DNA from: Methanobrevibacter sp.
Lineage (GTDB): Archaea > Methanobacteriota > Methanobacteria > Methanobacteriales > Methanobacteriaceae
Reading direction: 5' to 3'
DNA: 64,000 bases
Assembly: GCF_017431965.1 (NCBI RefSeq)
Contig: NZ_JAFRKB010000049.1
Location: 1-64,000 of the forward strand
Numbering within the stretch: the first letter of the stretch is position 1; every line of letters begins with the position of its first letter. Below the pieces are notes generated by a model. The model did no database searches. It saw only the letters and a list, made by a program, of their open reading frames with translations, and was not told the origin of the DNA. Below, piece by piece: positions 1 to 64,000 of this stretch. The translations under genes and the position numbers were made by a program.

Positions 1-1607
1 AAGTACCATTTTATTATCCTATAATCTCTAAGGTTTGATGCAAAAGTTTTTTGATGATAATCAGAATCGTTGCTGATAATAAAATCCGTTACATGAGAGA
101 CATCATAATGGTTACCTGTAATTTCATCTCCCACAATAAATGAAAATGAGGAAATTACTAAAACTATCATCAGCACTATTAAAAGACCTACTTTATACTT
201 CGGATATTCCTTTTCATTAAATGTATTTTCATTTAAATTCGCTTTAAAATCATTTTTATTTCTGAAATTGTCCAAAATTCCTTCAAGACAATATATGATG
301 ATATAAATTAAAGGAGGTAAAAACTGTATTGAATAACGTAAAGTCTTGGTTTGATATATTGATAGGAAAATTAAATTAATCATAAAATAAGATAAGAATA
401 ATAAGTTTAAAGCCTGTTCATTCTTATTTACATTAAACTCACTTATTAAATAATAAATAATAGGTATTGACATCAAAAATAAAATATTAGTTAATATATG
501 GCTGGAAAACACCTTAAATGAAATGAATGTCAGTATTATCAATACAATCAATAATGCAATTAATAATTTTTTAAAGTTTTCTGTTCTCCACTCTTTAACA
601 GGCCCTGCAATTTGAGAAAAATTCTTAATAAGATAATTTAATTTAAATATTGCTCCAAATCCAATAATACAATAAATTATAACTGAAAAAACCCTATCTA
701 AAGCACGATTTTCACTGAATAGTATTTTCGAGAAATTTTTCAAATAAAATAATTTATCATATACAACATCAATTCCACCACTAACGCCGTAATTTGAATT
801 CTTAATTGTGCTTGCAGACTGATGAATGAAAGTCAAATCCCCGCCATAATCAAGAATCAAATACTTACATATGACGGCAAATAAAATAATGCTTAAAATT
901 ACTGATAAAACAATATATTTAAACTCAGAACTTTTTAGATAATTATTCAATTTTTCCTTGAAAAGAGATTTATCCCGGATGATGCACTCAATATTTCCTA
1001 TAAGATCCCTTTTCATGACATAATACAATATTAGTACAGGCAACATGAATCCAACGGTATATCTTGTAAAAAATCCTATAACCAGTAGTAAAAAAGTGAT
1101 AATGAAATATTTTGAATCTTTGTCAACAGCCATTATTCCAAATAAAAGCACTAAAATAGATACGGAAACAGAAGGAACATCTAATAAACCACTTGACAAA
1201 TTAATTAACAGTTCAGATACACTTCCATAAATCACAACACCGGTTAAAGATAAAATTGAATTGAATCTGAATCTCAACAGGATGTATAATCCAAGAAATC
1301 CGAATAGTGCAAAAAAAGATGAAACCAACGAAATTGCCAACTGGTCAACAAGACCCATTCTAAAGAGCAATGATGTTAAAAATGAAATAACGGGACTATA
1401 AAAAATATCACTTGGATTGGCAATACCGTAATAATCCAATCCACTATATTTTAAAGCAGTGATTAAATAAAGGGCTTTATCCGGATAAAAAATGCCTCCA
1501 GACAAATGATATTGAGTTCTAAAATAAATCAAACCCATAGAAAAAATAAAAACAATTACCAAATATAAATAATCCTTTTTATTTAAATTAAAAACTTTAT
1601 TAACCAT
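1..1607 (-). CDS. Partial multi-pass membrane glycosyltransferase (GT-C type), C-terminus beyond the window
   Basis: The frame starts at ATG 1607 and stays open to base 1, so at least 535 codons are present and the C-terminus is missing. The protein starts with a short cytoplasmic stretch and then has about ten hydrophobic segments. The first outside loop holds an acidic residue in the context GGIFYPDKALY, which resembles the first-loop acidic site of ArnT/PMT-like GT-C enzymes. Such enzymes move a sugar from a polyprenyl-phosphate donor to an acceptor on the outer face of the membrane. The role here would be protein or envelope glycosylation, but acceptor and donor cannot be read from the sequence. 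No clear ribosome binding site precedes the ATG. The 264 bases upstream (1608-1871) are AT-rich and show no gene. It could instead be another polytopic membrane protein. Confidence 0.6.
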   Translation of the reverse strand, partial: MVNKVFNLNKKDYLYLVIVFIFSMGLIYFRTQYHLSGGIFYPDKALYLITALKYSGLDYYGIANPSDIFYSPVISFLTSLLFRMGLVDQLAISLVSSFFALFGFLGLYILLRFRFNSILSLTGVVIYGSVSELLINLSSGLLDVPSVSVSILVLLFGIMAVDKDSKYFIITFLLLVIGFFTRYTVGFMLPVLILYYVMKRDLIGNIECIIRDKSLFKEKLNNYLKSSEFKYIVLSVILSIILFAVICKYLILDYGGDLTFIHQSASTIKNSNYGVSGGIDVVYDKLFYLKNFSKILFSENRALDRVFSVIIYCIIGFGAIFKLNYLIKNFSQIAGPVKEWRTENFKKLLIALLIVLIILTFISFKVFSSHILTNILFLMSIPIIYYLISEFNVNKNEQALNLLFLSYFMINLIFLSIYQTKTLRYSIQFLPPLIYIIIYCLEGILDNFRNKNDFKANLNENTFNEKEYPKYKVGLLIVLMIVLVISSFSFIVGDEITGNHYDVSHVTDFIISNDSDYHQKTFASNLRDYRIIKWY

Positions 1608-1871
1608 TTTATCCCTATTTCATGAAAAGTTTCGTTGAAAAAGAAATGTCTTAAATAAAAACAGTTCCATACACTCAATGAGCATTAAATATAATATATT
1701 CACTTTTAATTAATATAAATAACTGTTTGACTTTGAAAAAATATTATTTTTAAGAAAAGTATTGAAAAGTCAACTTATACTTTAATTAATAAAAAATTAG
1801 CAATAAAAAAAATATGAATGAATATTAATTTGAACAAAAGAATAATTATCCCAGTTCAATTAATATTAAAA

Positions 1872-2711
1872 TCACATCAGCAATTCTTTTAAATCTAAAA
1901 TAACCTGTTCGAATTTGACTCCATATTTATGGTTTTCATCACCAACTGTTTTTTCAATTGCTCTTTTGGTAAACTCTCCTGCAATTTGTGAAGCTTGTGT
2001 TGGAGTCTTGCCAACCATAGTCGATCCGACAAATGCTGAAGCAAATACGTCCCCGGTTCCATGAGATACATAATCTATCTTGTCATTGTAAACAATTTCC
2101 AAGGAAGATTCCTGTTTATCCAAAACAATCATTCCCAACTTATCTTCTTCATTGGTATCTCCTTTTAAGATAACATGTCTTTTTGTGAACTTTGAAAGTT
2201 CATTTGCCATGTCCAACATTTCTTCTCTTGTAAATTCCTCTTTCCAAGGTTTATGCAATAAATAGCAGGCTTCAGTTGTGTTTGGAAGGACATAATCTCC
2301 CAATTTACAAAGTTCCCCCATTTTGTCTGCAAACTCCTGGTCAAAACCATTGTAAAATTCTCCATGGTCTGCCATGGCCGGGTCAACAAATACAAGCCCG
2401 TCAGGCTTTAATCTTGAATCTATAATATCTTTAATGTAATCCAATTGTTCCATTGATGCAATGAATCCTGTATATATTGCATCGAAATATATTCCTTCCT
2501 TTTCCCAATGCTTTTGGATAGCCGGGAGATCTTCTGTCAAATCCCTTACGGTAAATCCTTCAAAACCTGAAGTGTGTGTTGATAAAACAGCAGAAGGAAG
2601 AATTGCAGTTTCTATTCCAAAAGCAGAAATAATCGGCAACGCAACTGTTATTGAGCACTGCCCAAAACAGGAAATATCTTGAATGGTTAAAATTTTTGTT
2701 GTTTCACTCAT
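1872..2711 (-). CDS. Pyridoxamine/pyridoxal kinase (ribokinase superfamily)
   Basis: This 279-residue protein matches the pyridoxal/pyridoxamine kinase family in length and layout. The N-terminus reads IQDISCFGQCS, the family's substrate-loop start. A conserved VDPAMADHG segment lies near residue 109. The anion-hole/catalytic motif GTGD is at residues 218-221, followed by an FASAF helix. The enzyme would phosphorylate pyridoxamine or pyridoxal with ATP in the B6 salvage pathway, in the cytosol. It stands alone on this strand, between the glycosyltransferase and a divergent methyltransferase. The large family also holds hydroxymethylpyrimidine kinases, but the N-terminal motif and the HGTGD context favour the B6 kinase. 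Confidence 0.85.
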   Translation of the reverse strand: MSETTKILTIQDISCFGQCSITVALPIISAFGIETAILPSAVLSTHTSGFEGFTVRDLTEDLPAIQKHWEKEGIYFDAIYTGFIASMEQLDYIKDIIDSRLKPDGLVFVDPAMADHGEFYNGFDQEFADKMGELCKLGDYVLPNTTEACYLLHKPWKEEFTREEMLDMANELSKFTKRHVILKGDTNEEDKLGMIVLDKQESSLEIVYNDKIDYVSHGTGDVFASAFVGSTMVGKTPTQASQIAGEFTKRAIEKTVGDENHKYGVKFEQVILDLKELLM

Positions 2712-2829
2712 CTTTTCAACTCAAATTACATTTAATTAACATATAAATATTGTTAACAATAGTTATATATTTTTTTCTTTAAAATTAAATTGCTAAAATT
2801 TATATTTATATTATTATATAATGAACTAT

Positions 2830-2856
2830 ATAAAGCTTTATAGTACATAAATGTAC
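2830..2856. promoter_or_regulatory. Two adjacent palindromes upstream of a methyltransferase gene
   Basis: A perfect 12-base palindrome, ATAAAGCTTTAT, lies at 2830-2841. It is followed at once by GTACAT-AA-ATGTAC at 2843-2856, whose 6-base arms match exactly. They lie about 85-110 bases before the ATG at 2938, in an AT-rich divergent promoter region shared with the kinase gene at 1872-2711. They could be operator half-sites or a small hairpin. Chance palindromes are common in such AT-rich sequence, so confidence is low. Confidence 0.25.
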
Positions 2857-2937
2857 ACTGAATGTAATTAATAATAGAAAAATAATATTATAAATTGAAA
2901 AAACAAAATAGGATTAGTACAGTCTGAGAGGAATATC

Positions 2938-3600
2938 ATGCCCAATAAAGAAAAATATCTAAACAATGAACTGTTAATCAATGCCCGAAAGCCTGAAGGC
3001 GAACTTGGAGAAAAGTTAATAGATATGATGAATGAAAATCATAAAAATCTAGCACAATGGAGTGTAAACCATTTAGAAATCTCCAAAAAGGATATTATTT
3101 TAGATATTGGATGTGGCGGCGGAGTAAACGTGAAAAGATTTCTAAAAATGACTGACAATAATGTTTACGGGATTGATTACTCAGATGTTGCAGTCAAAAA
3201 ATCCATCGAATTAAACAAAAAAGCAATTGAAGATAAAAGATGTGAAATCATAAAGGGATCCGTTTCAAAACTGCCATTTGAAGATAACAGCTTTGATATC
3301 ATCACCGCTTTTGAAACCGTTTATTTCTGGCCTGATTTTGAAAATGATTTAAAAGAAGTCAAACGAGTCCTAAAAGATGGTGGAATCATATTCATAGCCA
3401 ATGAAGCACTTCCAATAAAAGATGATGAACGCCAAAAGGAATTCATTGAACTGTTGGATGCCAATATCTATTCTGAAAAGGAATTAAATGACTCATTAAC
3501 TAATGCGGGTTTTTGTGATATTGCCTGTTTTAAAAAAGAGTCAATAGATTCATTTACAGGCGATTATGCCAATTGGATATGTTTCGTCGCGAAAAAATAA
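2938..3600 (+). CDS. Class I SAM-dependent methyltransferase
   Basis: The 220-residue protein has the Rossmann methyltransferase signature: motif I LDIGCGGG at residues 55-62, an acidic GIDYS at the end of strand 2, and a later LPFEDNSFDIITAFETVYFW block typical of UbiE/COQ5-like (Methyltransf_11) enzymes. It should transfer a methyl group from S-adenosylmethionine to a small molecule; the substrate is unknown. The ATG follows GAGAGG by a suitable distance. The stop codon directly abuts the stop of the convergent gene at 3601, with no spacer. Confidence 0.8.
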   Translation: MPNKEKYLNNELLINARKPEGELGEKLIDMMNENHKNLAQWSVNHLEISKKDIILDIGCGGGVNVKRFLKMTDNNVYGIDYSDVAVKKSIELNKKAIEDKRCEIIKGSVSKLPFEDNSFDIITAFETVYFWPDFENDLKEVKRVLKDGGIIFIANEALPIKDDERQKEFIELLDANIYSEKELNDSLTNAGFCDIACFKKESIDSFTGDYANWICFVAKK

Positions 3601-4272
3601 CTACCATATCAATGGGAAAATCTTATAATTTACTTTATTTTTATATTCTCTGTAGCCATCCAATTCGTGTTCCAACACTTTTTCTTCATTTCTAATTCTA
3701 AATGCAATTAAAATAGGATAAATCAGCAATATGACAAATGAATATATGGAACCTAAAATCAAGGGCATTGATAAAAACAGGAATATTGTTGAAGTATACA
3801 TAGGATGTCTAACAATGCCGTATAAACCTTTATCAATTACTTTTTGATTCTCATCTACCTCAATAGTTCGGGACAGATACTCATTTTCACGCAATACTTC
3901 AATATACATCACATATGCCAACAAAAATATTATGGATGATATTGTTACGATAATTGATGGAAGTTTAGTCAAGTTGAATCTATAGTTTAAACCGGCCAAA
4001 ACAAATGCAGATATAAACATCAGACCGCTGAGCAAAACAACTAGTTTTTGCTCGGATTCCTTTTCCTTCGCATTTAATCTCTTTTGCAATAAGGCAGGAT
4101 TTTTAATAAATATTATTATTCCCATAATCAACATGGGAATAAACAACAATCCTATAAATAGCCATCCATTCGGAAAATCTATTGTTCCAGCAGGTAGAAA
4201 TATCAACAATCCAACTACAAGCAATCCTAAAACGAATTTTTTTGTTGCCTGTAACAATAAACCACTATCCAT
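3601..4272 (-). CDS. Integral membrane isoprenylcysteine carboxyl methyltransferase-like protein
   Basis: The 223-residue protein has about five membrane segments. Its C-terminal signature, YGIVRHPMYTS followed further on by RNEEKVL and YREYKNKV, is that of the ICMT/PEMT superfamily, in which the His-Pro and the RNEE segment bind S-adenosylmethionine. In prokaryotes these proteins usually methylate unknown lipid or small-molecule substrates, not prenylated proteins. It lies 8 bases downstream of the M14-like gene on the same strand and may be cotranscribed with it. Its stop abuts that of the convergent SAM methyltransferase. Confidence 0.75.
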   Translation of the reverse strand: MDSGLLLQATKKFVLGLLVVGLLIFLPAGTIDFPNGWLFIGLLFIPMLIMGIIIFIKNPALLQKRLNAKEKESEQKLVVLLSGLMFISAFVLAGLNYRFNLTKLPSIIVTISSIIFLLAYVMYIEVLRENEYLSRTIEVDENQKVIDKGLYGIVRHPMYTSTIFLFLSMPLILGSIYSFVILLIYPILIAFRIRNEEKVLEHELDGYREYKNKVNYKIFPLIW

Positions 4273-4280
4273 TTTAACAC

Positions 4281-5021
4281 TTAACTGAATTTTAAATTAT
4301 CGACAGCGTGAATAAGTTCCAGCATGTGATTATCCTTAATACTTTGAGTAATGAAGCTATTTTCCTCAAAATAAAATGCAGGTGTGCCATGCTCATTTAA
4401 AGGAATTGTCAGATAAGGTCCGCTTGTTGTATGATATGGGTTATAATATGAGATGTTCTGTGTGCTTTGGGAAACGTTTCGTCCATAGCTTTCACCTGTT
4501 TCACCATCAACCGGACAGAAAACAAATGTGTTGTAATCGCCATAAGCACCGCCGTGTGCATGTACATCAACAGCCAATTCATAGCTTCCATTAACTATTT
4601 GCGGATATACATATTTATAAGCCAAATCCTGTCCTGTTGCCCTTCCAGGTTCATCGTCAGGCAATAAGTGTCCATATTGGCTAAAGTCCAAAGAGACATT
4701 GATGACATATATATCATAGCAATAGTTCAGATTATCTACTGTCGGCAGAAGCTTAAGCAGTGTCTTATGAGTATCATTTTCCAATGGATGAACACCAACA
4801 ATATATGCTATCTTTTTACCATCGGGATTTCCGATATTTCTTATAACTTCAACAGACCCTCCATCAGAAGAGTTATTTGCAATAAGTTCATGAGTTACTG
4901 CAGAAGTGCCATTTGCTGATAATTCATCATTAATTACCTTAAAAGGATTAACAACCAATATCGCAAAAATTACAACCACCAAAGCTATCAATAATATCAA
5001 TTTGAGTCTTCTTTTTAACAT
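4281..5021 (-). CDS. Membrane-anchored protein with an M14-like zinc-site pattern, copy A
   Basis: I start this gene at ATG 5021 (246 residues), because the paralog at 8105-8839 then aligns from its own first Met; a GTG at 5060 is the alternative. A positive N-terminus is followed by one hydrophobic segment (residues 6-24), a signal anchor. The outer domain carries GVHPLE with His78-x-x-Glu81, then DVH with His154 after a beta strand, and AFYFEE with Glu219. That is the HxxE...H...E order of zinc carboxypeptidases and aspartoacylase-like M14 enzymes. This suggests an extracytoplasmic amidase or carboxypeptidase, perhaps acting on pseudomurein peptides or secreted peptides. Substrate and activity are inference. 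Confidence 0.55.
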   Translation of the reverse strand: MLKRRLKLILLIALVVVIFAILVVNPFKVINDELSANGTSAVTHELIANNSSDGGSVEVIRNIGNPDGKKIAYIVGVHPLENDTHKTLLKLLPTVDNLNYCYDIYVINVSLDFSQYGHLLPDDEPGRATGQDLAYKYVYPQIVNGSYELAVDVHAHGGAYGDYNTFVFCPVDGETGESYGRNVSQSTQNISYYNPYHTTSGPYLTIPLNEHGTPAFYFEENSFITQSIKDNHMLELIHAVDNLKFS

Positions 5022-5145
5022 TAAATCTAATATAAATTTTTTAATTAATAAATTTATCACTCTAAAAAAGCAAAAAATGAAAAAAATATATTATTATAAA
5101 TATGCAAATATAATAATGTTACATTATTAAATTGGATTGAATATT

Positions 5146-6105
5146 ATGAATATTGGTAAATTGATTGGCAATACTCCAATGATAAAAATTGATTATGAGT
5201 ATGAAGGAAAAATTGGCAGCGTTTACTCAAAACTTGAATTCTACAATTATTCAGGAAGTATAAAAGATAGAATTGCTTTATATATTATAGAAAAAGAAAA
5301 GGAAAACGGAAATTTAAAAGAAGGTCAAGCTATTGTTGAAGTAACAAGTGGAAATACCGGCATTTCCTTTAGCGCCATCGGTGCACTATTCGGCCATGAC
5401 GTTCATATTTTCATGCCCGACTGGGTATCTCTTGAAAGAAGAAACCTCATAGAAATGTATGGTGCCCATGTTCATCTTGTATCTAAAGAAGAAGGCGGAT
5501 TCAAAAAAGCATTGGAGCTTGCAGAAGAATTTGCCAAAGAAACTGACGCATACAGACCTCTCCAATTTGATAATATGTTAAACGTTGAAGCGCAATATAC
5601 AACAACAGGTCAAGAAATCATTGACGCCGCACCTCACGTAAACGCTTTCGTTTCAGGTATCGGAACTGGCGGAACTTTAATGGGAATCGGGAAAAGATTG
5701 AAAGAAAATAATCCAGATTCAAAAATAATCGCTCTTGAACCATCAACATTATCAATCCTTAAAATGGGAATGGAAGAGGGAACCCACATGATTGAAGGAA
5801 TCGGTGATGACTTTATTCCAAGCATAATTGAAAAAGATATAATAGACGATATTGTTTTGATTGATGATTTGGATGCAATCAACATGTCTAAAAGAATAGC
5901 TAAAGAGTTTGGTTTGGGAATTGGCATTTCCAGTGGAGCAAACTTCCTAGCGTCCGTTTTGATTGATGATGATAATTTGAATATCGCCACCGTCTTTGCA
6001 GATGACAATAAAAAGTATATTACTACAAAGCTTTCAGAAGAAATTGATGATGATCCTAAACTGCTTTCTAATAAAATAAGGCTTATAGACTTTGAGGTAA
6101 TTTAG
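5146..6105 (+). CDS. Cysteine synthase family PLP-dependent enzyme
   Basis: ATG 5146 gives 319 residues; a TTG nine bases upstream is less likely. The fold-type II PLP signature is complete: the Schiff-base lysine in SGSIKDRIA, TSGNTGIS for the substrate carboxylate, GIGTGGTLMG for the PLP phosphate, and GISSGAN near the C-terminus. These match O-acetylserine/O-phosphoserine sulfhydrylases, which make cysteine from an activated serine and sulfide. Related cystathionine beta-synthases and other substrates cannot be excluded. The gene is monocistronic and divergent from the M14-like gene at 4281. Confidence 0.8.
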   Translation: MNIGKLIGNTPMIKIDYEYEGKIGSVYSKLEFYNYSGSIKDRIALYIIEKEKENGNLKEGQAIVEVTSGNTGISFSAIGALFGHDVHIFMPDWVSLERRNLIEMYGAHVHLVSKEEGGFKKALELAEEFAKETDAYRPLQFDNMLNVEAQYTTTGQEIIDAAPHVNAFVSGIGTGGTLMGIGKRLKENNPDSKIIALEPSTLSILKMGMEEGTHMIEGIGDDFIPSIIEKDIIDDIVLIDDLDAINMSKRIAKEFGLGIGISSGANFLASVLIDDDNLNIATVFADDNKKYITTKLSEEIDDDPKLLSNKIRLIDFEVI

Positions 6106-6112
6106 AAGCTAA

Positions 6113-6448
6113 TTATTTATTCACCATCTTATCTAATTGTTTAAGATTTATCTCAATGAACTCCCTGTATTTGGGATTAGCGAAAATCTGGTATTGTTTT
6201 TTACCGGTATTTCGATATGCTTCATCCATAATGGATTGTAACTCATCGATTTTAGTATTTAAAACTATGTCCAATTTACTTTTTTGACTATCAGTTAATT
6301 TAGATAAATAAGATTCGGCTTTTGATTCGAACTTTAAAACTATATTGGTATTCTTTTTAGCAAATCTTTCAAGCAAAAATGTTGGGGCCAATGTGAAAAA
6401 TTTCTCATACTCTTCAACATCCCTATAAGTAATTTTTTCATCACTCAT
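6113..6448 (-). CDS. Uncharacterised 111-residue helical protein
   Basis: I do not recognise a family. The protein is charged, predicted helical and soluble, with no signal peptide, no cysteine cluster and no membrane segment. The ATG is preceded by GGTGATTTTAA, a strong archaeal ribosome binding site, so it is likely translated. It lies 152 bases beyond the end of the flavoprotein gene at 6600 on the same strand and convergent with the cysteine synthase gene, ending 8 bases from it. Confidence 0.6.
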   Translation of the reverse strand: MSDEKITYRDVEEYEKFFTLAPTFLLERFAKKNTNIVLKFESKAESYLSKLTDSQKSKLDIVLNTKIDELQSIMDEAYRNTGKKQYQIFANPKYREFIEINLKQLDKMVNK

Positions 6449-6599
6449 TTAAAATCACCGAAATATTATTCTACAAATCGTTCTCTTGTCAGTAAATATA
6501 CTTAAATTCATCTTATATTTAAATATGTTGATAAAATTCCAACACACCCAAATAATTATAGCTTTGACTAAAAATTCATGTACACTCATCAAACTTAAG

Positions 6600-8048
6600 T
6601 TACAAATCATAATGAATATTGTGCAATTTGTACAAGCATACAGAACTGCTTGAAGGGAATGCATAAATCATATAATCAAGCTCTTCTAAAGTAATCCTCT
6701 TGTTTATGATGAAAGCAAACATATTAGCTACATTTTCTGCATCCGCAGCATATATCTCCGCTCCTACAATCTGCAAGTCCTTATCTACAATCACTTTTGC
6801 TTCAGCAGTCAAATCATTTTTAAGCTCTAAGGAGTATGACCTGCCATATCTAATTCTATGAACTTCATATTCATCGCTTTTCTCTGCAATATAAGCAGGT
6901 ATGCCAACTGTGGCTATTCTAGGAATTGTATATGCAACCGCCGGAACAACAGGATATGTTATCTCATCAGCTTCGCCCAATAGCTCTTTTGCAAGATATT
7001 TGGATTGATGTATTGCAACTGTTACAAGTTTGGCGATGCCCGTGTCGGCAACATCTCCGGATGCATAGATATTTGGAACTTCTGTTTGCAGGTGACCGTT
7101 TACTTTAATTCCCTGCCGAGTATATGTCAAGCCCACATTTTCAAGACCGATATCTTCCACGTTTGCCTCTCTTCCAATTGCTGCGATAACATAGTCTCCA
7201 GTGATGCTCAGTCCACTTTCGCAATTGACTGTAAATCCGTTTTCATAGGCTTTGTTATCATCCTTAGCATCAGGATCTCTTAAATCCTCATTAGCATTCA
7301 ATCCCTGAACAGCATTTTGAACCTTATCTTCTGGATTGTCAATGTCAACATTTGCAATAATCTCTTTAACCTGCTGGTTGAAATGGAAGCGGATTCCTTT
7401 ATCTTCCAATATATGAATCACGTTTTGAACATAAGGCTGGTGGAAATACTTCAAAGCCATGTTTCCCCTGATTATCACATCAGCCTCAAGGCCGGCTTCA
7501 GCAAGTATTGAAGCGAATTCCATCCCTACAAAACCTGCACCTATAATGATTGTGTGTTTCGGCAAATCGGCAATATCTAAAAAGTCAGTGCTGTCATGCA
7601 GATATTCACTGCCTTTGATATCTGGAATAACAGGTTTCAATCCAGTGCAGATAACTATTTTCTCTGTGGTGAATTTCTTATCTCCAACCTGGACGGTGTG
7701 TTCATCGACAATTACCCCTTTTCCATGGGCAACATCCAAGTCATATTCATCGAACTTGCCGTCTAAAAACAATGACATGCCGGCAATACGTTTTTGTTTA
7801 AATTTCATTAAATCTGACCAGTTGACTTCAAAGTTGCCGGATTTTCCAACTCCCTCAAAATTATCGGCCAATGCCTTAATCTCATATGGAGCATCAAGCA
7901 ATGCCTTTGAATTGCAACCCCTGTTTGCACATGCTCCGCCATACAAGCTTTCTTCAACGATTAGAATTTTGAGCCCAGCCTTTCTTAAAAATCGGCCACC
8001 TTGCCATGCTGCGTTTCCACTGCCAATATATATTACATCATAATCCAT
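6600..8048 (-). CDS. Dihydrolipoamide dehydrogenase-like FAD disulfide oxidoreductase without the C-terminal His-Glu dyad
   Basis: The 482-residue protein has an N-terminal FAD Rossmann motif (IGSGNAAWQGG), a redox cysteine pair Cys40/Cys45 in GGACANRGCNSK, a second NAD(P) dinucleotide motif (IIGAGFVGMEFA), the FAD-binding YASGDVADTG segment and a C-terminal dimerisation domain. It therefore belongs to the pyridine nucleotide-disulfide oxidoreductases. The C-terminal HPT..E catalytic dyad of lipoamide, glutathione and mercuric reductases is replaced by FPSSSS. The substrate is thus unlikely to be lipoamide, and no 2-oxoacid dehydrogenase genes lie nearby. It may reduce a low-molecular-weight disulfide or another electron acceptor. 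SD GGTTAA precedes the ATG. Confidence 0.75.
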   Translation of the reverse strand: MDYDVIYIGSGNAAWQGGRFLRKAGLKILIVEESLYGGACANRGCNSKALLDAPYEIKALADNFEGVGKSGNFEVNWSDLMKFKQKRIAGMSLFLDGKFDEYDLDVAHGKGVIVDEHTVQVGDKKFTTEKIVICTGLKPVIPDIKGSEYLHDSTDFLDIADLPKHTIIIGAGFVGMEFASILAEAGLEADVIIRGNMALKYFHQPYVQNVIHILEDKGIRFHFNQQVKEIIANVDIDNPEDKVQNAVQGLNANEDLRDPDAKDDNKAYENGFTVNCESGLSITGDYVIAAIGREANVEDIGLENVGLTYTRQGIKVNGHLQTEVPNIYASGDVADTGIAKLVTVAIHQSKYLAKELLGEADEITYPVVPAVAYTIPRIATVGIPAYIAEKSDEYEVHRIRYGRSYSLELKNDLTAEAKVIVDKDLQIVGAEIYAADAENVANMFAFIINKRITLEELDYMIYAFPSSSSVCLYKLHNIHYDL

Positions 8049-8104
8049 GAATTAACCTCTAATGTGATAATCTATTAAAAATATGTTTAAAAGAATATAA
8101 ATTT

Positions 8105-8839
8105 TTAACTGAATTTCAGTTTATCAATGGCTGAAATAAGTTCCAACATATGACTGTCCTTCACATCCTGACTGGCGAAACTGTATTCTTCAAAGTAAAA
8201 TGCCGGAATTCCATTTTCATTTAAAGGAACTGTCAAATACGGACCGCTTGTTGTTGAATCGGGCGCATAATATGAAATATTTTCACAGCTGTTTGCGACA
8301 TCTCTTGCATATTGCGCACTGGCTGCCTCCTTAACCGGACTGAAGACAAATGTTTTGAAAGGATATGCTCCAACATTCGAGTGAACATCAATGGCCAGGT
8401 CATAATCACCTTTCAGAATTTCAGGATAGACATATTTATAAGCCAGAATCTGTCCGTTTTGCCTTCCCTGACTGTTATCCGATGAGCCGTCACCATAATA
8501 GCCTACGTCTTCAGTAACATTGATTATGTAGATGTCATAGCAACAAGTTAAATTGGTCATATTCGGCAATAATTTGACTAATGTGCGATGGGTCTGATAC
8601 TCCAATGGATGAACTCCAACCACATAGGCTATTTTTTTGCCGTTGGGATTTCCAATATTTCTTATTACTTCAACCGTACCAGGTTCATCTGTTGAATTTG
8701 ATAGGACTTCATGCGTAGCTGTTGAAGTAGCATTTATCTCAGCATCCCCCTTAAAAAGAGTTTCATTAACGATAAGCATACTGAAAAGAAAAATAACAAG
8801 TATCAATATTAAAACTGCAATATGCTCTTTTTTAACCAT
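8105..8839 (-). CDS. Membrane-anchored protein with an M14-like zinc-site pattern, copy B
   Basis: The 244-residue paralog of the protein at 4281-5021 aligns over its full length, with the same N-terminal anchor (residues 7-25). The residue pattern is conserved: His77-x-x-Glu80 in GVHPLE, Asp151-Val-His153, and Glu217 in AFYFEE. Shared blocks such as VIRNIGNP, YKYVYP and TTSGPYLT lie outside the presumed metal site and define the family. The domain would face the outside of the cell. The reaction is inferred from the metal-site pattern only. The gene lies 57 bases upstream of the disulfide oxidoreductase gene on the same strand. Confidence 0.55.
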   Translation of the reverse strand: MVKKEHIAVLILILVIFLFSMLIVNETLFKGDAEINATSTATHEVLSNSTDEPGTVEVIRNIGNPNGKKIAYVVGVHPLEYQTHRTLVKLLPNMTNLTCCYDIYIINVTEDVGYYGDGSSDNSQGRQNGQILAYKYVYPEILKGDYDLAIDVHSNVGAYPFKTFVFSPVKEAASAQYARDVANSCENISYYAPDSTTSGPYLTVPLNENGIPAFYFEEYSFASQDVKDSHMLELISAIDKLKFS

Positions 8840-8902
8840 GAACTTAATTTCAATTTTATAATTTATATAATTATTTAAACATAATAATAATTAGGTGATA
8901 TT

Positions 8903-9085
8903 ATGGATAACAAAGAAAAAGTTATTGAAGCCTTTAAAAATTCAGATGAACCATTGAACGCTAAAAAAGTTAGTGAACTTTCAGGTGTCGAGAAAAAAGA
9001 AGTGGACAAAATCATGAAGGATCTTAAAAAAGACGAAACTATAGTTTCACCTAAAAGATGCTATTGGACATTGGCGGATAAATAA
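8903..9085 (+). CDS. Small winged-helix DNA-binding protein
   Basis: The 60-residue protein is little more than a winged helix: a first helix (KEKVIEAFKNS), a recognition unit (NAKKVSELSGVEKKEVDKIMKDL) and a wing with SPKRCYWTL. This looks like the small MarR/ArsR-like regulators widespread in methanogens. It is preceded by TAGGTGATATT, a strong ribosome binding site. Its target is unknown. It is divergent from M14-like copy B, with only about 60 bases between the starts, so it may act on that promoter. Confidence 0.7.
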   Translation: MDNKEKVIEAFKNSDEPLNAKKVSELSGVEKKEVDKIMKDLKKDETIVSPKRCYWTLADK

Positions 9086-9168
9086 TTATTATCCCCCCAA
9101 TCATCTTCTTTTTTTATTGTAAAATGCAATACATTCAAATTATTTTTTAAATAAATATTTTTGATATT

Positions 9169-9735
9169 ATGGAAATCAGTGCTCTTGAAATGAAAAAATC
9201 AATCAAAAAGATATACGAAAGGCTTGATGAGGTCACGCCGGTTGATTTTGACTGCGGCAAATTATGCGGCGAGGTTTGTTGCGTTTATGATGCCGACACT
9301 AATCACACAGAAGAGCTTGTCTTATATTTGTTGCCCGGTGAGGAGCTGATGTATGAAGACAGCCCTGAGTTCGAGCTGTATTACATGGATTCATCAGAAA
9401 TTAGATATCCCCACTCCTGGAAAGACAGCATTTACCTGGTCAAATGCGTTAACCCGCCAAAATGTGACAGGTCCATCAGGCCGATACAATGCAGAACTTT
9501 CCCGTTAGTTCCCCATATATCAAAAAATGGCGAATTCCATCTTATCTTAGATGAAACAGAATTTCCCTATGAATGTCCAATTTTGCGAGATCATATTAAA
9601 TTGAATGATGACTTTATCAAAGTTACTTATGAAGTATGGGAAATGCTAATCAGAAATCCTCTGGTTTATGATTTGGTTGATATGGACTCCAAGGACCGTG
9701 AAAAGAGAACATCCTCATATAAAATAGTGATTTAA
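9169..9735 (+). CDS. YkgJ-like cysteine-cluster protein (putative Zn/Fe chelating)
   Basis: The 188-residue protein has a cysteine-rich N-terminus (CGKLCGEVCC near residue 24-33) and the diagnostic RPIQCRTFP motif after a CVNPPKC segment, then YECPI. This spacing resembles the YkgJ/CxxCxxCC family (PF03692), thought to bind zinc or an iron-sulfur cluster. The function of the family is unknown. There is no signal peptide. The C-terminal region, roughly residues 145-188, shows no recognisable domain. Confidence 0.65.
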   Translation: MEISALEMKKSIKKIYERLDEVTPVDFDCGKLCGEVCCVYDADTNHTEELVLYLLPGEELMYEDSPEFELYYMDSSEIRYPHSWKDSIYLVKCVNPPKCDRSIRPIQCRTFPLVPHISKNGEFHLILDETEFPYECPILRDHIKLNDDFIKVTYEVWEMLIRNPLVYDLVDMDSKDREKRTSSYKIVI

Positions 9736-9760
9736 ATATCATTAGACACATAGTATTATC

Positions 9761-10363
9761 ATGCTTAAGAAAATTCTAATTTTTTTATTTTCACTTTTAA
9801 TCGTAATTAATGTTGCAAATGCCGTTGACAGCTCAAACTGGACCGAAGTCAGTGTAGGATATGAAGAATTCAAAATTCCTCCACAATACGAAAATCCCTA
9901 TTCAAGCGACTTTAACATGTATGAGTTTGATGAGGATATCGATGAATTTACAATCAGATTTGTCAATCCCCAAATTATGAGCTTATACGGATATTTTCTA
10001 GAGCACAATAGCTATGCAGAAAAGGTTAATGTTTCAGGCCATGATGCCATTCATTTCATGAGCTATGACCGCCATGACGGTACAAACAACTCAAAACTAT
10101 GGTTTTCAGCCGGCGAAGAATTCTACTACATAACCTGGAGAGGCAGTGAAATAACACCTACTATTGAAGAGATTGTAAAAAGCGCATCACCATCAAAATA
10201 CAATCACACAGAGTTCTATTCCATTTTGGATAATGAGTATAAGAACTATCAGATTGTCAATGCAATCGAATCTCAAAGGTCCGATTATCCGTCAAGCGGC
10301 AGCGGCTCTCACACATTCGTTTCATTGGGAACAGGCGGAATCAATTTTGGAGTTATGACTTAA
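9761..10363 (+). CDS. Uncharacterised secreted protein
   Basis: The 200-residue protein begins with a signal peptide (MLKKILIFLFSLL, cleavage probably after NAVD or ANA near residue 21). The mature part is acidic and rich in Tyr and Asn, with a Gly/Ser-rich C-terminal stretch (SSGSGSHTF) and no membrane anchor. No domain is recognised. It follows the YkgJ-like gene by 25 bases and could be cotranscribed with it. A similar small secreted type occurs at 23062, but the two do not align clearly by eye. Confidence 0.6.
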   Translation: MLKKILIFLFSLLIVINVANAVDSSNWTEVSVGYEEFKIPPQYENPYSSDFNMYEFDEDIDEFTIRFVNPQIMSLYGYFLEHNSYAEKVNVSGHDAIHFMSYDRHDGTNNSKLWFSAGEEFYYITWRGSEITPTIEEIVKSASPSKYNHTEFYSILDNEYKNYQIVNAIESQRSDYPSSGSGSHTFVSLGTGGINFGVMT

Positions 10364-10385
10364 TTTATATTTTTTTGAAATTTTT

Positions 10386-10447
10386 AAACTAACAATCGTT
10401 AGTTTTATATATGCTACCCATAAAATTATAACTAACAAGTGTTAGTT
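10386..10447. promoter_or_regulatory. Twin palindromic operators flanking a TATA box, TetR-type
   Basis: Two near-perfect palindromes share the half-site AACTAAC: AAACTAACAATCGTTAGTTT at 10386-10405 and AACTAACAAGTGTTAGTT at 10430-10447. Their centres are 43 bases apart. Between them lies a TATA-like TTTTATATAT (10402-10411). The second palindrome covers the expected transcription start and ends ten bases before the ATG of the TetR gene. This is the arrangement expected for an autoregulated TetR operon, where repressor blocks TATA/BRE access and initiation. Binding itself is inferred. Confidence 0.75.
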
Positions 10448-10456
10448 GATGATGAT

Positions 10457-11068
10457 ATGACAACGAAAGAAAAGATATTTGACGTTTCAATTGATTTATT
10501 TTCACAATATGGCTATGATGGTGTGTCAATTCGCCAAATTGCAGGTGAAGTTGGAATTAAGGAAAGTTCCATCTATAATCATTACCCTAGTAAGGAATCT
10601 ATTATAGATGAGATACTGAACTATTATATTCAGGAAATGACCAAAGAGGAGATTCCTCTTGCACAGGCAAGCAAAAATCTGGATGTCAGTTTCGAGTACT
10701 TCTATAAGGCAGGTTTAGATTTGTATATCTCAAAGCTAAGTGAAGATAAAATGATGAAAATAACAAGAATAATCCTGATTGAATCATACCACAATGAAAA
10801 AATCAAAGATTTTGTAAAAGTGGCTATTATCGAACATGCAATCAGGGGATGGAGTGAGCTGTTTGATTTAATGAAGGAAAAAAATCTTATCAATAATGAT
10901 TATGAATCCGTGCAACTGGCCAGATCATTTTATTACTATGGATTATTCCTGCTAATCGAACACTTCATTATTAATTATCCTGAAGATGATGAAGAATTTT
11001 TAGCCACATTGGCAAAAAAAAGCCAGCAGCATATGGAACTGATATACAATTCCGTTAAAATTGAGTGA
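10457..11068 (+). CDS. TetR/AcrR family transcriptional repressor
   Basis: The N-terminal helix-turn-helix is typical: KEKIFDVSIDLFSQYGYDGVS, then IRQIAGEVGIKESSIYNHYPSKESI, at residues 4-50. The remaining 150 residues are helical, as in TetR ligand-binding domains. I start at ATG 10457 (203 residues), because the in-frame GTG at 10439 lies inside the operator palindrome. Two operators upstream suggest autorepression. The gene heads an operon with a GNAT acetyltransferase and a flavoprotein, so the ligand may be a toxic compound which those enzymes modify. The ligand itself is unknown. Confidence 0.85.
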   Translation: MTTKEKIFDVSIDLFSQYGYDGVSIRQIAGEVGIKESSIYNHYPSKESIIDEILNYYIQEMTKEEIPLAQASKNLDVSFEYFYKAGLDLYISKLSEDKMMKITRIILIESYHNEKIKDFVKVAIIEHAIRGWSELFDLMKEKNLINNDYESVQLARSFYYYGLFLLIEHFIINYPEDDEEFLATLAKKSQQHMELIYNSVKIE

Positions 11069-11073
11069 ATAAC

Positions 11074-11697
11074 ATGAAAATAAGATTGGAAAATGAAAAC
11101 GATTATCTGGAAGTAGAAAACCTCGTCAGAAATGCCTTTTGGAATATATATCGCCCAGGTGCATGGGAGCATTATATTGTGCACAATTTAAGAGATGACC
11201 CCTCCTTTGTAAAGGAATTGGCATATGTGATTAAAAAAGACGATAAAATCATAGGCCACATTAACTATTCCTATGGTACAATAGACTATGATGACGGGAA
11301 AAGCGAAAGGGGTTTGATATTGGGTCCGATTTCAATTGATGAAAATTATCAAAATCAGGGATACGGCTCTAAATTAATTAGATATACACTAAACATAATT
11401 GAAGATGAAAGTATCCCATTCGTATTTGTAGTTGGAGATGAAAATTATTACAGGAGATTTGGATTTGAAAGCGCATCAAAATACAACATGTTTTTAGAAG
11501 GCACAGACCATGACGATGAATGCCCTTTTTTCATGATAAAAATATTTGATAAAGATGAAATCAACTGCAAAGAGGCTACATTTTCAAATCCTGATGTGTT
11601 TAATGTATGTGAAAGCGACGTTGATGAATTTGACAAAAAATTTGAATATAAGCAAAAAAAGGTCCAAGAAGGACAGTTAAGCGAGATGAAACAATGA
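11074..11697 (+). CDS. GNAT family N-acetyltransferase
   Basis: The 207-residue protein has the GNAT core: LGPISIDENYQNQGYGSKLI, which contains the acetyl-CoA pyrophosphate loop Q-x-x-G-Y-G, and YRRFGFE in motif B, as in the YhbS-like group of acetyltransferases. It would acetylate an amine on a small molecule or protein. I use ATG 11074, preceded by GAGTGA; a GTG at 11065 overlapping the tetR stop is possible. It overlaps the next gene by four bases (ATGA), so the two are translationally coupled. Confidence 0.8.
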   Translation: MKIRLENENDYLEVENLVRNAFWNIYRPGAWEHYIVHNLRDDPSFVKELAYVIKKDDKIIGHINYSYGTIDYDDGKSERGLILGPISIDENYQNQGYGSKLIRYTLNIIEDESIPFVFVVGDENYYRRFGFESASKYNMFLEGTDHDDECPFFMIKIFDKDEINCKEATFSNPDVFNVCESDVDEFDKKFEYKQKKVQEGQLSEMKQ

Positions 11698-12425
11698 AAT
11701 ATCTGATAATTAACGGTTCACCAAGAAAGAAAAATACCTGGAATATGGTTAAACAGGCACAAAGCAATTTAGAAGGAGAATTCGAAGAGATACAGTTAAT
11801 GAAAGAAAAAATACCAATGTGCAATGGATGCTGTAACTGTATCTTTGAATCAGAAACAAAATGCCCGCACTTTGATAAAATGAATCCGATTGTTGAGAAA
11901 ATTAAAGACTGTGACGCTTTGATTATTGCTTCTCCGGTATATGCAATGAACGTAACCGGACTTTTAAAAAATTTCTTTGACCATACTGCCTATTTCTACC
12001 ACAGGCCGGCATTTTTTGACAAGAAAGCATTGATACTTGTCTCAACTGCCGGAGCCGGAGAAAAAAAAGTTGCAAATTACATTGATGAAACTCTAAGACA
12101 CTGGGGATTTAACAGAATATATAAAGCAACCGTCAAATGTGGTGGAAAGGAAGAATTGGAGACAAAAGATATTGATAAAGCTTCTCGAAAATTCAGCGAT
12201 GATGTGAAATCGAAAAAACTGCATTCCCCAAAGATAGGCGATTTGATTTTTTACAATGTTTGGAGAGCACTTGCAGCATCCAATGACCCGATTAAGGCAG
12301 ATAAACTATATTGGGAAAGCAGCGGTTTGATAAATCATGAATTTTCACCAATTGTGAAACTTAATTTCATTAAAAAAATCTTTGCAAAAGTAATGTACTA
12401 TATACTAAAAAGAGTTATGAAATGA
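11694..12425 (+). CDS. Flavodoxin-like NAD(P)H/FMN-dependent oxidoreductase with a cysteine motif
   Basis: The 243-residue protein starts with the FMN phosphate loop INGSPRKKNTWNMV, followed by CNGCCNC.....CPHFD near residues 43-60 and the ASPVYAMNVTGLLKNFFD flavin-binding segment. It resembles iron-sulfur flavoproteins and NADPH-dependent FMN reductases. The cysteine cluster is compact, and whether it holds a 4Fe-4S centre cannot be told. The C-terminal 60 residues are an extension rich in hydrophobic and basic residues. As the last gene of the TetR operon it may reduce the compound sensed by the repressor. Confidence 0.75.
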   Translation: MKYLIINGSPRKKNTWNMVKQAQSNLEGEFEEIQLMKEKIPMCNGCCNCIFESETKCPHFDKMNPIVEKIKDCDALIIASPVYAMNVTGLLKNFFDHTAYFYHRPAFFDKKALILVSTAGAGEKKVANYIDETLRHWGFNRIYKATVKCGGKEELETKDIDKASRKFSDDVKSKKLHSPKIGDLIFYNVWRALAASNDPIKADKLYWESSGLINHEFSPIVKLNFIKKIFAKVMYYILKRVMK

Positions 12426-12427
12426 TA

Positions 12428-13087
12428 CTACAATTTCCAATCGATTTCATCTACACCGTTTCGGCTTAGAAATTCATTTGCCCTCTTAAAATGATTGGAT
12501 CCTAAAAAACCCCTTCTTGCAGAAAAAGGAGACGGGTGGGATGTTATCAACACCAGATGATTTGGATTTGTAATTAACTCTTTTTTCTTTTCTGCCTGTT
12601 TTCCCCAAAGCAGAAACACAATCGGTTGGGTTTGACTGTTCAATATTTTAATAACATTATCCGTAAATGTTTGCCATCCGCATTTGCTGTGAGAATTTGC
12701 ATTTCCCTGCTCAACTGTCAATACTGTATTCAGCAGAAATACTCCCTGGCATGCCCATTTTTCAAGACATCCTGACTCAGGAATCTGATAGCCATACTCA
12801 TCATTAATTTCCTTAAAGATATTTTTAAGGGACCTTGGGATTGGACGGCCTTCAGGTGTAGAAAAGGCAAGCCCATGAGCCTGGCCCTTTTCATGATATG
12901 GATCCTGGCCCAATATTACCACTTTAACGTTGCCCAATGGGGTTAACTTAAAAGCATTGAAAATTTCTTCATAGGGAGGATAAATCGTTTTTGTGCGGTA
13001 TTCATCATCTACAAATTTTTTGACTTTTAAAAAGTAGTCCTTATTGAATTCTTCTTCAAGTGCAGCGTCCCAATCGTTACCTATCAT
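12428..13087 (-). CDS. ung: Uracil-DNA glycosylase, family 1
   Basis: ATG 13087 gives 219 residues, close to bacterial Ung, and aligns with the Ung N-terminus; an upstream TTG at 13141 would add 18 unrelated residues. Catalytic motif GQDPYH (Asp62), the LLWG strand, and HPSPFSARRGFLGSNHF with the catalytic His and DNA-intercalation loop are all present. The enzyme removes uracil from DNA, starting base excision repair. Family 1 Ung is typical of bacteria and eukaryotes. Most archaea use family 4 or 5 enzymes, so this gene was probably acquired laterally. Confidence 0.93.
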   Translation of the reverse strand: MIGNDWDAALEEEFNKDYFLKVKKFVDDEYRTKTIYPPYEEIFNAFKLTPLGNVKVVILGQDPYHEKGQAHGLAFSTPEGRPIPRSLKNIFKEINDEYGYQIPESGCLEKWACQGVFLLNTVLTVEQGNANSHSKCGWQTFTDNVIKILNSQTQPIVFLLWGKQAEKKKELITNPNHLVLITSHPSPFSARRGFLGSNHFKRANEFLSRNGVDEIDWKL

Positions 13088-13313
13088 GAAAATGATTTTG
13101 TTATTGAAAGTATATATTTTTTCTTCATTTTGACTATGCAATTTAAATTAAATAACGATTAATTAAATTGATAATTGATTAACATCTATAAATTTAACAA
13201 TATCCAAATATATTTTATTAATATCAAAGTTAAAAATATAATTTAAATGAAAAGCAGATGTAGATAAAACAATTAAATTATGGCAAATTTAACATTTTTT
13301 TAACAATCGACCT

Positions 13314-13760
13314 TCAGCCAATTTCATATAAAAACTCAAAATGCTCAATGCCATCTTCAAGATAGCAGTCTGAAACTTTCCTGAAGCCCAAACTCTGATA
13401 GAATTCACTAAGATACGCCTGTCCTGAAAGCTTTATCCTGGATTTGCCAAAATCTTCAATTATAAAATCAATAGCTTTCTTCATCATCTCACGTGAAATC
13501 CCCTGACCCCTATGGGACTGTTCAACAATGACTCTTCCAATGGCCATGTCCTCATACGAAACGTTTTCAGGAAGAATTCGCAATACCGCGATGACTTCAT
13601 CACCATCCTGTAAAAACAGATGAAAAGCCAGCTTATCCTTGTCATCCAAATCCTGATAGACGCAATCCTGTTCTACAACGAAGACTTCTGATCTTAACTT
13701 TAAAATTTCATACAGCTCATAGACACTGAGTTCATCAAATTTTTTTAGTTTCCAATCCAT
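13314..13760 (-). CDS. ElaA-like GNAT acetyltransferase
   Basis: The 148-residue protein resembles E. coli ElaA over its whole length: LYEILKLRSEVFVVEQDCVYQDLD at the N-terminus, IGRVIVEQSHRGQGISREMM with the acetyl-CoA loop, and YLSEFYQSLGFRKVSD near the C-terminus. It should transfer acetyl groups from acetyl-CoA; the substrate of the family is unknown. It starts 5 bases after the stop of the NimA-like gene, so the two form an operon. The 226 bases between this gene and ung (13088-13313) are AT-rich and appear empty. Confidence 0.85.
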   Translation of the reverse strand: MDWKLKKFDELSVYELYEILKLRSEVFVVEQDCVYQDLDDKDKLAFHLFLQDGDEVIAVLRILPENVSYEDMAIGRVIVEQSHRGQGISREMMKKAIDFIIEDFGKSRIKLSGQAYLSEFYQSLGFRKVSDCYLEDGIEHFEFLYEIG

Positions 13761-13764
13761 AATA

Positions 13765-14235
13765 TCATTTTTCTTTAACTACCTTGCCGGTCATATGGTC
13801 AATTGTTATTTCAAAAACTTCAGTCCTATCCAGCAATCTGTCAATCTCATCCTGAGTTTCTTCAGGTGTCGGGAAAAACTTGTTTCCAAGATGAGTCAGC
13901 TTATCGATTTTTTCCCCATCATCGCATAAAATGGTGATTCTTCCGAATACCACCACGCTTCTGAATGTATACCACCAGCTGTCCTTTTCTTTGACACCCT
14001 TATCCAGTACACAGTATGAGACTTTAGAATGTTTTTTGATTGCATCAATCTTATGGCCTGTTTTTGCTCCGTGAAAATAGATTTTACCGTCCACATAAAC
14101 ATGACTCATAGGAACTGTATAGGGATAATCATCATCGCCCAAAACAGCTAAAACTCCACGAGGTTCATTAGTTAAAATATCAATGCATTCCTCATTTGAT
14201 AACTGCTGTCCAAGACGTCTCATTTTTCTAAACAT
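13765..14235 (-). CDS. NimA-like pyridoxamine 5'-phosphate oxidase family flavoprotein
   Basis: The 156-residue split-barrel protein opens with RKMRRLGQQLSNEE and continues with GVLAVLGDDDYPYTVPMSHVY and YFHGAKTGHKIDAIKK. This is the pattern of the 5-nitroimidazole-resistance (Nim) group of FMN-binding proteins. Members bind FMN or haem and some reduce nitroaromatics. A physiological role in a methanogen is not established. It is the first gene of a two-gene operon with the ElaA-like acetyltransferase. Confidence 0.8.
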   Translation of the reverse strand: MFRKMRRLGQQLSNEECIDILTNEPRGVLAVLGDDDYPYTVPMSHVYVDGKIYFHGAKTGHKIDAIKKHSKVSYCVLDKGVKEKDSWWYTFRSVVVFGRITILCDDGEKIDKLTHLGNKFFPTPEETQDEIDRLLDRTEVFEITIDHMTGKVVKEK

Positions 14236-14356
14236 GCTTTATTATATGATAAAACTTTTAAAAATATTTTATTATCCTACTATTAAAAACAATATTTAAC
14301 TACATTAAAATATATACTAAAAACAAGTATTAGAAATTTTTAAATGAGGAATTATA

Positions 14357-14833
14357 ATGAATAAGTTAGCGTTTAGAGATGCAACACGTGAAGATGTTGG
14401 CTTAATTTTGGAATTCATCAAAAAGCTTGCAGATTACGAAAAAAGATTGGATGAAGTTATTGCAACAGAAGATGAACTGGAAAAATGGATTTTTGATAAA
14501 CATCAGGCCGAAGTTATATTCGCACTTGAAGATGGAAATGAGATTGGATTTGCATTATTCTTCTTAAGCTTTTCAACCTATATCTCAAATGTCAACCTTC
14601 ATCTGGAAGACCTTTTCATTGATCCGGAATATCGGGGAAAAGGCTATGGTAAAGCACTCCTTAAAAAACTTGCCAAAATCGTAGTTGAAAGGGGATACGG
14701 CAGGTTTGAATGGACATGCCTTTCATGGAATAAACCCAGCATTGACTTTTATCTTTCACTTGGAGCAGAGCAAAAAGACTGGAACGTATTCCACCTTACA
14801 GGAGATAACCTAAAAAAGCTTGCCGAAGATTAA
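14357..14833 (+). CDS. GNAT acetyltransferase of the diamine/spermidine acetyltransferase type
   Basis: The 158-residue protein has the SSAT-like layout: RDATREDVGLILEFIKKLADYEK at the start, then LEDLFIDPEYRGKGYGKALLKKLA with the acetyl-CoA loop RGKGYG, and WNKPSIDFYLSLGAE before the end. Relatives acetylate diamines, polyamines or thialysine. The ATG follows GAGGAATTATA. Its last four bases overlap the stop of the convergent TPR gene (TTAA shared at 14830-14833). Confidence 0.85.
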   Translation: MNKLAFRDATREDVGLILEFIKKLADYEKRLDEVIATEDELEKWIFDKHQAEVIFALEDGNEIGFALFFLSFSTYISNVNLHLEDLFIDPEYRGKGYGKALLKKLAKIVVERGYGRFEWTCLSWNKPSIDFYLSLGAEQKDWNVFHLTGDNLKKLAED

Positions 14834-15240
14834 TTGATTTCCTTTAATCTTTGCATCAGCTTATTTTTTATTTTATTATTGCCGTCAATTTTTTGTACAG
14901 CCAATTTTAGAACTTTAATCTCATTATCTGTATCGTTATTGTTTTTATAAATGTTGGCCAATCCTTCATATGCCTCAGCATTTTCCGGCTGAATCACCAA
15001 TACCTTTTCATACAGTTCAATGGAATTTGTCTTTTTGGCTTGTTTCAATAAATTGGAAACCTCTTTGGTTAAATCAACTTCCTTTTGCATATTTTTGCTT
15101 AACTTTTTAGCTTCCTTTGTGTCCTGTTTGTCAAGAATGTCGAAAATTTCATTAGCTTCATTTTTATCGAAGCCATCCTTAACTTCCCTTTTAGTTTTTT
15201 CATCTGATTTTTTATTAAAAACTTTGTCCAGTAATCCCAT
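14830..15240 (-). CDS. Small TPR-containing protein
   Basis: The 136-residue protein begins with a charged stretch (MGLLDKVFNKKSDEKTK) and then a helical region with tetratricopeptide-like signatures: ELYEKVLVIQPENAEAYEGLANIYKNN near residues 85-110. It has no signal or membrane segment. TPR repeats mediate protein contacts, but the partner is unknown. It is convergent with the acetyltransferase gene and shares a 4-base stop overlap with it. Confidence 0.6.
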   Translation of the reverse strand: MGLLDKVFNKKSDEKTKREVKDGFDKNEANEIFDILDKQDTKEAKKLSKNMQKEVDLTKEVSNLLKQAKKTNSIELYEKVLVIQPENAEAYEGLANIYKNNNDTDNEIKVLKLAVQKIDGNNKIKNKLMQRLKEIN

Positions 15241-15299
15241 AAAATATATTATGTCTGTTTACTATTAAATAATATTAACACTTTTAAAATGTGGTTTGA

Positions 15300-15953
15300 A
15301 TGGAAGATAAAAAAGAATTGAAACTAGAAACCAAATGCTATGACGCCAATGAATACGGATATCTTTATGGATTAAACCAAAAAATACCTGATGAAGATTT
15401 TGAAAAGGTCAAATCATATATGAGGGACTTCAGACGAAAGGACTTTGTCGATGGCATCATCAAAGTTACAGGAAGGCCTGAAGGATATAGGTGCCTTGAA
15501 AAGGACGTTGCAAAAGTTGAAGAGATTCTTGGAATAGAAAACACTCTTGAAAAAAGACAAAACAAAATTAAAAAAGCGTTTGAAGACCCTATAGCCAAAG
15601 CAAATCTTAAGGATAATGCATATAACTGGTTAAATATATTGTTTAAGAAAACCGGAACCCATCCTAAACAGGACCTCTCAAGACTGGCAGTTCATTCAAC
15701 TAAGATTTATGACCCTGCAGACAGCTTTAAGAATGGTGCTGAATACGGTGAAGGGGAACTGTTCATTTATACCCCCCACGGAATGTGGTATATTATTAAC
15801 AACTGCGGCGAGTATAGCGACACTTCAATCAACAATGTGGAAACCGATGCAGGCGGCGCCATAGGATATAGGCTGATGTATGACGACACTGTCGATACTC
15901 TGATTAGAATATATACTGAGGAAAATGAGTATAGTGGTGAAAAGCTATTCTAA
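15300..15953 (+). CDS. Uncharacterised 217-residue protein
   Basis: I do not recognise a family. The protein is soluble and charged, with a helical N-terminal half and a C-terminal half rich in Gly, Tyr and Thr (ELFIYTPHGMWYIINNCGE, then GGAIGYRLMYDD). The start ATG follows GTGGTTTGA. The stop overlaps the stop of the convergent dtd gene by four bases (CTAA at 15950-15953). No neighbour suggests a function. Confidence 0.6.
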   Translation: MEDKKELKLETKCYDANEYGYLYGLNQKIPDEDFEKVKSYMRDFRRKDFVDGIIKVTGRPEGYRCLEKDVAKVEEILGIENTLEKRQNKIKKAFEDPIAKANLKDNAYNWLNILFKKTGTHPKQDLSRLAVHSTKIYDPADSFKNGAEYGEGELFIYTPHGMWYIINNCGEYSDTSINNVETDAGGAIGYRLMYDDTVDTLIRIYTEENEYSGEKLF

Positions 15954-16393
15954 TCCTCAAATTCCTTTTCAAGCAGAATCGTTACAGGACCGTTGTTCAA
16001 TAAGCTAACTTTCATGTATGCTCCGAATTCACCTGTTTCAACATCAACACTCTCAGAGCACTGATTTGTAAAATAGTCAAATAATTCAGTTGCATCTTCA
16101 GGGTTTAGAGCCTTGTGAAATGATGGTCTGTTCTTTTTGGTTGAACCATATAATGTGAATTGAGGAACAAGCAACAGTTTGCCTCCAATATCTTTTACAG
16201 ACTTGTTCATCCTCCCGTTTTCATCTTGAAAGATTCTTAATTTTACAAGTTTTTTTGCAAGATAGTCTGCCTCTTTGGCAGTATCATTAACACCAAATCC
16301 AACCAAAACCATTAATCCTTCACCAATCTCGCCGACTATTTCACCATCGACTTCAACGCTTGCATCTGTAACTCTCTGAACAACTAATTTCAT
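15950..16393 (-). CDS. dtd: D-aminoacyl-tRNA deacylase, bacterial DTD1 type
   Basis: The 147-residue protein has the two DTD1 signatures: PQFTL (residues 77-81, catalytic Thr80; the usual form is SQFTL) and NNGPVTILLE near the C-terminus. It also has the N-terminal VQRVTDASVEVDGE segment of the family. DTD1 removes D-amino acids or glycine wrongly attached to tRNA. Most archaea use the unrelated DTD2, so a full-length bacterial-type copy suggests lateral gain. The Ser to Pro change before the QFTL is unusual but lies outside the catalytic Thr. Confidence 0.92.
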   Translation of the reverse strand: MKLVVQRVTDASVEVDGEIVGEIGEGLMVLVGFGVNDTAKEADYLAKKLVKLRIFQDENGRMNKSVKDIGGKLLLVPQFTLYGSTKKNRPSFHKALNPEDATELFDYFTNQCSESVDVETGEFGAYMKVSLLNNGPVTILLEKEFED

Positions 16394-16465
16394 AAGATAT
16401 ACTATAAATTTTGATTTAAATAAATTTTTTTAAAAAAAAGAGAAGAATGATTTTGGTTAATCATT

Positions 16466-16903
16466 CTATAGAATTGATATTATCGCAAAAATTATGAATA
16501 TTAAAATTAAACAACCGCAGCAATTAGCCCAATTGGAATCATTGTCTTTGTTTGCTGTAGTGGCAGACCCGCTTGAAGTGGTGGTTGCACTTATCTGTGG
16601 AGTATCATTTTTTTCATATACCTCAATAAGCTTTAAGGCCACCATTATTGACCTTACTAACGCTATAAACGCTGCTAGAAGTAACAACCATATATAATAA
16701 AGTACCATTATTCTTGCAGGAAACATACTGCAAGCTATGAAATAAAAAAGCCAAGGTATTTCATATGTAATTCCCTCTATAATCCAGTTTTTGTTTGATG
16801 CCTTTAATCCTATGTAGATAAAACCAAATCCTGGAAATATAAATGTGAATGGGAACAATACCCACCATGATTTTTTAATTTTTTCAAATGTATTCATAAT
16901 CAT
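16466..16903 (-). CDS. Small membrane protein downstream of TelA
   Basis: The gene (145 residues from ATG 16903; ATG 16897 also possible) encodes about three N-terminal membrane segments between residues 10 and 85, a hydrophilic Ser/Thr linker (TTTSSGSATTANKDND), a CCGC cysteine motif and a last hydrophobic helix. No family is recognised. It starts seven bases after the TelA stop and is the fourth gene of that operon, so it may work with TelA at the membrane. Confidence 0.6.
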   Translation of the reverse strand: MIMNTFEKIKKSWWVLFPFTFIFPGFGFIYIGLKASNKNWIIEGITYEIPWLFYFIACSMFPARIMVLYYIWLLLLAAFIALVRSIMVALKLIEVYEKNDTPQISATTTSSGSATTANKDNDSNWANCCGCLILIFIIFAIISIL

Positions 16904-16909
16904 CAATAC

Positions 16910-18052
16910 TTATTCAATTGCACCTGTATTTTTAGTTTCGATTTTTTCAACCACTTTTTGACCTTCATCAGCCATGTCACTGAACATAAGTATTGTTTCC
17001 TTCATTTTAGGAAGAGCCTGTTCCTTATAGGTACTTACATCTTCAATGGCAGAAAGTGCTTCTGCAAAGGAAGCCTTTAAAACATCAGGAGAAATCATAG
17101 CCTCGGCACTGTGCTTTTGGATTTCACTTCCTTGCTCTTTAAGCATGTGGGAAGTTGATTCTATAATGCTTTCAGTAGTGGAATTTAGAATATTAATCTT
17201 ATCCATTACAATTTTTTGATCATATAATGCACTAGCAACCATTACACCGGTTCTTAATGCGGATACTGTTACGTTTTTAGCCCTGTTGACTCCACGGATT
17301 AATTCCTTGTTGTTTCTTCTAATAACATTTAGTGAAACAATACCTTGCTGGTTTACAACAATCATTTGCTGCATGTCCATTATCCTTTGCCTGAGCGGGA
17401 ATAAAATCTCTTCACGAACAAATGCAATCTTTTCCGGTTCAACCCCGTCGATTTCGGCCTGTTGGATTTGCATTTCGATGGATTCATCCATGCTTTTTCC
17501 CAGTTCAATATCTGCAAGAAGCTTATTTGTAACTTCCCTCAAGTAGTTTTCTTCATTTAACAAGGTAACATTATCATTTTGCAATACTTTGCCGCTGTGG
17601 TCCAATGATTCTATAATGTTTGATATAGCTGTTTCCGCCTTTTCATATTTCGCGAAGTATTTGCGGACAGGATTCATCAGGTCTCCTAAAAAGCCTTTTT
17701 TAGTGAAGTCCACTTTACTTGGATCCAAATCTTTCATCTGCCTGTCAAGTTCAGAAAGTTTATCTCCAATATTTTCAGCTTCCTTGCCGCCTTTGTTTAT
17801 ATCCGCAAATCGGGTAGCTAAAAGTTCATTTCTAGAAGCGGATTTAGACATGTCATCTAAACCGAAGCTTTCTAAAGGTCTTAAAATTCCTTCTCTTTCA
17901 GTTGGATTATTTAAATCAGCTTCAAAAATTGCAACAGCATTTTCACTAGCTTTATCTTTAAGATTGGAATTTTCTAATTTTTCTTCTTCCTCTTTAAGAG
18001 TAGTTTCAACATCTTTTTTTATTTCATCAACATCCAATGAAAATTCAGCCAT
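16910..18052 (-). CDS. TelA/KlaA-like toxic anion resistance family protein
   Basis: The start at ATG 18052 (380 residues) is fixed by AAGGTGATAGA just upstream; the longer reading frame begins inside the previous gene. The protein is acidic and coiled-coil rich, with the family's central blocks (GDKLSELDRQMKDLDPSKVDF, then KYFAKYEKAETAI, then EENYLREVTNKLLADIE). TelA proteins were linked to tellurite resistance, but their cellular role is unclear; they often travel with XpaC-like genes. That same partnership appears here in a four-gene operon. Confidence 0.85.
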   Translation of the reverse strand: MAEFSLDVDEIKKDVETTLKEEEEKLENSNLKDKASENAVAIFEADLNNPTEREGILRPLESFGLDDMSKSASRNELLATRFADINKGGKEAENIGDKLSELDRQMKDLDPSKVDFTKKGFLGDLMNPVRKYFAKYEKAETAISNIIESLDHSGKVLQNDNVTLLNEENYLREVTNKLLADIELGKSMDESIEMQIQQAEIDGVEPEKIAFVREEILFPLRQRIMDMQQMIVVNQQGIVSLNVIRRNNKELIRGVNRAKNVTVSALRTGVMVASALYDQKIVMDKINILNSTTESIIESTSHMLKEQGSEIQKHSAEAMISPDVLKASFAEALSAIEDVSTYKEQALPKMKETILMFSDMADEGQKVVEKIETKNTGAIE

Positions 18053-18062
18053 TCTATCACCT

Positions 18063-18659
18063 TTATTTTGTTTCATTAATTTCTGGTTTATCAAAATTCA
18101 ATGTATTCTTATCCATTTTTGCAGAACATTGTTTAATAACTGTTCCATCTCTAATTATTTCAACTTTAACAGAATCAACATCAATATATTTATAAGAAGT
18201 ATGATAACCTACTGAAATAGGATAATCTGTTTCATAATAAACATTTGATAGAGATTCAATTTCATGACCCAAATCAGTATTATTTTCATCCAAATACGTT
18301 GTTTTAACAATATAATCATTTTTATTGGAAGGCACTTTTTGGAACAACACTTCTACCCAATAGAAGTAATCTTTATTCTCATCACTATAATAACCATTAA
18401 TATCGCTAATGGTCAATGAAAATTCACCGGCTTCCCTACTTAAATCATCACCCGCATTAGCCTGACTGTTATTGCCCGTCATTGAAAATATTAAAATACC
18501 GCCTACAATAAGCACAACAAAAATCAGTGCAAGAAATATTTTTCCGTTTGAAAATATGTCTGATTTTCTTGAATCATTGTTAATGTCGTATCCGCAAGAC
18601 AGACAGAAATTTGATTCATCAGGTATTTCCTTTCCACATTTCGGGCAGCGTTTTGTCAT
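18063..18659 (-). CDS. Zinc-ribbon membrane protein
   Basis: ATG 18659 follows GAGTGATTGAA and gives 198 residues. The N-terminus is a zinc ribbon, CPKCGKE...CLSCGYD (residues 5-25), followed by one membrane segment (about residues 42-60) and an outside domain that looks beta-rich. Such zinc-ribbon/TM proteins are common in methanogens and other prokaryotes, with mostly unknown roles. It sits between the XpaC-like and TelA genes, with 5 and 10 bases of spacing, so a joint function is likely. Confidence 0.7.
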   Translation of the reverse strand: MTKRCPKCGKEIPDESNFCLSCGYDINNDSRKSDIFSNGKIFLALIFVVLIVGGILIFSMTGNNSQANAGDDLSREAGEFSLTISDINGYYSDENKDYFYWVEVLFQKVPSNKNDYIVKTTYLDENNTDLGHEIESLSNVYYETDYPISVGYHTSYKYIDVDSVKVEIIRDGTVIKQCSAKMDKNTLNFDKPEINETK

Positions 18660-18664
18660 TTCAA

Positions 18665-19567
18665 TCACTCATACTCCTTAACGGAATCAATCAAGTTTTC
18701 CATATCATCTATCAGATTTTTAACATCATCATGTGATTTTTCATCTGAACTTATATTGATTACAAGTTCATTGGTTAAATCCTCTATCTGGTCAATGATT
18801 GATTTTAAGGTACCAATCTTATTTTCAAGTTCACTTTCAACTCTTGGAGTGTCCTCAACGGCCAATTTAGCAATATTCAATGCGCCATCCGCCTCACTAT
18901 AAAACAGATCGTGTGACTTATCAATTGTCGCCATGAATCTATCATATGTGATTTGAGGAGGTTTAAAACGTTTTTCAATTAAGCCCCTGACAGTTTCCTC
19001 TTTTTCGTCAAATATGTCCCTTAACTCTTCAACTTCCTTAGTGTATTTTTTAAGAGATTCCAAACCTTCATCAGGACTTGCAATTCCTTGGCTTCGAGTG
19101 GTTTTAACTGTCTTAGATTTGCCAGTTTTACTTGAGCTTTTGCTTACATACTGTTTTAAGTTAAAGATATAATATAAATAAAGCAATGGAATAATAGCCA
19201 ATATCAAGACTAAAAACATTGCAAGACCATTTCCTCCATAAAAGACAGGAATTGCCATACAGACTAAAATCGTATAATATAATCCCAATACATAGGGAAC
19301 GGAATCATTGATAATCAAAACATCAGAGTTGCTGCCAACGCCCCTCTGAAGCCTGATTTTAGCAGCTTCCCGAGACTCAGGAGCATATTCCAATATTTCT
19401 TCCTCACTTAAAATATTTGGATCAGGTTCGATGATGAATTTTAAATCGGAAAGTGTTTCAATACAGTTTATTTGACTTCCCTTAATATCATAAACCTTTA
19501 AATCATCGTATTTTAAGGGAGATTTTAATTTATCTATTTCACCAGTTTTTGAGTTTTCAATAGCCAT
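18665..19567 (-). CDS. XpaC-like membrane protein with long coiled coil
   Basis: The 300-residue protein has a soluble N-terminus, two adjacent membrane helices (about residues 108-155), a basic linker (SKSSSKTGKSKTVKTTR) and a C-terminal helical coiled coil of about 110 residues. The domain order and the neighbouring TelA gene resemble XpaC (PF10112, named for an old indolyl-phosphate hydrolysis screen). The match is inference from layout, not a clear motif. The ATG follows GGAGAATTGCA. It heads the TelA operon. Confidence 0.55.
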   Translation of the reverse strand: MAIENSKTGEIDKLKSPLKYDDLKVYDIKGSQINCIETLSDLKFIIEPDPNILSEEEILEYAPESREAAKIRLQRGVGSNSDVLIINDSVPYVLGLYYTILVCMAIPVFYGGNGLAMFLVLILAIIPLLYLYYIFNLKQYVSKSSSKTGKSKTVKTTRSQGIASPDEGLESLKKYTKEVEELRDIFDEKEETVRGLIEKRFKPPQITYDRFMATIDKSHDLFYSEADGALNIAKLAVEDTPRVESELENKIGTLKSIIDQIEDLTNELVINISSDEKSHDDVKNLIDDMENLIDSVKEYE

Positions 19568-19669
19568 TGCAATTCTCCAATGAAAATATATTTAGATATA
19601 TTTATATTAATGTTTTTAAATATTTGTATTTAAATTGTTAATACATTGAAAGATTTACCCGGTGATTTA

Positions 19670-20191
19670 ATGGAATTCATTGATTTATTGCTCAAAAGAA
19701 GAAGTGTTCGTAAATACAGCGGAGAAGATGTTTTAAGAAAGGATTTGGACAAAATATTGCAGGCAGGGCTTTTGGCTCCAACCAGCAGAAACAGAAAACC
19801 ATGCAATTTTTTAATTGTGGAAAATAAAGAAACCCTCAAAAAACTATCCAAATCTAAAAAGACAGGGGCTGAAATGTTGGCAAATTCAAGCAAGGCAATA
19901 GTTGTGGTTGCAAATACTTTAATTTCAGACACCTGGATTGAGGACTCTTCAATAGCCCTCGGTTATATGCATCTGATGGCTGCAAGCCTGGATGTCGGCA
20001 GCTGTTGGGTTCAAATTCACCTAAGGCAAACTGCCGATGGTGAAGATTCCGAAAAAGTAGTTAAAGACATTATTGGCGTTGATGACTATTTCAGAGTTGT
20101 CGGAATACTTGCACTAGGAATGCCTGAAGGTGAAGTCAAGCCGCATACCCTTGAAGATATGGATAAAAGTAGAATTCACTTTTTGGTGTAA
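19670..20191 (+). CDS. Nitroreductase family FMN oxidoreductase
   Basis: ATG 19670 follows CCGGTGATTTA, a strong ribosome binding site, and gives 173 residues; an upstream TTG is less likely. The N-terminus FIDLLLKRRSVRKYSGED is the FMN-phosphate-binding signature, LAPTSRNRKP is the second flavin segment, and a LGMPEGE stretch lies near the C-terminus. Members reduce nitro groups or other electron acceptors with NAD(P)H through bound FMN. It is divergent from the TelA operon and convergent with the malate dehydrogenase gene. Confidence 0.88.
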   Translation: MEFIDLLLKRRSVRKYSGEDVLRKDLDKILQAGLLAPTSRNRKPCNFLIVENKETLKKLSKSKKTGAEMLANSSKAIVVVANTLISDTWIEDSSIALGYMHLMAASLDVGSCWVQIHLRQTADGEDSEKVVKDIIGVDDYFRVVGILALGMPEGEVKPHTLEDMDKSRIHFLV

Positions 20192-20200
20192 TTTTACTTT

Positions 20201-21154
20201 CTAATCTTCTTTTAGTTCATTTAAAACAAAATCAGTTGTTTCTTTAACAACATTAGCAGCTTCAAAAAACTTTTCCTTTTCATAATCGTTCATATGAATT
20301 GGCACAATCATGGCTATTCCCTTTTTCGATAAAACAACCGGAACACCTAATGAAACATCACTGACACCCTCAATTTGACCATCAAGATAAGTGCTTACAG
20401 TTAAAATCTTATGGCTATCAGTAATGACTGTGGAAATTAAGTTTGAAATTGCAAATGCCGGACCATATTCCGTAGCGCCTTTCTTACTGATAATGGTATT
20501 TCCTGCATTCTTAAGCCTTTTGATAAGTCTCATTACATCAATATCAACTTCTCGAATAAAATACTTTAAAGGAATACCTCCTATTGTTGTCGAACTTAAA
20601 AGCGGAACCATATGGTCTCCATGTTCGCCAATAACCCTGGTATGAACCTCTGAACTGTTAATGTTTAAATAGTTGGATATATATGCTTTTAATCTTAAAG
20701 AATCCAAGTGGTTGCCGATTCCGATAACTCTCTTTTTATCAAAACCGGAATATTCCAATGCCACTGTTGTCATTATATCAACTGGATTAGTTGCAACCAA
20801 GATGATTGAATCCGGCGCGTGAAGAGCTATTTGTTTTGCATAAGCCCTCACTATTTTTGCATTCGGAAGAGCTAAATCACGTCTGTTCATTCCTTCTTGT
20901 CTTGGAGTGCCCGCAGCAATTAATACAATAGCAGAACCATGAATATCATTAAAATCAGAAGTAGGAGTTAATGTACAGTCAATATCCTCCGCAGCCAAAG
21001 CATCATACATATCGAATGTTTCACCTCTGGCTTTTTCCACACTTTGAGGCCTTGCATATAAAACTATCTCATCAACTGTATCGGCTCTTGCTAATGTAAA
21101 TGCGACATTCTTTCCTATAATACCAGTTGATCCTAAAATACTTACCTTTACCAT
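20201..21154 (-). CDS. mdh: Malate dehydrogenase (LDH-like family)
   Basis: The 317-residue protein shows the LDH/MDH fold: nucleotide loop GSTGIIG at residues 8-14, AAGTPRQEGMNRRDL with the substrate-binding arginine on the mobile loop, ATNPVDIMT, and GEHGDH with the catalytic His. Arg and not Gln in the loop points to malate, giving oxaloacetate/malate conversion in the incomplete reductive TCA pathway of methanogens. Relatives in hydrogenotrophic methanogens use NADPH or NADH; coenzyme preference cannot be read here. Confidence 0.9.
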   Translation of the reverse strand: MVKVSILGSTGIIGKNVAFTLARADTVDEIVLYARPQSVEKARGETFDMYDALAAEDIDCTLTPTSDFNDIHGSAIVLIAAGTPRQEGMNRRDLALPNAKIVRAYAKQIALHAPDSIILVATNPVDIMTTVALEYSGFDKKRVIGIGNHLDSLRLKAYISNYLNINSSEVHTRVIGEHGDHMVPLLSSTTIGGIPLKYFIREVDIDVMRLIKRLKNAGNTIISKKGATEYGPAFAISNLISTVITDSHKILTVSTYLDGQIEGVSDVSLGVPVVLSKKGIAMIVPIHMNDYEKEKFFEAANVVKETTDFVLNELKED

Positions 21155-21340
21155 ATTTTTAATTTGTAAATTATTCTATAAAAAACTTTAATAAAATTTC
21201 AATTATTTACTATTAGAAAACATTTTTCTAATAATGAAAAAATAAACTCCATATAAAAATTATTGAGAAAAAATAAACAAAATAATTAAATATTATAAAA
21301 GCATTAACTAAATTTAACAAGTTTATAGGAGAAAAAAATT

Positions 21341-21637
21341 ATGGATTACATTCTCGTTCTTGCTAAAGTATATCCTAAATCAGGTTGTAAAGATACAGTC
21401 ATTGAATTGTCAGATGATTTGATAGAAAATACTCTTTGTGAAGAAGGAAATATTGATTATCAGTTGTTGAAATCTTTAAATGACAATACATTAACATTTA
21501 TTGAAAAATGGCAATCATTGGATGCGTTGAAAGAACATATGGCCTCATCTCACTTCCAATTGTTTGGCAGTGAAACCGAAGATTTCGTGGAAAAGATGGA
21601 TATTCAAGTTATAGGTGCTGAAGATTTAAACCTATAA
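21341..21637 (+). CDS. ABM-domain (putative quinol) monooxygenase family protein
   Basis: The 98-residue protein matches the antibiotic biosynthesis monooxygenase (ABM) ferredoxin-like fold: VLAKVYPKSGCKDTVIELSDDL, then CNIDYQLL-like spacing, FIEKWQSLDALKEHMASSHF with the conserved HxxSxHF element. The reaction in such small anaerobe proteins is unknown, and haem- or quinone-linked roles have been proposed for relatives. The ATG follows ATAGGAGAAAAAAATT. The gene stands alone. Confidence 0.75.
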   Translation: MDYILVLAKVYPKSGCKDTVIELSDDLIENTLCEEGNIDYQLLKSLNDNTLTFIEKWQSLDALKEHMASSHFQLFGSETEDFVEKMDIQVIGAEDLNL

Positions 21638-21649
21638 TCTCCCTATTTT

Positions 21650-22078
21650 TTAATCTATTACTTTTTTTAAAGCGTTTGAAGCTGCTTTTGAAAGCAAATC
21701 ATTTTCATATAATTCTCTTATCTCTTCTTTTGCAAACCATTTAAAATCGTCATGTTCCTCACTTATATTGACTTCATCAATTTCAGCAGTTACTTTCATG
21801 ATGAGCTGTATGGATTTTACCTGCTCATTTGTCTTGCATGCAGTATAGTCATTCTGAATAGCATTAAAAAGGGACTCGATTGTAATTTCAAGACCTGTCT
21901 CTTCTAAAAATTCTCTTCTAAGTGCATCGTCAAAAAATTCTCCTTTTTTGACCTTGCCTCCCGGAATTTCCCATTTGTTTGCATCGTGGCCGGATTTTGA
22001 TCTTACTTTAAGAAGCAAAATCTTATCATCCGCTTCACAGATTCCCCGAACGGACAATCCCCACATGTCTTTTCTCAT
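21650..22078 (-). CDS. Nudix hydrolase
   Basis: ATG 22078 follows GATAGGTTGTTTT and gives 142 residues; a longer version from 22108 has no such signal. The Nudix box G-x5-E-x7-REFLEETGL is complete at about residues 38-60 (GGKVKKGEFF, then REFLEETGLE), so metal-dependent hydrolysis of a nucleoside-diphosphate-linked compound is expected. MutT-like 8-oxo-dGTP cleanup is possible, but the substrate cannot be told. The neighbouring ferredoxin gene lies 43 bases upstream on the same strand. Confidence 0.85.
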   Translation of the reverse strand: MRKDMWGLSVRGICEADDKILLLKVRSKSGHDANKWEIPGGKVKKGEFFDDALRREFLEETGLEITIESLFNAIQNDYTACKTNEQVKSIQLIMKVTAEIDEVNISEEHDDFKWFAKEEIRELYENDLLSKAASNALKKVID

Positions 22079-22120
22079 AAAACAACCTATCTTAAAATAT
22101 TTTATCAATATATTTGAAAA

Positions 22121-22357
22121 TTAGTTTACAGTAATGCAGTCATTTGGACAAATCGCCATGCATACCTTACAGCTTTTACAAACCTGAGGGTCCCTGACAG
22201 ATGAAATGCCATCTACAATAATAAGCACATTATTGGGACATGCAATAGAGCATTTCTCACATCCCCCACAATCATCAGTATTGATATCAATGTGAGATTC
22301 AACAACTTCTTCAGTTTTGTCTTCCTTATTTCTTCTAAAAAAAGAACCTAAACCCAT
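22121..22357 (-). CDS. 2[4Fe-4S] ferredoxin
   Basis: ATG 22357 gives 78 residues; a TTG three codons earlier is weaker. Two classical motifs, CGGCEKCSIACP and CKSCKVCMAICP, coordinate two 4Fe-4S clusters. The N-terminus is a short basic stretch (GLGSFFRRNK), followed by an acidic linker. It should carry low-potential electrons in the cytosol. It lies downstream of a flavodoxin-like gene, but a strong terminator separates the two, so it probably has its own promoter. Confidence 0.9.
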   Translation of the reverse strand: MGLGSFFRRNKEDKTEEVVESHIDINTDDCGGCEKCSIACPNNVLIIVDGISSVRDPQVCKSCKVCMAICPNDCITVN

Positions 22358-22360
22358 TTT

Positions 22361-22408
22361 AATCAAAAAAAATTAAAAAAAAAAGTTTTAAGTTAATTTA
22401 AAACTTTT
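22361..22408 (-). terminator. Hairpin and T-run terminator
   Basis: The arms AAAAGTTTTAA (22381-22391) and TTAAAACTTTT (22398-22408) are perfect inverted copies with a 6-base loop. On the minus strand they are followed by a T-rich run of about 20 bases (22361-22380). The hairpin overlaps the last codons of the flavoprotein gene. It should end transcription of that gene before the ferredoxin gene. Confidence 0.7.
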
Positions 22409-22940
22409 TGCCAAGTTCATATGCTTCTTTCAATTTATCAGCTTGCTCTTCTGCAACAATTCCAGCAGGTCCGGCGCTTCCTGCATCCACATGACCGATA
22501 ACCTCATATCCCATGAAGGTAAACGGTGAAAATTTAGTCAATTCAATGTAGTCTGCATATGTTCCTTCAGGTTGGTTTTCAGTGAAAATTAAAGCGGCCT
22601 TTCCGGATAAGCTTTTATCTGGATTTTGACCAATACTATAGAATCTGTCAATTATTAACTTGCCCTGAGCAGACATTTGACCATAATAAATTGGAGTTGC
22701 AAATATTACGCCATCTGCAGCAACCAAATCATTTAAAATCTTGTTTCCGTCATCATCACGGACACATTCCGGATGTTCAGCACAGTACATGCATGCTTTA
22801 CATGGGGCGATGTCTTCACCTTCAAGGTAGTATTTGACTACTTCTCCGCCATTTTCCTCAATTCCCTTAATCATTTCATCCATCAATACATCACAATTTC
22901 CGCCTTTACGTGGACTAGCTTGAAGTGCTATAATTTTCAT
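22398..22940 (-). CDS. Flavodoxin-like NAD(P)H-dependent oxidoreductase (iron-sulfur flavoprotein type)
   Basis: The 180-residue protein begins with the FMN loop ALQASPRKGGNCDVLM, has CKACMYCAEHPECV near residues 47-60 (the compact cysteine motif of archaeal iron-sulfur flavoproteins) and ATPIYYGQMSAQGKLIIDR for the isoalloxazine site. Relatives exchange electrons between ferredoxin and oxygen or peroxide species. SD GGAGAGAAATAA precedes the ATG. It is a single gene ending in a clear terminator. Confidence 0.85.
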   Translation of the reverse strand: MKIIALQASPRKGGNCDVLMDEMIKGIEENGGEVVKYYLEGEDIAPCKACMYCAEHPECVRDDDGNKILNDLVAADGVIFATPIYYGQMSAQGKLIIDRFYSIGQNPDKSLSGKAALIFTENQPEGTYADYIELTKFSPFTFMGYEVIGHVDAGSAGPAGIVAEEQADKLKEAYELGKKF

Positions 22941-23061
22941 TTATTTCTCTCCAAATAATTTGATAATAATAGTTTATCTAAAAAAATATATAAATATTAT
23001 TTTAATGATTAAATTAATTATATATACTTAAAAATCAAATAAAGTAATAAGGTGAAGATTT

Positions 23062-23535
23062 ATGAAAAAGCTATATGCTTTACTTATAATTCTAATTGTT
23101 ATTTATGTAGGTATCAATGTTGGTGTTAACGGATTTAATATTACTTCCCCACAAACAAATGAAACTGTAGTTAGTGAAAATGCATTTCCAAGTCTTGATA
23201 GCAACTTTACAATGATCCCAATAAATAATACTTCCGCTAGATATGTTGATAACAATACCGGTGTAAATATTCTTGTTCAAACAATTAACCCCACAGAGAA
23301 TCTTTCAACAATCTATAATAATTTAGCTAACGGAAGCTCCTATACTTCCAGCCAGCAAATTGATCAGAATGGAGTAACTGCTTATTTCTTATATCAAGAG
23401 GGTCTTGAAAGTTACAATACTGACATCTATTTCAATAAGAATGGTCAAAGTTACAAGATTAGTGGATACAACACAACTTATGAAAACAGTGACTATTTCA
23501 TTAACCATTGTAAACAGATTATTGATACAATTTAA
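23062..23535 (+). CDS. Uncharacterised membrane-anchored or secreted protein
   Basis: The 157-residue protein begins with a signal peptide or anchor (KKLYALLIILIVIYVGINVGV). The rest is a small extracellular domain rich in Asn, Thr and Ser, with several N-x-S/T sites. No family is recognised. The layout of one short beta-rich domain recalls small PsbP-like secreted proteins of methanogens, but I cannot confirm it. SD AAGGTGAAGATTT supports the start. Confidence 0.65.
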   Translation: MKKLYALLIILIVIYVGINVGVNGFNITSPQTNETVVSENAFPSLDSNFTMIPINNTSARYVDNNTGVNILVQTINPTENLSTIYNNLANGSSYTSSQQIDQNGVTAYFLYQEGLESYNTDIYFNKNGQSYKISGYNTTYENSDYFINHCKQIIDTI

Positions 23536-23624
23536 TAAAATTAATTTAATGAGAGTTTAATCTCTCAAAACCTATTTTTTTAACTTCAAAAATTATTTTA
23601 AAAACTTTTTACAAAAACTATTTT

Positions 23625-24332
23625 ATGAAATTATCAAAATCAAAAGTTAATTCATATCTCAAGTGTCCTTTAGAGTTTAAATTTCAGTATATTGATGAGA
23701 TCGAAGTTCCTGAAAACAAATATATGGCTCTTGGAAGTGATGTCCATTTGATTGCTGAGAAGTTTACAGAAAAGTTCGGTGATGACATTTGCGATATTGA
23801 CACATACAACGAACTTTTAAAAATCGCCCATGATTTGGATATGGAGTATGATTTAACAGCACATATTGATAATTTAAGCACATTTTTTGATGAGATGTTT
23901 GTTGAAAATGATTATTCCCTATTTTCAAATGAAGAATATTTGCTTGACGAAGAAAACAGATTCTCTGGAATCTGTGATATTATTTTGGAAGATGAAAACA
24001 ATGAACTGGTGGTCATTGACTATAAAACCGGCAGATCAAGCTCATTTTCAAAATATCGTCTGGAATTATGTTATTATAAGCTCCTTGTTGAAAATGTATA
24101 TGACAGAAAGGTTTCTGCAGTAGGGATATTCTTTACAAAAAATGGAAAATTAAGGCTATTGGACGTTTGTGATGAGGACAATAAACGCAAATACCTGAAT
24201 CAAAATGAAATCAATGAAGCTGTTGACACATTGCGTAAAGTCAGAAAGGACATCAACAATGGGATATTTCCTCGTCGAAGGCAATTCCTATGTAAATACT
24301 GCACCTATAGCGATCTTTGTGATGAATATTGA
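23625..24332 (+). CDS. PD-(D/E)XK nuclease family protein with Cas4-like cysteine cluster
   Basis: The 235-residue protein has the RecB/Cas4 nuclease order: SYLKCPLEF with the first Cys (residue 14), a His in LGSDVHLIAEKF, the acidic GICDII, the catalytic VIDYKTG, then QYY-like LELCYYKLL, and three C-terminal cysteines in FLCKYCTYSDLC. The four cysteines fit a 4Fe-4S cluster as in Cas4 and AddB. No cas genes or CRISPR array lie in this window, so it is a stand-alone Cas4-like nuclease, perhaps for DNA repair or defence. It is convergent with the GNAT-fusion gene and 12 bases from its end. Confidence 0.8.
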   Translation: MKLSKSKVNSYLKCPLEFKFQYIDEIEVPENKYMALGSDVHLIAEKFTEKFGDDICDIDTYNELLKIAHDLDMEYDLTAHIDNLSTFFDEMFVENDYSLFSNEEYLLDEENRFSGICDIILEDENNELVVIDYKTGRSSSFSKYRLELCYYKLLVENVYDRKVSAVGIFFTKNGKLRLLDVCDEDNKRKYLNQNEINEAVDTLRKVRKDINNGIFPRRRQFLCKYCTYSDLCDEY

Positions 24333-24344
24333 ATCTGAAATTAT

Positions 24345-25787
24345 TTACTTGAGACTATTAATTTCATCTATGATTTCTTGAACGTCTTCATCTTGCTTAA
24401 ACTGATTTAAATAATTCAGACATATTTCAATTCCAGGCAAATTGTCATTTTCATAAAAATACCTTTCAAAATCAGTATAATCAATGCAGCTCATGTTAAA
24501 TTCCTCATAATAGTTAAGGGGATGATTGAACAAGAAATCATAACCCTCTTCAGTGATTTCATCAGTGAAATAGCCATTATCATTTAAAAACTCATTAATT
24601 TTAACCCAATCTATGTTATATGTATTTTCAATGGTTAAAACAGCATAATCAAATTCTATTCCTTCATTGATTAACCTTAAAAACTTATAAGCAACATATC
24701 TTATATCCTCTTTAAAATCAGAATTCTGATACTTGATAGTTTCAGACAAGCTGTCAAACATTTCATCTGGATTATATTTTAAGTTTATTCCACAGAAATG
24801 GCAAAACTTATCATGATTATCAACTGGCATATTACAGTATTGGCAAACATCACTATGTGATTTAATGGCAGGTTCAGTTGGTTTTTCAAATAGATAAGCC
24901 AATCTTATTAACAGTGAATCATTTAAAATCATTCCAGCTTCATATTCCTCTTTGATTTGCTGTTTGATTTTCAATGCATCATCAAAAGTTACATGCGCAT
25001 CATCAATTAACGATTCGAGATAGGGTGACAACTCATCGTCAGACCCTATAATTTCCTCAAGGGTATATGACTTTAAGGAAAGCTTTCCCTCAAGGTCCAA
25101 AACAATTTTCATCAGTTTTTCTTCATCGCTAAACACTTCTTTAATTTTTGAGAGATATTCCCCGTCAATAGATTTTCTTTTCTCCAAACAGTCATAATGA
25201 TTTATATCGTAATTCAAAGGAGAACTATAAGCAATTAAAGATTTTTCCAAATCTAGAAAATGAATGCTGGCACAGGTATTCAAATCATAAAAATGGGTTG
25301 ATAATTCCTCTTTTGAATCATAATCAGCGTTTGATATGACATGCTCACCGGGAACAATGAATTCTATTGAACTTGCAACAATATCCCTGCAAATATATTC
25401 AGCATAACCATATTTAATTAAAAGTTCAACAATTAATCTTGTTGGCTCCACAATACTCGGCTTATTGTGTTCAACCATTGTTTTTTCGAGTTCCGATAAA
25501 AATAGCCTGTTTCCTCTAAATTGAGGCATTACATAGATATTGTTTAAGGCAGCAGTTATAAATTCTCTTGAAAAATCATATGAGCAAAAACCAACAACCC
25601 TATTGTCATAGACTATCTCTTTAAATAAACTGCAGTTAGGACTTTTGACATTTAATCCTTCTTCATACATGGATTTCAGAATATAATCATAATTTTCTTT
25701 TAAAATATCTAAAACATCAAAATTATTTTCACTTAGATAGATTTTCTGAATATTGTCTTTTCTAAGTAAAAATTCAAAATTATCCAT
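24345..25787 (-). CDS. Large protein with GNAT-like N-terminus and internal zinc ribbon
   Basis: The 480-residue protein has three parts. Residues 20-150 resemble a GNAT acetyltransferase (AALNNIYVMPQFRGNRLFLSELEK, then YGYAEYICRDIV), though the acetyl-CoA loop is RGNRLF, not the usual Q/RxxGxG/A, so catalysis is doubtful. A zinc ribbon CQYCNMP...CHFCGIN lies at about residues 322-342. The C-terminal 130 residues are helical and acidic, with no recognised domain. The function is unknown. The ATG is CAT at 25785-25787 on the plus strand. Confidence 0.6.
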   Translation of the reverse strand: MDNFEFLLRKDNIQKIYLSENNFDVLDILKENYDYILKSMYEEGLNVKSPNCSLFKEIVYDNRVVGFCSYDFSREFITAALNNIYVMPQFRGNRLFLSELEKTMVEHNKPSIVEPTRLIVELLIKYGYAEYICRDIVASSIEFIVPGEHVISNADYDSKEELSTHFYDLNTCASIHFLDLEKSLIAYSSPLNYDINHYDCLEKRKSIDGEYLSKIKEVFSDEEKLMKIVLDLEGKLSLKSYTLEEIIGSDDELSPYLESLIDDAHVTFDDALKIKQQIKEEYEAGMILNDSLLIRLAYLFEKPTEPAIKSHSDVCQYCNMPVDNHDKFCHFCGINLKYNPDEMFDSLSETIKYQNSDFKEDIRYVAYKFLRLINEGIEFDYAVLTIENTYNIDWVKINEFLNDNGYFTDEITEEGYDFLFNHPLNYYEEFNMSCIDYTDFERYFYENDNLPGIEICLNYLNQFKQDEDVQEIIDEINSLK

Positions 25788-25932
25788 GTAGCATACCCCA
25801 AATATTACTTGAAATAATATTTAAATTAACTATATTTAAATTATTCTATTATAGAAAGTTGTTTAGGTTAAAAAAATAATATAATTTGAGTTATCCAAAA
25901 AAATATATTCTTAAAGCTATAAATCAATTAAT

Positions 25933-26886
25933 ATGAACATTTTAATAGTTGGAGCAGGAGCTGTAGGAATTGGTCTTGCAACATCCGTGAAATCACAGGG
26001 CGCAAACATTTCAATTTTTGCAAGAGGAAAAACAGCCACTGCAATTAAGGAAAATGGAATTGAAAGATGCGGACTGTTTACACATTACCGTTTTGATAGT
26101 AAAGATATTAATGTATACGAAGATTACGAAAGCATAAAAAGTGATTCATTTGACTATATTTTCATTACAAGCAAAACAACTGCAAATGAAGAAATTGCTC
26201 ATAATCTAAATGAAAATAAAAGAATATTAAAGGAAAACGGAAAAATAATTATTTTCCAAAACGGATTTGGAAACGATGAATATTATCTGAAATACTTTTC
26301 CAAAAAGGAAGTCTTCTCAGCCCGTGTGATTACAGGCTTTACACGTCCTCAAAGAAATATCAGTGAAGTGACAGTATATACCGAACCTATTTTAATTGGA
26401 TCTCTGCAGCATGAAAATCCGAAATGTCTTCAGGAAATAGCTGACATGATAACCAATTCAGGAATCAGATGTGAACTCACTAACGAATTGGACAGATACT
26501 TATGGGCAAAAATGCTTTATAACTGTGCACTCAATCCTTTGGGAGCCATACTTGACGTAAACTATGGAAAATTAACCGAAAACGAATATTCAAAACAGAT
26601 AATGGACAATATAATAGATGAAATATTTGATGTCATCAAGGCATCAGGATACTCAACACTTTGGAATACGGCAAATGAGTACAAAGAGGTATTCTATTCA
26701 AAGCTAGTTCCGGATACATATGGACATTACTCATCAACACACCAAGATATCCAAAGGGAAATTAAAACCGAAATTGAATCTCTGAATGGTAAGGTTATAG
26801 AACTGGGAGAAAAAAATAATGTTGATGTCAGTACAAATAGAATCATCTATAATCTAATCAAATCTATTGAAAATGAGTTTAAATAA
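25933..26886 (+). CDS. 2-dehydropantoate 2-reductase (ketopantoate reductase) family
   Basis: The 317-residue protein has an N-terminal NADP loop VGAGAVGIGLA, the FQNGFGNDEYY segment (the conserved N-G of the family) and ELDRYLWAKMLYNCALNPLGAIL, with the catalytic Lys and the C-terminal helical domain. It should reduce 2-dehydropantoate to pantoate with NADPH, the step before pantoate kinase on the archaeal CoA route; that kinase is encoded at 48828-49673. Paralogs of unknown substrate exist, so the symbol is left empty. Confidence 0.85.
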   Translation: MNILIVGAGAVGIGLATSVKSQGANISIFARGKTATAIKENGIERCGLFTHYRFDSKDINVYEDYESIKSDSFDYIFITSKTTANEEIAHNLNENKRILKENGKIIIFQNGFGNDEYYLKYFSKKEVFSARVITGFTRPQRNISEVTVYTEPILIGSLQHENPKCLQEIADMITNSGIRCELTNELDRYLWAKMLYNCALNPLGAILDVNYGKLTENEYSKQIMDNIIDEIFDVIKASGYSTLWNTANEYKEVFYSKLVPDTYGHYSSTHQDIQREIKTEIESLNGKVIELGEKNNVDVSTNRIIYNLIKSIENEFK

Positions 26887-26904
26887 CCAATATTATACTA
26901 AACC

Positions 26905-27047
26905 TTTATATATGTTGAAAATTAAAATAGTATTGTTCATATTGTTATATACTATTTTTTTATAATATGAACAATGGTGATGGTTGAAATGAGCATTCGT
27001 TTGTATTCCTTTAGTGGTGTTTAGGAAGAGAATGTTCATTTGTTTTT
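26905..27047 (+). ncRNA. Candidate small RNA with two stem-loops
   Basis: The 195-base gap between two plus-strand genes holds a TATA-like TTTATATA at 26905-26912. About 20-25 bases further, at the expected start, a perfect 12-base inverted repeat begins: ATTGTTCATATT (26932-26943) and AATATGAACAAT (26964-26975). A second repeat, AAATGAGCATTC (26987-26998) with GAATGTTCATTT (27030-27041), pairs fully in RNA if one G-U is allowed. A T5 run (27042-27046) follows. Together these suggest a short RNA of about 110 bases. It may instead be a terminator plus promoter. Confidence 0.35.
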
Positions 27048-27081
27048 AAAACTTATTTTATAATTATATTTCAGTGATATT

Positions 27082-27570
27082 ATGAGCGAACTTAAAGAAT
27101 TAGTGGAAAAATTTATTGAAATTGATGACGATTTGAATGAAAAAATCGAAAATGCTTTGGATGAAAATGATGAACTCGACGACTCCTTTGAAGATGATAA
27201 CAAGGAACAACTTGAACAGTTAGGTGAAATCTACCATGAAATCGAACACCAAGTATTCCATGAAGAATTCATCGTCGTATTGAATGCGAACAGTGAAGAT
27301 AAGGAAATTGTAGCATTAATCATTAGTGAAGAAGATGAAGAAAAAGAAGAATTTGTCATTCCTGTTTATACTGATGAAGCGGAAGCTGATGAAGCTATTG
27401 AAGTTTTTAAAGAGCAATTCGGAGAAAATGAATTTATCTGCGATAAGCAAATAGGCAATGAAATCATTAGCGATTATGCTGAAGATGAAGGATTTATTGG
27501 CCTTGCAATCAATGCACCACAATGGGATTTCGTTATCGGTGGTGAAGACGTTCACGATTGTTGTGAGTAA
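27082..27570 (+). CDS. SseB-like protein, acidic, copy 1
   Basis: The 162-residue protein is strongly acidic and shows the SseB N-terminal domain pattern: a strand ending in FVIPVYTDEAEADEAIEVF, then a later strand and the GLAINAPQWDF segment. SseB-like domains are found in bacteria with diverse roles, and their role in methanogens is unknown. AGTGATATT supports the start. Its stop lies two bases before the next SseB-like gene, so the two form an operon. A third copy lies at 33160-33558. Confidence 0.55.
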   Translation: MSELKELVEKFIEIDDDLNEKIENALDENDELDDSFEDDNKEQLEQLGEIYHEIEHQVFHEEFIVVLNANSEDKEIVALIISEEDEEKEEFVIPVYTDEAEADEAIEVFKEQFGENEFICDKQIGNEIISDYAEDEGFIGLAINAPQWDFVIGGEDVHDCCE

Positions 27571-27572
27571 AT

Positions 27573-28016
27573 ATGAACCCTAAAGATTATGAAGATTATC
27601 AAAAAAACAATGTGAAAGCTTCCAAAAGCCAGCTTAAAGACTATATCCAAATCTATGCGGATATGGCTAAAAAGCTTAAAACCGAAGATGCAGTTGAGCT
27701 TGAAGCTGTTAAGGCAAACATCAAAAATACATATCCCAAAGAGATTTACTTTACTTTGGTTGATGAAATAGACAGACCAGTTAAACTAACTCTAACTGAG
27801 GCAAGCAAGGAATATATCATCCCAATATTTACAGACATTAGGGAATATGCTGTTGGAAGCGCTAAAATATCTGGCTTATTTTTAGATAAATTGGAAATGA
27901 AAGTTTTAACTCCAGAGGATATTTCTAAAATGGCTGATGAGGATGAGCATTTCCAAGGTTTTGTAATAAATCCGCATTCACAAAACTTCAATATGGACAG
28001 AAACGGAAATTTTTAG
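27573..28016 (+). CDS. SseB-like protein, copy 2
   Basis: The 147-residue protein shares with its upstream neighbour the strand-turn KEYIIPIFTDIREYAVG and a final FQGFVINPHSQNF. It is more basic at the N-terminus (KASKSQLKDYIQIY). The role is unknown; the pair may form a heterodimer. It ends seven bases before the convergent ATP-grasp gene. Confidence 0.55.
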   Translation: MNPKDYEDYQKNNVKASKSQLKDYIQIYADMAKKLKTEDAVELEAVKANIKNTYPKEIYFTLVDEIDRPVKLTLTEASKEYIIPIFTDIREYAVGSAKISGLFLDKLEMKVLTPEDISKMADEDEHFQGFVINPHSQNFNMDRNGNF

Positions 28017-28022
28017 AATTCA

Positions 28023-29717
28023 TTATCTTTTAGATGCTATAATCATTCTTGGCATATGGTGCAAAGGCAATTCTATTTTTAAATCCAAAGACTTAATTAA
28101 GGCTTCTGCACCAACTCTTGAATTAGGCATGAATTCATAAGTTGTCTTTGGAACAATGATCAAACCGCCTACTTTAACTTTATCCAAGATTTCCAAAAAT
28201 ATACTTACAGTACCATAATCCTGTATATCTAATAAACTTTTGTTTAAATTAACAATGACACAATCAAATTTTCCGTTAAGCTCTTTTATATTTTCAGGAC
28301 TCACTTGCAATATATTTAAATCTTCAAACACATTGTCTGTAACCAATAATCCTGTTCCATATGTAGTAGCCTGATTACATAGAGATTCAATGTCCCTATA
28401 AATTTCATCCTGCTCAACAGGAATTTCGTTGTCATCTTCTTCACTCAATACCAATTGAAAGGCTTTTCTTTCAATATCACGTAAAAGATTAACATCTTTA
28501 TAAACCTGATATGGATCTTCATGAACTAAATAAACATCCCCACAGCTTGTTTCCAGGTCTTGTGTTTTTAAAAATGGTTGAACCTCGGTTATTTGAGTAA
28601 TCATGGTTTTATAATGACTTTTTAATTTGGTGCTGATATTTTCAATTGGTGCAGACTTGGCAATCATATCCTTTGGAACAATGAAAGATTTGATGACCCC
28701 CTTGGCAAATAGCTCATATTTCTTTTTTCGTTCATGATTAAATTTATCCGGATTTAAATAGGAATCCAGACAACTGTCGGTTTCATGCTGACCGGAAATC
28801 TTATCTAAAAAATTTGCCTCCAAATTACCTCCATGCGGCCTGCAATTCACCTCAATTAAAACAGGCCCATTTTCATCAACCATATACTCTCCATGAACTG
28901 GACCATATTGAATTCCTAAAGCATCGCAAACATCATATGCATATTCTACAAGTTCTGATTCGCCAAGAGACAATTCATCAACAGTTTCATCATAATCATA
29001 AATATGGCCCCCTTCAGATGTATTTACCTTATTATACTTCCAGATTGTAGTTACACGATGAATGCCCTTGCAGGATACAGTATTTACCACATATTCCACA
29101 CCATCAATAAATTCCTGAATTAATATGCCATTTATATCATTTCCATAAACACCCTTCAATGAAAACAATTCATCAATATCCCTAATCATCTCCTGTTTAT
29201 TCATACAAATCTTAACACCAACAGATGCCGCACTGTAAACAGGTTTTACAACAACTTTTTTCAAGCCTTCCCTTTCATAATAATCAATGGCTTCCTCCAC
29301 TGATTTGACAACGCTTCCCTTAATGTAGCGAAGACCGTTTTCAGCCAATCTATTATGCATTTCATCTTTTAAAGTCATCGCATCAATATTTTCAATAGGA
29401 TTGCATAAAAGATTCAAATCATTGGATAATTTGGTAGCCAGTATGACCCCTTCTTCAGTTCCGGGAACAATCAATAATGGATCATATGCCTTAACCATTT
29501 CAAGTGTTTCTTCATAGGAATCCTTTTCATAAATCAACTCAAAATCATTATCTATTAAATCATAGCAACTTCTAACTTCTTCGAGGTAATGCCTTGCTTC
29601 ATCGGAGTCATTTTGAAGCTTCAATTCCAAAATAATGGGATTGTGATTTCTATCGATAATGTCTTGAACATAATTAATACCCGTTGACATGCATTGAACA
29701 ATGATTATATTACTCAT
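28023..29717 (-). CDS. ATP-grasp ligase with C-terminal methyltransferase-like domain
   Basis: The start ATG 29717 follows AAGTGATAATC (564 residues). The ATP-grasp core spans residues 100-310: VVVKPVYSAASVGVKI (ATP-binding lysine strand), ILIQEFIDGVEYVVNT, and VLIEVNCRPHGG with the metal-binding Glu and Asn. The RPHGG ending resembles carboxylate-amine ligases of the BacD/carnosine synthase group. Residues 430-564 look like a Rossmann fold with FDCVIVNLNKS and KVKVGGLIIVPK, as in the C-terminal half of methyltransferases, but motif I is lost. It would ligate two carboxylate/amine substrates, perhaps amino acids. It follows the MATE-type transporter by 56 bases on the same strand. Confidence 0.75.
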   Translation of the reverse strand: MSNIIIVQCMSTGINYVQDIIDRNHNPIILELKLQNDSDEARHYLEEVRSCYDLIDNDFELIYEKDSYEETLEMVKAYDPLLIVPGTEEGVILATKLSNDLNLLCNPIENIDAMTLKDEMHNRLAENGLRYIKGSVVKSVEEAIDYYEREGLKKVVVKPVYSAASVGVKICMNKQEMIRDIDELFSLKGVYGNDINGILIQEFIDGVEYVVNTVSCKGIHRVTTIWKYNKVNTSEGGHIYDYDETVDELSLGESELVEYAYDVCDALGIQYGPVHGEYMVDENGPVLIEVNCRPHGGNLEANFLDKISGQHETDSCLDSYLNPDKFNHERKKKYELFAKGVIKSFIVPKDMIAKSAPIENISTKLKSHYKTMITQITEVQPFLKTQDLETSCGDVYLVHEDPYQVYKDVNLLRDIERKAFQLVLSEEDDNEIPVEQDEIYRDIESLCNQATTYGTGLLVTDNVFEDLNILQVSPENIKELNGKFDCVIVNLNKSLLDIQDYGTVSIFLEILDKVKVGGLIIVPKTTYEFMPNSRVGAEALIKSLDLKIELPLHHMPRMIIASKR

Positions 29718-29773
29718 GATTATCACTTATTTGGAAATATTTAAGAATGAAATAATATTAATTTATTTTCTTT

Positions 29774-31501
29774 TTAATTTTTAATTGTAATTACAGTATT
29801 GTTTAAACCTAAAATTTGAGAAAACTCTATATCATCGGCTATTTCATTTAATTTTGAAATATATCCAGAGTCTAAATCAATATTCTCCTTTGGATTGTAG
29901 CTAATTCCAGAATTTTTAATTGAAATTCTTATAGAATCATCTTTTTCACGAATTATTATATCAATGAAATCCACCTTTTCGTTTGCATCAATAATATAAA
30001 ATACAATATCCTCAATAGCCGAACTTACATTATAGGCAAATCTGGAATCAGATAAAAACTTTTTAACCTCCCCTGATAAGTTAATGGCATCCTCTTTACT
30101 TCCCTCAATTGTAAATTCAAACCTGCGCTCATTATCATCATAACGTCTATTCAGGAAGAATCCAGAATATTCGCCCTCTGTCTTTCGGGCAACATATTTG
30201 GAATATATGAAAATGAACAATAATGTCAATATTTCAGCCGCTGCGAATGAAATCCAAAAGCCGTTCACGCCAAAGAGGCCTGACAATACATATGCTAAAA
30301 TCACAGGAAGAATAAATCCTTCAAGAAGTATGATTAAATTCGCCAATTTATTAAACTCCACGGACTGGGCATAGAATAAATACATGTAATTTATGCTGAA
30401 TCCTAAAATACTTAAAGAAAATATTCTAATAACATTCAACACCGTAGGAATATAATTTGGATTGGTTACATTGAATATGAACAATACTGTTTGCGGGAAA
30501 ATTAAAAACAGCAACGTGAAGAATATTCCGAATGCAAGAACTATCTTTAGGGACTTACCGACAACATACTTTACACCATTATAATCCTCTTCATTATAAT
30601 AAACCGTTACAATAGGCAAAAGTGCCTGAGAAGTGCCTAGAATGAATATTTCCACCAAAAATAAAGTGTTCTGACACATGTTCAATGCTGAAAGACCAAG
30701 TTCTGCCAAATATATGCTTATCAATGCATTCAAAAATAAAAATTTTAACGCTATATACAAAGGTATTGAAGAAATTGAGAATCCCGCTTTACAAATACCT
30801 GCCAAATAGCCTGTTAGCTGTGAAAATTTTACTTTAATAAATTTTAATGACCTTTGAGGATTGAAGAAATATATGGTGATATAAATTGCCGATGCAACTG
30901 AACCTAAAGTGAGTGCAAGTCCCGCACCTGAAATTCCCAAGTTTAAAAACTTCATAAATACTACATCAAGGATCATATTTAGGAGATTGCAAATTAAAAA
31001 AGCATTGAATTGTAGTTTAATAAAACCATCTGTTTTAACGAAATAAGATAAACATGCCATATATGACATGAATAAAAATCCAGGAATGACCATGTAATAA
31101 TATTGACTGATAAGAGGTTTCAAGAGATTTGAACCTGATAACGACCCAATTATGAAATCTGGAAAAACATAACAGAACAATGTCAGACATAAAATGGCGA
31201 TTAGCGTAGTTACAATTGAAATCGTAAATATTGCATTTGCCTTGTCATCATCAAAATCCGTTTTTGCACCTGTACATAAAATACTGCCGCCTATTCCCAT
31301 CATCCAATAGATTACATTTTCAAAAGACAACAAAGGTTGCATGCTTTGAACAACAGACAAATATATGGGTCCCATAAAAAGGCTAATGAAAAATGCATCT
31401 ACAATAATTGCAAAATTGCCTGCAATTGATGCCATCAATGTTGGAAAAAACAATTTTTTGAAGTTCTTATTCAATAGCTTAAAATTTCTCTCATATACCA
31501 T
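29774..31501 (-). CDS. MATE family efflux transporter with C-terminal HATPase-like domain
   Basis: ATG 31501 gives 575 residues; the longer TTG-started frame adds only a hydrophilic tail. Twelve membrane segments fill residues 15-440, as in MATE multidrug/metabolite antiporters. A soluble C-terminal domain of about 120 residues follows, with an RsbW-like HATPase pattern: SAIEDIVFYII for the N box, IRISIKNSGISYNP for the G1 box and LDSGYISKLNEIADDIEF after it. The key N of the N box and the D of the G1 box (here N) are lost, so ATP hydrolysis is doubtful. It may be a ligand-binding regulatory tail. The next gene downstream is the ATP-grasp ligase. Confidence 0.8.
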   Translation of the reverse strand: MVYERNFKLLNKNFKKLFFPTLMASIAGNFAIIVDAFFISLFMGPIYLSVVQSMQPLLSFENVIYWMMGIGGSILCTGAKTDFDDDKANAIFTISIVTTLIAILCLTLFCYVFPDFIIGSLSGSNLLKPLISQYYYMVIPGFLFMSYMACLSYFVKTDGFIKLQFNAFLICNLLNMILDVVFMKFLNLGISGAGLALTLGSVASAIYITIYFFNPQRSLKFIKVKFSQLTGYLAGICKAGFSISSIPLYIALKFLFLNALISIYLAELGLSALNMCQNTLFLVEIFILGTSQALLPIVTVYYNEEDYNGVKYVVGKSLKIVLAFGIFFTLLFLIFPQTVLFIFNVTNPNYIPTVLNVIRIFSLSILGFSINYMYLFYAQSVEFNKLANLIILLEGFILPVILAYVLSGLFGVNGFWISFAAAEILTLLFIFIYSKYVARKTEGEYSGFFLNRRYDDNERRFEFTIEGSKEDAINLSGEVKKFLSDSRFAYNVSSAIEDIVFYIIDANEKVDFIDIIIREKDDSIRISIKNSGISYNPKENIDLDSGYISKLNEIADDIEFSQILGLNNTVITIKN

Positions 31502-31668
31502 TATTTTCTTCAGTCTCGCATTTTTTTCTTGATTAAAAACATACTTCAAAACTATATTTGACTTGAGAATATAAAAATATTATTTAAATATGAAAAGATT
31601 AAATTTTAAAAAAAAAGCGACTAAAAATTAGAATTATTATACGTTAATAGAAAAAAATTGGAAATCGA

Positions 31669-31950
31669 TTAGCACTCTTCTTCATCAATTTCCTCATCAT
31701 CAACAACATCATCAGAATAGTATTTGTATCTGTAAGACATTTTAAACCCGGACATCACTTCACGTTTAGGTCTTCTTTTACGTCTTATAACAGGAGCATG
31801 TGAATCCTTAAACTCCTTTTGATGAGATTTAATCAAATTTTTATTTTCACGGTAATATGTAGCATTTTTATGGCGAGTGTGCGGTGCATTATACATCCTT
31901 TTTCTAAGTAATCGCCTGCTACTTGTAACACGCCTTATCACAAAAATCAC
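31669..31950 (-). CDS. Uncharacterised basic/acidic 93-residue protein
   Basis: The reading frame begins with GTG 31950, directly after the stop of the upstream gene; a second GTG three codons later (31941) is possible and is preceded by GTGAT. The N-terminal two thirds are very basic (RRVTSSRRLLRKRMY, RKRRPKREVM), suggesting nucleic acid binding, and the C-terminus is acidic (DDVVDDEEIDEEEC). No family is recognised. It is coupled to the 31951 gene. The 167 bases between the ATG of the MATE gene and this one (31502-31668) look empty. Confidence 0.45.
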   Translation of the reverse strand: MIFVIRRVTSSRRLLRKRMYNAPHTRHKNATYYRENKNLIKSHQKEFKDSHAPVIRRKRRPKREVMSGFKMSYRYKYYSDDVVDDEEIDEEEC

Positions 31951-32145
31951 TTATCTGTTTCTATTTCTATTTTTTGTAGCGGATTTATCTAAAGTAGCTT
32001 GAATTTCATCAATTCTCTCAACAACCACTTTAATAGCTTGTTCTCCTTGACGAGTAGGATTTATACCTTGTTCAACAAGCAATGCATCCCTAATATCTCT
32101 TAGCCTATCGATAGAATCGATTTTCATAATGGTACTGTAAAACAT
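31951..32145 (-). CDS. Uncharacterised 64-residue helical protein
   Basis: The start ATG 32145 is preceded by AGGAGG at 32155-32160 with a 9-base spacer, so translation is well supported. The protein is helical (SIDRLRDIRDALLVEQ, then VVVERIDEIQATLD) with an Asn/Arg tail. The stop directly adjoins the start of the next gene. No function is recognised; a two-gene unit of small proteins that act together is likely. Confidence 0.6.
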   Translation of the reverse strand: MFYSTIMKIDSIDRLRDIRDALLVEQGINPTRQGEQAIKVVVERIDEIQATLDKSATKNRNRNR

Positions 32146-32260
32146 TGACTAATTCCTCCTATATAAAATATATTTTTCATTATAAAAAAGGTTTATGATG
32201 GAAATTCGTTTTCCAAACTATTTAAAAAATTTAAATAATAATAAAAAAGAATTATTAATC

Positions 32261-33157
32261 ATGTTCACTAAACAGCAAGTCATTTACCTGGCAGGAGGAT
32301 GCTTTTGGGGTGTTGAGGCATTCGTCTCAAGGCTGAAAGGAGTTAACCAAACTGAAGTAGGGTATGCCAATGGTCATGATTTGGCTCCAAGTTATGAAAA
32401 GGTATGCACTGGTAAAACCGGGCATGCAGAATGTGTTAAAGTAACCTATAATCCAGAAATTATCAGTTTAAAGGAAATTTTAGATAATTATTACAGAATT
32501 ATTGACCCATTTACACTAAACCGTCAAGGCAATGATATCGGATCACAGTACAGGACTGGAGTGTATTGGCAGGAAGACAGTCAAAAGGAATGTGTTTTAA
32601 AGTTTTTTGCAAAAAAGCAATATGAAAATGAGAAAAAAATTGTTGTTGAAGTAGGACCCATTCATTGCTTTTATCCGGCGGAAGCCTATCATCAAAAATA
32701 CTTGGAAAGAAATCCGCAGGGCTATTGTCATGTTGATTTAAATTTAATAAACTGTGAAGAATTCGACCACTTGACCAAACAAGAGTATGAAATAACACAG
32801 CTTGCTATGACAGAACCACCTTTTAGTGGAAAATATGATGACTTTTTTGAAGATGGTGTGTATGTGGATGTTGTAAATGGTGAAGTTCTGTTCTCTTCAC
32901 AGGACAAATTCGACTCCGGATGCGGGTGGCCAGCATTTTCAAAACCGATATCTGAAGATGCAATAACATTAAACAGAGATTTTTCATACGGCTCAACAAG
33001 GGTTGAAGTAAGAAGCGCCAAAGCCAATTCCCATTTGGGTCATGTATTCAATGACGGACCCGGCGGAACTAAAAGGTATTGCATAAACTCTGCCGCATTG
33101 AAATTTATTCCAAAAGATGAAATTGAAGAATATATTAACAACAAAAACAAAAGTTAG
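32261..33157 (+). CDS. msrAB: Peptide methionine sulfoxide reductase MsrAB fusion
   Basis: I use ATG 32261 (299 residues), because the MsrA domain begins a few residues later with [11 protein letters not shown], where Cys is catalytic. The frame is open 66 bases upstream to 32195. MsrA spans residues 1-170, including GYANGHD and [12 protein letters not shown]. MsrB spans residues 180-299 with [32 protein letters not shown] and RYCINSAAL with the catalytic Cys. The zinc CxxC pairs of some MsrB are absent. The protein repairs both S- and R-methionine sulfoxide in the cytosol. The fused form is bacterial in origin, so lateral gain is likely. Confidence 0.95.
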
Positions 33158-33159
33158 AT

Positions 33160-33558
33160 ATGATGAAATTAGAAGAAGTAAAACATCCTGAGCTTAAAAA
33201 TCATATAAATATGATTTATATGCATAGCGAAAATCAAAATCAGGAAGCTATTGAAAGAACTGAAAACGAAATAAAAGAATATATCTCCGATAAAGAGTTC
33301 ATAATATCCATTGAAGACAATGAACCCGTAAGAATCCCATATGGCAATGATGGCAAATATATCGTTCCCATCTTTACTGATGCTTTGGAGTATGAAAACG
33401 GAATGCAGTATTTCTCATTGAATGTAATGGATGAAAATAAGGAGTATATTATTGAAAAACTGGATTACTTTAAAAAATTAAAAGAAGATCCTAATTTCTT
33501 AGGATACTTGGTTAATATTGCAAGAGTAAGTTATATCATCAACATTACTCTTATTTAG
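33160..33558 (+). CDS. SseB-like protein, copy 3
   Basis: The 132-residue protein carries the same GKYIVPIFTDALEYENG motif as the pair at 27082-28016. Its end, FLGYLVNIARVSYIINITLI, is hydrophobic and differs from the usual NP..F finish, so it may have been altered near the C-terminus. It begins three bases after the msrAB stop, in an operon with it. The last eight bases overlap the convergent Mrp gene. Confidence 0.55.
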   Translation: MMKLEEVKHPELKNHINMIYMHSENQNQEAIERTENEIKEYISDKEFIISIEDNEPVRIPYGNDGKYIVPIFTDALEYENGMQYFSLNVMDENKEYIIEKLDYFKKLKEDPNFLGYLVNIARVSYIINITLI

Positions 33559-34528
33559 CAAACTTTTCCTGAATTTCCAAAACTATTTCTTTGAATCTTT
33601 TTGAAACCTCATCATCAGGATTGAGTACTGATATGACAGCATCCTTGTTTGGAGATTCAGAAACTTGCTCTTCAATAGGCAAATCGCCTAAATATTCAAT
33701 TTCCATTTCTTCAGCAAAAGCTTCTCCATTACCTTTACCGAATATATGAAGTTTTTCTCCACAATGAGGACACATATAATAAGCCATATTTTCAATAAGG
33801 CCTATTTTCTTAATATTCATCATGCCAACCATCTTAACGCATTTTAAAACGTCCTCTTGAGATACGACATTAGGAGTTGTTACCATAATCACAGCATCTG
33901 CATCAGGAATGGTTTGCAATACTGTTAATGGTTCGTCACCGGTTCCAGGCGGGTTATCAATAATCAGATAATCAAGTTCACCCCAATTAACATCAGAAAT
34001 CAATTGCTTGATAGCTCCTGTTTTTTGAGGTCCTCTCCAAATGATAGGAGTATCAATACTTTCCAAAAGGAAAGCCATTGACATTACTTTTAGACCGCTA
34101 GGCAACTCTACAGGAAACATGGAGTATTTGTATTCTTCCTGTTTTGCCTTGATATATTCCGCTTTTTCTTCATCATTTGCAAATGTTTCCTTAGCTAAAC
34201 CCGCTTCGGTAATTTCTTTAAACACTTCAAACTGATGGTTGCTGAATGCTTCGCCATATAACTCTATGCCCAACATTTTAGGTATGTTAGGTCCATGAAT
34301 ATCAGCATCCAAAATACCAGTCTTCAAGCCTAAGCTTTGCAAGGTTTCGGCAATATTAGCCGCTACAGTAGATTTTCCAACTCCTCCTTTTCCACTCATG
34401 ACGACTATCTTATGCTTAATTTTGCCTAAATTTTTAGCTAATCTTAACTCTTGTGCAATCATTTCTCTTTGTTGTTCGGGAGTCATCTGACCTCCGTGAC
34501 CGTGATGTCCGTGTCCATGTTCCGGCAT
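33551..34528 (-). CDS. Mrp/NBP35 family iron-sulfur cluster carrier ATPase
   Basis: The 325-residue P-loop protein has a His-rich N-terminus (EHGHGHHGHGG), a deviant Walker A motif GKGGVGKST, the switch DADIHGPN, LIIDNPPGTGDEP with the Walker B acid, and a CPHCG pair near residue 255 that bridges two subunits with a 4Fe-4S cluster. It should deliver iron-sulfur clusters to target proteins. SD GGAGATGATAAA supports the start. The next gene upstream is a CoA-disulfide-reductase-like flavoprotein. Confidence 0.9.
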   Translation of the reverse strand: MPEHGHGHHGHGGQMTPEQQREMIAQELRLAKNLGKIKHKIVVMSGKGGVGKSTVAANIAETLQSLGLKTGILDADIHGPNIPKMLGIELYGEAFSNHQFEVFKEITEAGLAKETFANDEEKAEYIKAKQEEYKYSMFPVELPSGLKVMSMAFLLESIDTPIIWRGPQKTGAIKQLISDVNWGELDYLIIDNPPGTGDEPLTVLQTIPDADAVIMVTTPNVVSQEDVLKCVKMVGMMNIKKIGLIENMAYYMCPHCGEKLHIFGKGNGEAFAEEMEIEYLGDLPIEEQVSESPNKDAVISVLNPDDEVSKRFKEIVLEIQEKFAK

Positions 34529-34551
34529 TTTATCATCTCCAAAATTATTAA

Positions 34552-35883
34552 TTAGTTAAACTTTTTACTTACCTCTTCAACAGCAAGGATTAATGGGTCT
34601 GTAACCATTGAAACTGGCGGAGCATATGCAAATTCCATATTGCTTAAATCAAAGCAGGTTAAACCTTCTGTAATAGCCAGAGTCATTGTATCAATTCTTT
34701 CAGCAACCCTTTCTTCAGCAATAATTTGACAGCCAATGATAGTTCCATTTCCATCACAAATAACCTTAATATCCATTGGTTTTGCATTAGGATAGTAGCG
34801 AGCTCTTGTAAGCGCTTGAACTTTCTGCACAACTGGTCTGATTCTATTCTGTTGAGCAAAACCGGTAGTGTATCCAACAGCACCAAATTCCAATTTGCCA
34901 ACTTTTGAAACCATTGAATTTAAAACTGGGTTAAATTTAGATTTTTTACCGCAGATTGTACGGGCTAAAGTTTTTGATTCCCTTACAGCAGTAGTACCCA
35001 ATTGTGAAATAGTATTAGAACCTAAAATCAAATCTTTTGATTCTACACAATCTCCAACAGCATACACATCTTCTACTGAAGTTTCCATTCTGTCATTTAC
35101 AAGAATAGCCCATCTTCCAATTTCACAGCCTGCCATTCTAGCCAAATCCAACTCTGCCCTTACACCAGTTGCCATGATTACCATATCAGCGTCATAAATG
35201 TCCTCATCACCAAAGCATGCCCTTTCCACTTTTCCATCACCAATTAATTTAGTGATTGGTTTTCCTAAGACAACCTGTATGCCTTCCTGTTCGAGATATT
35301 GAACCAATATATCTGACATATCCTTATCTAAAGATCTTGGGACAATTTGAGGCAACATTTCACTTAAAATTACATTCAAACCTTGTTTTTTAAGAGCAAA
35401 TGCAATTTCAATACCTATCAAACCGGCACCAGTTACAATAGCGCTTTTAGCCTCTTTCATAGCTTCCTGAACCTTGATACCATCATCGATATTGCGTATT
35501 CTATATACTCCATCCAAATCAACTCCTTCCATAGGAGGGACAAATGGGTTGCCTCCAGTAGCCAATACCAATTTATCATAATCCATGACAACTTCTTTAC
35601 CTTCTTTTTCATAGGTTACTGTTTTTTTAGTTGAATCTACTGCAGTTACTTCTGCTTCTGTGATTACATCAATGCCCTTATTCTTATAATCTTCAGGAGT
35701 TCTCATTATGATATCATCAAAAGATTCAATTGTACCAGATAATACATAAGGAATAGCGCATGGAGAGTATGCTACCTTATTATCTCTTGTGAGAACTGTA
35801 ATTTCTATTTCTTTATCAAGTTTACGAATATTGGAAGCTGTAGAGATACCTCCAGCTCCACCACCTACTATTACTACTTTCAT
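34552..35883 (-). CDS. CoA-disulfide reductase/NADH oxidase-like flavoprotein
   Basis: The 443-residue protein has an N-terminal FAD loop GGGAGGIS, the single active Cys in YSPCAIPYVLSG at residue 43, an NAD loop TGAGLIGIEIA, the FAD-binding VYAVGDC, and the C-terminal dimerisation domain ending in YAPPVSMVTDP. This is the CoADR/NADH oxidase/NADH peroxidase group of single-Cys oxidoreductases, which form a mixed CoA disulfide or a sulfenic acid. It would serve thiol homeostasis or oxygen and peroxide removal. It lies 23 bases upstream of the Mrp gene on the same strand. Confidence 0.85.
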   Translation of the reverse strand: MKVVIVGGGAGGISTASNIRKLDKEIEITVLTRDNKVAYSPCAIPYVLSGTIESFDDIIMRTPEDYKNKGIDVITEAEVTAVDSTKKTVTYEKEGKEVVMDYDKLVLATGGNPFVPPMEGVDLDGVYRIRNIDDGIKVQEAMKEAKSAIVTGAGLIGIEIAFALKKQGLNVILSEMLPQIVPRSLDKDMSDILVQYLEQEGIQVVLGKPITKLIGDGKVERACFGDEDIYDADMVIMATGVRAELDLARMAGCEIGRWAILVNDRMETSVEDVYAVGDCVESKDLILGSNTISQLGTTAVRESKTLARTICGKKSKFNPVLNSMVSKVGKLEFGAVGYTTGFAQQNRIRPVVQKVQALTRARYYPNAKPMDIKVICDGNGTIIGCQIIAEERVAERIDTMTLAITEGLTCFDLSNMEFAYAPPVSMVTDPLILAVEEVSKKFN

Positions 35884-35972
35884 TATAACAAAACCATCTA
35901 TGATTTATAACAATAATATTTATTATTGAATACATATAAAAAACTAACTATTTAACAAGATTAGGTTAAAAA

Positions 35973-36605
35973 ATGAGAGAAATTGAATTTAATTTAGATG
36001 AAAATCCGTTTATTGATATTTTAACATCAAGATACTCGATGTCTGCAAGAGTTAACGTTAAGAAATTATGGGATTTTACTCATGAAAATGACAAATCCTT
36101 TTTCGTGATGAGCTTAGGTTGTTTAATGAATGCTGTAAACAGTGTTCCTCAGCTTAAAAGAAGAATCATCAATGATAAAGCTATTGAATTTGACTATCTG
36201 GAAGGAACATGCCCCATAATGGATGAAAATAATGACATTTACCGTGAAATGCGTGTTGAAACTCCACAAAACTTCAGCGATATTTTCAAATGGCATGACT
36301 ATGTTAAGGACCTTTCATCCAAGATATTACGTGATGAATCTGAAGCTTTTAATCTGGAGATGCATTTAAGAGACTTTGAAAACATTGCTAACTTTTCATG
36401 CATTCCGTGGGTGGATTTTGACACTTTGACCACCTGTATCGTTAGTCATAATCAGATTCAGCCTTTAATAACCTGGGGCAAAGTGAATGATGATTATGAA
36501 ATGAGTGTGGCCATAACTGTCAATCACATCTTTGTCAATGGTCGAGAACTTGGAATATTTTATCAAAATCTCCAAAAAGAGTTTGAAAATGAAATATTTG
36601 ACTAG
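35973..36605 (+). CDS. Chloramphenicol acetyltransferase-like acyltransferase
   Basis: The 210-residue protein has the CAT domain pattern: FFVMSLGCLMNAVN near residue 42, FSCIPWVDFDTL matching the CAT SxPWxxF block, and VAITVNHIFVNGREL near residue 182, in place of the CAT HHxxxDG catalytic motif. The catalytic His is present, but the first His is Asn and the Asp is replaced by Asn. The enzyme may acetylate another substrate or be inactive. Related small CAT-like proteins occur in several gut methanogens. It is followed by a strong bidirectional terminator. Confidence 0.75.
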   Translation: MREIEFNLDENPFIDILTSRYSMSARVNVKKLWDFTHENDKSFFVMSLGCLMNAVNSVPQLKRRIINDKAIEFDYLEGTCPIMDENNDIYREMRVETPQNFSDIFKWHDYVKDLSSKILRDESEAFNLEMHLRDFENIANFSCIPWVDFDTLTTCIVSHNQIQPLITWGKVNDDYEMSVAITVNHIFVNGRELGIFYQNLQKEFENEIFD

Positions 36606-36617
36606 AATCCCTATCTT

Positions 36618-36655
36618 AAAATAAAAAAAAGTAAGGAGATTTAAAATATCTCCTT
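36618..36655. terminator. Bidirectional hairpin terminator
   Basis: A stem AAGGAGAT...ATCTCCTT (36633-36640 and 36648-36655, 7-base loop) is followed by a T4 on the plus strand. On the minus strand it is followed by a T-rich run, read from the A-run at 36618-36630. It lies between the convergent CAT-like and adhesin genes, 28 bases after the first and 8 bases after the end of the second. Confidence 0.75.
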
Positions 36656-36662
36656 TTAAAGA

Positions 36663-39600
36663 TTAATCTTTAATAATGTTTATCGATACGCTTGATCCAG
36701 CATATTTGCTGTTTCCAGCATATGAACTGCCGACAGAATATTGACTTGAATCCAAATCTGCAACTGAAATTATAGCTTGGCCTTCCTTATTTGTTTTTAC
36801 AACAGTTTTTTCACCATTTAAATTAAAGGCGATGTTTGCACCTTTGATAGCGTTACCTGTTTCAGCGTTGATTAAGGTAGACACCAATTCTTCAGTTTGT
36901 TTCTTATATACTGTGAAAAGGCAAGTTGATATCTTATTTTCCACCACATTTAGTTTTGCGGTTGATTTGAGATATTTGTTGTTTCCACCATAGGAGAAAG
37001 CCGCAGAAAAAGTTTTTAAATCTGTATCATTGAGTGATAACTTAACTTGTCCCAGTTTATCAGTTTTCAAAGCAGTCTTTACACCCTGGAAATTGATTAC
37101 AACAGTAGCTCCTTTAATAGCATTACCTGTTTCAGCGTTGATTAAAGTAGCGACTAGTTCATTGGTTTCATCGTCATAATATGAGTAAATGCATGTAGAT
37201 ATTTTATTTATGACAACTTCTGAACTTAGGGAATATGGATTATACTTTGCATTACCATTGTAAGAGACAATGACAGTGTATGTTCCTGGAGTCAAATTGG
37301 AAATGGATATTTTGGCTTGACCGCTGGCATTAGTTTTTACTGTGTATTTTTGGCCATTGAGGGTAAATCTTATATTAGCTCCCTTAATAGGCTGACCAGT
37401 AAAATCATTGGTCAATGTGGCAATCAATTCATTATCATCATAAACCGCTGAGATGTTAGTATCCGCTTTAACTGTAAAATCAATACTTGCATCTGATGCA
37501 CCATAGTTATAATTACCTTCATAAGAAGCAATTGCAGTGTAGTTACCCGGAGCAAAGTCTTTTGTTGAAAGTTTAGCCTGACCTGCAAAATTAGTTTCGG
37601 CTATGAAACTCTCATCACCAACATCGAACACAACATCGGCATCGGCAATTACATCACCCTCTTCATCAGTTAAAGTAGCTACCAGCATGCCATTTGCATT
37701 GTAATAGGCAGCTATGAGATAAGTGTCTTGTTTTTCAGGCGCCTCATCAACTGTATAAACCTTTATAGAACAAACTTTATCTTTATCAGATGCATTAACC
37801 CATTTGCCATCAACAACATATTGTGAGAATCCTTTTATATAATGTTGTCTTGAACCTATCATAGTTGGAACTGAATTTGATTTAATTTTAACGGCAAATA
37901 TATCCCCTTCCATAATAGGAATGTATGAATCCAATTGAATTGTATGGAATCCGAAAAATGGGGAAACACCACTCTGATTGAGTTTTAAAACATCATTGAC
38001 ATAAATTTCAACACAATATTCCACATCAGAATCATCGAAGTAAGTTCCAACACCTGCAATATAATCATCTTCAACGGCTACAAATATGTTTGCATATTCC
38101 TTTACAGAATCATTAAACTCAAGATAACCGCCAATGTCATATTGATAATTTTTATTGTAATCAACAGTATTCTCAAGTATAAATCCAAGAGAAACCAATT
38201 CAGTTGAAAAAGTCTGGTCATAATATGAGATATAATAATAACCCTCGTCTCCAGAACTTTCACCCCAACTGTTTTTAATTATCCATGCTCCATCACCAGG
38301 AGGTGTGATTAAAAAGTTTTTTGCAGAATATGAATCGTCCCAGCCAACTAATGTAACAGCATGATCTAGAGATAAATTTTTATTGCAATATTGTGATGAA
38401 GTTTTCTCATTTAAATAAGGAGTTTCTTGAGCAGCATAATATGTAACAGCTAAAGCACCGTATTTTAAAAGTGCTTCTTTTAAAGGAATATTGTCAGTTA
38501 CATTTTTACGAATAGGTATTAAAACCACATCTTGAAAATGAATACTGTCTTCCGCGACAATAATCGGTGAAGTTTTTCCAAGTTGGTCATAATCATCATA
38601 ATCAGATGAAAACACACCAAACCAGCTTAAAGCATATGCAGCTCCTGCCAAAACGGGTCCTCCTTCTACCATTCTTGTTGATCCATATTTGGAATACTGT
38701 AATGAAAGGTCCTGCATGTTATTTTCAGAAATATCTATTTCAAGTCCCAAATATCTCAATACAGCAGATTCTATGGCCCCAGTAGTTCCAAATGCCCAAC
38801 ATGAACCCATATAGCCTTGATCTGCGACAGGAGAGACCCATCCCCAGTCACGCAAGTCAAATTTTGAAGGAAGTGAAGTCACATCAATTGTATTGTTGAT
38901 TAAACTCAATTCCATTCCTGTAGCATTGATTATTGTTTCATAGTTTGTATTATTCAAACTGACAGAACCAATGCCACTATAGACGTTATTTTTTAAAAAA
39001 GCATAACCCATATCAAATTCAGAGAAAATATCATCATAACTTTCATTTGCATTGAAATTATTGTTAAAAAAACTGTTTACAACATAATAATTTGAATCAT
39101 ATAGGTAGATTGCACCGCCGATTTTAGCATAGCTATTGGTTAATGTGGAATTTATAAAATTAAAGCCACCCATATCACAAAATATTGTACCGCCATAAGT
39201 GCTTCTATCAGTGCCGTCATACTGTACCCAATTTTCATCAAATACTGAATTCATAAGTTGAAGTGTAGCATAAGAAGAATAAATTGCGCCCCCGTCAAAT
39301 AATGCTGAGTTATTTGTGAAATTACAGTTATCCACAAAAAGACGACTGCCATATTGCATTATGGCTCCACCAAATTCAGAATAGGAATCAACAAACAGAG
39401 AATTATTAATCAACACTGTTTTATTATAATCCGGATCATTTATATCTACAAGTATTACCCCACCATTTTTCTCGGAAGTGACGTTTATAAAAATACAATT
39501 ATCAATAAAACATTCATCTGCCTTTTTTACTGCGATAGCCCCTGCACTAAAAACAGCATGCAAGTTAATGAATTTGGAATTTTCAATTCTTGCTGTTTTA

Positions 39601-40322
39601 CCACTGTAAACTGCAGTGGAATACTTTGAAGTAGTATTTGCAAATGTTGAGTTGAAAACATATATGGAAGAATTTTGATAGTCATAAATAAATCCCCAAG
39701 ACAACTCTTTTGAGCTCATCATCAATGCATTATTGATGATTGCATTGGAATTGTACAGGGATATGACTCCCATATCAGTTGTTGTTGAATCCAAGAATTT
39801 ATCATCATTACTAAAATAATACCCCCTTGAAAAAACTATACCATACCTTGCAGTATTGTTCTCAAAAGTCACATTGTTTGTTGTTACTTCACTGCCGGCC
39901 ATAATGTTTAAAGCACTACCTACTCCAGAGTTAGCATTTACAAAAATAAGGTCATTTATAGTCACGTTATTTCCAGAAATTGTAAAAATTCCAGATTGGT
40001 TATTTCCATCAATTGTATAACCGTTACCATTGATAACAAAATTATTCTTTGAAATAACAACTGAATTTTCTTCATCGGTTTCATCATCGAATATGTAATC
40101 CCTTTCAACTTCAAAAACATCACCAGAATTACGAATATCGTTCATCAAATCCGTGAAAGAACCCGCATCATCAGTTAAATAAACATTTTTCTCCCCTATT
40201 TCTAAAGTGCAGTTATCCGCATCAAGAACACTATCTTCAGAAATCGTATCAGATGCGCTAACCGCTCCAATAGATAAAATAGCTAATATTAAAAAAACTA
40301 TTAAAATTAACTTAAATTTCAT
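36663..40322 (-). CDS. Secreted adhesin-like protein: beta-helix, papain-type protease and Ig-like repeats
   Basis: The 1219-residue protein begins with a signal peptide (FKLILIVFLILAILSIGAVSA). Residues 80-470 form a right-handed parallel beta-helix with repeated NNVTI and short Asn-rich rungs. A papain-like C1A domain follows: catalytic Cys508 in GSCWAF, His654 in LDHAVTLVGW and Asn684 in KNSWGE. A lectin-like domain (residues 715-850) precedes four Ig-like repeats of about 88 residues with ETGNAIKGA/ NKEGQA motifs. It is probably an outer-surface protease that binds polymers or host or bacterial partners. No LPxTG or membrane anchor is seen. SD GTGATAATATG. Confidence 0.85.
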   Translation of the reverse strand: MKFKLILIVFLILAILSIGAVSASDTISEDSVLDADNCTLEIGEKNVYLTDDAGSFTDLMNDIRNSGDVFEVERDYIFDDETDEENSVVISKNNFVINGNGYTIDGNNQSGIFTISGNNVTINDLIFVNANSGVGSALNIMAGSEVTTNNVTFENNTARYGIVFSRGYYFSNDDKFLDSTTTDMGVISLYNSNAIINNALMMSSKELSWGFIYDYQNSSIYVFNSTFANTTSKYSTAVYSGKTARIENSKFINLHAVFSAGAIAVKKADECFIDNCIFINVTSEKNGGVILVDINDPDYNKTVLINNSLFVDSYSEFGGAIMQYGSRLFVDNCNFTNNSALFDGGAIYSSYATLQLMNSVFDENWVQYDGTDRSTYGGTIFCDMGGFNFINSTLTNSYAKIGGAIYLYDSNYYVVNSFFNNNFNANESYDDIFSEFDMGYAFLKNNVYSGIGSVSLNNTNYETIINATGMELSLINNTIDVTSLPSKFDLRDWGWVSPVADQGYMGSCWAFGTTGAIESAVLRYLGLEIDISENNMQDLSLQYSKYGSTRMVEGGPVLAGAAYALSWFGVFSSDYDDYDQLGKTSPIIVAEDSIHFQDVVLIPIRKNVTDNIPLKEALLKYGALAVTYYAAQETPYLNEKTSSQYCNKNLSLDHAVTLVGWDDSYSAKNFLITPPGDGAWIIKNSWGESSGDEGYYYISYYDQTFSTELVSLGFILENTVDYNKNYQYDIGGYLEFNDSVKEYANIFVAVEDDYIAGVGTYFDDSDVEYCVEIYVNDVLKLNQSGVSPFFGFHTIQLDSYIPIMEGDIFAVKIKSNSVPTMIGSRQHYIKGFSQYVVDGKWVNASDKDKVCSIKVYTVDEAPEKQDTYLIAAYYNANGMLVATLTDEEGDVIADADVVFDVGDESFIAETNFAGQAKLSTKDFAPGNYTAIASYEGNYNYGASDASIDFTVKADTNISAVYDDNELIATLTNDFTGQPIKGANIRFTLNGQKYTVKTNASGQAKISISNLTPGTYTVIVSYNGNAKYNPYSLSSEVVINKISTCIYSYYDDETNELVATLINAETGNAIKGATVVINFQGVKTALKTDKLGQVKLSLNDTDLKTFSAAFSYGGNNKYLKSTAKLNVVENKISTCLFTVYKKQTEELVSTLINAETGNAIKGANIAFNLNGEKTVVKTNKEGQAIISVADLDSSQYSVGSSYAGNSKYAGSSVSINIIKD

Positions 40323-40482
40323 ATTATCACTATATTAAACATTAATCTTGATAATATATAATGATTTCAAAAGTATACAATTCTATATACATACTTTTTA
40401 TTTAACAGGCTTTTGGAAAAAAACAGATAGTTTAAATATAATCTTATTATTTCTAATTAAAATTCAATTGGGCGTAAGTGCA

Positions 40483-40856
40483 ATGTTAATGAACGAACAA
40501 ACAAAACTAGATAAAAATCACTATAGGATTTTTGCTTTGAGCGGGGCAGGCGGGGTATTTGATTTCTATGATTTGGTTCTATTTACATTTCTAATATCAC
40601 AACTTCAAAGCAGCTTGAATATCAATGCAGAATACATATTCCTGGCTTCCGACATATCTTGAACAGGAGCGTGGTCTTGCATTAATCAGCACCACATTCG
40701 GAATAATTACAATAAAAGTGGGGATTTTATAGGTTATATAAGCTTCGGTTTTGTTGGCGAAAAGCTTGGAAGGCGCCTTGCATTTGCAACTTACAGTTTG
40801 TTTGGATTTGGGTATTCCCTGAAACAAAAGGGACAATAATTAATGAATTAGATTAA
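40483..40856 (+). pseudogene. Decayed MFS sugar-type transporter
   Basis: Pieces of a major facilitator transporter are left in different frames. An N-terminal part starts at ATG 40489 (MNEQTKLDKNHYRIFALSGA, then GVFDFYDLVLFTFLISQL) and stops at 40662. Frame-shifted remnants follow (IGYISFGFVGEKLGRRLAFATY, the MFS GxxxDRxGRR-like loop). A C-terminal end PETKGTIINELD closes at TAA 40856 in yet another frame. The middle of the protein, about 300 residues, is deleted. The gene is dead, and it sits directly upstream of a MutH-like fragment on the other strand. Confidence 0.75.
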
Positions 40857-40905
40857 TGTTAATAAGTAATTAAATACTTATTAATTTTTATTTATTTAAA
40901 AAAAG

Positions 40906-41394
40906 TTAATATTCTCTGCAATAGCTGATTTCATTAATTATCTTTTGCAAATATTTTTTCTTTAAAACAAGTTCACGCTTATTGGCCAATTTGCCACTAT
41001 TTGGTTGGCTGACCATTTCAGATAGTCTTGAAGCTCCGAGATACTTTGTATCACCTTCCCTCAATCTGTGGGCTTCACCATTGTCAATGGCCTTTTTGAT
41101 ATAGTAATAATCCTTAAAGAGAATGTCAAAATCATTGCTCAGGTAATAAATTTCCAAATCCGTTATTATCCCATTTTCATCAAACCAGATTATAAAAAGA
41201 ATTTCCTTTTTAAACAACTCGGAAAATGAAATCAGATTAAAATAATCCAAATCTGCTAGTTTGAACTTTGATGATGGGTATTTTCTACCGCAACGTTTTG
41301 TAAAATAGCCTAATGGCACTAAAATAAAATCAGAGGATTCATCTAAATCCATTTCATTGATATTTTTACCAATCAGTTCTTTAAATGAATCCAT
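40906..41394 (-). CDS. MutH/Sau3AI-like nuclease-fold protein without visible catalytic motif
   Basis: The 162-residue protein matches the later half of the MutH/Sau3AI fold: FKKEILFIIWFDENG strand, AIDNGEAHRLREGDTKYLGASR with the diagnostic G-x-A-H-x-L-x-x-G-D-T-x-Y-L-G block, QPNSGKLANKRELVLKKKYLQ near the C-terminus. The front part, where a D...ExK active site should lie, is too short and shows no such motif. It may be a stand-alone DNA-binding (allosteric) half, or a remnant of a longer restriction gene. No methyltransferase gene is nearby. The start and SD are weak. Confidence 0.6.
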   Translation of the reverse strand: MDSFKELIGKNINEMDLDESSDFILVPLGYFTKRCGRKYPSSKFKLADLDYFNLISFSELFKKEILFIIWFDENGIITDLEIYYLSNDFDILFKDYYYIKKAIDNGEAHRLREGDTKYLGASRLSEMVSQPNSGKLANKRELVLKKKYLQKIINEISYCREY

Positions 41395-41405
41395 ATTATC
41401 TAAAT

Positions 41406-42095
41406 TTAATCTTTGTCAAGTGCTGGAATACCAGTGATTCTCAATCCACCGTAATGGGATTTGTATTTGATGTTCAATCCGATTAATAGTGGTGTGATTT
41501 TTTCGATGATTCTTGCTTTTTCAAGAATTCCTGTATCTATTGTTTTTATTCCAGGTATTTTGTCGATGATTTCTGCAGCGATTTCTTTGGCTTCCTTGTC
41601 ATCACCTGCAATCAAACAGTCACAGTCGATTTCTTCTGGAATGTTTGCAAGGTGTGAGTTTGAGATGTTACAGAATGCGCAGATTACCTTTGCGCCGGTT
41701 CCTTCCAATATTGCTGCTGTTCTTTCTGCTGCTGATCCTTCCATGAGGTCAACGAATCTGAATGGCTTTCCACCGATAGCTGTTTCCAATGGTACAGTTG
41801 CATCTAAAACGATTTTGTCTGTACAGAATTCTTTGATTCCTTCAAGTGTTGGTTTCTGTGCTGCTAGTGGTACTGTGAGGATTAAGAGGTCTCCTTCTTT
41901 TGCTGCATCCTCATTTGCCATACCCTTCATATTAGATAAGTCGTAATCTGCTAATTCTTCTTTAGCTTTTGCAACTACATCTAATGCTTTTTCTTCTTTT
42001 CTAGATCCGACAATGACTTCAACACCTGCGATAGCTAATCTTTCAGCGATACCTAATCCCTGCGGACCTGTTCCACCGATTACACTTACAATCAT
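41406..42095 (-). CDS. npdG: F420-dependent NADP reductase
   Basis: The 229-residue protein begins with the NADP loop VIGGTGPQGLGIAERL and GSRKEEKA for the NADP phosphate, with LTVPLAAQKPTLEGIKE, DATVPLETAIGGKPF and AFCNISNSHLANI, matching archaeal NADPH:F420 oxidoreductase (Fno). The enzyme moves a hydride between F420H2 and NADP in the cytosol, feeding NADPH to biosynthesis. GGTGATAAAATG supports the start. It lies 11 bases upstream of the MutH-like gene and eight bases after the DUF2284 gene. Confidence 0.92.
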   Translation of the reverse strand: MIVSVIGGTGPQGLGIAERLAIAGVEVIVGSRKEEKALDVVAKAKEELADYDLSNMKGMANEDAAKEGDLLILTVPLAAQKPTLEGIKEFCTDKIVLDATVPLETAIGGKPFRFVDLMEGSAAERTAAILEGTGAKVICAFCNISNSHLANIPEEIDCDCLIAGDDKEAKEIAAEIIDKIPGIKTIDTGILEKARIIEKITPLLIGLNIKYKSHYGGLRITGIPALDKD

Positions 42096-42103
42096 TTTAT
42101 CAC

Positions 42104-42655
42104 CTATTTTTTATCATAGAGCAAACCGCCGACGAATATCAAATATTCAGGCAGTTTTCCATCTTTTGCATAAAGGATTTTATGACCAAAAAGATCTTCA
42201 ATTGTCTTATCAACATATGCTCCTAAAGACTCAAGAGAATATCTCATCTTGAACGGCATTTTGCATGGCATGCCGAATTGCCTTGTACATCTCATGCACA
42301 GGTTACATTTTCCCAAATACAAACCTATTGAATCCTCATTTTCAAGAGCATAAATATCATTCATAAATTTGACTTTCATGCGCTCAAATCTTTTTAAAAT
42401 GAACTCCAATTCTTTATCTTCAAATGTATGAGCCAATTCCTCTTCAGAAAAGTCAATTTTAAAAGCAATAATCTTGAGTTTATTATATGAATTCCATACT
42501 TCGTCAACATCGAATTCAAATGGAGGATAATTCCAGTTATACCCCAACATTTCCTGCTCTTCAATGCAAAGTTTTGAAACCTCTTCAAAATCAACATAAT
42601 TTTTATAGTATTCTTCAACGTCAACATCAATTGAGAGTTTTTTAATCTCTGACAT
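42104..42655 (-). CDS. DUF2284 metal-binding protein
   Basis: The 183-residue protein has the CNLCMRCTRQFGMPCKMPFKMRYSLESLGAYVDKT block of DUF2284 (PF10050), which is expected to bind a metal or cluster through its cysteines. Function unknown. It lies 8 bases before npdG and may be cotranscribed. The FVGGLLYDKK finish also matches the family. Confidence 0.75.
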   Translation of the reverse strand: MSEIKKLSIDVDVEEYYKNYVDFEEVSKLCIEEQEMLGYNWNYPPFEFDVDEVWNSYNKLKIIAFKIDFSEEELAHTFEDKELEFILKRFERMKVKFMNDIYALENEDSIGLYLGKCNLCMRCTRQFGMPCKMPFKMRYSLESLGAYVDKTIEDLFGHKILYAKDGKLPEYLIFVGGLLYDKK

Positions 42656-42717
42656 AATTTATTATTTATAAAAAGATTATTATAAATATTTCTAATTATT
42701 TTAAAAAAAATTTTAAA

Positions 42718-44085
42718 TTATTTAAAATAATCCCTATGTTTGTTCAAATAGTAATTGATATATACATATCCGATTACAGAACCGGTTGCCATTCCACAAA
42801 CAAGACCGGAATAAAGGCCAACAAGACCAAAACCTAAGACAAATGCAAACAATCCTCCAAACAACACTTCCATTATAAATGACCTCAATATTGTTAAAGA
42901 TAAAGCCATAGTTCCCTTTCCCATGGCCTGGAAAATATTTCCTGCAAGAACCCCAAAAGGCATCAGCAATATAAAGAAGCATAATATCCGTAGCGCTTCG
43001 ACAATATTCGAAGCCAAAACGGAGCTGTCAGCTGAATATGTAAATATGAATGATAACGGACCTGCAAAAATAAAGAAAAATGAGGAAATGACAATTGATG
43101 AAACCAAACCTAATTTAACACCATAATTTAGAGCTGTTTTTAAGTTTACAAGATTACGTGCTCCATAAGCCGCACCACCCACCGTAAGGGCTGCAACACC
43201 AACACCAATAATAGGAGACATTCCAATTGAAACCAATCTCCAGGTCGCTGTATATGCAGCAACGGCAAGGGTTCCGCCTAAAATTGTAATCCAATAATTG
43301 AACAATATGGATACGAAGGAAATGATAAACTGTTCCAAACTTGCAGGAATTCCGACTACAAGTATATCCTTATAAATCTGTAAATCTCTTTTATATTCAC
43401 TCATCTTGATTTTCAAAAAGCTATCCTTTTTAATGAACATCCAATAAACCATTGGAGATGCCGCAAGAGCTCCTGCAAGAACTGTTGCAAATGCAGCTCC
43501 TCCCACTCCCCAACCGAGAACGTAAATGAAAATCGGATCCAAAATTATGTTTATGAAAGCTGTTAACATCAAAGGATAAGATGCACGCTTCACCTCACCC
43601 TGCGCTCTGAAAATAGCCGCCATCATTGCCGGCAAGAAAACGGAAAATATTCCTCCGATTACAATGTTACCATACATCAATGTTTCTGAAAGCACTTCAC
43701 CGGCACCCATTATTACTAATAACTGTTTTAAAATGAGCAATATCAGAATAGTTGAGATGACTGTAACGACAATACTAAGTACAATGGAATGAATTGCACT
43801 GTTTCCGGCATTTTCATATTCTTCAGCACCGATATATCTTGCAATCAGGCTGTTTGCACCTGCACCCAAACCATTTGCAAAACCGACAAGCGCCAAAAAT
43901 ACTGGTGTTACAAATCCGACAGCCGCAAGAGGGTTTGGACCCAGTCCTGATACCCAAATACCATCAATGATATTATTAAGCATCATAAATATGTAGCTTA
44001 TGATGATAGGCAAAGCCAACTTATTAATTGCTTTTTTTGGGTGGTTTACAATAAGGTCAATATCTTCTGTCTTGTTTTCCCCCAT
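42718..44085 (-). CDS. MATE family efflux transporter
   Basis: The 455-residue protein has twelve membrane segments and the MATE halves (LALPIISYIFMMLNNIIDG, GLGAGANSLIARYIGAEEYENAGN, YGARNLVNLKTALNYGV). It should export cationic or lipophilic compounds with Na+ or H+. It differs from the transporter at 29774 in lacking the C-terminal HATPase-like tail. GGTGAGTTATG supports the start, and the gene begins four bases after the stop of the cca gene. Confidence 0.9.
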   Translation of the reverse strand: MGENKTEDIDLIVNHPKKAINKLALPIIISYIFMMLNNIIDGIWVSGLGPNPLAAVGFVTPVFLALVGFANGLGAGANSLIARYIGAEEYENAGNSAIHSIVLSIVVTVISTILILLILKQLLVIMGAGEVLSETLMYGNIVIGGIFSVFLPAMMAAIFRAQGEVKRASYPLMLTAFINIILDPIFIYVLGWGVGGAAFATVLAGALAASPMVYWMFIKKDSFLKIKMSEYKRDLQIYKDILVVGIPASLEQFIISFVSILFNYWITILGGTLAVAAYTATWRLVSIGMSPIIGVGVAALTVGGAAYGARNLVNLKTALNYGVKLGLVSSIVISSFFFIFAGPLSFIFTYSADSSVLASNIVEALRILCFFILLMPFGVLAGNIFQAMGKGTMALSLTILRSFIMEVLFGGLFAFVLGFGLVGLYSGLVCGMATGSVIGYVYINYYLNKHRDYFK

Positions 44086-44088
44086 AAC

Positions 44089-45456
44089 TCACCTTACCAA
44101 ATGTTGCCCTGGATTTAAAAAGTCATCTAAAAATTCCAAATAATCATTATCAACGGCCAGTTTATCGATAGCTATGAATTCATGAGTATCAATTATGTTC
44201 TTTTTGAGGTTTTTTCCAACTTTTATTAATCCAATATGCTCCTGTGTAAAGATATGCTTTATCAGATCACATGCATAGGCAAATTCCCTTTTTTGCGTGT
44301 GAACTAAAAAGTCCCCTTGAACATATATGTTTTCACGACCATATTTATTTGCAAAATTCTCACAGGCCTGATTAATAAATACCTTTGGCCCCACATTAAT
44401 TTTAATGTCATTTAATTTTGATGAAGCCATTTCAAGTAAAATCACTGCATCAGATTCTTCATCACTCCAATAGTCCGCTTTAAAAACATTGAATTCCTCA
44501 TCGTTCAACTTTCTTTCAAGAGCTTCTGTTGTTTTTCTAAGTTGCGGATGAAGGGTATCTAGTGGAATATCCGGAATATCAAAACGAATGATTATTATAT
44601 CCCCATTTCGTTTATCAAATTCGTTAATTAGTTCCTCTTTATTTAATGATCGCTTCAATGGGTAAAAATAATCTTTTTTATTGTCGGATGATAGGTAATT
44701 TCTTGCTGATTGGATGAATTCACCCATTTTATCTAGCCTTAATGCCGCACCAACATTCCTATTCATATCTGTTGGGTCTATAACTATTAACGGATCATTA
44801 AATAGCTTTGAAGTACCGTAATTTTCCAAATCAATACTGTATCCGAAATTCCATTTTGTTGCTGCTTTCAAGGTTTCTTCAAAGCTGCCATAATGAATTA
44901 TGAGCAGTTCGCATAAATATCCCGCAAATCCTCCGACCTTAAATTCGGAGCCATATGTTCCTGTCATTTGCATGAACTTCTTTAAAAGCAAGACTTCATC
45001 TTCCTGACCCTCAGATAAATTGGCCTTGACATAGCGGGTGTGCAGGATTGTCCTGTCCACCGCTGATTTTAGCTGACTTCCATCTTCTATTTCATAGCAT
45101 GGAACCATATCAACTTCATATCCATCAATGATGCTTGTAACATATGGGTGTGATGCAAAATGATGTGAAGCTTTACCATCAAACTCGTCACTGCACTTAT
45201 GGGCCAGATATAATCCTTTTTCCTTCAGATATTTTTTATCGGTATCAAGCGGGAAAGCCATAAAAATGTCAATATCGAATTTGCCTTTAAGTGCTGTATT
45301 TTTAGCAACTGAACCAACTAAAGCCATATGTGCATCAATACCCTCTTCAATACAAGTCTCGTTTAAAAAATTAATTAATCTGGATGAAACTTCATTGATT
45401 TTTTCCTTCTCTTCTGTAGTAGGTTTGATATCATTCAAAATAGCTTTATAGTCCAT
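44089..45456 (-). CDS. cca: CCA tRNA nucleotidyltransferase, archaeal class I
   Basis: I start at ATG 45456 (455 residues), preceded by GTGATTAT; the longer frame from 45489 is less likely. The nucleotidyltransferase signature GSVAKNTALKGKFDIDIFMAF (catalytic Asp pair) is at about residues 50-70, followed by the SDEFDGKASHHFASHPYVTS and GFAGYLCELLIIHYGSF blocks of class I archaeal enzymes. It adds CCA to tRNA 3' ends. It forms an operon with thpR upstream, with only four bases between them. Confidence 0.93.
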   Translation of the reverse strand: MDYKAILNDIKPTTEEKEKINEVSSRLINFLNETCIEEGIDAHMALVGSVAKNTALKGKFDIDIFMAFPLDTDKKYLKEKGLYLAHKCSDEFDGKASHHFASHPYVTSIIDGYEVDMVPCYEIEDGSQLKSAVDRTILHTRYVKANLSEGQEDEVLLLKKFMQMTGTYGSEFKVGGFAGYLCELLIIHYGSFEETLKAATKWNFGYSIDLENYGTSKLFNDPLIVIDPTDMNRNVGAALRLDKMGEFIQSARNYLSSDNKKDYFYPLKRSLNKEELINEFDKRNGDIIIIRFDIPDIPLDTLHPQLRKTTEALERKLNDEEFNVFKADYWSDEESDAVILLEMASSKLNDIKINVGPKVFINQACENFANKYGRENIYVQGDFLVHTQKREFAYACDLIKHIFTQEHIGLIKVGKNLKKNIIDTHEFIAIDKLAVDNDYLEFLDDFLNPGQHLVR

Positions 45457-45460
45457 ATAA

Positions 45461-46018
45461 TCACAATTCAAATATGTTAATGTCATCATATATTGGTCCG
45501 GATGGTTTTAATGTAGATTTTTTAAGAATGATTTTATCCACTTCCATCTCACCAATTTCAACATCACCAAACTCTTCAATTGCAGCTTTAACCTTATTTT
45601 TATTCTTTGCTGATTTCATACGTCCAATTGTTAAGTGTGATGAGAATTTCTTATCTGCCTCAAATCCTAATTTTTTGAATTCAACATCCAATTTATCATG
45701 CAAATCCTTTAATGTGCCTTCCTCTTCAAGGCCAATCCAAATGACCTTGATGTGATTGCTGTTTGGAAAAGCACCGCAACCCTTAATTTTGATTTTGAAA
45801 GAATCGAATTGGGATACGACCTCAGATATTTTTTTGCTAAGCAAATCAATTCCCTCAATGTCAATATCTCCAAAAAACTTTAAGGTCAAGTGGAGATTGG
45901 CCAAATCAACATATCTTATATTTGCGTCAATCTGTTTAAATTCCTTGATGACTTTATTTATTTTAGGTTTTAAATCATCATCAATATCAATTGCAAGAAA
46001 AGCTCTGATTTCAGGCAT
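45461..46018 (-). CDS. thpR: RNA 2',3'-cyclic phosphodiesterase (ThpR/LigT)
   Basis: The 185-residue protein has the two H-x-T/S-x motifs of the 2H phosphoesterase fold: HLTLKFF (near residue 43) and HLTIGRM (near residue 129). It hydrolyses 2',3'-cyclic phosphate to 2'-phosphate and related ends, and archaeal members are linked to tRNA processing. SD GGAGATTAAATG. The next gene downstream is cca, a common pairing in methanogens that fits joint tRNA end processing. Confidence 0.9.
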   Translation of the reverse strand: MPEIRAFLAIDIDDDLKPKINKVIKEFKQIDANIRYVDLANLHLTLKFFGDIDIEGIDLLSKKISEVVSQFDSFKIKIKGCGAFPNSNHIKVIWIGLEEEGTLKDLHDKLDVEFKKLGFEADKKFSSHLTIGRMKSAKNKNKVKAAIEEFGDVEIGEMEVDKIILKKSTLKPSGPIYDDINIFEL

Positions 46019-46027
46019 TTAATCTCC

Positions 46028-47158
46028 TCACTGTTCGATAATTGTTTCATCAATAGCTATTCCAAAGTGGCGGGCATTTGATTCAATGTATACTTTTACC
46101 CTGTCACCTGCTTTCACGTCAGCTACTGATAAAGGTTCATCGTTTTCATCGACTATTCTAATGGTTTCTGCATTTTGAAGTAAAGTGCGTATGGTTTGAC
46201 CTTCATATTCCGCTTCGATTAAAATCAATGGCCTTCTTTCAATTTTACTTCTACCGACATATGCAGTTCTTGTCTCACCTTTAGTATTTACAATCAGTAC
46301 TTCATCTCCTGCAACAAGTTCTGACAGATATCTTGTTTTATTGCCAGGAACCATCACATATGCTTGAACAGGACCTGCATTTACCCTGAATGGACGGGAT
46401 GCCACATATTCGCTTTCAAGTGATTCTGAATGTACTAAAAACATTGATTTTGAATATGAACCAATGAGCATACCTTCACCAGGACTCATCATGTCTGTCG
46501 TATCAACGCATACCCTGTCTCCTGAACCCAATGGTTTAACGTTAGTAACTGTTGCTACTTTTAATTCATATTTCACTTGTGATGCTTTTACAACTTCTTC
46601 AGCTATTTTTTTAGTGTTGTTAAAGTTATTGGCTTCAAATATGATTCCATCAGTACCATGTTCCAAGGTTTCAAGCGCAACACGTGCACCGTCAAGGTCT
46701 TTGACAGCTGCAATAATGCCAACATCTTCTTTTTGCAAATCAGCAATGATGTTTTCAAGTGGAATGATTGTCCAATCTGTTCCAACAAGGATAATATAAT
46801 CTACAATAGAACCTAATTTTACTGCTAATTGTTCATGAGCTTTATCAGTAATTTTAATATATGCACAAACAGTTTTTCCTTCGCTTTTAGCCTTTTTTGC
46901 ATTTGCAATATCTACTGAATCAGTGAAGTCATCTTTCAGGTCTAGAAATCCATCCCCTTCACCGTTTATTCCTACAAGATATATGTCAGCATCATCACTA
47001 TTTGCAATAATCTTTACATTACCAAGTTTTCTGATTTGTTCTATATCGTCTAAATCCAGAACATGGTCAATACCTGATTCCAATGCGGTGGTTATCATTT
47101 CCTTTTTATCTTCCCACAATTCATCAGGAGTGCTTATCCAAGCGAATTTATTCTGCAT
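46028..47158 (-). CDS. aroB': 3-dehydroquinate synthase II (AroB')
   Basis: The start is ATG 47158, with GGTGATTTG upstream (376 residues). The protein is the archaeal type II DHQ synthase: [19 protein letters not shown] at the start, GADGIIFE-like [31 protein letters not shown] and [25 protein letters not shown]. It converts 2-amino-3,7-dideoxy-D-threo-hept-6-ulosonate to 3-dehydroquinate with NAD+, the second step of the archaeal shikimate route. It follows the AroA' gene by nine bases and overlaps nothing. Confidence 0.95.
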
Positions 47159-47167
47159 CAAATCACC

Positions 47168-47959
47168 CTATTTCAAGAATTTCATTGCTTCTTCCACTTC
47201 CAAGTCATGGTGAACGACTTCAGCAATTGCCCTTGTAATTTTTCCCGGATTTTCAGCCTGGAACAAATTACGTCCAAATGCAACTCCAGCACCGCCGACT
47301 TCAAGTGAATCCTTAACCATGTTCAACAGGTCTTCATCAGTATCTACTTTAGGGCCGCCTGCAATTACGACAGGTACAATAGCTCCTTCCACAACTTCTC
47401 TAAATGAATCTGGGTCTCCGGTATAATTGGTTTTTACAATATCCACACCAAGTTCTGATCCGACACGTGCTGCATGTTTAACAAATTCCACATCATGTTC
47501 GTTTTCCACCTTTTGGCCTCTTGGGTACATCATTGCTAAAAGAGGCATTCCCCAGTAGTCACAGGTTTCAGCTATTGCTCCCAATTCCTGCAACATTTGA
47601 CTTTCGGTTTCGCTTCCAAGGTTTACATGAATAGATACTGCATCTGCACCAAGCTGAATTGCTTTTTCAACGCTTGTTACAGTCACTTTATCATTTGGGT
47701 CCGGTGCAAGAGAAGTACTTGCTGACAAGTGAACAATCAAACCTATGTCATCACCGTAACCACGGTGACCTTGTTTTACAATACCCTTATGCATAAGAAT
47801 AGCATCTGCTCCACCTTGGGAAATCTCTTCAACAGTTTCATCCATATCAATAATTCCCGGAATAGGGCCGCTTGATACACCATGGTCCATCGGTGCAATA
47901 ACGGTTCTACCGGTATTTCTGTTAATGATTCTTTCTAAACGAATCCTTTTACCTATCAT
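47168..47959 (-). CDS. aroA': 2-amino-3,7-dideoxy-D-threo-hept-6-ulosonate synthase (AroA')
   Basis: The 263-residue aldolase has the class I FBA/ADH-synthase pattern: [16 protein letters not shown] with the catalytic Asp, [22 protein letters not shown] with the proton-donor Tyr, VKTNYTG with the Schiff-base Lys, and GGPKV for the phosphate. It condenses 6-deoxy-5-ketofructose 1-phosphate with aspartate semialdehyde, which starts aromatic amino acid synthesis in methanogens. GAGGTTAATATAATG supports the start. It is the first gene of a two-gene operon with aroB'. Confidence 0.94.
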
Positions 47960-48319
47960 TATATTAACCTCATTAAAACTTATGAATTATATTTTTCTTA
48001 ATCAAGGTATATAATATTAATTGTACAAAAATGGACAAATATTTAAAAAACATAAATTAAAAATCTTAAAATAATTAAAAGTTCATATTAAAAAATAAAC
48101 AATTTATTATAATTAATATCAAAACATATTTATTTAAAGAATAATACTTGATTTTTTTAAAAATATTATATAAATCATTTTAAATCCATGTTTTGATTAA
48201 AAAAATAATTTAATGAAATCATTTTAAAGTTTAAACCTAAAATAAAATATAAATAAATTATTAATGTGTTCAAATTACTTTTTATTAAAATCGAATAATA
48301 AACAATAGCTTTAATGCAA
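47960..48319. promoter_or_regulatory. AT-rich 360-base gap with the aroA'-aroB' promoter
   Basis: A TATA-like element (ATTATATA, minus strand, about 48008-48015) lies about 50 bases before the aroA' ATG and would give a leader of about 25 bases. The rest, to 48319, is AT-rich with many A and T runs and no gene, hairpin or repeat that I can support. A transcript of the divergent region is not indicated; the gene at 48320 ends here and reads the same way. Confidence 0.4.
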
Positions 48320-48835
48320 TTATTTTTTAAGTGATGGAGTCCACAAGTCAAATTCCTTGATTAAAGGAGGAATTCCAGAATCATGGTAAGTTTCAAGATA
48401 CCCCTCTTCACAGATTATCTCTTCCCCGCTGCCACTAGCTGAATTGAAAAATTCCAAAAGACCACGATTTCGAATTACAGTGTGTTTAGGTTTAAATGTG
48501 GAAGACCAAATGTAGAACACCTTAAAAACAGTATCAGGATGATATCCACCACCCAAATCAATTGCAAGCACGTCACAGGATTGAATAATTTCAAATGTTT
48601 CGGCCAAAACCTCATGCAAACGCACATCACCAGAAATGAACTTCACATAATCCAATTTAACCATTTCATCAACCGCTTCAGGAGAATTATCAAGGGCTAT
48701 TATGTCACATCCTTTAGGAAGCAGTTTGGTTGTACCTCCAACATGACACCCCAGCTCTATAACTGTATCCTGTGAATTTACCAAATCCATTAAATCTCTG
48801 CGATAATTTTCAATATCATAGCTAAGTTTAATCAT
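48320..48835 (-). CDS. SAM-dependent methyltransferase-like protein
   Basis: ATG 48835 gives 171 residues and overlaps the pantoate kinase stop by 8 bases. It has motif I VIELGCHVGGTTKLL, acidic strand 2 IIALDNSP, and LAIDLGGGYHPDTVF, typical of the class I methyltransferase fold. The substrate is unknown. It is coupled to the pantoate kinase gene, so the pair is transcribed together; a link to CoA synthesis is not evident. Confidence 0.7.
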   Translation of the reverse strand: MIKLSYDIENYRRDLMDLVNSQDTVIELGCHVGGTTKLLPKGCDIIALDNSPEAVDEMVKLDYVKFISGDVRLHEVLAETFEIIQSCDVLAIDLGGGYHPDTVFKVFYIWSSTFKPKHTVIRNRGLLEFFNSASGSGEEIICEEGYLETYHDSGIPPLIKEFDLWTPSLKK

Positions 48836-49673
48836 AAACGATACCAATGTTGTTAAGTTTATCTATATGCAAGTCTTTAATGTCTAACTTTTTGAATGCT
48901 TCTTCATCATATGCAAATGCAAATGCGGTATTTCCAAGCATTGCCATGGAACTACCTAAAATATTACTCGAAGAATTAAAATAATCAATTAGATCTTCAA
49001 CCTCCCCAGACATCAAATTTACGTCATGTGAAAATCTATTTGAAAAAGATAAAAAATTCTCTAATGTCGGTTCTCTTTGAAATAACTCAAGATATTTCAA
49101 GCCCGCGTCGGAAATTACCCTTTTGAAATGATTGTCATTAATAATGTCCGACGTTTCAATTTCACCAAATGTCTTATAAGCAATATAAACATCATGTTCA
49201 AATGATTTGATCTCACCAATCCCCGGAGCTCCCGGATGAGTCCTTAAGACCAAACCTCTGCCTGTTTGTGCAATTACATCGCCAAGACCAGATCCCAAAT
49301 TGATTTCCGCCCTATGGGCAATTTGTCCGCATAACTCCTTTGAATATCCAAGATCTAGAAATTCATTGATGGCCAAAGATAAGCTTAATGCAGATGCAGC
49401 CGAAGTTCCAAAACCGGCACCAATCGGAAGGGAAATGTCCTGAGTGATTTTAAAATCAGCATCCACTTCCAAAATGTCCAAAACTTCATTGATTACAGTA
49501 TCATCACCCTGATTAACCTCAATGGTTAGTTTATCTGCGGTAGATATTGTCGTTTTAACACCCTTAGAAAGAAGAAAACCAGCGCCACATGACCCATTTT
49601 TTAAACTGATTTCATGGTTTTCAATATTGAAAAAACCGGTAACATGGCCTGGAACAAAAACCGAATTACTCAT
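48828..49673 (-). CDS. Pantoate kinase, archaeal GHMP type
   Basis: The 281-residue GHMP kinase starts with VPGHVTGFFNI, has the ATP loop PIGAGFGTSAASALSLSLA, then ELCGQIAHRAEINLGSGLGDVIAQTGRGLVLRTHPGAPG and a C-terminal SMAMLGNTAFAF loop. This is the archaeal pantoate kinase pattern. It phosphorylates pantoate to 4-phosphopantoate in the archaeal CoA pathway, working after the ketopantoate reductase and before phosphopantothenate synthetase. No phosphopantothenate synthetase gene is seen in this window. Confidence 0.9.
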   Translation of the reverse strand: MSNSVFVPGHVTGFFNIENHEISLKNGSCGAGFLLSKGVKTTISTADKLTIEVNQGDDTVINEVLDILEVDADFKITQDISLPIGAGFGTSAASALSLSLAINEFLDLGYSKELCGQIAHRAEINLGSGLGDVIAQTGRGLVLRTHPGAPGIGEIKSFEHDVYIAYKTFGEIETSDIINDNHFKRVISDAGLKYLELFQREPTLENFLSFSNRFSHDVNLMSGEVEDLIDYFNSSSNILGSSMAMLGNTAFAFAYDEEAFKKLDIKDLHIDKLNNIGIVYD

Positions 49674-49725
49674 AGTAATATTTTTATTTTCAATTTAATT
49701 AAAACTTTTGACTTAGTTTTAAAAA

Positions 49726-50232
49726 TTAATCATTTATCCATAAGTTAACTTTATCTTTTGCTTCATATACATTTGCACCGGGAATTGAAATGCCCTTTTT
49801 GATTTCAGCACCTGAACATAATCTGTCCAAATCATTTAGGCTCTTTCCAAAGCCGGAACCCTCATGAGTGACAAAAGGCTTTACGGTTTTACCAGTGAAA
49901 TCTAATTTTTCAAGCTGTGTCCACATCGGCATCGGCAGTGTTCCCCACCAATTCGGAAATCCAATATAAATAGTTTCATAATCTGAAATATCATCCAATG
50001 ACTCTTTAATTTCAGGCCTTGCATCGTCTTCAAGTTCCTTTTTAGCTACATCAATGCATTTCATATAATCTTCAGGATAATCAACTTCAGATTCCACTTT
50101 GAATAAATCTGCAGATGTGAATTCTTGAATATACTCAGCTATTACTTCTGTGTTTCCCTTTTCAATGTTTTTAAGTTCACCACCAAAGTAATTTTCTCCG
50201 CTTCTTGAAAAATAAATTACTAAACTTGACAT
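49726..50232 (-). CDS. Flavodoxin
   Basis: The 168-residue protein begins with VIYFSRSGENYFGG, the flavodoxin phosphate loop (here S-x-S-G-E-N rather than the T-x-T-G-N-T of classical flavodoxins). The IYIGFPNWWGTLPMPMW segment holds the Trp that stacks on FMN, and FVTHEGSGFGKS follows. It should be a one- or two-electron carrier. GAGGTAATTCTTATG supports the start. It is downstream of the fprA gene on the same strand, but 108 bases apart. Confidence 0.85.
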   Translation of the reverse strand: MSSLVIYFSRSGENYFGGELKNIEKGNTEVIAEYIQEFTSADLFKVESEVDYPEDYMKCIDVAKKELEDDARPEIKESLDDISDYETIYIGFPNWWGTLPMPMWTQLEKLDFTGKTVKPFVTHEGSGFGKSLNDLDRLCSGAEIKKGISIPGANVYEAKDKVNLWIND

Positions 50233-50340
50233 AAGAATTACCTCAATTATTAATTATTTAAAGAAAATTAAATATATAAATGTTGTTGATTACAACAATT
50301 GAATTGAAAAATAAAAAAAAGAATAAAAAAATAACTAAAT

Positions 50341-51564
50341 CTATTCTTTAATAGATCTAGCTAATTGCGCACCTTTTTCAAATGCTTCAGCTAAAACATC
50401 CTCATCAGGTACGAATAAAACATCCATAGTATCAGTTACAGTAAAACCTGCTTTTTCAAGGTCATCCTGGAGTTTTTTAACTGCTCCTCCACCCCATCCT
50501 TTGGATGAGAATATCAAAGCGTTTTTCTCACTGCCTGTTCCCTTGAAGTTGACACAGTCAAGCCAGTACATCATGTTACCGATTCTTGGAAATGCCTTGT
50601 TCATCATGGTAGGAGCACCAAGAGCAATAGCTTTTGAGTCAAGAATATCTGTAATCACATCATCCGGTCCGTCTTCCTGCATGAAGTACATTACAACTTC
50701 AACACCTTCACTCATTATTCCTTCAGCAATTTGGAAAGCCAATTTTTCAGTTGAATGGTGCATGGTATCATAAATTACTGTAATTTTATCTTTACATACT
50801 CCTGATCCCCATTCTGTGTATTTTTCTACAATTGGTGCAGGGTTTTTCCAGATTTGACCGTGACATGGTGCAATCATTTTAATATCATTAATCAAACCTG
50901 TATCGGTTAACTCCTGTAATTTCATCCTGAGCATTGGAGAACCTAATGTTACAAGGTTTGCATAATATTTTTGAGCTTCCCTCAACAGGTATTCAACATC
51001 ATAATCTTCATCAAATCTTTTAGATTTAGCTACATGCTGACCGAATGCATCATTTGAAAATAAGATGCCCTCTTCAGCGAGCAATGTGAACATGCTGTCA
51101 GGCCAGTGAAGCATCGGTGCAGATACGAACTTTAAGGTTCTGCCACCAATATCCAATTCGTCCCCGGTTTGGACAGCATTAATTTCTAAATCAGAAAAGT
51201 TATGATATTGAGCCTCTAGGAATTTGATACAATTAGCAGAAGCATATATTTCTGCATTAGGATTATATTTAACAATAGTTTCTCTTAAGAATGTTGAATG
51301 GTCCATTTCAGAGTGGTTTTGAACAAAAACATCAATTTTAAATTCTTTTCCTTCTTGTTCGAAAGCATCTTTTACTCTTGCATCGAACTGCTCGAACATT
51401 CCTCTGTAAACATTATCAATCAATACAGTTTTTTCTTCACCAAATACTAAATAAGCATTATATGTGGTTCCTGGAATTCCATATCCATGAAAAGTTCTAC
51501 TATTCCAATGAATTACGCCAACCCAGTATACACCGTCAGCCATCTTTACTGCTTTTGCTTTCAT
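50341..51564 (-). CDS. fprA: F420H2 oxidase FprA (A-type flavodiiron protein)
   Basis: The 407-residue protein has a beta-lactamase-like diiron domain with ligands in HSEMDH (His84, Glu86, Asp88, His89), LHWPDS, NDAFGQH and CHGQIW, and a C-terminal flavodoxin domain (IYDTMHHSTEKLA, ALGAPTMMNKAF, FSSKGWGGGA). It oxidises F420H2 with O2 to water, protecting the methanogen from oxygen. Some flavodiiron proteins also reduce NO. GAGGTTATAAAAATG supports the start. A promoter lies in the AT-rich gap upstream (51565-51655). Confidence 0.95.
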   Translation of the reverse strand: MKAKAVKMADGVYWVGVIHWNSRTFHGYGIPGTTYNAYLVFGEEKTVLIDNVYRGMFEQFDARVKDAFEQEGKEFKIDVFVQNHSEMDHSTFLRETIVKYNPNAEIYASANCIKFLEAQYHNFSDLEINAVQTGDELDIGGRTLKFVSAPMLHWPDSMFTLLAEEGILFSNDAFGQHVAKSKRFDEDYDVEYLLREAQKYYANLVTLGSPMLRMKLQELTDTGLINDIKMIAPCHGQIWKNPAPIVEKYTEWGSGVCKDKITVIYDTMHHSTEKLAFQIAEGIMSEGVEVVMYFMQEDGPDDVITDILDSKAIALGAPTMMNKAFPRIGNMMYWLDCVNFKGTGSEKNALIFSSKGWGGGAVKKLQDDLEKAGFTVTDTMDVLFVPDEDVLAEAFEKGAQLARSIKE

Positions 51565-51655
51565 TTTTATAACCTCAACTTAATTTAAGTTATATAAATT
51601 TATATTCTAGCTAATATATAAAATATTATAGTTATAATTAAGGGGATATGTTTTA

Positions 51656-52318
51656 ATGAAAAGAATCGATTTACATATGCACAGTTTATTCAGCGACGGA
51701 GAATTGTTACCATCAGAACTTGCAAGAAGAGCTTTGAAATTAGACCATGAAGTTATTGCAATCACAGACCATGTTGACTGGTCAAACGTTGACATGATTC
51801 CTGCCATTCAGGATGCGATTGATGACATAAATGCCAACTGGGACATTACCGTTGTTTTAGGTGCCGAAGTGACACATGCCCCTTGCGAGTCCATTGACGG
51901 AATAGCTGCAAGGGCAAAGGAGTTAGGGGCAAAAATTGTTGTTGTTCACGGCGAAACATTAAATGAACCTGTGACTCCCGGAACCAATAGGGCTGCTGTT
52001 GAATCAGAACATGTCGACATTTTAGGCCATCCCGGTTTAATTACTATTGAAGAGGCAGAAATTGCAAAGGAAAATGATATCTATCTGGAAATATCAGCCC
52101 GCCAGGGCCATTGCCTTGGAAACGGACATGTTGCAAACGTGGCCCGTGAAGTTGGAAATAAACTGCTTGTGAATACTGACACCCACTCACCGGACAACAT
52201 AATCACTTTTGAAAAATCATATGAGGTTGCACTTGGTGCCGGCTTAAGTGATGAGGAAGCCATGAAAGCTATTGTGGACAATCCTAGAGAACTTTTGAAA
52301 AGCAAAGGAATTTTATGA
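51656..52318 (+). CDS. PHP-domain phosphoesterase (histidinol-phosphatase-like)
   Basis: The 220-residue PHP protein has metal ligands in [45 protein letters not shown], and NTDTHSP. This set of His and Asp clusters supports three-metal catalysis. Archaeal members are annotated as histidinol-phosphate phosphatase-like, and the substrate here is not certain. Its stop overlaps the next start by four bases (ATGA at 52315-52318). Confidence 0.8.
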
Positions 52319-52779
52319 AAGCATCTAAATTATTAAAGATTATTCGTCAAAATTTAAAAGAATATCCAATCGATTACTTGAGAAATAAGGCAGTTGACGA
52401 CAGATACAAAGATCCCCTAGTTAAAAAACTTGCAAAATATAACTCAACCGTATATGATGAGATATATGCGCTAGATATTCAAGATGATTTTGAAATAAAA
52501 GATAGCCTAATTAAAAATATCCAATCAGATATCGGGTTTTATTTTGACAGATATGCTCCTGGTGATGCGGAAACCCGTGAATTTACAAAGTATATTTCAC
52601 TGTACCTGGCGCTGATTGCCAAAAAGCCGCTTCATCCATTTACCGAAGATAATAAAGATGATGTTTACTTTTTTAATGGAGACTATTTTTGTAAAGGGCG
52701 CGTTAAATACATTCATGATAAAAAGTCATTGTGCAGATACTGCGTCTGTAAAAACGTGAGCTTTTCCGGAATGTTTTAA
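52315..52779 (+). CDS. DUF2115 (UPF0305) protein
   Basis: The 154-residue protein matches the methanogen DUF2115 family by its [17 protein letters not shown] motif and the final [11 protein letters not shown] cysteines, which may bind metal. Function unknown. It is translationally coupled to the PHP gene, so the two probably act together. Its last four bases overlap the convergent PIN-like gene (TTAA). Confidence 0.75.
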
Positions 52780-53468
52780 TTATTTGAAAATTCCTTTAGG
52801 TTGATAGTTTCATCAATACACAAATATTGCATTAAAATGTCAATTGCCTTTAGGAAATCCTCATCAGCACTGACAAACTTCAAATCCAAATTAGGATTTC
52901 TGCATGCAAACTCATTTGCATCAAATAAAATATTTTCATCAGATTCATGTAACAGCGCTTTTCGAAGATGTTCATTTTTAATTTTATCTAAAACCACTTT
53001 ATCTTTTTTAGAGTGATTTGGAACTAATTTCATATTATTAAAAATGATTCCTTTTCTTAACCTATGATTGCCTTCAAAGTCATTAATAAATTTCTTAAAT
53101 TTTAACTTAATTAAGAAAACCTCTTGAGATTCACCAAAATCAAAAGATTTCCAAATTTTATCAAAAATTATATGCATATCTTCAATTTTCAACTTTTCTA
53201 CATTTGTTAAATAATTAATGGGATAATACAATTCCTGCATTGTTAAAAATTTAAAATCATCATATTTTTCAATTTCATAGAATAAATCAAATAAAAATCT
53301 ATTAAAAACATCACATTTTCTAATAAAAACTTTTTCAACTTCCATTTTAACATTATCTGAAAAATAATTATTTTCACTTTTAAAAATAAATTCTCTAGAT
53401 ACCTCAAATAAAGAATCCAAGCAAAATATATATCCTATAATAACATTAGAATCTAAAAAGGAATTCAT
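52776..53468 (-). CDS. PIN-like nuclease domain protein
   Basis: The start ATG 53468 follows GGTGATATA (230 residues); a longer frame from 53498 is not needed. The PIN pattern shows an N-terminal acidic FLDSNVIIGYIF, an acidic ENILFDANEFA near residue 190 and KFVSADEDFLKAI (SxDxxF) near residue 208. PIN domains are ribonucleases, often toxins in VapBC pairs. The middle is 130 residues longer than a VapC and very Lys/Phe-rich. The base content is poorer in GC than its neighbours. It partners with the gene just upstream, which overlaps nothing but sits four bases away. Confidence 0.6.
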   Translation of the reverse strand: MNSFLDSNVIIGYIFCLDSLFEVSREFIFKSENNYFSDNVKMEVEKVFIRKCDVFNRFLFDLFYEIEKYDDFKFLTMQELYYPINYLTNVEKLKIEDMHIIFDKIWKSFDFGESQEVFLIKLKFKKFINDFEGNHRLRKGIIFNNMKLVPNHSKKDKVVLDKIKNEHLRKALLHESDENILFDANEFACRNPNLDLKFVSADEDFLKAIDILMQYLCIDETINLKEFSNN

Positions 53469-53472
53469 TATA

Positions 53473-53970
53473 TCACCAAAGAATATTAGTAATTTCAATA
53501 ATCAAATTTTCATAATCACCATCATATTCATAAATCTCCATATAAAAAAAGTCCTTTTGTTTTTCTAAAAATTTAATAAAATTACAGTAATAATCTTCAT
53601 AATTATCATTAGCTAATAGTTTTCTATGAATCAACTTAAAAAACTCATTAAATAGATTATTAATAAAAGCAATGTTTATGAGAAATAACCGAATATGCTC
53701 TACTAAATAATTTACCATAAATCTTATAGAAAAAAAGTTATAAAATTCATTGTCTAAACTCCCAATAGAATTTAAAATACCTAAAATTTCATTCATAGAA
53801 TTATCAATGCTTTTCAATTCTTTTAAAAAATCATCATCATTAGAATACAATTCTACTAAATCATCAATAGAAATATCATTTTTTGGTTGGAATGAATTAA
53901 AAAAATTTTGAATATTATCATAAACATCTTTTAAAGCTTGAAAATTGACTTGTTCATCTATCTCATACAT
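53473..53970 (-). CDS. Uncharacterised helical 165-residue protein, partner of the PIN-like gene
   Basis: I do not recognise a family. The protein is acidic, helical and rich in Asn, Phe and Tyr, with a hydrophobic stretch near the middle (FSIRFMVNYLVEHIRLFLINIAF) that may be a membrane or packing helix. GGTGATTATAA supports the ATG. It is directly upstream of the PIN-like gene (stop TGA 53473, next ATG 53468), so the two are coupled. It is a candidate antitoxin or sensor. The 127-base gap to arfC (53971-54097) is AT-rich. Confidence 0.6.
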   Translation of the reverse strand: MYEIDEQVNFQALKDVYDNIQNFFNSFQPKNDISIDDLVELYSNDDDFLKELKSIDNSMNEILGILNSIGSLDNEFYNFFSIRFMVNYLVEHIRLFLINIAFINNLFNEFFKLIHRKLLANDNYEDYYCNFIKFLEKQKDFFYMEIYEYDGDYENLIIEITNILW

Positions 53971-54097
53971 TTATAATCACCGAACAATGGTTTTATCAGT
54001 GCTTAAAAGATATATTAATTCCTATTTAAGTATTTTTGGTTGTAAATGACTGCAATTTAATACAATGAGACAATTTTTTGTTTAAAATAAAAATAAA

Positions 54098-54766
54098 TTA
54101 TTTTAAAACTTTATAAGTTAAAATCAAATCTTTATCCAAATTATATGAATCAATGAGTTCCAATTTGGTGGCCAAATCCATCAATGGGTATCCATCACCA
54201 TCAAATAACGTCTTTGCATTTGCTCCGCCAACAACCATCGGAGCAACACACAGCCTTATCTCATCGATCAGTCCTGCCTTTATCATGGAAAAGTTCAGGG
54301 TAGCTCCACCTTCAAGCATTAGCTTATTGATTCCCTCTTCATGCAGGTAATTCATTAATGCAACAAGATCCACTCTTTTATCTCCACTCCAAAAGAAGTT
54401 TACTCCCCTCTTTGTTAATGTTTGGTACCTGTCTGAGACAATGAAATCATATTTATACTCATTTGCACCGGCAATGATTGTCTTTGCATCCTTATTGGTG
54501 ATTCTTGCGGCAATTGGAGTTCTGCATCTGCTGTCCACAACCACCCTTACCGGATTGTCTTCTGGATTGGCGTCAACCTTGTGAACTGTCAGCCTTGGAT
54601 CATCTGCAAGAACAGTCCCGATTCCAACCATGATTGCATCACATTCACGTCTAAGCTCATGTACCCTTTTCAAGTCTTCAGGTCCTGAAATATTTGAACT
54701 TCCTGTTTCAGTTGCTATCTTTCCGTCCAGTGTCATTGCCGCACTCAATATTACATAAGGTTTCAT
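54098..54766 (-). CDS. arfC: 2,5-diamino-6-(ribosylamino)-4(3H)-pyrimidinone 5'-phosphate reductase
   Basis: The 222-residue RibD C-terminal-type reductase has SAAMTLDGKIAT, MVGIGTVLADDPRLTVH for NADPH, VRVVVDSRCRTP, and LMLEGGATLNFSMIKAGLIDEIRLCVAP. It reduces the ribosyl group in the archaeal and fungal riboflavin/F420 route. GGTGATTTAATG supports the start. The next gene upstream (55788) is a sugar-1-phosphate transferase; they lie 8 bases apart. Confidence 0.92.
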   Translation of the reverse strand: MKPYVILSAAMTLDGKIATETGSSNISGPEDLKRVHELRRECDAIMVGIGTVLADDPRLTVHKVDANPEDNPVRVVVDSRCRTPIAARITNKDAKTIIAGANEYKYDFIVSDRYQTLTKRGVNFFWSGDKRVDLVALMNYLHEEGINKLMLEGGATLNFSMIKAGLIDEIRLCVAPMVVGGANAKTLFDGDGYPLMDLATKLELIDSYNLDKDLILTYKVLK

Positions 54767-54774
54767 TAAATCAC

Positions 54775-55788
54775 CTAAATATGATAAAACATTTCTTTAA
54801 CATGTAAAAAATTAGCCAATGTTTGGTTTTCAAGCATTCCCGGCATTATTAAAGCTACCAAAATACCTAATATTCCAAATACTATGCCAATACCCCAAAT
54901 TATTCTTACAGCATCCTTTTCAGCAATCGGTTTTCTTAAGATTAATCTGATTAATGATTTGAATCCTGTTTCCGGTCTGACCAGTTTACCTTCATCGTTC
55001 AGTTGTGTTGGTTTTTGTTGGGAACGATTCATTACGCCTGCTGAATAGAATTTTAAGGCAGCGTCAATGATGTTCGGCATCAAAACAATCAATGCAATCA
55101 GTTTTACCCTTCCGATAAATGCAATTGATACGATAGCCGCTCCTATGATTAATGTACCAGTATCTCCTGGGAAAATCTTTGCAGGATATCTGTTGAAGTA
55201 TAAAAATGCAATCAATGCCCCAAGCATACTCATGGAAATGATTGTCACATCATATTTTCCCAAGATTATGCATGCTATTGTAAGGGAAGCCATTGAAATA
55301 ATGCCCAAACCGGATTCAATTCCGTTTAAACCTGCCAACATATTTGTTAAATTGGATCCAATAGACAAGGCAATAGGAATTGAAATTAGATATATTATTC
55401 CCACATTATTTGGAGCCGCCCAAATCAAAGGAAGGCCTGCTAAAAACAATAGGAAAAACTTTTCCTTTGAAGACAGAGCAAGCAAATCATCAACTATTCC
55501 TATAATGCCCACAAGCAAGATTACAATTAAAACGACACATAACGGATATGCCAAAATATCGTGCATGTATATTCCTGAAAATATTCCAATGACAAATCCG
55601 AACAGAATTCCGAATCCACCCATTTCAGCCACAATCGGTTTCCATGACTTATGAATATCTTTTCCAACAATGTTTGCATTTTCTAATTTCTTAATTATCC
55701 TAGGCATTGAAAATCTGGTTACAAAAAATGAAAGTAACCCACAGATTATTGCAATTGCGTATAACGGAAGTTGCGGAAGAATCACCAT
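54775..55788 (-). CDS. GlcNAc-1-phosphate transferase-like enzyme (MraY/GPT family)
   Basis: The 337-residue protein has about ten membrane segments and the family motifs: VGIIGIVDDLLALSSKEKFFL, NLTNMLAGLNGIESGLG, FLYFNRYPAKIFPGDTGTL. These include the cytoplasmic DD, NxxN and GD loops that bind polyprenyl phosphate and a UDP-sugar. In archaea it makes the first lipid-linked intermediate for N-glycan or pseudomurein synthesis. The SD-like GTGATACTATG supports the start. It follows the HTH gene by four bases. Confidence 0.85.
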   Translation of the reverse strand: MVILPQLPLYAIAIICGLLSFFVTRFSMPRIIKKLENANIVGKDIHKSWKPIVAEMGGFGILFGFVIGIFSGIYMHDILAYPLCVVLIVILLVGIIGIVDDLLALSSKEKFFLLFLAGLPLIWAAPNNVGIIYLISIPIALSIGSNLTNMLAGLNGIESGLGIISMASLTIACIILGKYDVTIISMSMLGALIAFLYFNRYPAKIFPGDTGTLIIGAAIVSIAFIGRVKLIALIVLMPNIIDAALKFYSAGVMNRSQQKPTQLNDEGKLVRPETGFKSLIRLILRKPIAEKDAVRIIWGIGIVFGILGILVALIMPGMLENQTLANFLHVKEMFYHI

Positions 55789-55792
55789 AGTA

Positions 55793-56263
55793 TCACTTCT
55801 TATTTAAAATATAATAAACACTTCTTAATGGAATATCCAAGTTCTGAGAGATTTCCTTTGCAGAAAAGCCCTCATCTTTTAGAGCCTTAACCTCGGAGTG
55901 ATTATTTTTTCTTTTGTAATTATCAAATTTTACATCTTCTTTATTTTTTCTGAGCAAATAATAAACGCGATTGATATTAATTTCTAATTTCCTTGAAATT
56001 TCACGAGCTGTAATCCCATCTTTTGCCAAATTCAAAACTGTCTTCTCAATGCCATTTGTTCTGCTTTTAGCTCCCCAGTTATATTTCTTGCTGACTTCAA
56101 TATCCAGCTGCTTCAATGCTCCAATATAATTTTTTGAAGTTCTGTTATAGACGCTTGGAGGACATGTAATTTCTGATAAATTCGGATATTTGTCTATCAA
56201 ATCCACAATCATGGATGATGACAACACTTTGGTTACATGAATTTTAGTTACACTCTCGTCCAT
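55793..56263 (-). CDS. DUF1699-like protein with tandem helix-turn-helix
   Basis: The 156-residue protein has a DUF1699-like N-terminus (TCPPSVYNRTSKNYIGALKQL, residues 33-53), followed by two HTH units with matching sequence: GITAREISRKLEININRVYYLL (residues 83-104) and GFSAKEISQNLDIPLRSVYYIL (residues 132-153). It is probably a DNA-binding regulator. It is cotranscribed between the DUF530 and glycosyltransferase genes, so it may control this cluster. SD GTGATATTATG. Confidence 0.7.
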   Translation of the reverse strand: MDESVTKIHVTKVLSSSMIVDLIDKYPNLSEITCPPSVYNRTSKNYIGALKQLDIEVSKKYNWGAKSRTNGIEKTVLNLAKDGITAREISRKLEININRVYYLLRKNKEDVKFDNYKRKNNHSEVKALKDEGFSAKEISQNLDIPLRSVYYILNKK

Positions 56264-56270
56264 AATATCA

Positions 56271-57848
56271 CTATTTTTTAATCAAATCAAGGAATTTTTT
56301 GGATTTATCGCTTTTAGGGTTCTTAATATGATCAATATTTTTTATTTCCTTTTTAATTTTAGATTCATTAATGTTAAATGCATTGCTTATCTCTTCAAGT
56401 TCAATGTCTGAATTTTCATATATCAACCCTGCACCCAATGCCACATGGTTGAATTTAATGTTTGAATTCTTGATTTGCTTTTCAAACTTGAATTTTTCAT
56501 ATAAAAGCAAATCCATTTCATAAACAGGAATAATCTTAATGTCAGTGAAATCATTTAAAATATCAATGACCTTTGTATATGTTGTTTGGAAAACCTTGCG
56601 TTGTTCACGGTCAAGCTCTACACGAATATATGGAAATGGGCCTAAATCGATTCTACGAGAGTTGAAAGAGGTTGTCATATAATATCTGAATATATCCCAC
56701 ATGATTAAAACGGATGCGATATTTACAAAAGTGCTCCTGTAGATATTATCCCTTATTTTCAAATCCCTTTTTAAAGATCTCTTCTTATTTCCGAATTTGT
56801 CAAGATAATTCAGTTTCTGAAGTTCACTATTGATTTGGGCTTTTCTCCATGCTTCAATAGCATCCACATCATATTTGTCAATGAAATCAGGAGCCTGATT
56901 TTCAAATTCAGAAATTATATTATCATATGTATTTATCCTTTTAAAATCAGATAATCTTCGCTTTAAAATATCATCCTTAATATTTATAATTATATTTTCA
57001 CAATATCGAACATAAGCGATTGCAAGTGCTGTTCTTGCATGCTTATCATCAATAATGGCAGGTTTGGTCCTATGGAATCTCAATGCTTCAATTCTAACAC
57101 GAGGACCATATATTCGCCTTACTTCTTCTTCATAATTTGAGACATATTCAGAATCCAAAGTGATGTTTTTTCGAATCAGCCTATTGTTTTCATCTTTAAA
57201 TCTGATAACAAGAGAAATCGTTTTTACAACACCCTTACGTTCCTGCTTTAAAATGGTTAATACTCTTTTAAGAGCTTCTCTACCATAATTGGAAAAGTTA
57301 CTCATTAAAACCATGTAATTGCCTGAAAGAGGTAAGAATGGAATTATTTCAATCCTGTGAGTTGCCTCTTTATTGATTTTAAAAGTAAAAGAACTGCAGC
57401 CGCAGCTACATTTTGAATCCATTTTTTTATATTCTTCAATGGAATACCTTTTATAGCAAGAATCACATTTTACATATCCGAACTGCTTAAGATTTCCAAG
57501 GGCAATCTTATGTGAATCAATAGCTGACTTGACCCTATCCAGAATATTTTTCTTAGCATTGGCTTTCATTCTAAATATTTGATTATGCCTGCTATTTTCA
57601 CCAACTTCATCCAATGTTACTTCTGATACTGATTTAGTTCCATATCTGTTCAAGGATGTGAAAGGAGTAGTGTATCCTTGAGCATCCATATCATCCTTTA
57701 GTTTTTGCAAATGGTTTAATCTGTCATCTAGTTTAAAATAAAGGCTTTTGAAATCATCAAAATCATCAATATTTTCCAAGCTAATTGAATCATTTGATAT
57801 TTCCTTTAGATATTTCTCAGCTTTATTTACCAGGACAGATTCTTCCAT
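56271..57848 (-). CDS. DUF530 protein with cysteine motifs
   Basis: I start at ATG 57848 (525 residues); a TTG at 57857 is weaker. The protein is the DUF530 family, found in methanogens, with a zinc-type pair CDSCYKRY...CSCGCSSF near residues 150-172. Middle blocks include GYTTPFTSLNRYGTKSVSE and RRIYGPRVRIEALRFHRTKP. Function unknown. It lies 12 bases after metG on the same strand and 8 bases before the HTH gene. Confidence 0.8.
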   Translation of the reverse strand: MEESVLVNKAEKYLKEISNDSISLENIDDFDDFKSLYFKLDDRLNHLQKLKDDMDAQGYTTPFTSLNRYGTKSVSEVTLDEVGENSRHNQIFRMKANAKKNILDRVKSAIDSHKIALGNLKQFGYVKCDSCYKRYSIEEYKKMDSKCSCGCSSFTFKINKEATHRIEIIPFLPLSGNYMVLMSNFSNYGREALKRVLTILKQERKGVVKTISLVIRFKDENNRLIRKNITLDSEYVSNYEEEVRRIYGPRVRIEALRFHRTKPAIIDDKHARTALAIAYVRYCENIIINIKDDILKRRLSDFKRINTYDNIISEFENQAPDFIDKYDVDAIEAWRKAQINSELQKLNYLDKFGNKKRSLKRDLKIRDNIYRSTFVNIASVLIMWDIFRYYMTTSFNSRRIDLGPFPYIRVELDREQRKVFQTTYTKVIDILNDFTDIKIIPVYEMDLLLYEKFKFEKQIKNSNIKFNHVALGAGLIYENSDIELEEISNAFNINESKIKKEIKNIDHIKNPKSDKSKKFLDLIKK

Positions 57849-57860
57849 ACTAATCAAATT

Positions 57861-59852
57861 TTATTGAATTCTCTCACCGATTTCAGCATTTTCATCAGGA
57901 GATAATAATGCGCCGCTTTCTCCTGTTGCTAAAATCATTCCTTCGGATAGGGTTCCGAATAATTTAGCCGGCTGTAGGTTAGCTACAACACAAACTTTTC
58001 TGTCAATCAATTCTTCCGGAGAGTAGAATTTTGCAAGCCCAGCAACGATTTGTCTTGGCTTTTCTTCTCCAATGTTAACTTGTAATTTTAATAACTTGTC
58101 TGATTTTTCAATTTTTTCAGCTTCTATTACTTGACCTATTTTAATTACAACTTCGTCAAAATCATCAATGCTAATTAAATCACTCATATTTTCATCCTCA
58201 CTGCTTTGTTTTAAATTTTCTTGTAATTTTGCTTTTTCAGCTTCAATTACATCATCATCAATCTTTTTAAATAATGGTTTTGCCTTATTGATTTCATGAC
58301 CTTCAGCTAAAAATACATTAGCATCTTTCCATTCATCCAAATTTTCCAAATTCATGATTTTAGCTATTGCATCAGCTTTAGTTGGCAAGAACGGTTTTAA
58401 TGTGTAAGCCAATGTTTTAGCCAGTTGATTGGACAGGTAAAGACAATTTGCCGCTTTTTGAGGGTCCTCTTTTACTGCTTTCCATGGCTCCTGATCGTTG
58501 AAATATTTGTTTCCTTTCTTAGCCACTATAAATACATCAAGCAAACCTTCCCTAAATTCAAAGTTGGAGATATGTTCTCCAGCCTTTTGAGGCAATTCCT
58601 CAATAGCTTTCTTGAAATCTTCATCTTCCTTGGACGGATTCTTGTATTCTGGAATCTTATTGTCAAAATACTTGCGGGTAAAAGTAAATGTTCTATGCAG
58701 GAAGTTACCGATAACATCGGCCAACTCGTCATTGTTTCTTCTTTGGAAATCATCCCATGAAAAGTCTGAATCCTTATTGAGGGGAGCATTGATTGTCAAA
58801 TAATATCTGAGCAAATCAGGGTCATAATCCTTTACAAAATCAGCTATCCAAATAACCCAGTTTTTACTTGTTGACATCTTTTCTCCTTCAAGGGATAGGA
58901 ATTCCCCCGCATAAATCATGTCCGGCAATTTGCAGCCATATGCCTTCAGTAAACCCGGCCAGAATATTGAATGGTGGTAAATGATATCCTTTCCAATAAA
59001 GTGAACTACAAAGTCATTCCAGTATTCCTCCCATTTCCTTCCGGATTGAGCTGACCATTGTGAAGCTGATGATATGTAACCTAGGAATGCTTCAATCCAC
59101 ACATACAATACCTTACCTTTTGCCTCATCTAAAGGTACTGGAATACCCCAATCCATATCCCTTGTCAAAATCCAATCATTCAAGCCGTCTTCAAGCCAAT
59201 TGGTTGCATAATTTTTTACGTTGGCCGGAAGGTTTTCATTGTTTGAAATATATTCCTTCAAGTCATCCTCAAACTCTGACAATTTGAATGCATACTGGAA
59301 GGTATCCTTGATTACAGGAGTTGTTCCGCAGGTTATGCAATGAGGCTCATCAAGTTCGGTTGGATCAAGGGCCCTTCCACACTTTTCACAGTGGTCTCCA
59401 CGAGCTTCAGACCCACAAACAGGACATAATCCCTCTACATACCTGTCAGGAAGGAATTTGTTACAATTAGGACAATACAACTGTTGGATATCTTCCCTGT
59501 AAATAAATCCGTTATCGTATAAATCCTTAAAGAAGTTCTTAGCTATTTCATAATGAACATCATCAGTGGTTCTTGTGAAATTGTCCAATGAGATATTCAT
59601 TGATTCCACATCACTAACAATCATATCATGATAACGTTTAGAAATTTCAATCGGTTTTTTATTTTCCTTATCAGCCTTTACTGCAATTGGAGTTCCATGC
59701 TCATCAGTAGCGCAAACCATCAACACATCATTTCCAACCATTCTATTGTACCTTGCATAAATATCCGCAGGTAAATAGGTTGAACGGATATGGCCTAAAT
59801 GACATGGGCCATTTGCATAAGGAAGTGCACATGAAATAAAAATTTTAGACAT
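57861..59852 (-). CDS. metG: Methionyl-tRNA synthetase with C-terminal tRNA-binding domain
   Basis: The 663-residue enzyme has the class I signature HLGH (residues 18-21) and KMSTS, a zinc knuckle region with several CxxC pairs ([33 protein letters not shown]), and a C-terminal EMAPII-like domain ([26 protein letters not shown], residues 567-663). It charges tRNA-Met. It heads a long operon through DUF530, the HTH, GlcNAc-1-P transferase and arfC. The start follows AAAAGTTAAATG. Confidence 0.97.
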
Positions 59853-60010
59853 TTAACTTTTCCCCTTATTTATTTTAAACATATTATAATTATATAATTA
59901 CTATATAATAAAGTATTATTTTTAACACTGTTATTCAATAACAAAACAAGATAAAAATTGATTTTAAAAATAAGTTAGCTATTTAATATAGAAAATAAAA
60001 AGTTAAAAAC

Positions 60011-61351
60011 ATGGCTGAAGTTTCATATATCAATCCCCTGTCAAATGAAGGAAGACAGATTATACGTGAATACGGTGATTTAAGCAAAATCTTTGATGAG
60101 GACGAGCAATTAATCGAAGAGATTACCCATACTACCAATCAAAGGATATCCGATGATAGTTTAATCCCTAAATCATACAGAGATTATGCAATAAAACGTG
60201 TTCAATGGGCCATTGAAAAGAAGAACAACAAAAACTTTACACAGGCAGAATTTGAATATCTGACAAACAGCAATCTTTTCATGCAGGACGTTGTAATATT
60301 CCATATACTCTGTCAAGCCATTGCAATTCAGTTCAATGTGGGTTCACGTGAAACCAGACTCTTTATTGAATCACAGGGAATCCTAATCCAAGAAAGATTA
60401 GCTAAAATACCTCCAATGGCAAGAGCAGATATTATTGATGAAATTTTAGACGAAGTTAAAACTGATGGTTCAATTAAATGGAACTCGCTAAAGGATGTTA
60501 TCGCTTCCAAAAAACTTAAATTAACTGATTTATTGATTGATGATGGAGACATTATACTTCAGGGCGATGACTTTCTAGATAGATTTTCAGATAAGTTCCA
60601 TGACAGAAGTCCTGATAGAATGTACAATATCCTAATTGGAGACAGCTTAAAGGAACAGATTTTATCAAGACTGATAATGCAGAAAACCGAAGAATACATT
60701 GGAAGAATTAAAGAAATGTCTGCACGTGTTGAAATCCATCCTGCTATTGTAAGAATTGGCGAAGAGCTAAAAGAATTTATACCTGAAGAAACCAGCAAAT
60801 ACAACCAATATTATGCCGGAAGTGGAGGAATATATGGAAGCGTTCAAGCTGGAAAATTAAATCCTGAAGCTTTTCCACCATGCATTAAAGCAACTGTTGA
60901 TGGCGTATCTTCAGGAGGACGTAATGATGCAATTGTGCTTCTTTTGACATCATTTGCTTCATATGCCAGATTATATCCTAGGATCTTTGCTTCAGATGAA
61001 ACAGTGAAAGTATCCGATATGGACCCTGACCTGTCAATTACCGAAAATGAGATATTGCCATTGATATTTGATGCTGCAGACAATTGTACACCGCCGCTTT
61101 TTGATGATCAACCTCAAGAAAAAATCAACATAATCTCCAAATTAGGCTTTGGAATGCATGAAAAAGTCGACATTAACCATGAAGGCGAAACCAAATGGTA
61201 TACTCCTATGAGCTGTGAGAAAATTAAAATCCACCTGCCTCAGCTATGCCACCCAGACAAATCATGTAAAGGCATTAATAATCCTCTATCCTGTTATGGC
61301 AGAAAAAAATATCAACTTGACAATCAACCTAAAGATGATTCAAATTCATAA
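60011..61351 (+). CDS. priL: DNA primase large subunit PriL
   Basis: The 446-residue protein has a helical N-terminal domain and a C-terminal 4Fe-4S domain with FPPC (near residue 298), DNCTPP, MSCEKI and QLCHPDKSCKG, where the cluster cysteines lie. The segment CIKATVDGVSSGGRNDAIVLLLTSFASY is the family signature. It helps the small subunit make RNA/DNA primers; the small subunit is not in this window. It is divergent from metG, with a 158-base shared promoter region (59853-60010) that shows no gene. Confidence 0.93.
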   Translation: MAEVSYINPLSNEGRQIIREYGDLSKIFDEDEQLIEEITHTTNQRISDDSLIPKSYRDYAIKRVQWAIEKKNNKNFTQAEFEYLTNSNLFMQDVVIFHILCQAIAIQFNVGSRETRLFIESQGILIQERLAKIPPMARADIIDEILDEVKTDGSIKWNSLKDVIASKKLKLTDLLIDDGDIILQGDDFLDRFSDKFHDRSPDRMYNILIGDSLKEQILSRLIMQKTEEYIGRIKEMSARVEIHPAIVRIGEELKEFIPEETSKYNQYYAGSGGIYGSVQAGKLNPEAFPPCIKATVDGVSSGGRNDAIVLLLTSFASYARLYPRIFASDETVKVSDMDPDLSITENEILPLIFDAADNCTPPLFDDQPQEKINIISKLGFGMHEKVDINHEGETKWYTPMSCEKIKIHLPQLCHPDKSCKGINNPLSCYGRKKYQLDNQPKDDSNS

Positions 61352-61360
61352 TCAAATGTG

Positions 61361-61380
61361 AAATAAGTTACTTATTTTTT
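61361..61380 (+). terminator. Terminator after priL
   Basis: AAATAAGT and ACTTATTT are perfect arms around a single T, followed by T3 and an AT-rich run. It lies ten bases after the priL stop. The loop is too short for a real hairpin, so it may be mainly the T-run that ends transcription. Confidence 0.4.
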
Positions 61381-61747
61381 AATATATTCTCCATATATCC
61401 CTATGAAAGTATATATTTCGATTAATTATTATTGAAAATTTAAATTATATTTAATTTTTAATTGAACTCTAAAAAAGTGAATATAAACAGATTAATTCCA
61501 ATTTAAATTATAATACTATTTATAATAGAAAATATAAATTTTATAGTATGATTTAATTTATCTAAAAAGATGTTCATTACTTTAAAATAAAAATAAGTTA
61601 AAATAAACATTTTTATAAGTGGAAAAAAGTTTATGAATAAAATTTATTTTTATATAAAATATATGAATGATTTTTAGAATTTTAATAATTAAATTATAAT
61701 AATTTAATATTTTAAAAAAATATTTTTTTAAATAAACGGTGGAATTT
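61381..61747 (+). promoter_or_regulatory. AT-rich 367-base leader of the NhaC gene
   Basis: The sequence between the priL terminator and the nhaC start is almost all A and T with no gene. Several TATA-like elements occur, for example TTTATATAAAATATATG near 61650. The final AACGGTGGAATTT gives the ribosome binding site for ATG 61748. The exact promoter cannot be chosen. A long untranslated leader is possible. Confidence 0.4.
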
Positions 61748-63472
61748 ATGAACATGAATAATAATATGAAAATTGGGATAGTAACTGCTGTATCCGTAAT
61801 AGGTCTTTTTGTATTATCATTGTTAATTACTCAAGCTCCTGCAGGAGACGATAATGCAGTAAGATTTGGAGTGTTAACATTACTACCTCCTCTTGTAGCT
61901 ATTGCGTTAGCATTTATTACAAAAGAAACAATATTGTCCCTGTTTGTAGGAGTTTTCGTAGGAGAATTCATGGTTAGCGTTAATAACTTGAACATTATTG
62001 AAAGTGCAATCAATGCATTTTTAGCAATAGGAAACCAAGTTATCAGCAGTATGGCAGATCCGTGGAATGCAGGTATCATTCTTCAATGTTTACTCATTGG
62101 AGGTGTAATCCAATTAATCACCAAAATGGGTGGGGCAAAAGCTCTTGCAGATGCATTAGCCAGCAGAGCTAATACACCAAGAAAAGCTCAACTTATTACC
62201 TGGTTTTTAGGATTATGTGTATTCTTCGACGATTACGCAAACTCATTGATTGTAGGTCCAATCATGAGACCTGTAATGGACAAACTTAAAGTATCTAGAG
62301 AAAAGTTAGCATTCGTAGTAGACGCAACCGCAGCACCTGTTGCAGGTATCGCAATTATTTCTACTTGGATTGGTTTAGAAATCAGTTTAATTGCTGCAGG
62401 TTTTGAATCAATCGGAATGAATGTAAGTGGATTCGGTATATTTTTACAAACCATTCCATTCAGATTCTATAACATTTTAATCTTAATATTCATTGTAATT
62501 TCTGCACTCACATTATATGAGTTTGGACCAATGAAAAAAGCAGAACAAGCTGCACGTGCAAGAAAAGAGTCAGAACCTATTCAAACTTTAGAAGCACCAG
62601 GTTTTGATGAAGTAAAACCAGTTGAAGGAATCAAATTAAGCATCTGGAATGCTATTATTCCAATCGGAACATTAATTGTAGGTGCACTTATTGCATTCTA
62701 CTGGAGCGGATACACTGGTATCTTAGGTGGAGAAGATCAAGCTCTCATTACATTAATGAAAACTGCTCCATTTTCCTTTAACGGTATCTTTGAAGCATTA
62801 GCTGCTTCCGATGCTTCTGTTGCTTTATTCCAAGCAGCTTTACTAGCTTCTATAGTAGCTATTGTAATGGCAGTATTACAACAAATAATGACCATCGAAG
62901 AAGCTATCAGTGAATGGGTAGGCGGTATGAAAACTATCGTGATTACTGGTGTAATCTTATTACTCGCTTGGTCCTTAGGTGGAGTTATCGGTGATATCGG
63001 TACTGCAGACTATTTAGTAAGTATCCTAAAAGATACATTACCATTCTGGATTTTACCAACATTAATCTTTGTTTTAGGTGCTATAATCTCCTTTGCAACA
63101 GGTACATCTTATGGTACAATGAGTATCTTGATGCCATTAACAATCCCTCTCGCTTGGGCAGTTAACCCTGAAATGGGATTCGTTATTATCTGTACAAGTG
63201 GTGTATTGACCGGAGCTATTTTCGGAGACCACTGTTCACCGATTTCAGATACTACAATTCTGTCAAGTATGGGTACCAGCTGTAACCACATTGACCACGT
63301 TCAAACACAGATATACTATTCAATATTCGTTGCAATCATTGCTATCGTATTCGGATACATCCCAGCAGGATTTGGTGTTGCATGGTACATCTGTATCCCA
63401 GTCGGTGTTGTAGTAATGTACCTTGGTTTAAGAATACTAGGTGAAAAAGTAGATTTTGAAGAAGCTGCATAG
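61748..63472 (+). CDS. NhaC family Na+/H+ antiporter
   Basis: ATG 61748, with GGTGG five bases upstream, gives 574 residues. The protein has about 11-13 membrane segments and the NhaC signatures CVFFDDYANSLIVGPIMRPV (DD pair near residue 160), AAPVAGIAIISTWIGLE, and TGTSYGTMSILMPLTIPLA, followed by FGDHCSPISDTTILSS near residue 495. It exchanges Na+ for H+ and keeps the sodium gradient that drives methanogenesis. Substrates such as lactate or malate have been reported for some members, but Na+/H+ is the safest call. Confidence 0.9.
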   Translation: MNMNNNMKIGIVTAVSVIGLFVLSLLITQAPAGDDNAVRFGVLTLLPPLVAIALAFITKETILSLFVGVFVGEFMVSVNNLNIIESAINAFLAIGNQVISSMADPWNAGIILQCLLIGGVIQLITKMGGAKALADALASRANTPRKAQLITWFLGLCVFFDDYANSLIVGPIMRPVMDKLKVSREKLAFVVDATAAPVAGIAIISTWIGLEISLIAAGFESIGMNVSGFGIFLQTIPFRFYNILILIFIVISALTLYEFGPMKKAEQAARARKESEPIQTLEAPGFDEVKPVEGIKLSIWNAIIPIGTLIVGALIAFYWSGYTGILGGEDQALITLMKTAPFSFNGIFEALAASDASVALFQAALLASIVAIVMAVLQQIMTIEEAISEWVGGMKTIVITGVILLLAWSLGGVIGDIGTADYLVSILKDTLPFWILPTLIFVLGAIISFATGTSYGTMSILMPLTIPLAWAVNPEMGFVIICTSGVLTGAIFGDHCSPISDTTILSSMGTSCNHIDHVQTQIYYSIFVAIIAIVFGYIPAGFGVAWYICIPVGVVVMYLGLRILGEKVDFEEAA

Positions 63473-63496
63473 CTTTCTTCTCTTTTTTTATTTTTT

Positions 63497-64000
63497 TTAA
63501 ATTGAAGATTGTGAAAACTTAAATGGATTATGGTCTTCATATATAGCATCATAATACTTATTCAAAATAGCTGATTCCCACATGTTATAATTAGCCTGCT
63601 CATTTTTTTCAAAATTGTATGCCAGAAGACCGATTTTCCTGTTGTATTCATCAATGTTATTCTTCTCACAAAAATCAGTTATTATATCAGGAATATATTC
63701 GCATGGATCATCGCTTGAAAAATCCAAAAACTCTTCATATTCAATTTTAGAGAATAACTCTTCAGCATCAATAGGCTCTTCTGTTGATTTAATGGTAAAC
63801 AATTCAATATAAATCTCATCGGCTAAAGGAAGCTGATTGAATTCAATGCCCAATCCATGTACTTCACCATTTTCTAAATTTAATACAGTATGACCTGTTC
63901 TTTGACATGAAATCCAATTGTCAAAAGCAGGTTTTACAATTTCTTCGGGAGTCAGAGCGGAAAGGACTGTCTTTAAATGCTCCACTCCAATAACTTCAAC
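63497..64000 (-). CDS. Uncharacterised acidic protein, N-terminus possibly beyond the window
   Basis: At least 168 codons can be read; the frame is still open at base 64000, so the true start may lie outside. A GTG at 63985 would give 162 residues. The protein is acidic, with blocks HTVLNLENGEVHGLGIEFNQLPLADEIYIELFTIKS and FCEKNNIDEYNRKIGLLAYNFEKN. No domain is recognised. It is convergent with nhaC, ending 25 bases from it. Confidence 0.5.
   Translation of the reverse strand, partial: VEVIGVEHLKTVLSALTPEEIVKPAFDNWISCQRTGHTVLNLENGEVHGLGIEFNQLPLADEIYIELFTIKSTEEPIDAEELFSKIEYEEFLDFSSDDPCEYIPDIITDFCEKNNIDEYNRKIGLLAYNFEKNEQANYNMWESAILNKYYDAIYEDHNPFKFSQSSI

Follow-up and report, generated by a model that had tools for sequence, protein, structure and literature searches.

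In the bacilysin operon of Bacillus, the ligase BacD is encoded together with the exporter BacE. Secondary metabolism was not associated with methanogens before the discovery of NRPSs in M. ruminantium in 2010. In the parts of that genome report considered here, the clusters of strain M1 bring together an NRPS, a MatE transporter, a serine phosphatase (PP2C) and an anti-sigma-factor antagonist, and export by MatE was proposed (Leahy 2010, PMC2812497). Large NRPS genes near transporters have also been described in M. millerae (PMC4987999).

The stretch of DNA analysed here (64,000 nucleotides from Methanobrevibacter sp., referred to as the window) belongs to a genome of 2.05 Mb in 78 contigs (95% complete, 8% contamination). 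It contains two adjoining genes on the reverse strand, of which the first to be transcribed encodes a MATE-family exporter (29774..31501, (-); 575 aa, ATG at 31501) and the second an ATP-grasp ligase of the L-amino-acid-ligase type (28023..29717, (-); 564 aa). The intergenic gap of 56 bp (29718..29773, (-)), which runs from the MATE stop codon to the ligase ATG and agrees with the spacing given in an earlier note on this DNA, is consistent with an operon. The exporter belongs to a genus-wide family of ~575 aa and matches Pfam MatE over two stretches (1.1e-17; 64.7 bits, cut-off 24.9). It ends in an additional domain (29774..30196, (-)), below called the tail. Three small look-alike open reading frames (27082-27570, 27573-28016 and 33160-33558, (+)), one of them with a weak SseB-domain match, lie on both sides of the pair. 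Elsewhere, the window encodes a second, ordinary MATE of 455 aa (42718-44085, (-)), which has no tail and lies beside the gene for the CCA-adding enzyme, and a papain-family protease of 1219 aa with lectin-like and Ig-like domains (36663-40322, (-)), probably a surface protein.

The pair is probably a two-gene unit for the NRPS-independent synthesis and export of small peptides, with the tail serving as a pseudo-RsbW docking domain and not as an ATP sensor. The ligase would activate the carboxyl group of one amino acid (or a related acid) as an acyl phosphate at the expense of ATP and join it to the amino group of a second amino acid, a chemistry suggested by its family and by its conserved catalytic residues. 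The resulting dipeptide-like product would be exported by the MATE, as suggested by the conserved adjacency of the genes and by analogy with the bac operon and the NRPS loci.

Profile, fold and conserved residues assign the ligase to the L-amino acid (dipeptide) ligase type, with a predicted joining activity. The protein matches Pfam ATP-grasp_4 (1.5e-12) and scores 278 bits against the NCBIfam model PRK07206, itself unnamed in function (just below its cut-off of 302), and 141 bits against that of DdaF (NF041595; far below its cut-off of 840). When a profile of 41 ligase sequences was compared with the PDB, the L-amino acid ligase 30vh ranked first (1.2e-54), followed by BL00235 and BacD; in a Foldseek search with the ligase model (pLDDT 91), ranks 1-4 were occupied by BL00235 (3vot), RizA and BacD. 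Identity to the solved enzymes is 14-17%. The residues of the H-x-E ... E-x-x-x-R ... GG pattern, which comprises the metal glutamates, the catalytic Arg and the GG loop characteristic of these enzymes, align with those of the solved dipeptide ligases and are invariant or nearly so over the 41 archaeal and bacterial ligases, which share 49 invariant columns from Methanobrevibacter to Treponema (including K117, K158, E202, E277, E289, N291 and R293). The RPHGG motif, with which the earlier note had the protein end, is present (family consensus RPMGG) but occupies residues 293-297, where it closes the ATP-grasp core and not the whole protein.

In Pfam and NCBIfam, the ligase also gave weak matches to GARS_A, purD and CPSase. 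A housekeeping enzyme resembling carbamoyl phosphate synthase or PurD, incidentally placed beside a transporter, is nevertheless hardly credible, given the far stronger profile and fold matches to L-amino acid ligases, the patchy distribution with up to nine ligase matches in one genome, and the repeated pairing with exporters. Such an identity was rejected on the ranking by profile and fold, and the ligase groups with the L-amino acid ligases, not with carbamoyl phosphate synthase.

The core of the ligase is followed by a C-terminal domain of 135 aa (28026..28430, (-)) that is common to archaeal and bacterial members (28 aligned) and absent from a 424-aa subgroup. This domain had been taken as methyltransferase-like without motif I. 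The order of its helices and strands fits, which makes half a methyltransferase fold plausible, but the assignment is not established, with one weak Ubie_methyltran match (E 0.0069) in 28 members; profile searches of the PDB and Pfam with this domain gave nothing reliable. No description of ATP-grasp ligases of Methanobrevibacter or of the ligase-MATE pair was found in the open-access literature.

A tailed MATE was detected in 28 of 61 genomes searched, all in this genus, and lies directly after a giant NRPS in most loci. The window protein falls into a clade of 22 MATEs (support 100/100), 21 of which adjoin this ligase, and this clade branches from within the genus's NRPS-linked MATEs. The pair is also carried by a complete 2.54-Mb genome (G013). 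Its conservation, together with the profile and fold of the ligase, supports the proposal of the earlier note that a peptide-ligase-type enzyme and an exporter form a unit.

The ligase itself was found in 27 of 67 genomes of the genus. Paralogs in the window genome adjoin MFS (L015, L017) or ABC (L016) exporters, and several archaeal ligases have no neighbouring exporter, among them the copy on contig C7 of the window genome. On the ligase tree, the archaeal MATE-paired ligases form two groups, one nested among MFS-paired ligases, indicating that exporters have been exchanged while an exporter stays. One locus (L150:5392-15976) appears to be a hybrid NRPS/ligase cluster, in which an NRPS of 1681 aa, three tandem ligases of 424 aa each and a tailed MATE succeed one another on a single strand. 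In another genome (G067), a PP2C-RsbW-STAS set, an NRPS and a MATE are found next to a ligase. Full-length ligases in tandem or in clusters, with no adjoining exporter, were seen at L125:6231-13308 and L124, including four in a row, on two strands, in G028.

In a scan of bacterial and archaeal genomes, the full-length ligase was also detected in Lachnospiraceae, Selenomonadaceae, Treponema and other Spirochaetaceae, and Bacteroidales, largely in rumen or gut samples where the record tells the source. In rumen Lachnospiraceae, Selenomonadaceae and Treponema/Spirochaetaceae, full-length ligases of 37-42% identity adjoin another lineage of tailed MATEs. Ligase and tailed MATE are neighbours in 12 of the 22 bacterial loci, including most of those from Bacillota and Spirochaetota (MATEs of 578-598 aa); no adjoining tailed MATE was found at the three Bacteroidales ligase loci. 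The MATE gene comes first in the window, the ligase gene in the other archaeal pairs and either of them in bacteria, adjacency being kept throughout. In three Treponema loci (L230, L231, L242), the ligase is directly followed by an 800-aa protein matching NRPS adenylation domains; at L230, a tailed MATE also precedes the ligase.

When the tree is built from the membrane core alone, the ligase-linked MATEs of archaea do not group with those of bacteria, so the ligase family has been joined to tailed MATEs at least twice. Forcing the two together gave a tree 65 log units worse (AU p=7.5e-5, for a group defined after the tree had been seen), and a single origin of the archaeal and bacterial pairs by joint transfer is rejected on the MATE tree. 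That the same kind of pair occurs in unrelated rumen bacteria suggests a common strategy for producing small secreted peptides.

These distributions also bear on a role in envelope building, in which the ligase would attach an amino acid to a precursor of pseudomurein and the MATE would move this precursor across the membrane; the MOP superfamily, to which the MATE belongs, also includes lipid flippases. Methanobrevibacter has pseudomurein, and its candidate pseudomurein genes include ATP-grasp enzymes (PMC11915815). Such a role is nonetheless very unlikely: the ligase is accessory within the genus, and the same pair occurs in Lachnospiraceae, Selenomonadaceae and Treponema, all of which lack pseudomurein. 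Moreover, the MATE clade is otherwise NRPS-linked, the protein matches MatE, and its partner is of the dipeptide-ligase type. Patchy distribution and bacterial homologues thus disfavour a pseudomurein enzyme, and synthesis and export of a small peptide is retained as the preferred reading.

The tail of the window MATE comprises ~130 residues. It had no match in Pfam and did not reach the HATPase_c_2 cut-off; among relatives whose tails were aligned (n=32), HATPase_c_2 is matched by 18 (best 1.1e-6) and HATPase_c by 13. With PF13581, a search of the genus retrieved the C-termini of dozens of MATEs, which score 20-29 bits and in a few cases exceed the cut-off of 27.4. An AlphaFold model built from the window tail and 22 relatives (pLDDT 80, pTM 0.73) has the element order strand-helix-helix-strand-strand-helix-strand-strand, that is, a GHKL fold with RsbW-like order, and among PDB structures Foldseek ranks SpoIIAB, UsfX and RsbW as its best matches (E from 1.8e-6, probability 1.00, TM ~0.65). 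When the tail was compared with the PDB by sequence profile alone, only chance matches were returned, so the fold assignment rests on the model and on the Pfam matches of the relatives. The RsbW/HATPase pattern read from the sequence in the earlier note was thereby borne out, and no unrelated fold emerged. The same holds for the loss of the two motif residues: the N-box reads EDIVFYII (Asn to Tyr) and the G1 box IKNSG (Asp to Asn). With both replaced, the tail is predicted to be a pseudo-RsbW domain that is unlikely to bind Mg-ATP in the usual way, and the suggestion that it acts as an ATP sensor becomes unlikely for the same reason.

Fusion of this kind had been considered unusual in domain order, which proved incorrect. 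The tailed architecture is widespread: many MATEs of rumen bacteria and archaea (560-630 aa) have it, and in this genus most of them are linked to an NRPS. In rumen bacteria (L279-L298), MATEs of 566-605 aa with RsbW-like tails form a large family, many with intact N-box and G1 motifs, and some bacterial RsbW-tailed MATEs lie near PP2C genes (L280, L287, L290, L296). The MATE-RsbW fusion seems to be widespread in gut bacteria, as judged from the genomes surveyed; no description of it was found in the open-access literature.

The nucleotide-binding residues differ with genomic context. NRPS-linked MATE tails mostly keep the N-box and G1 motifs. The bacterial ligase-linked tails have lost the N-box Asn (replaced by Tyr or Phe) and the G1 Asp, both of which are mostly kept in the remaining tailed MATEs of these genomes, NRPS-linked ones included. 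A strict link between motif loss and a ligase partner was considered and is suggestive only. The correlation is not proven: both residues survive in one member of the ligase clade (L048) and are missing from some NRPS- or PP2C-linked MATEs (losses in MATEs without a ligase partner: L081, L083, L290, L296), and the events are too few for an independent-pairs comparison.

Genes for PP2C, RsbW or STAS proteins lie within 15 kb (<=15 kb) of 22 of 30 NRPS-MATE loci of the genus and of 1 of 14 ligase-MATE loci (Fisher p 5e-5, ignoring relatedness). Two contigs in this comparison have approximate lengths, which play no part in the test. None was found near the window pair; they are present elsewhere in the window genome, where STAS, RsbW and PP2C genes on contig C20 are divergent from a 2190-aa NRPS (L243:5721-14919). 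The exporters downstream of that NRPS look like ABC proteins, not like a tailed MATE. The simplest history suggested by these loci is that the ligase recruited a tailed MATE that had served an NRPS, that the regulators were left behind, and that the tail then lost its nucleotide-binding residues.

Repeated loss of the N-box Asn and G1 Asp and the disappearance of the neighbouring regulators could mean that the tail is a functionless vestige of an NRPS-linked ancestor. We judge this improbable. In pairs of close relatives from the ligase-linked clade, dN/dS is 0.08-0.23 for the tail and 0.08-0.18 for the membrane core; with values of ~0.1-0.2 close to those of the core, the dead domain is kept by purifying selection. 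In addition, a full-length tail is retained in 20 of the 22 MATEs of the clade, the window protein included (exceptions: L123, L141), and dead tails are also kept across the bacterial ligase-linked MATEs.

A second alternative, which we regard as possible but unlikely, is that the tail controls the pump by partner switching: it would still bind a STAS protein (phosphorylated elsewhere) and thereby open or close the exporter, with the RsbW, STAS and PP2C proteins of NRPS loci acting in trans. In its favour, the fold of the tail is that of SpoIIAB and RsbW, which have been solved mostly in complex with STAS antagonists, the window genome has a STAS-RsbW-PP2C set beside the NRPS on C20, and the tail is under purifying selection. 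To our knowledge, archaea are without sigma factors, so a module of this type would have none to regulate, and a pump fused to it would be an obvious target. This alternative is weakened by the loss of the kinase residues from the tail and by the presence of STAS, RsbW or PP2C genes near no more than one of 14 ligase-MATE loci. In the ligase-linked exporters, the tail is instead read as a relative of RsbW/SpoIIAB that is catalytically dead and descends from the tails of NRPS-linked exporters; it most likely no longer binds ATP and would give the pump a surface on its cytosolic side for docking, dimerisation or gating. A broader idea, which we put forward as doubtful speculation, is that bacterial-type partner switching in archaea has been rerouted from transcription to transport, with MATE-fused RsbW-like domains gating the release of small peptides; in exporters serving a ligase and not an NRPS, the domain would have turned, separately in archaea and in rumen bacteria, into a docking module that is dead yet conserved.

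If the proposed unit is correct, a second, NRPS-independent peptide route operates on the same exporter family and is common to rumen bacteria of other phyla; small secreted peptides would then be a common currency in the rumen, with methanogens taking part. A system of two genes is easy to express and test, and through the tail it can be tested directly which processes RsbW/STAS/PP2C modules control where sigma factors are lacking.

Compared with the M. ruminantium M1 clusters, in which MatE stands beside an NRPS, a place taken by the tailed MATE in related genomes, the window has an ATP-grasp ligase instead of the NRPS and no regulators; the parts of the M1 report considered here make no mention of an RsbW-like tail on the MATE (PMC2812497). 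With DdaF (dapdiamide A synthase) and PRK07206, the window ligase shares a domain over residues ~2-425, whereas it scores below both curated cut-offs and its full-length form adds the C-terminal domain. The anti-sigma kinases RsbW, SpoIIAB and UsfX have the same predicted fold and element order as the tail, which differs in being fused to a transporter, in having lost the N-box Asn and G1 Asp, and in residing in an archaeal host without sigma factors. BacD (YwfE), RizA and BL00235 share their ATP-grasp dipeptide-ligase fold and catalytic residues with the window ligase. In contrast to the bacilysin system, the window exporter is a MATE with a pseudo-RsbW tail and not an MFS protein, the pair lacks adjoining precursor-making genes, and the ligase carries the additional domain of 135 aa.
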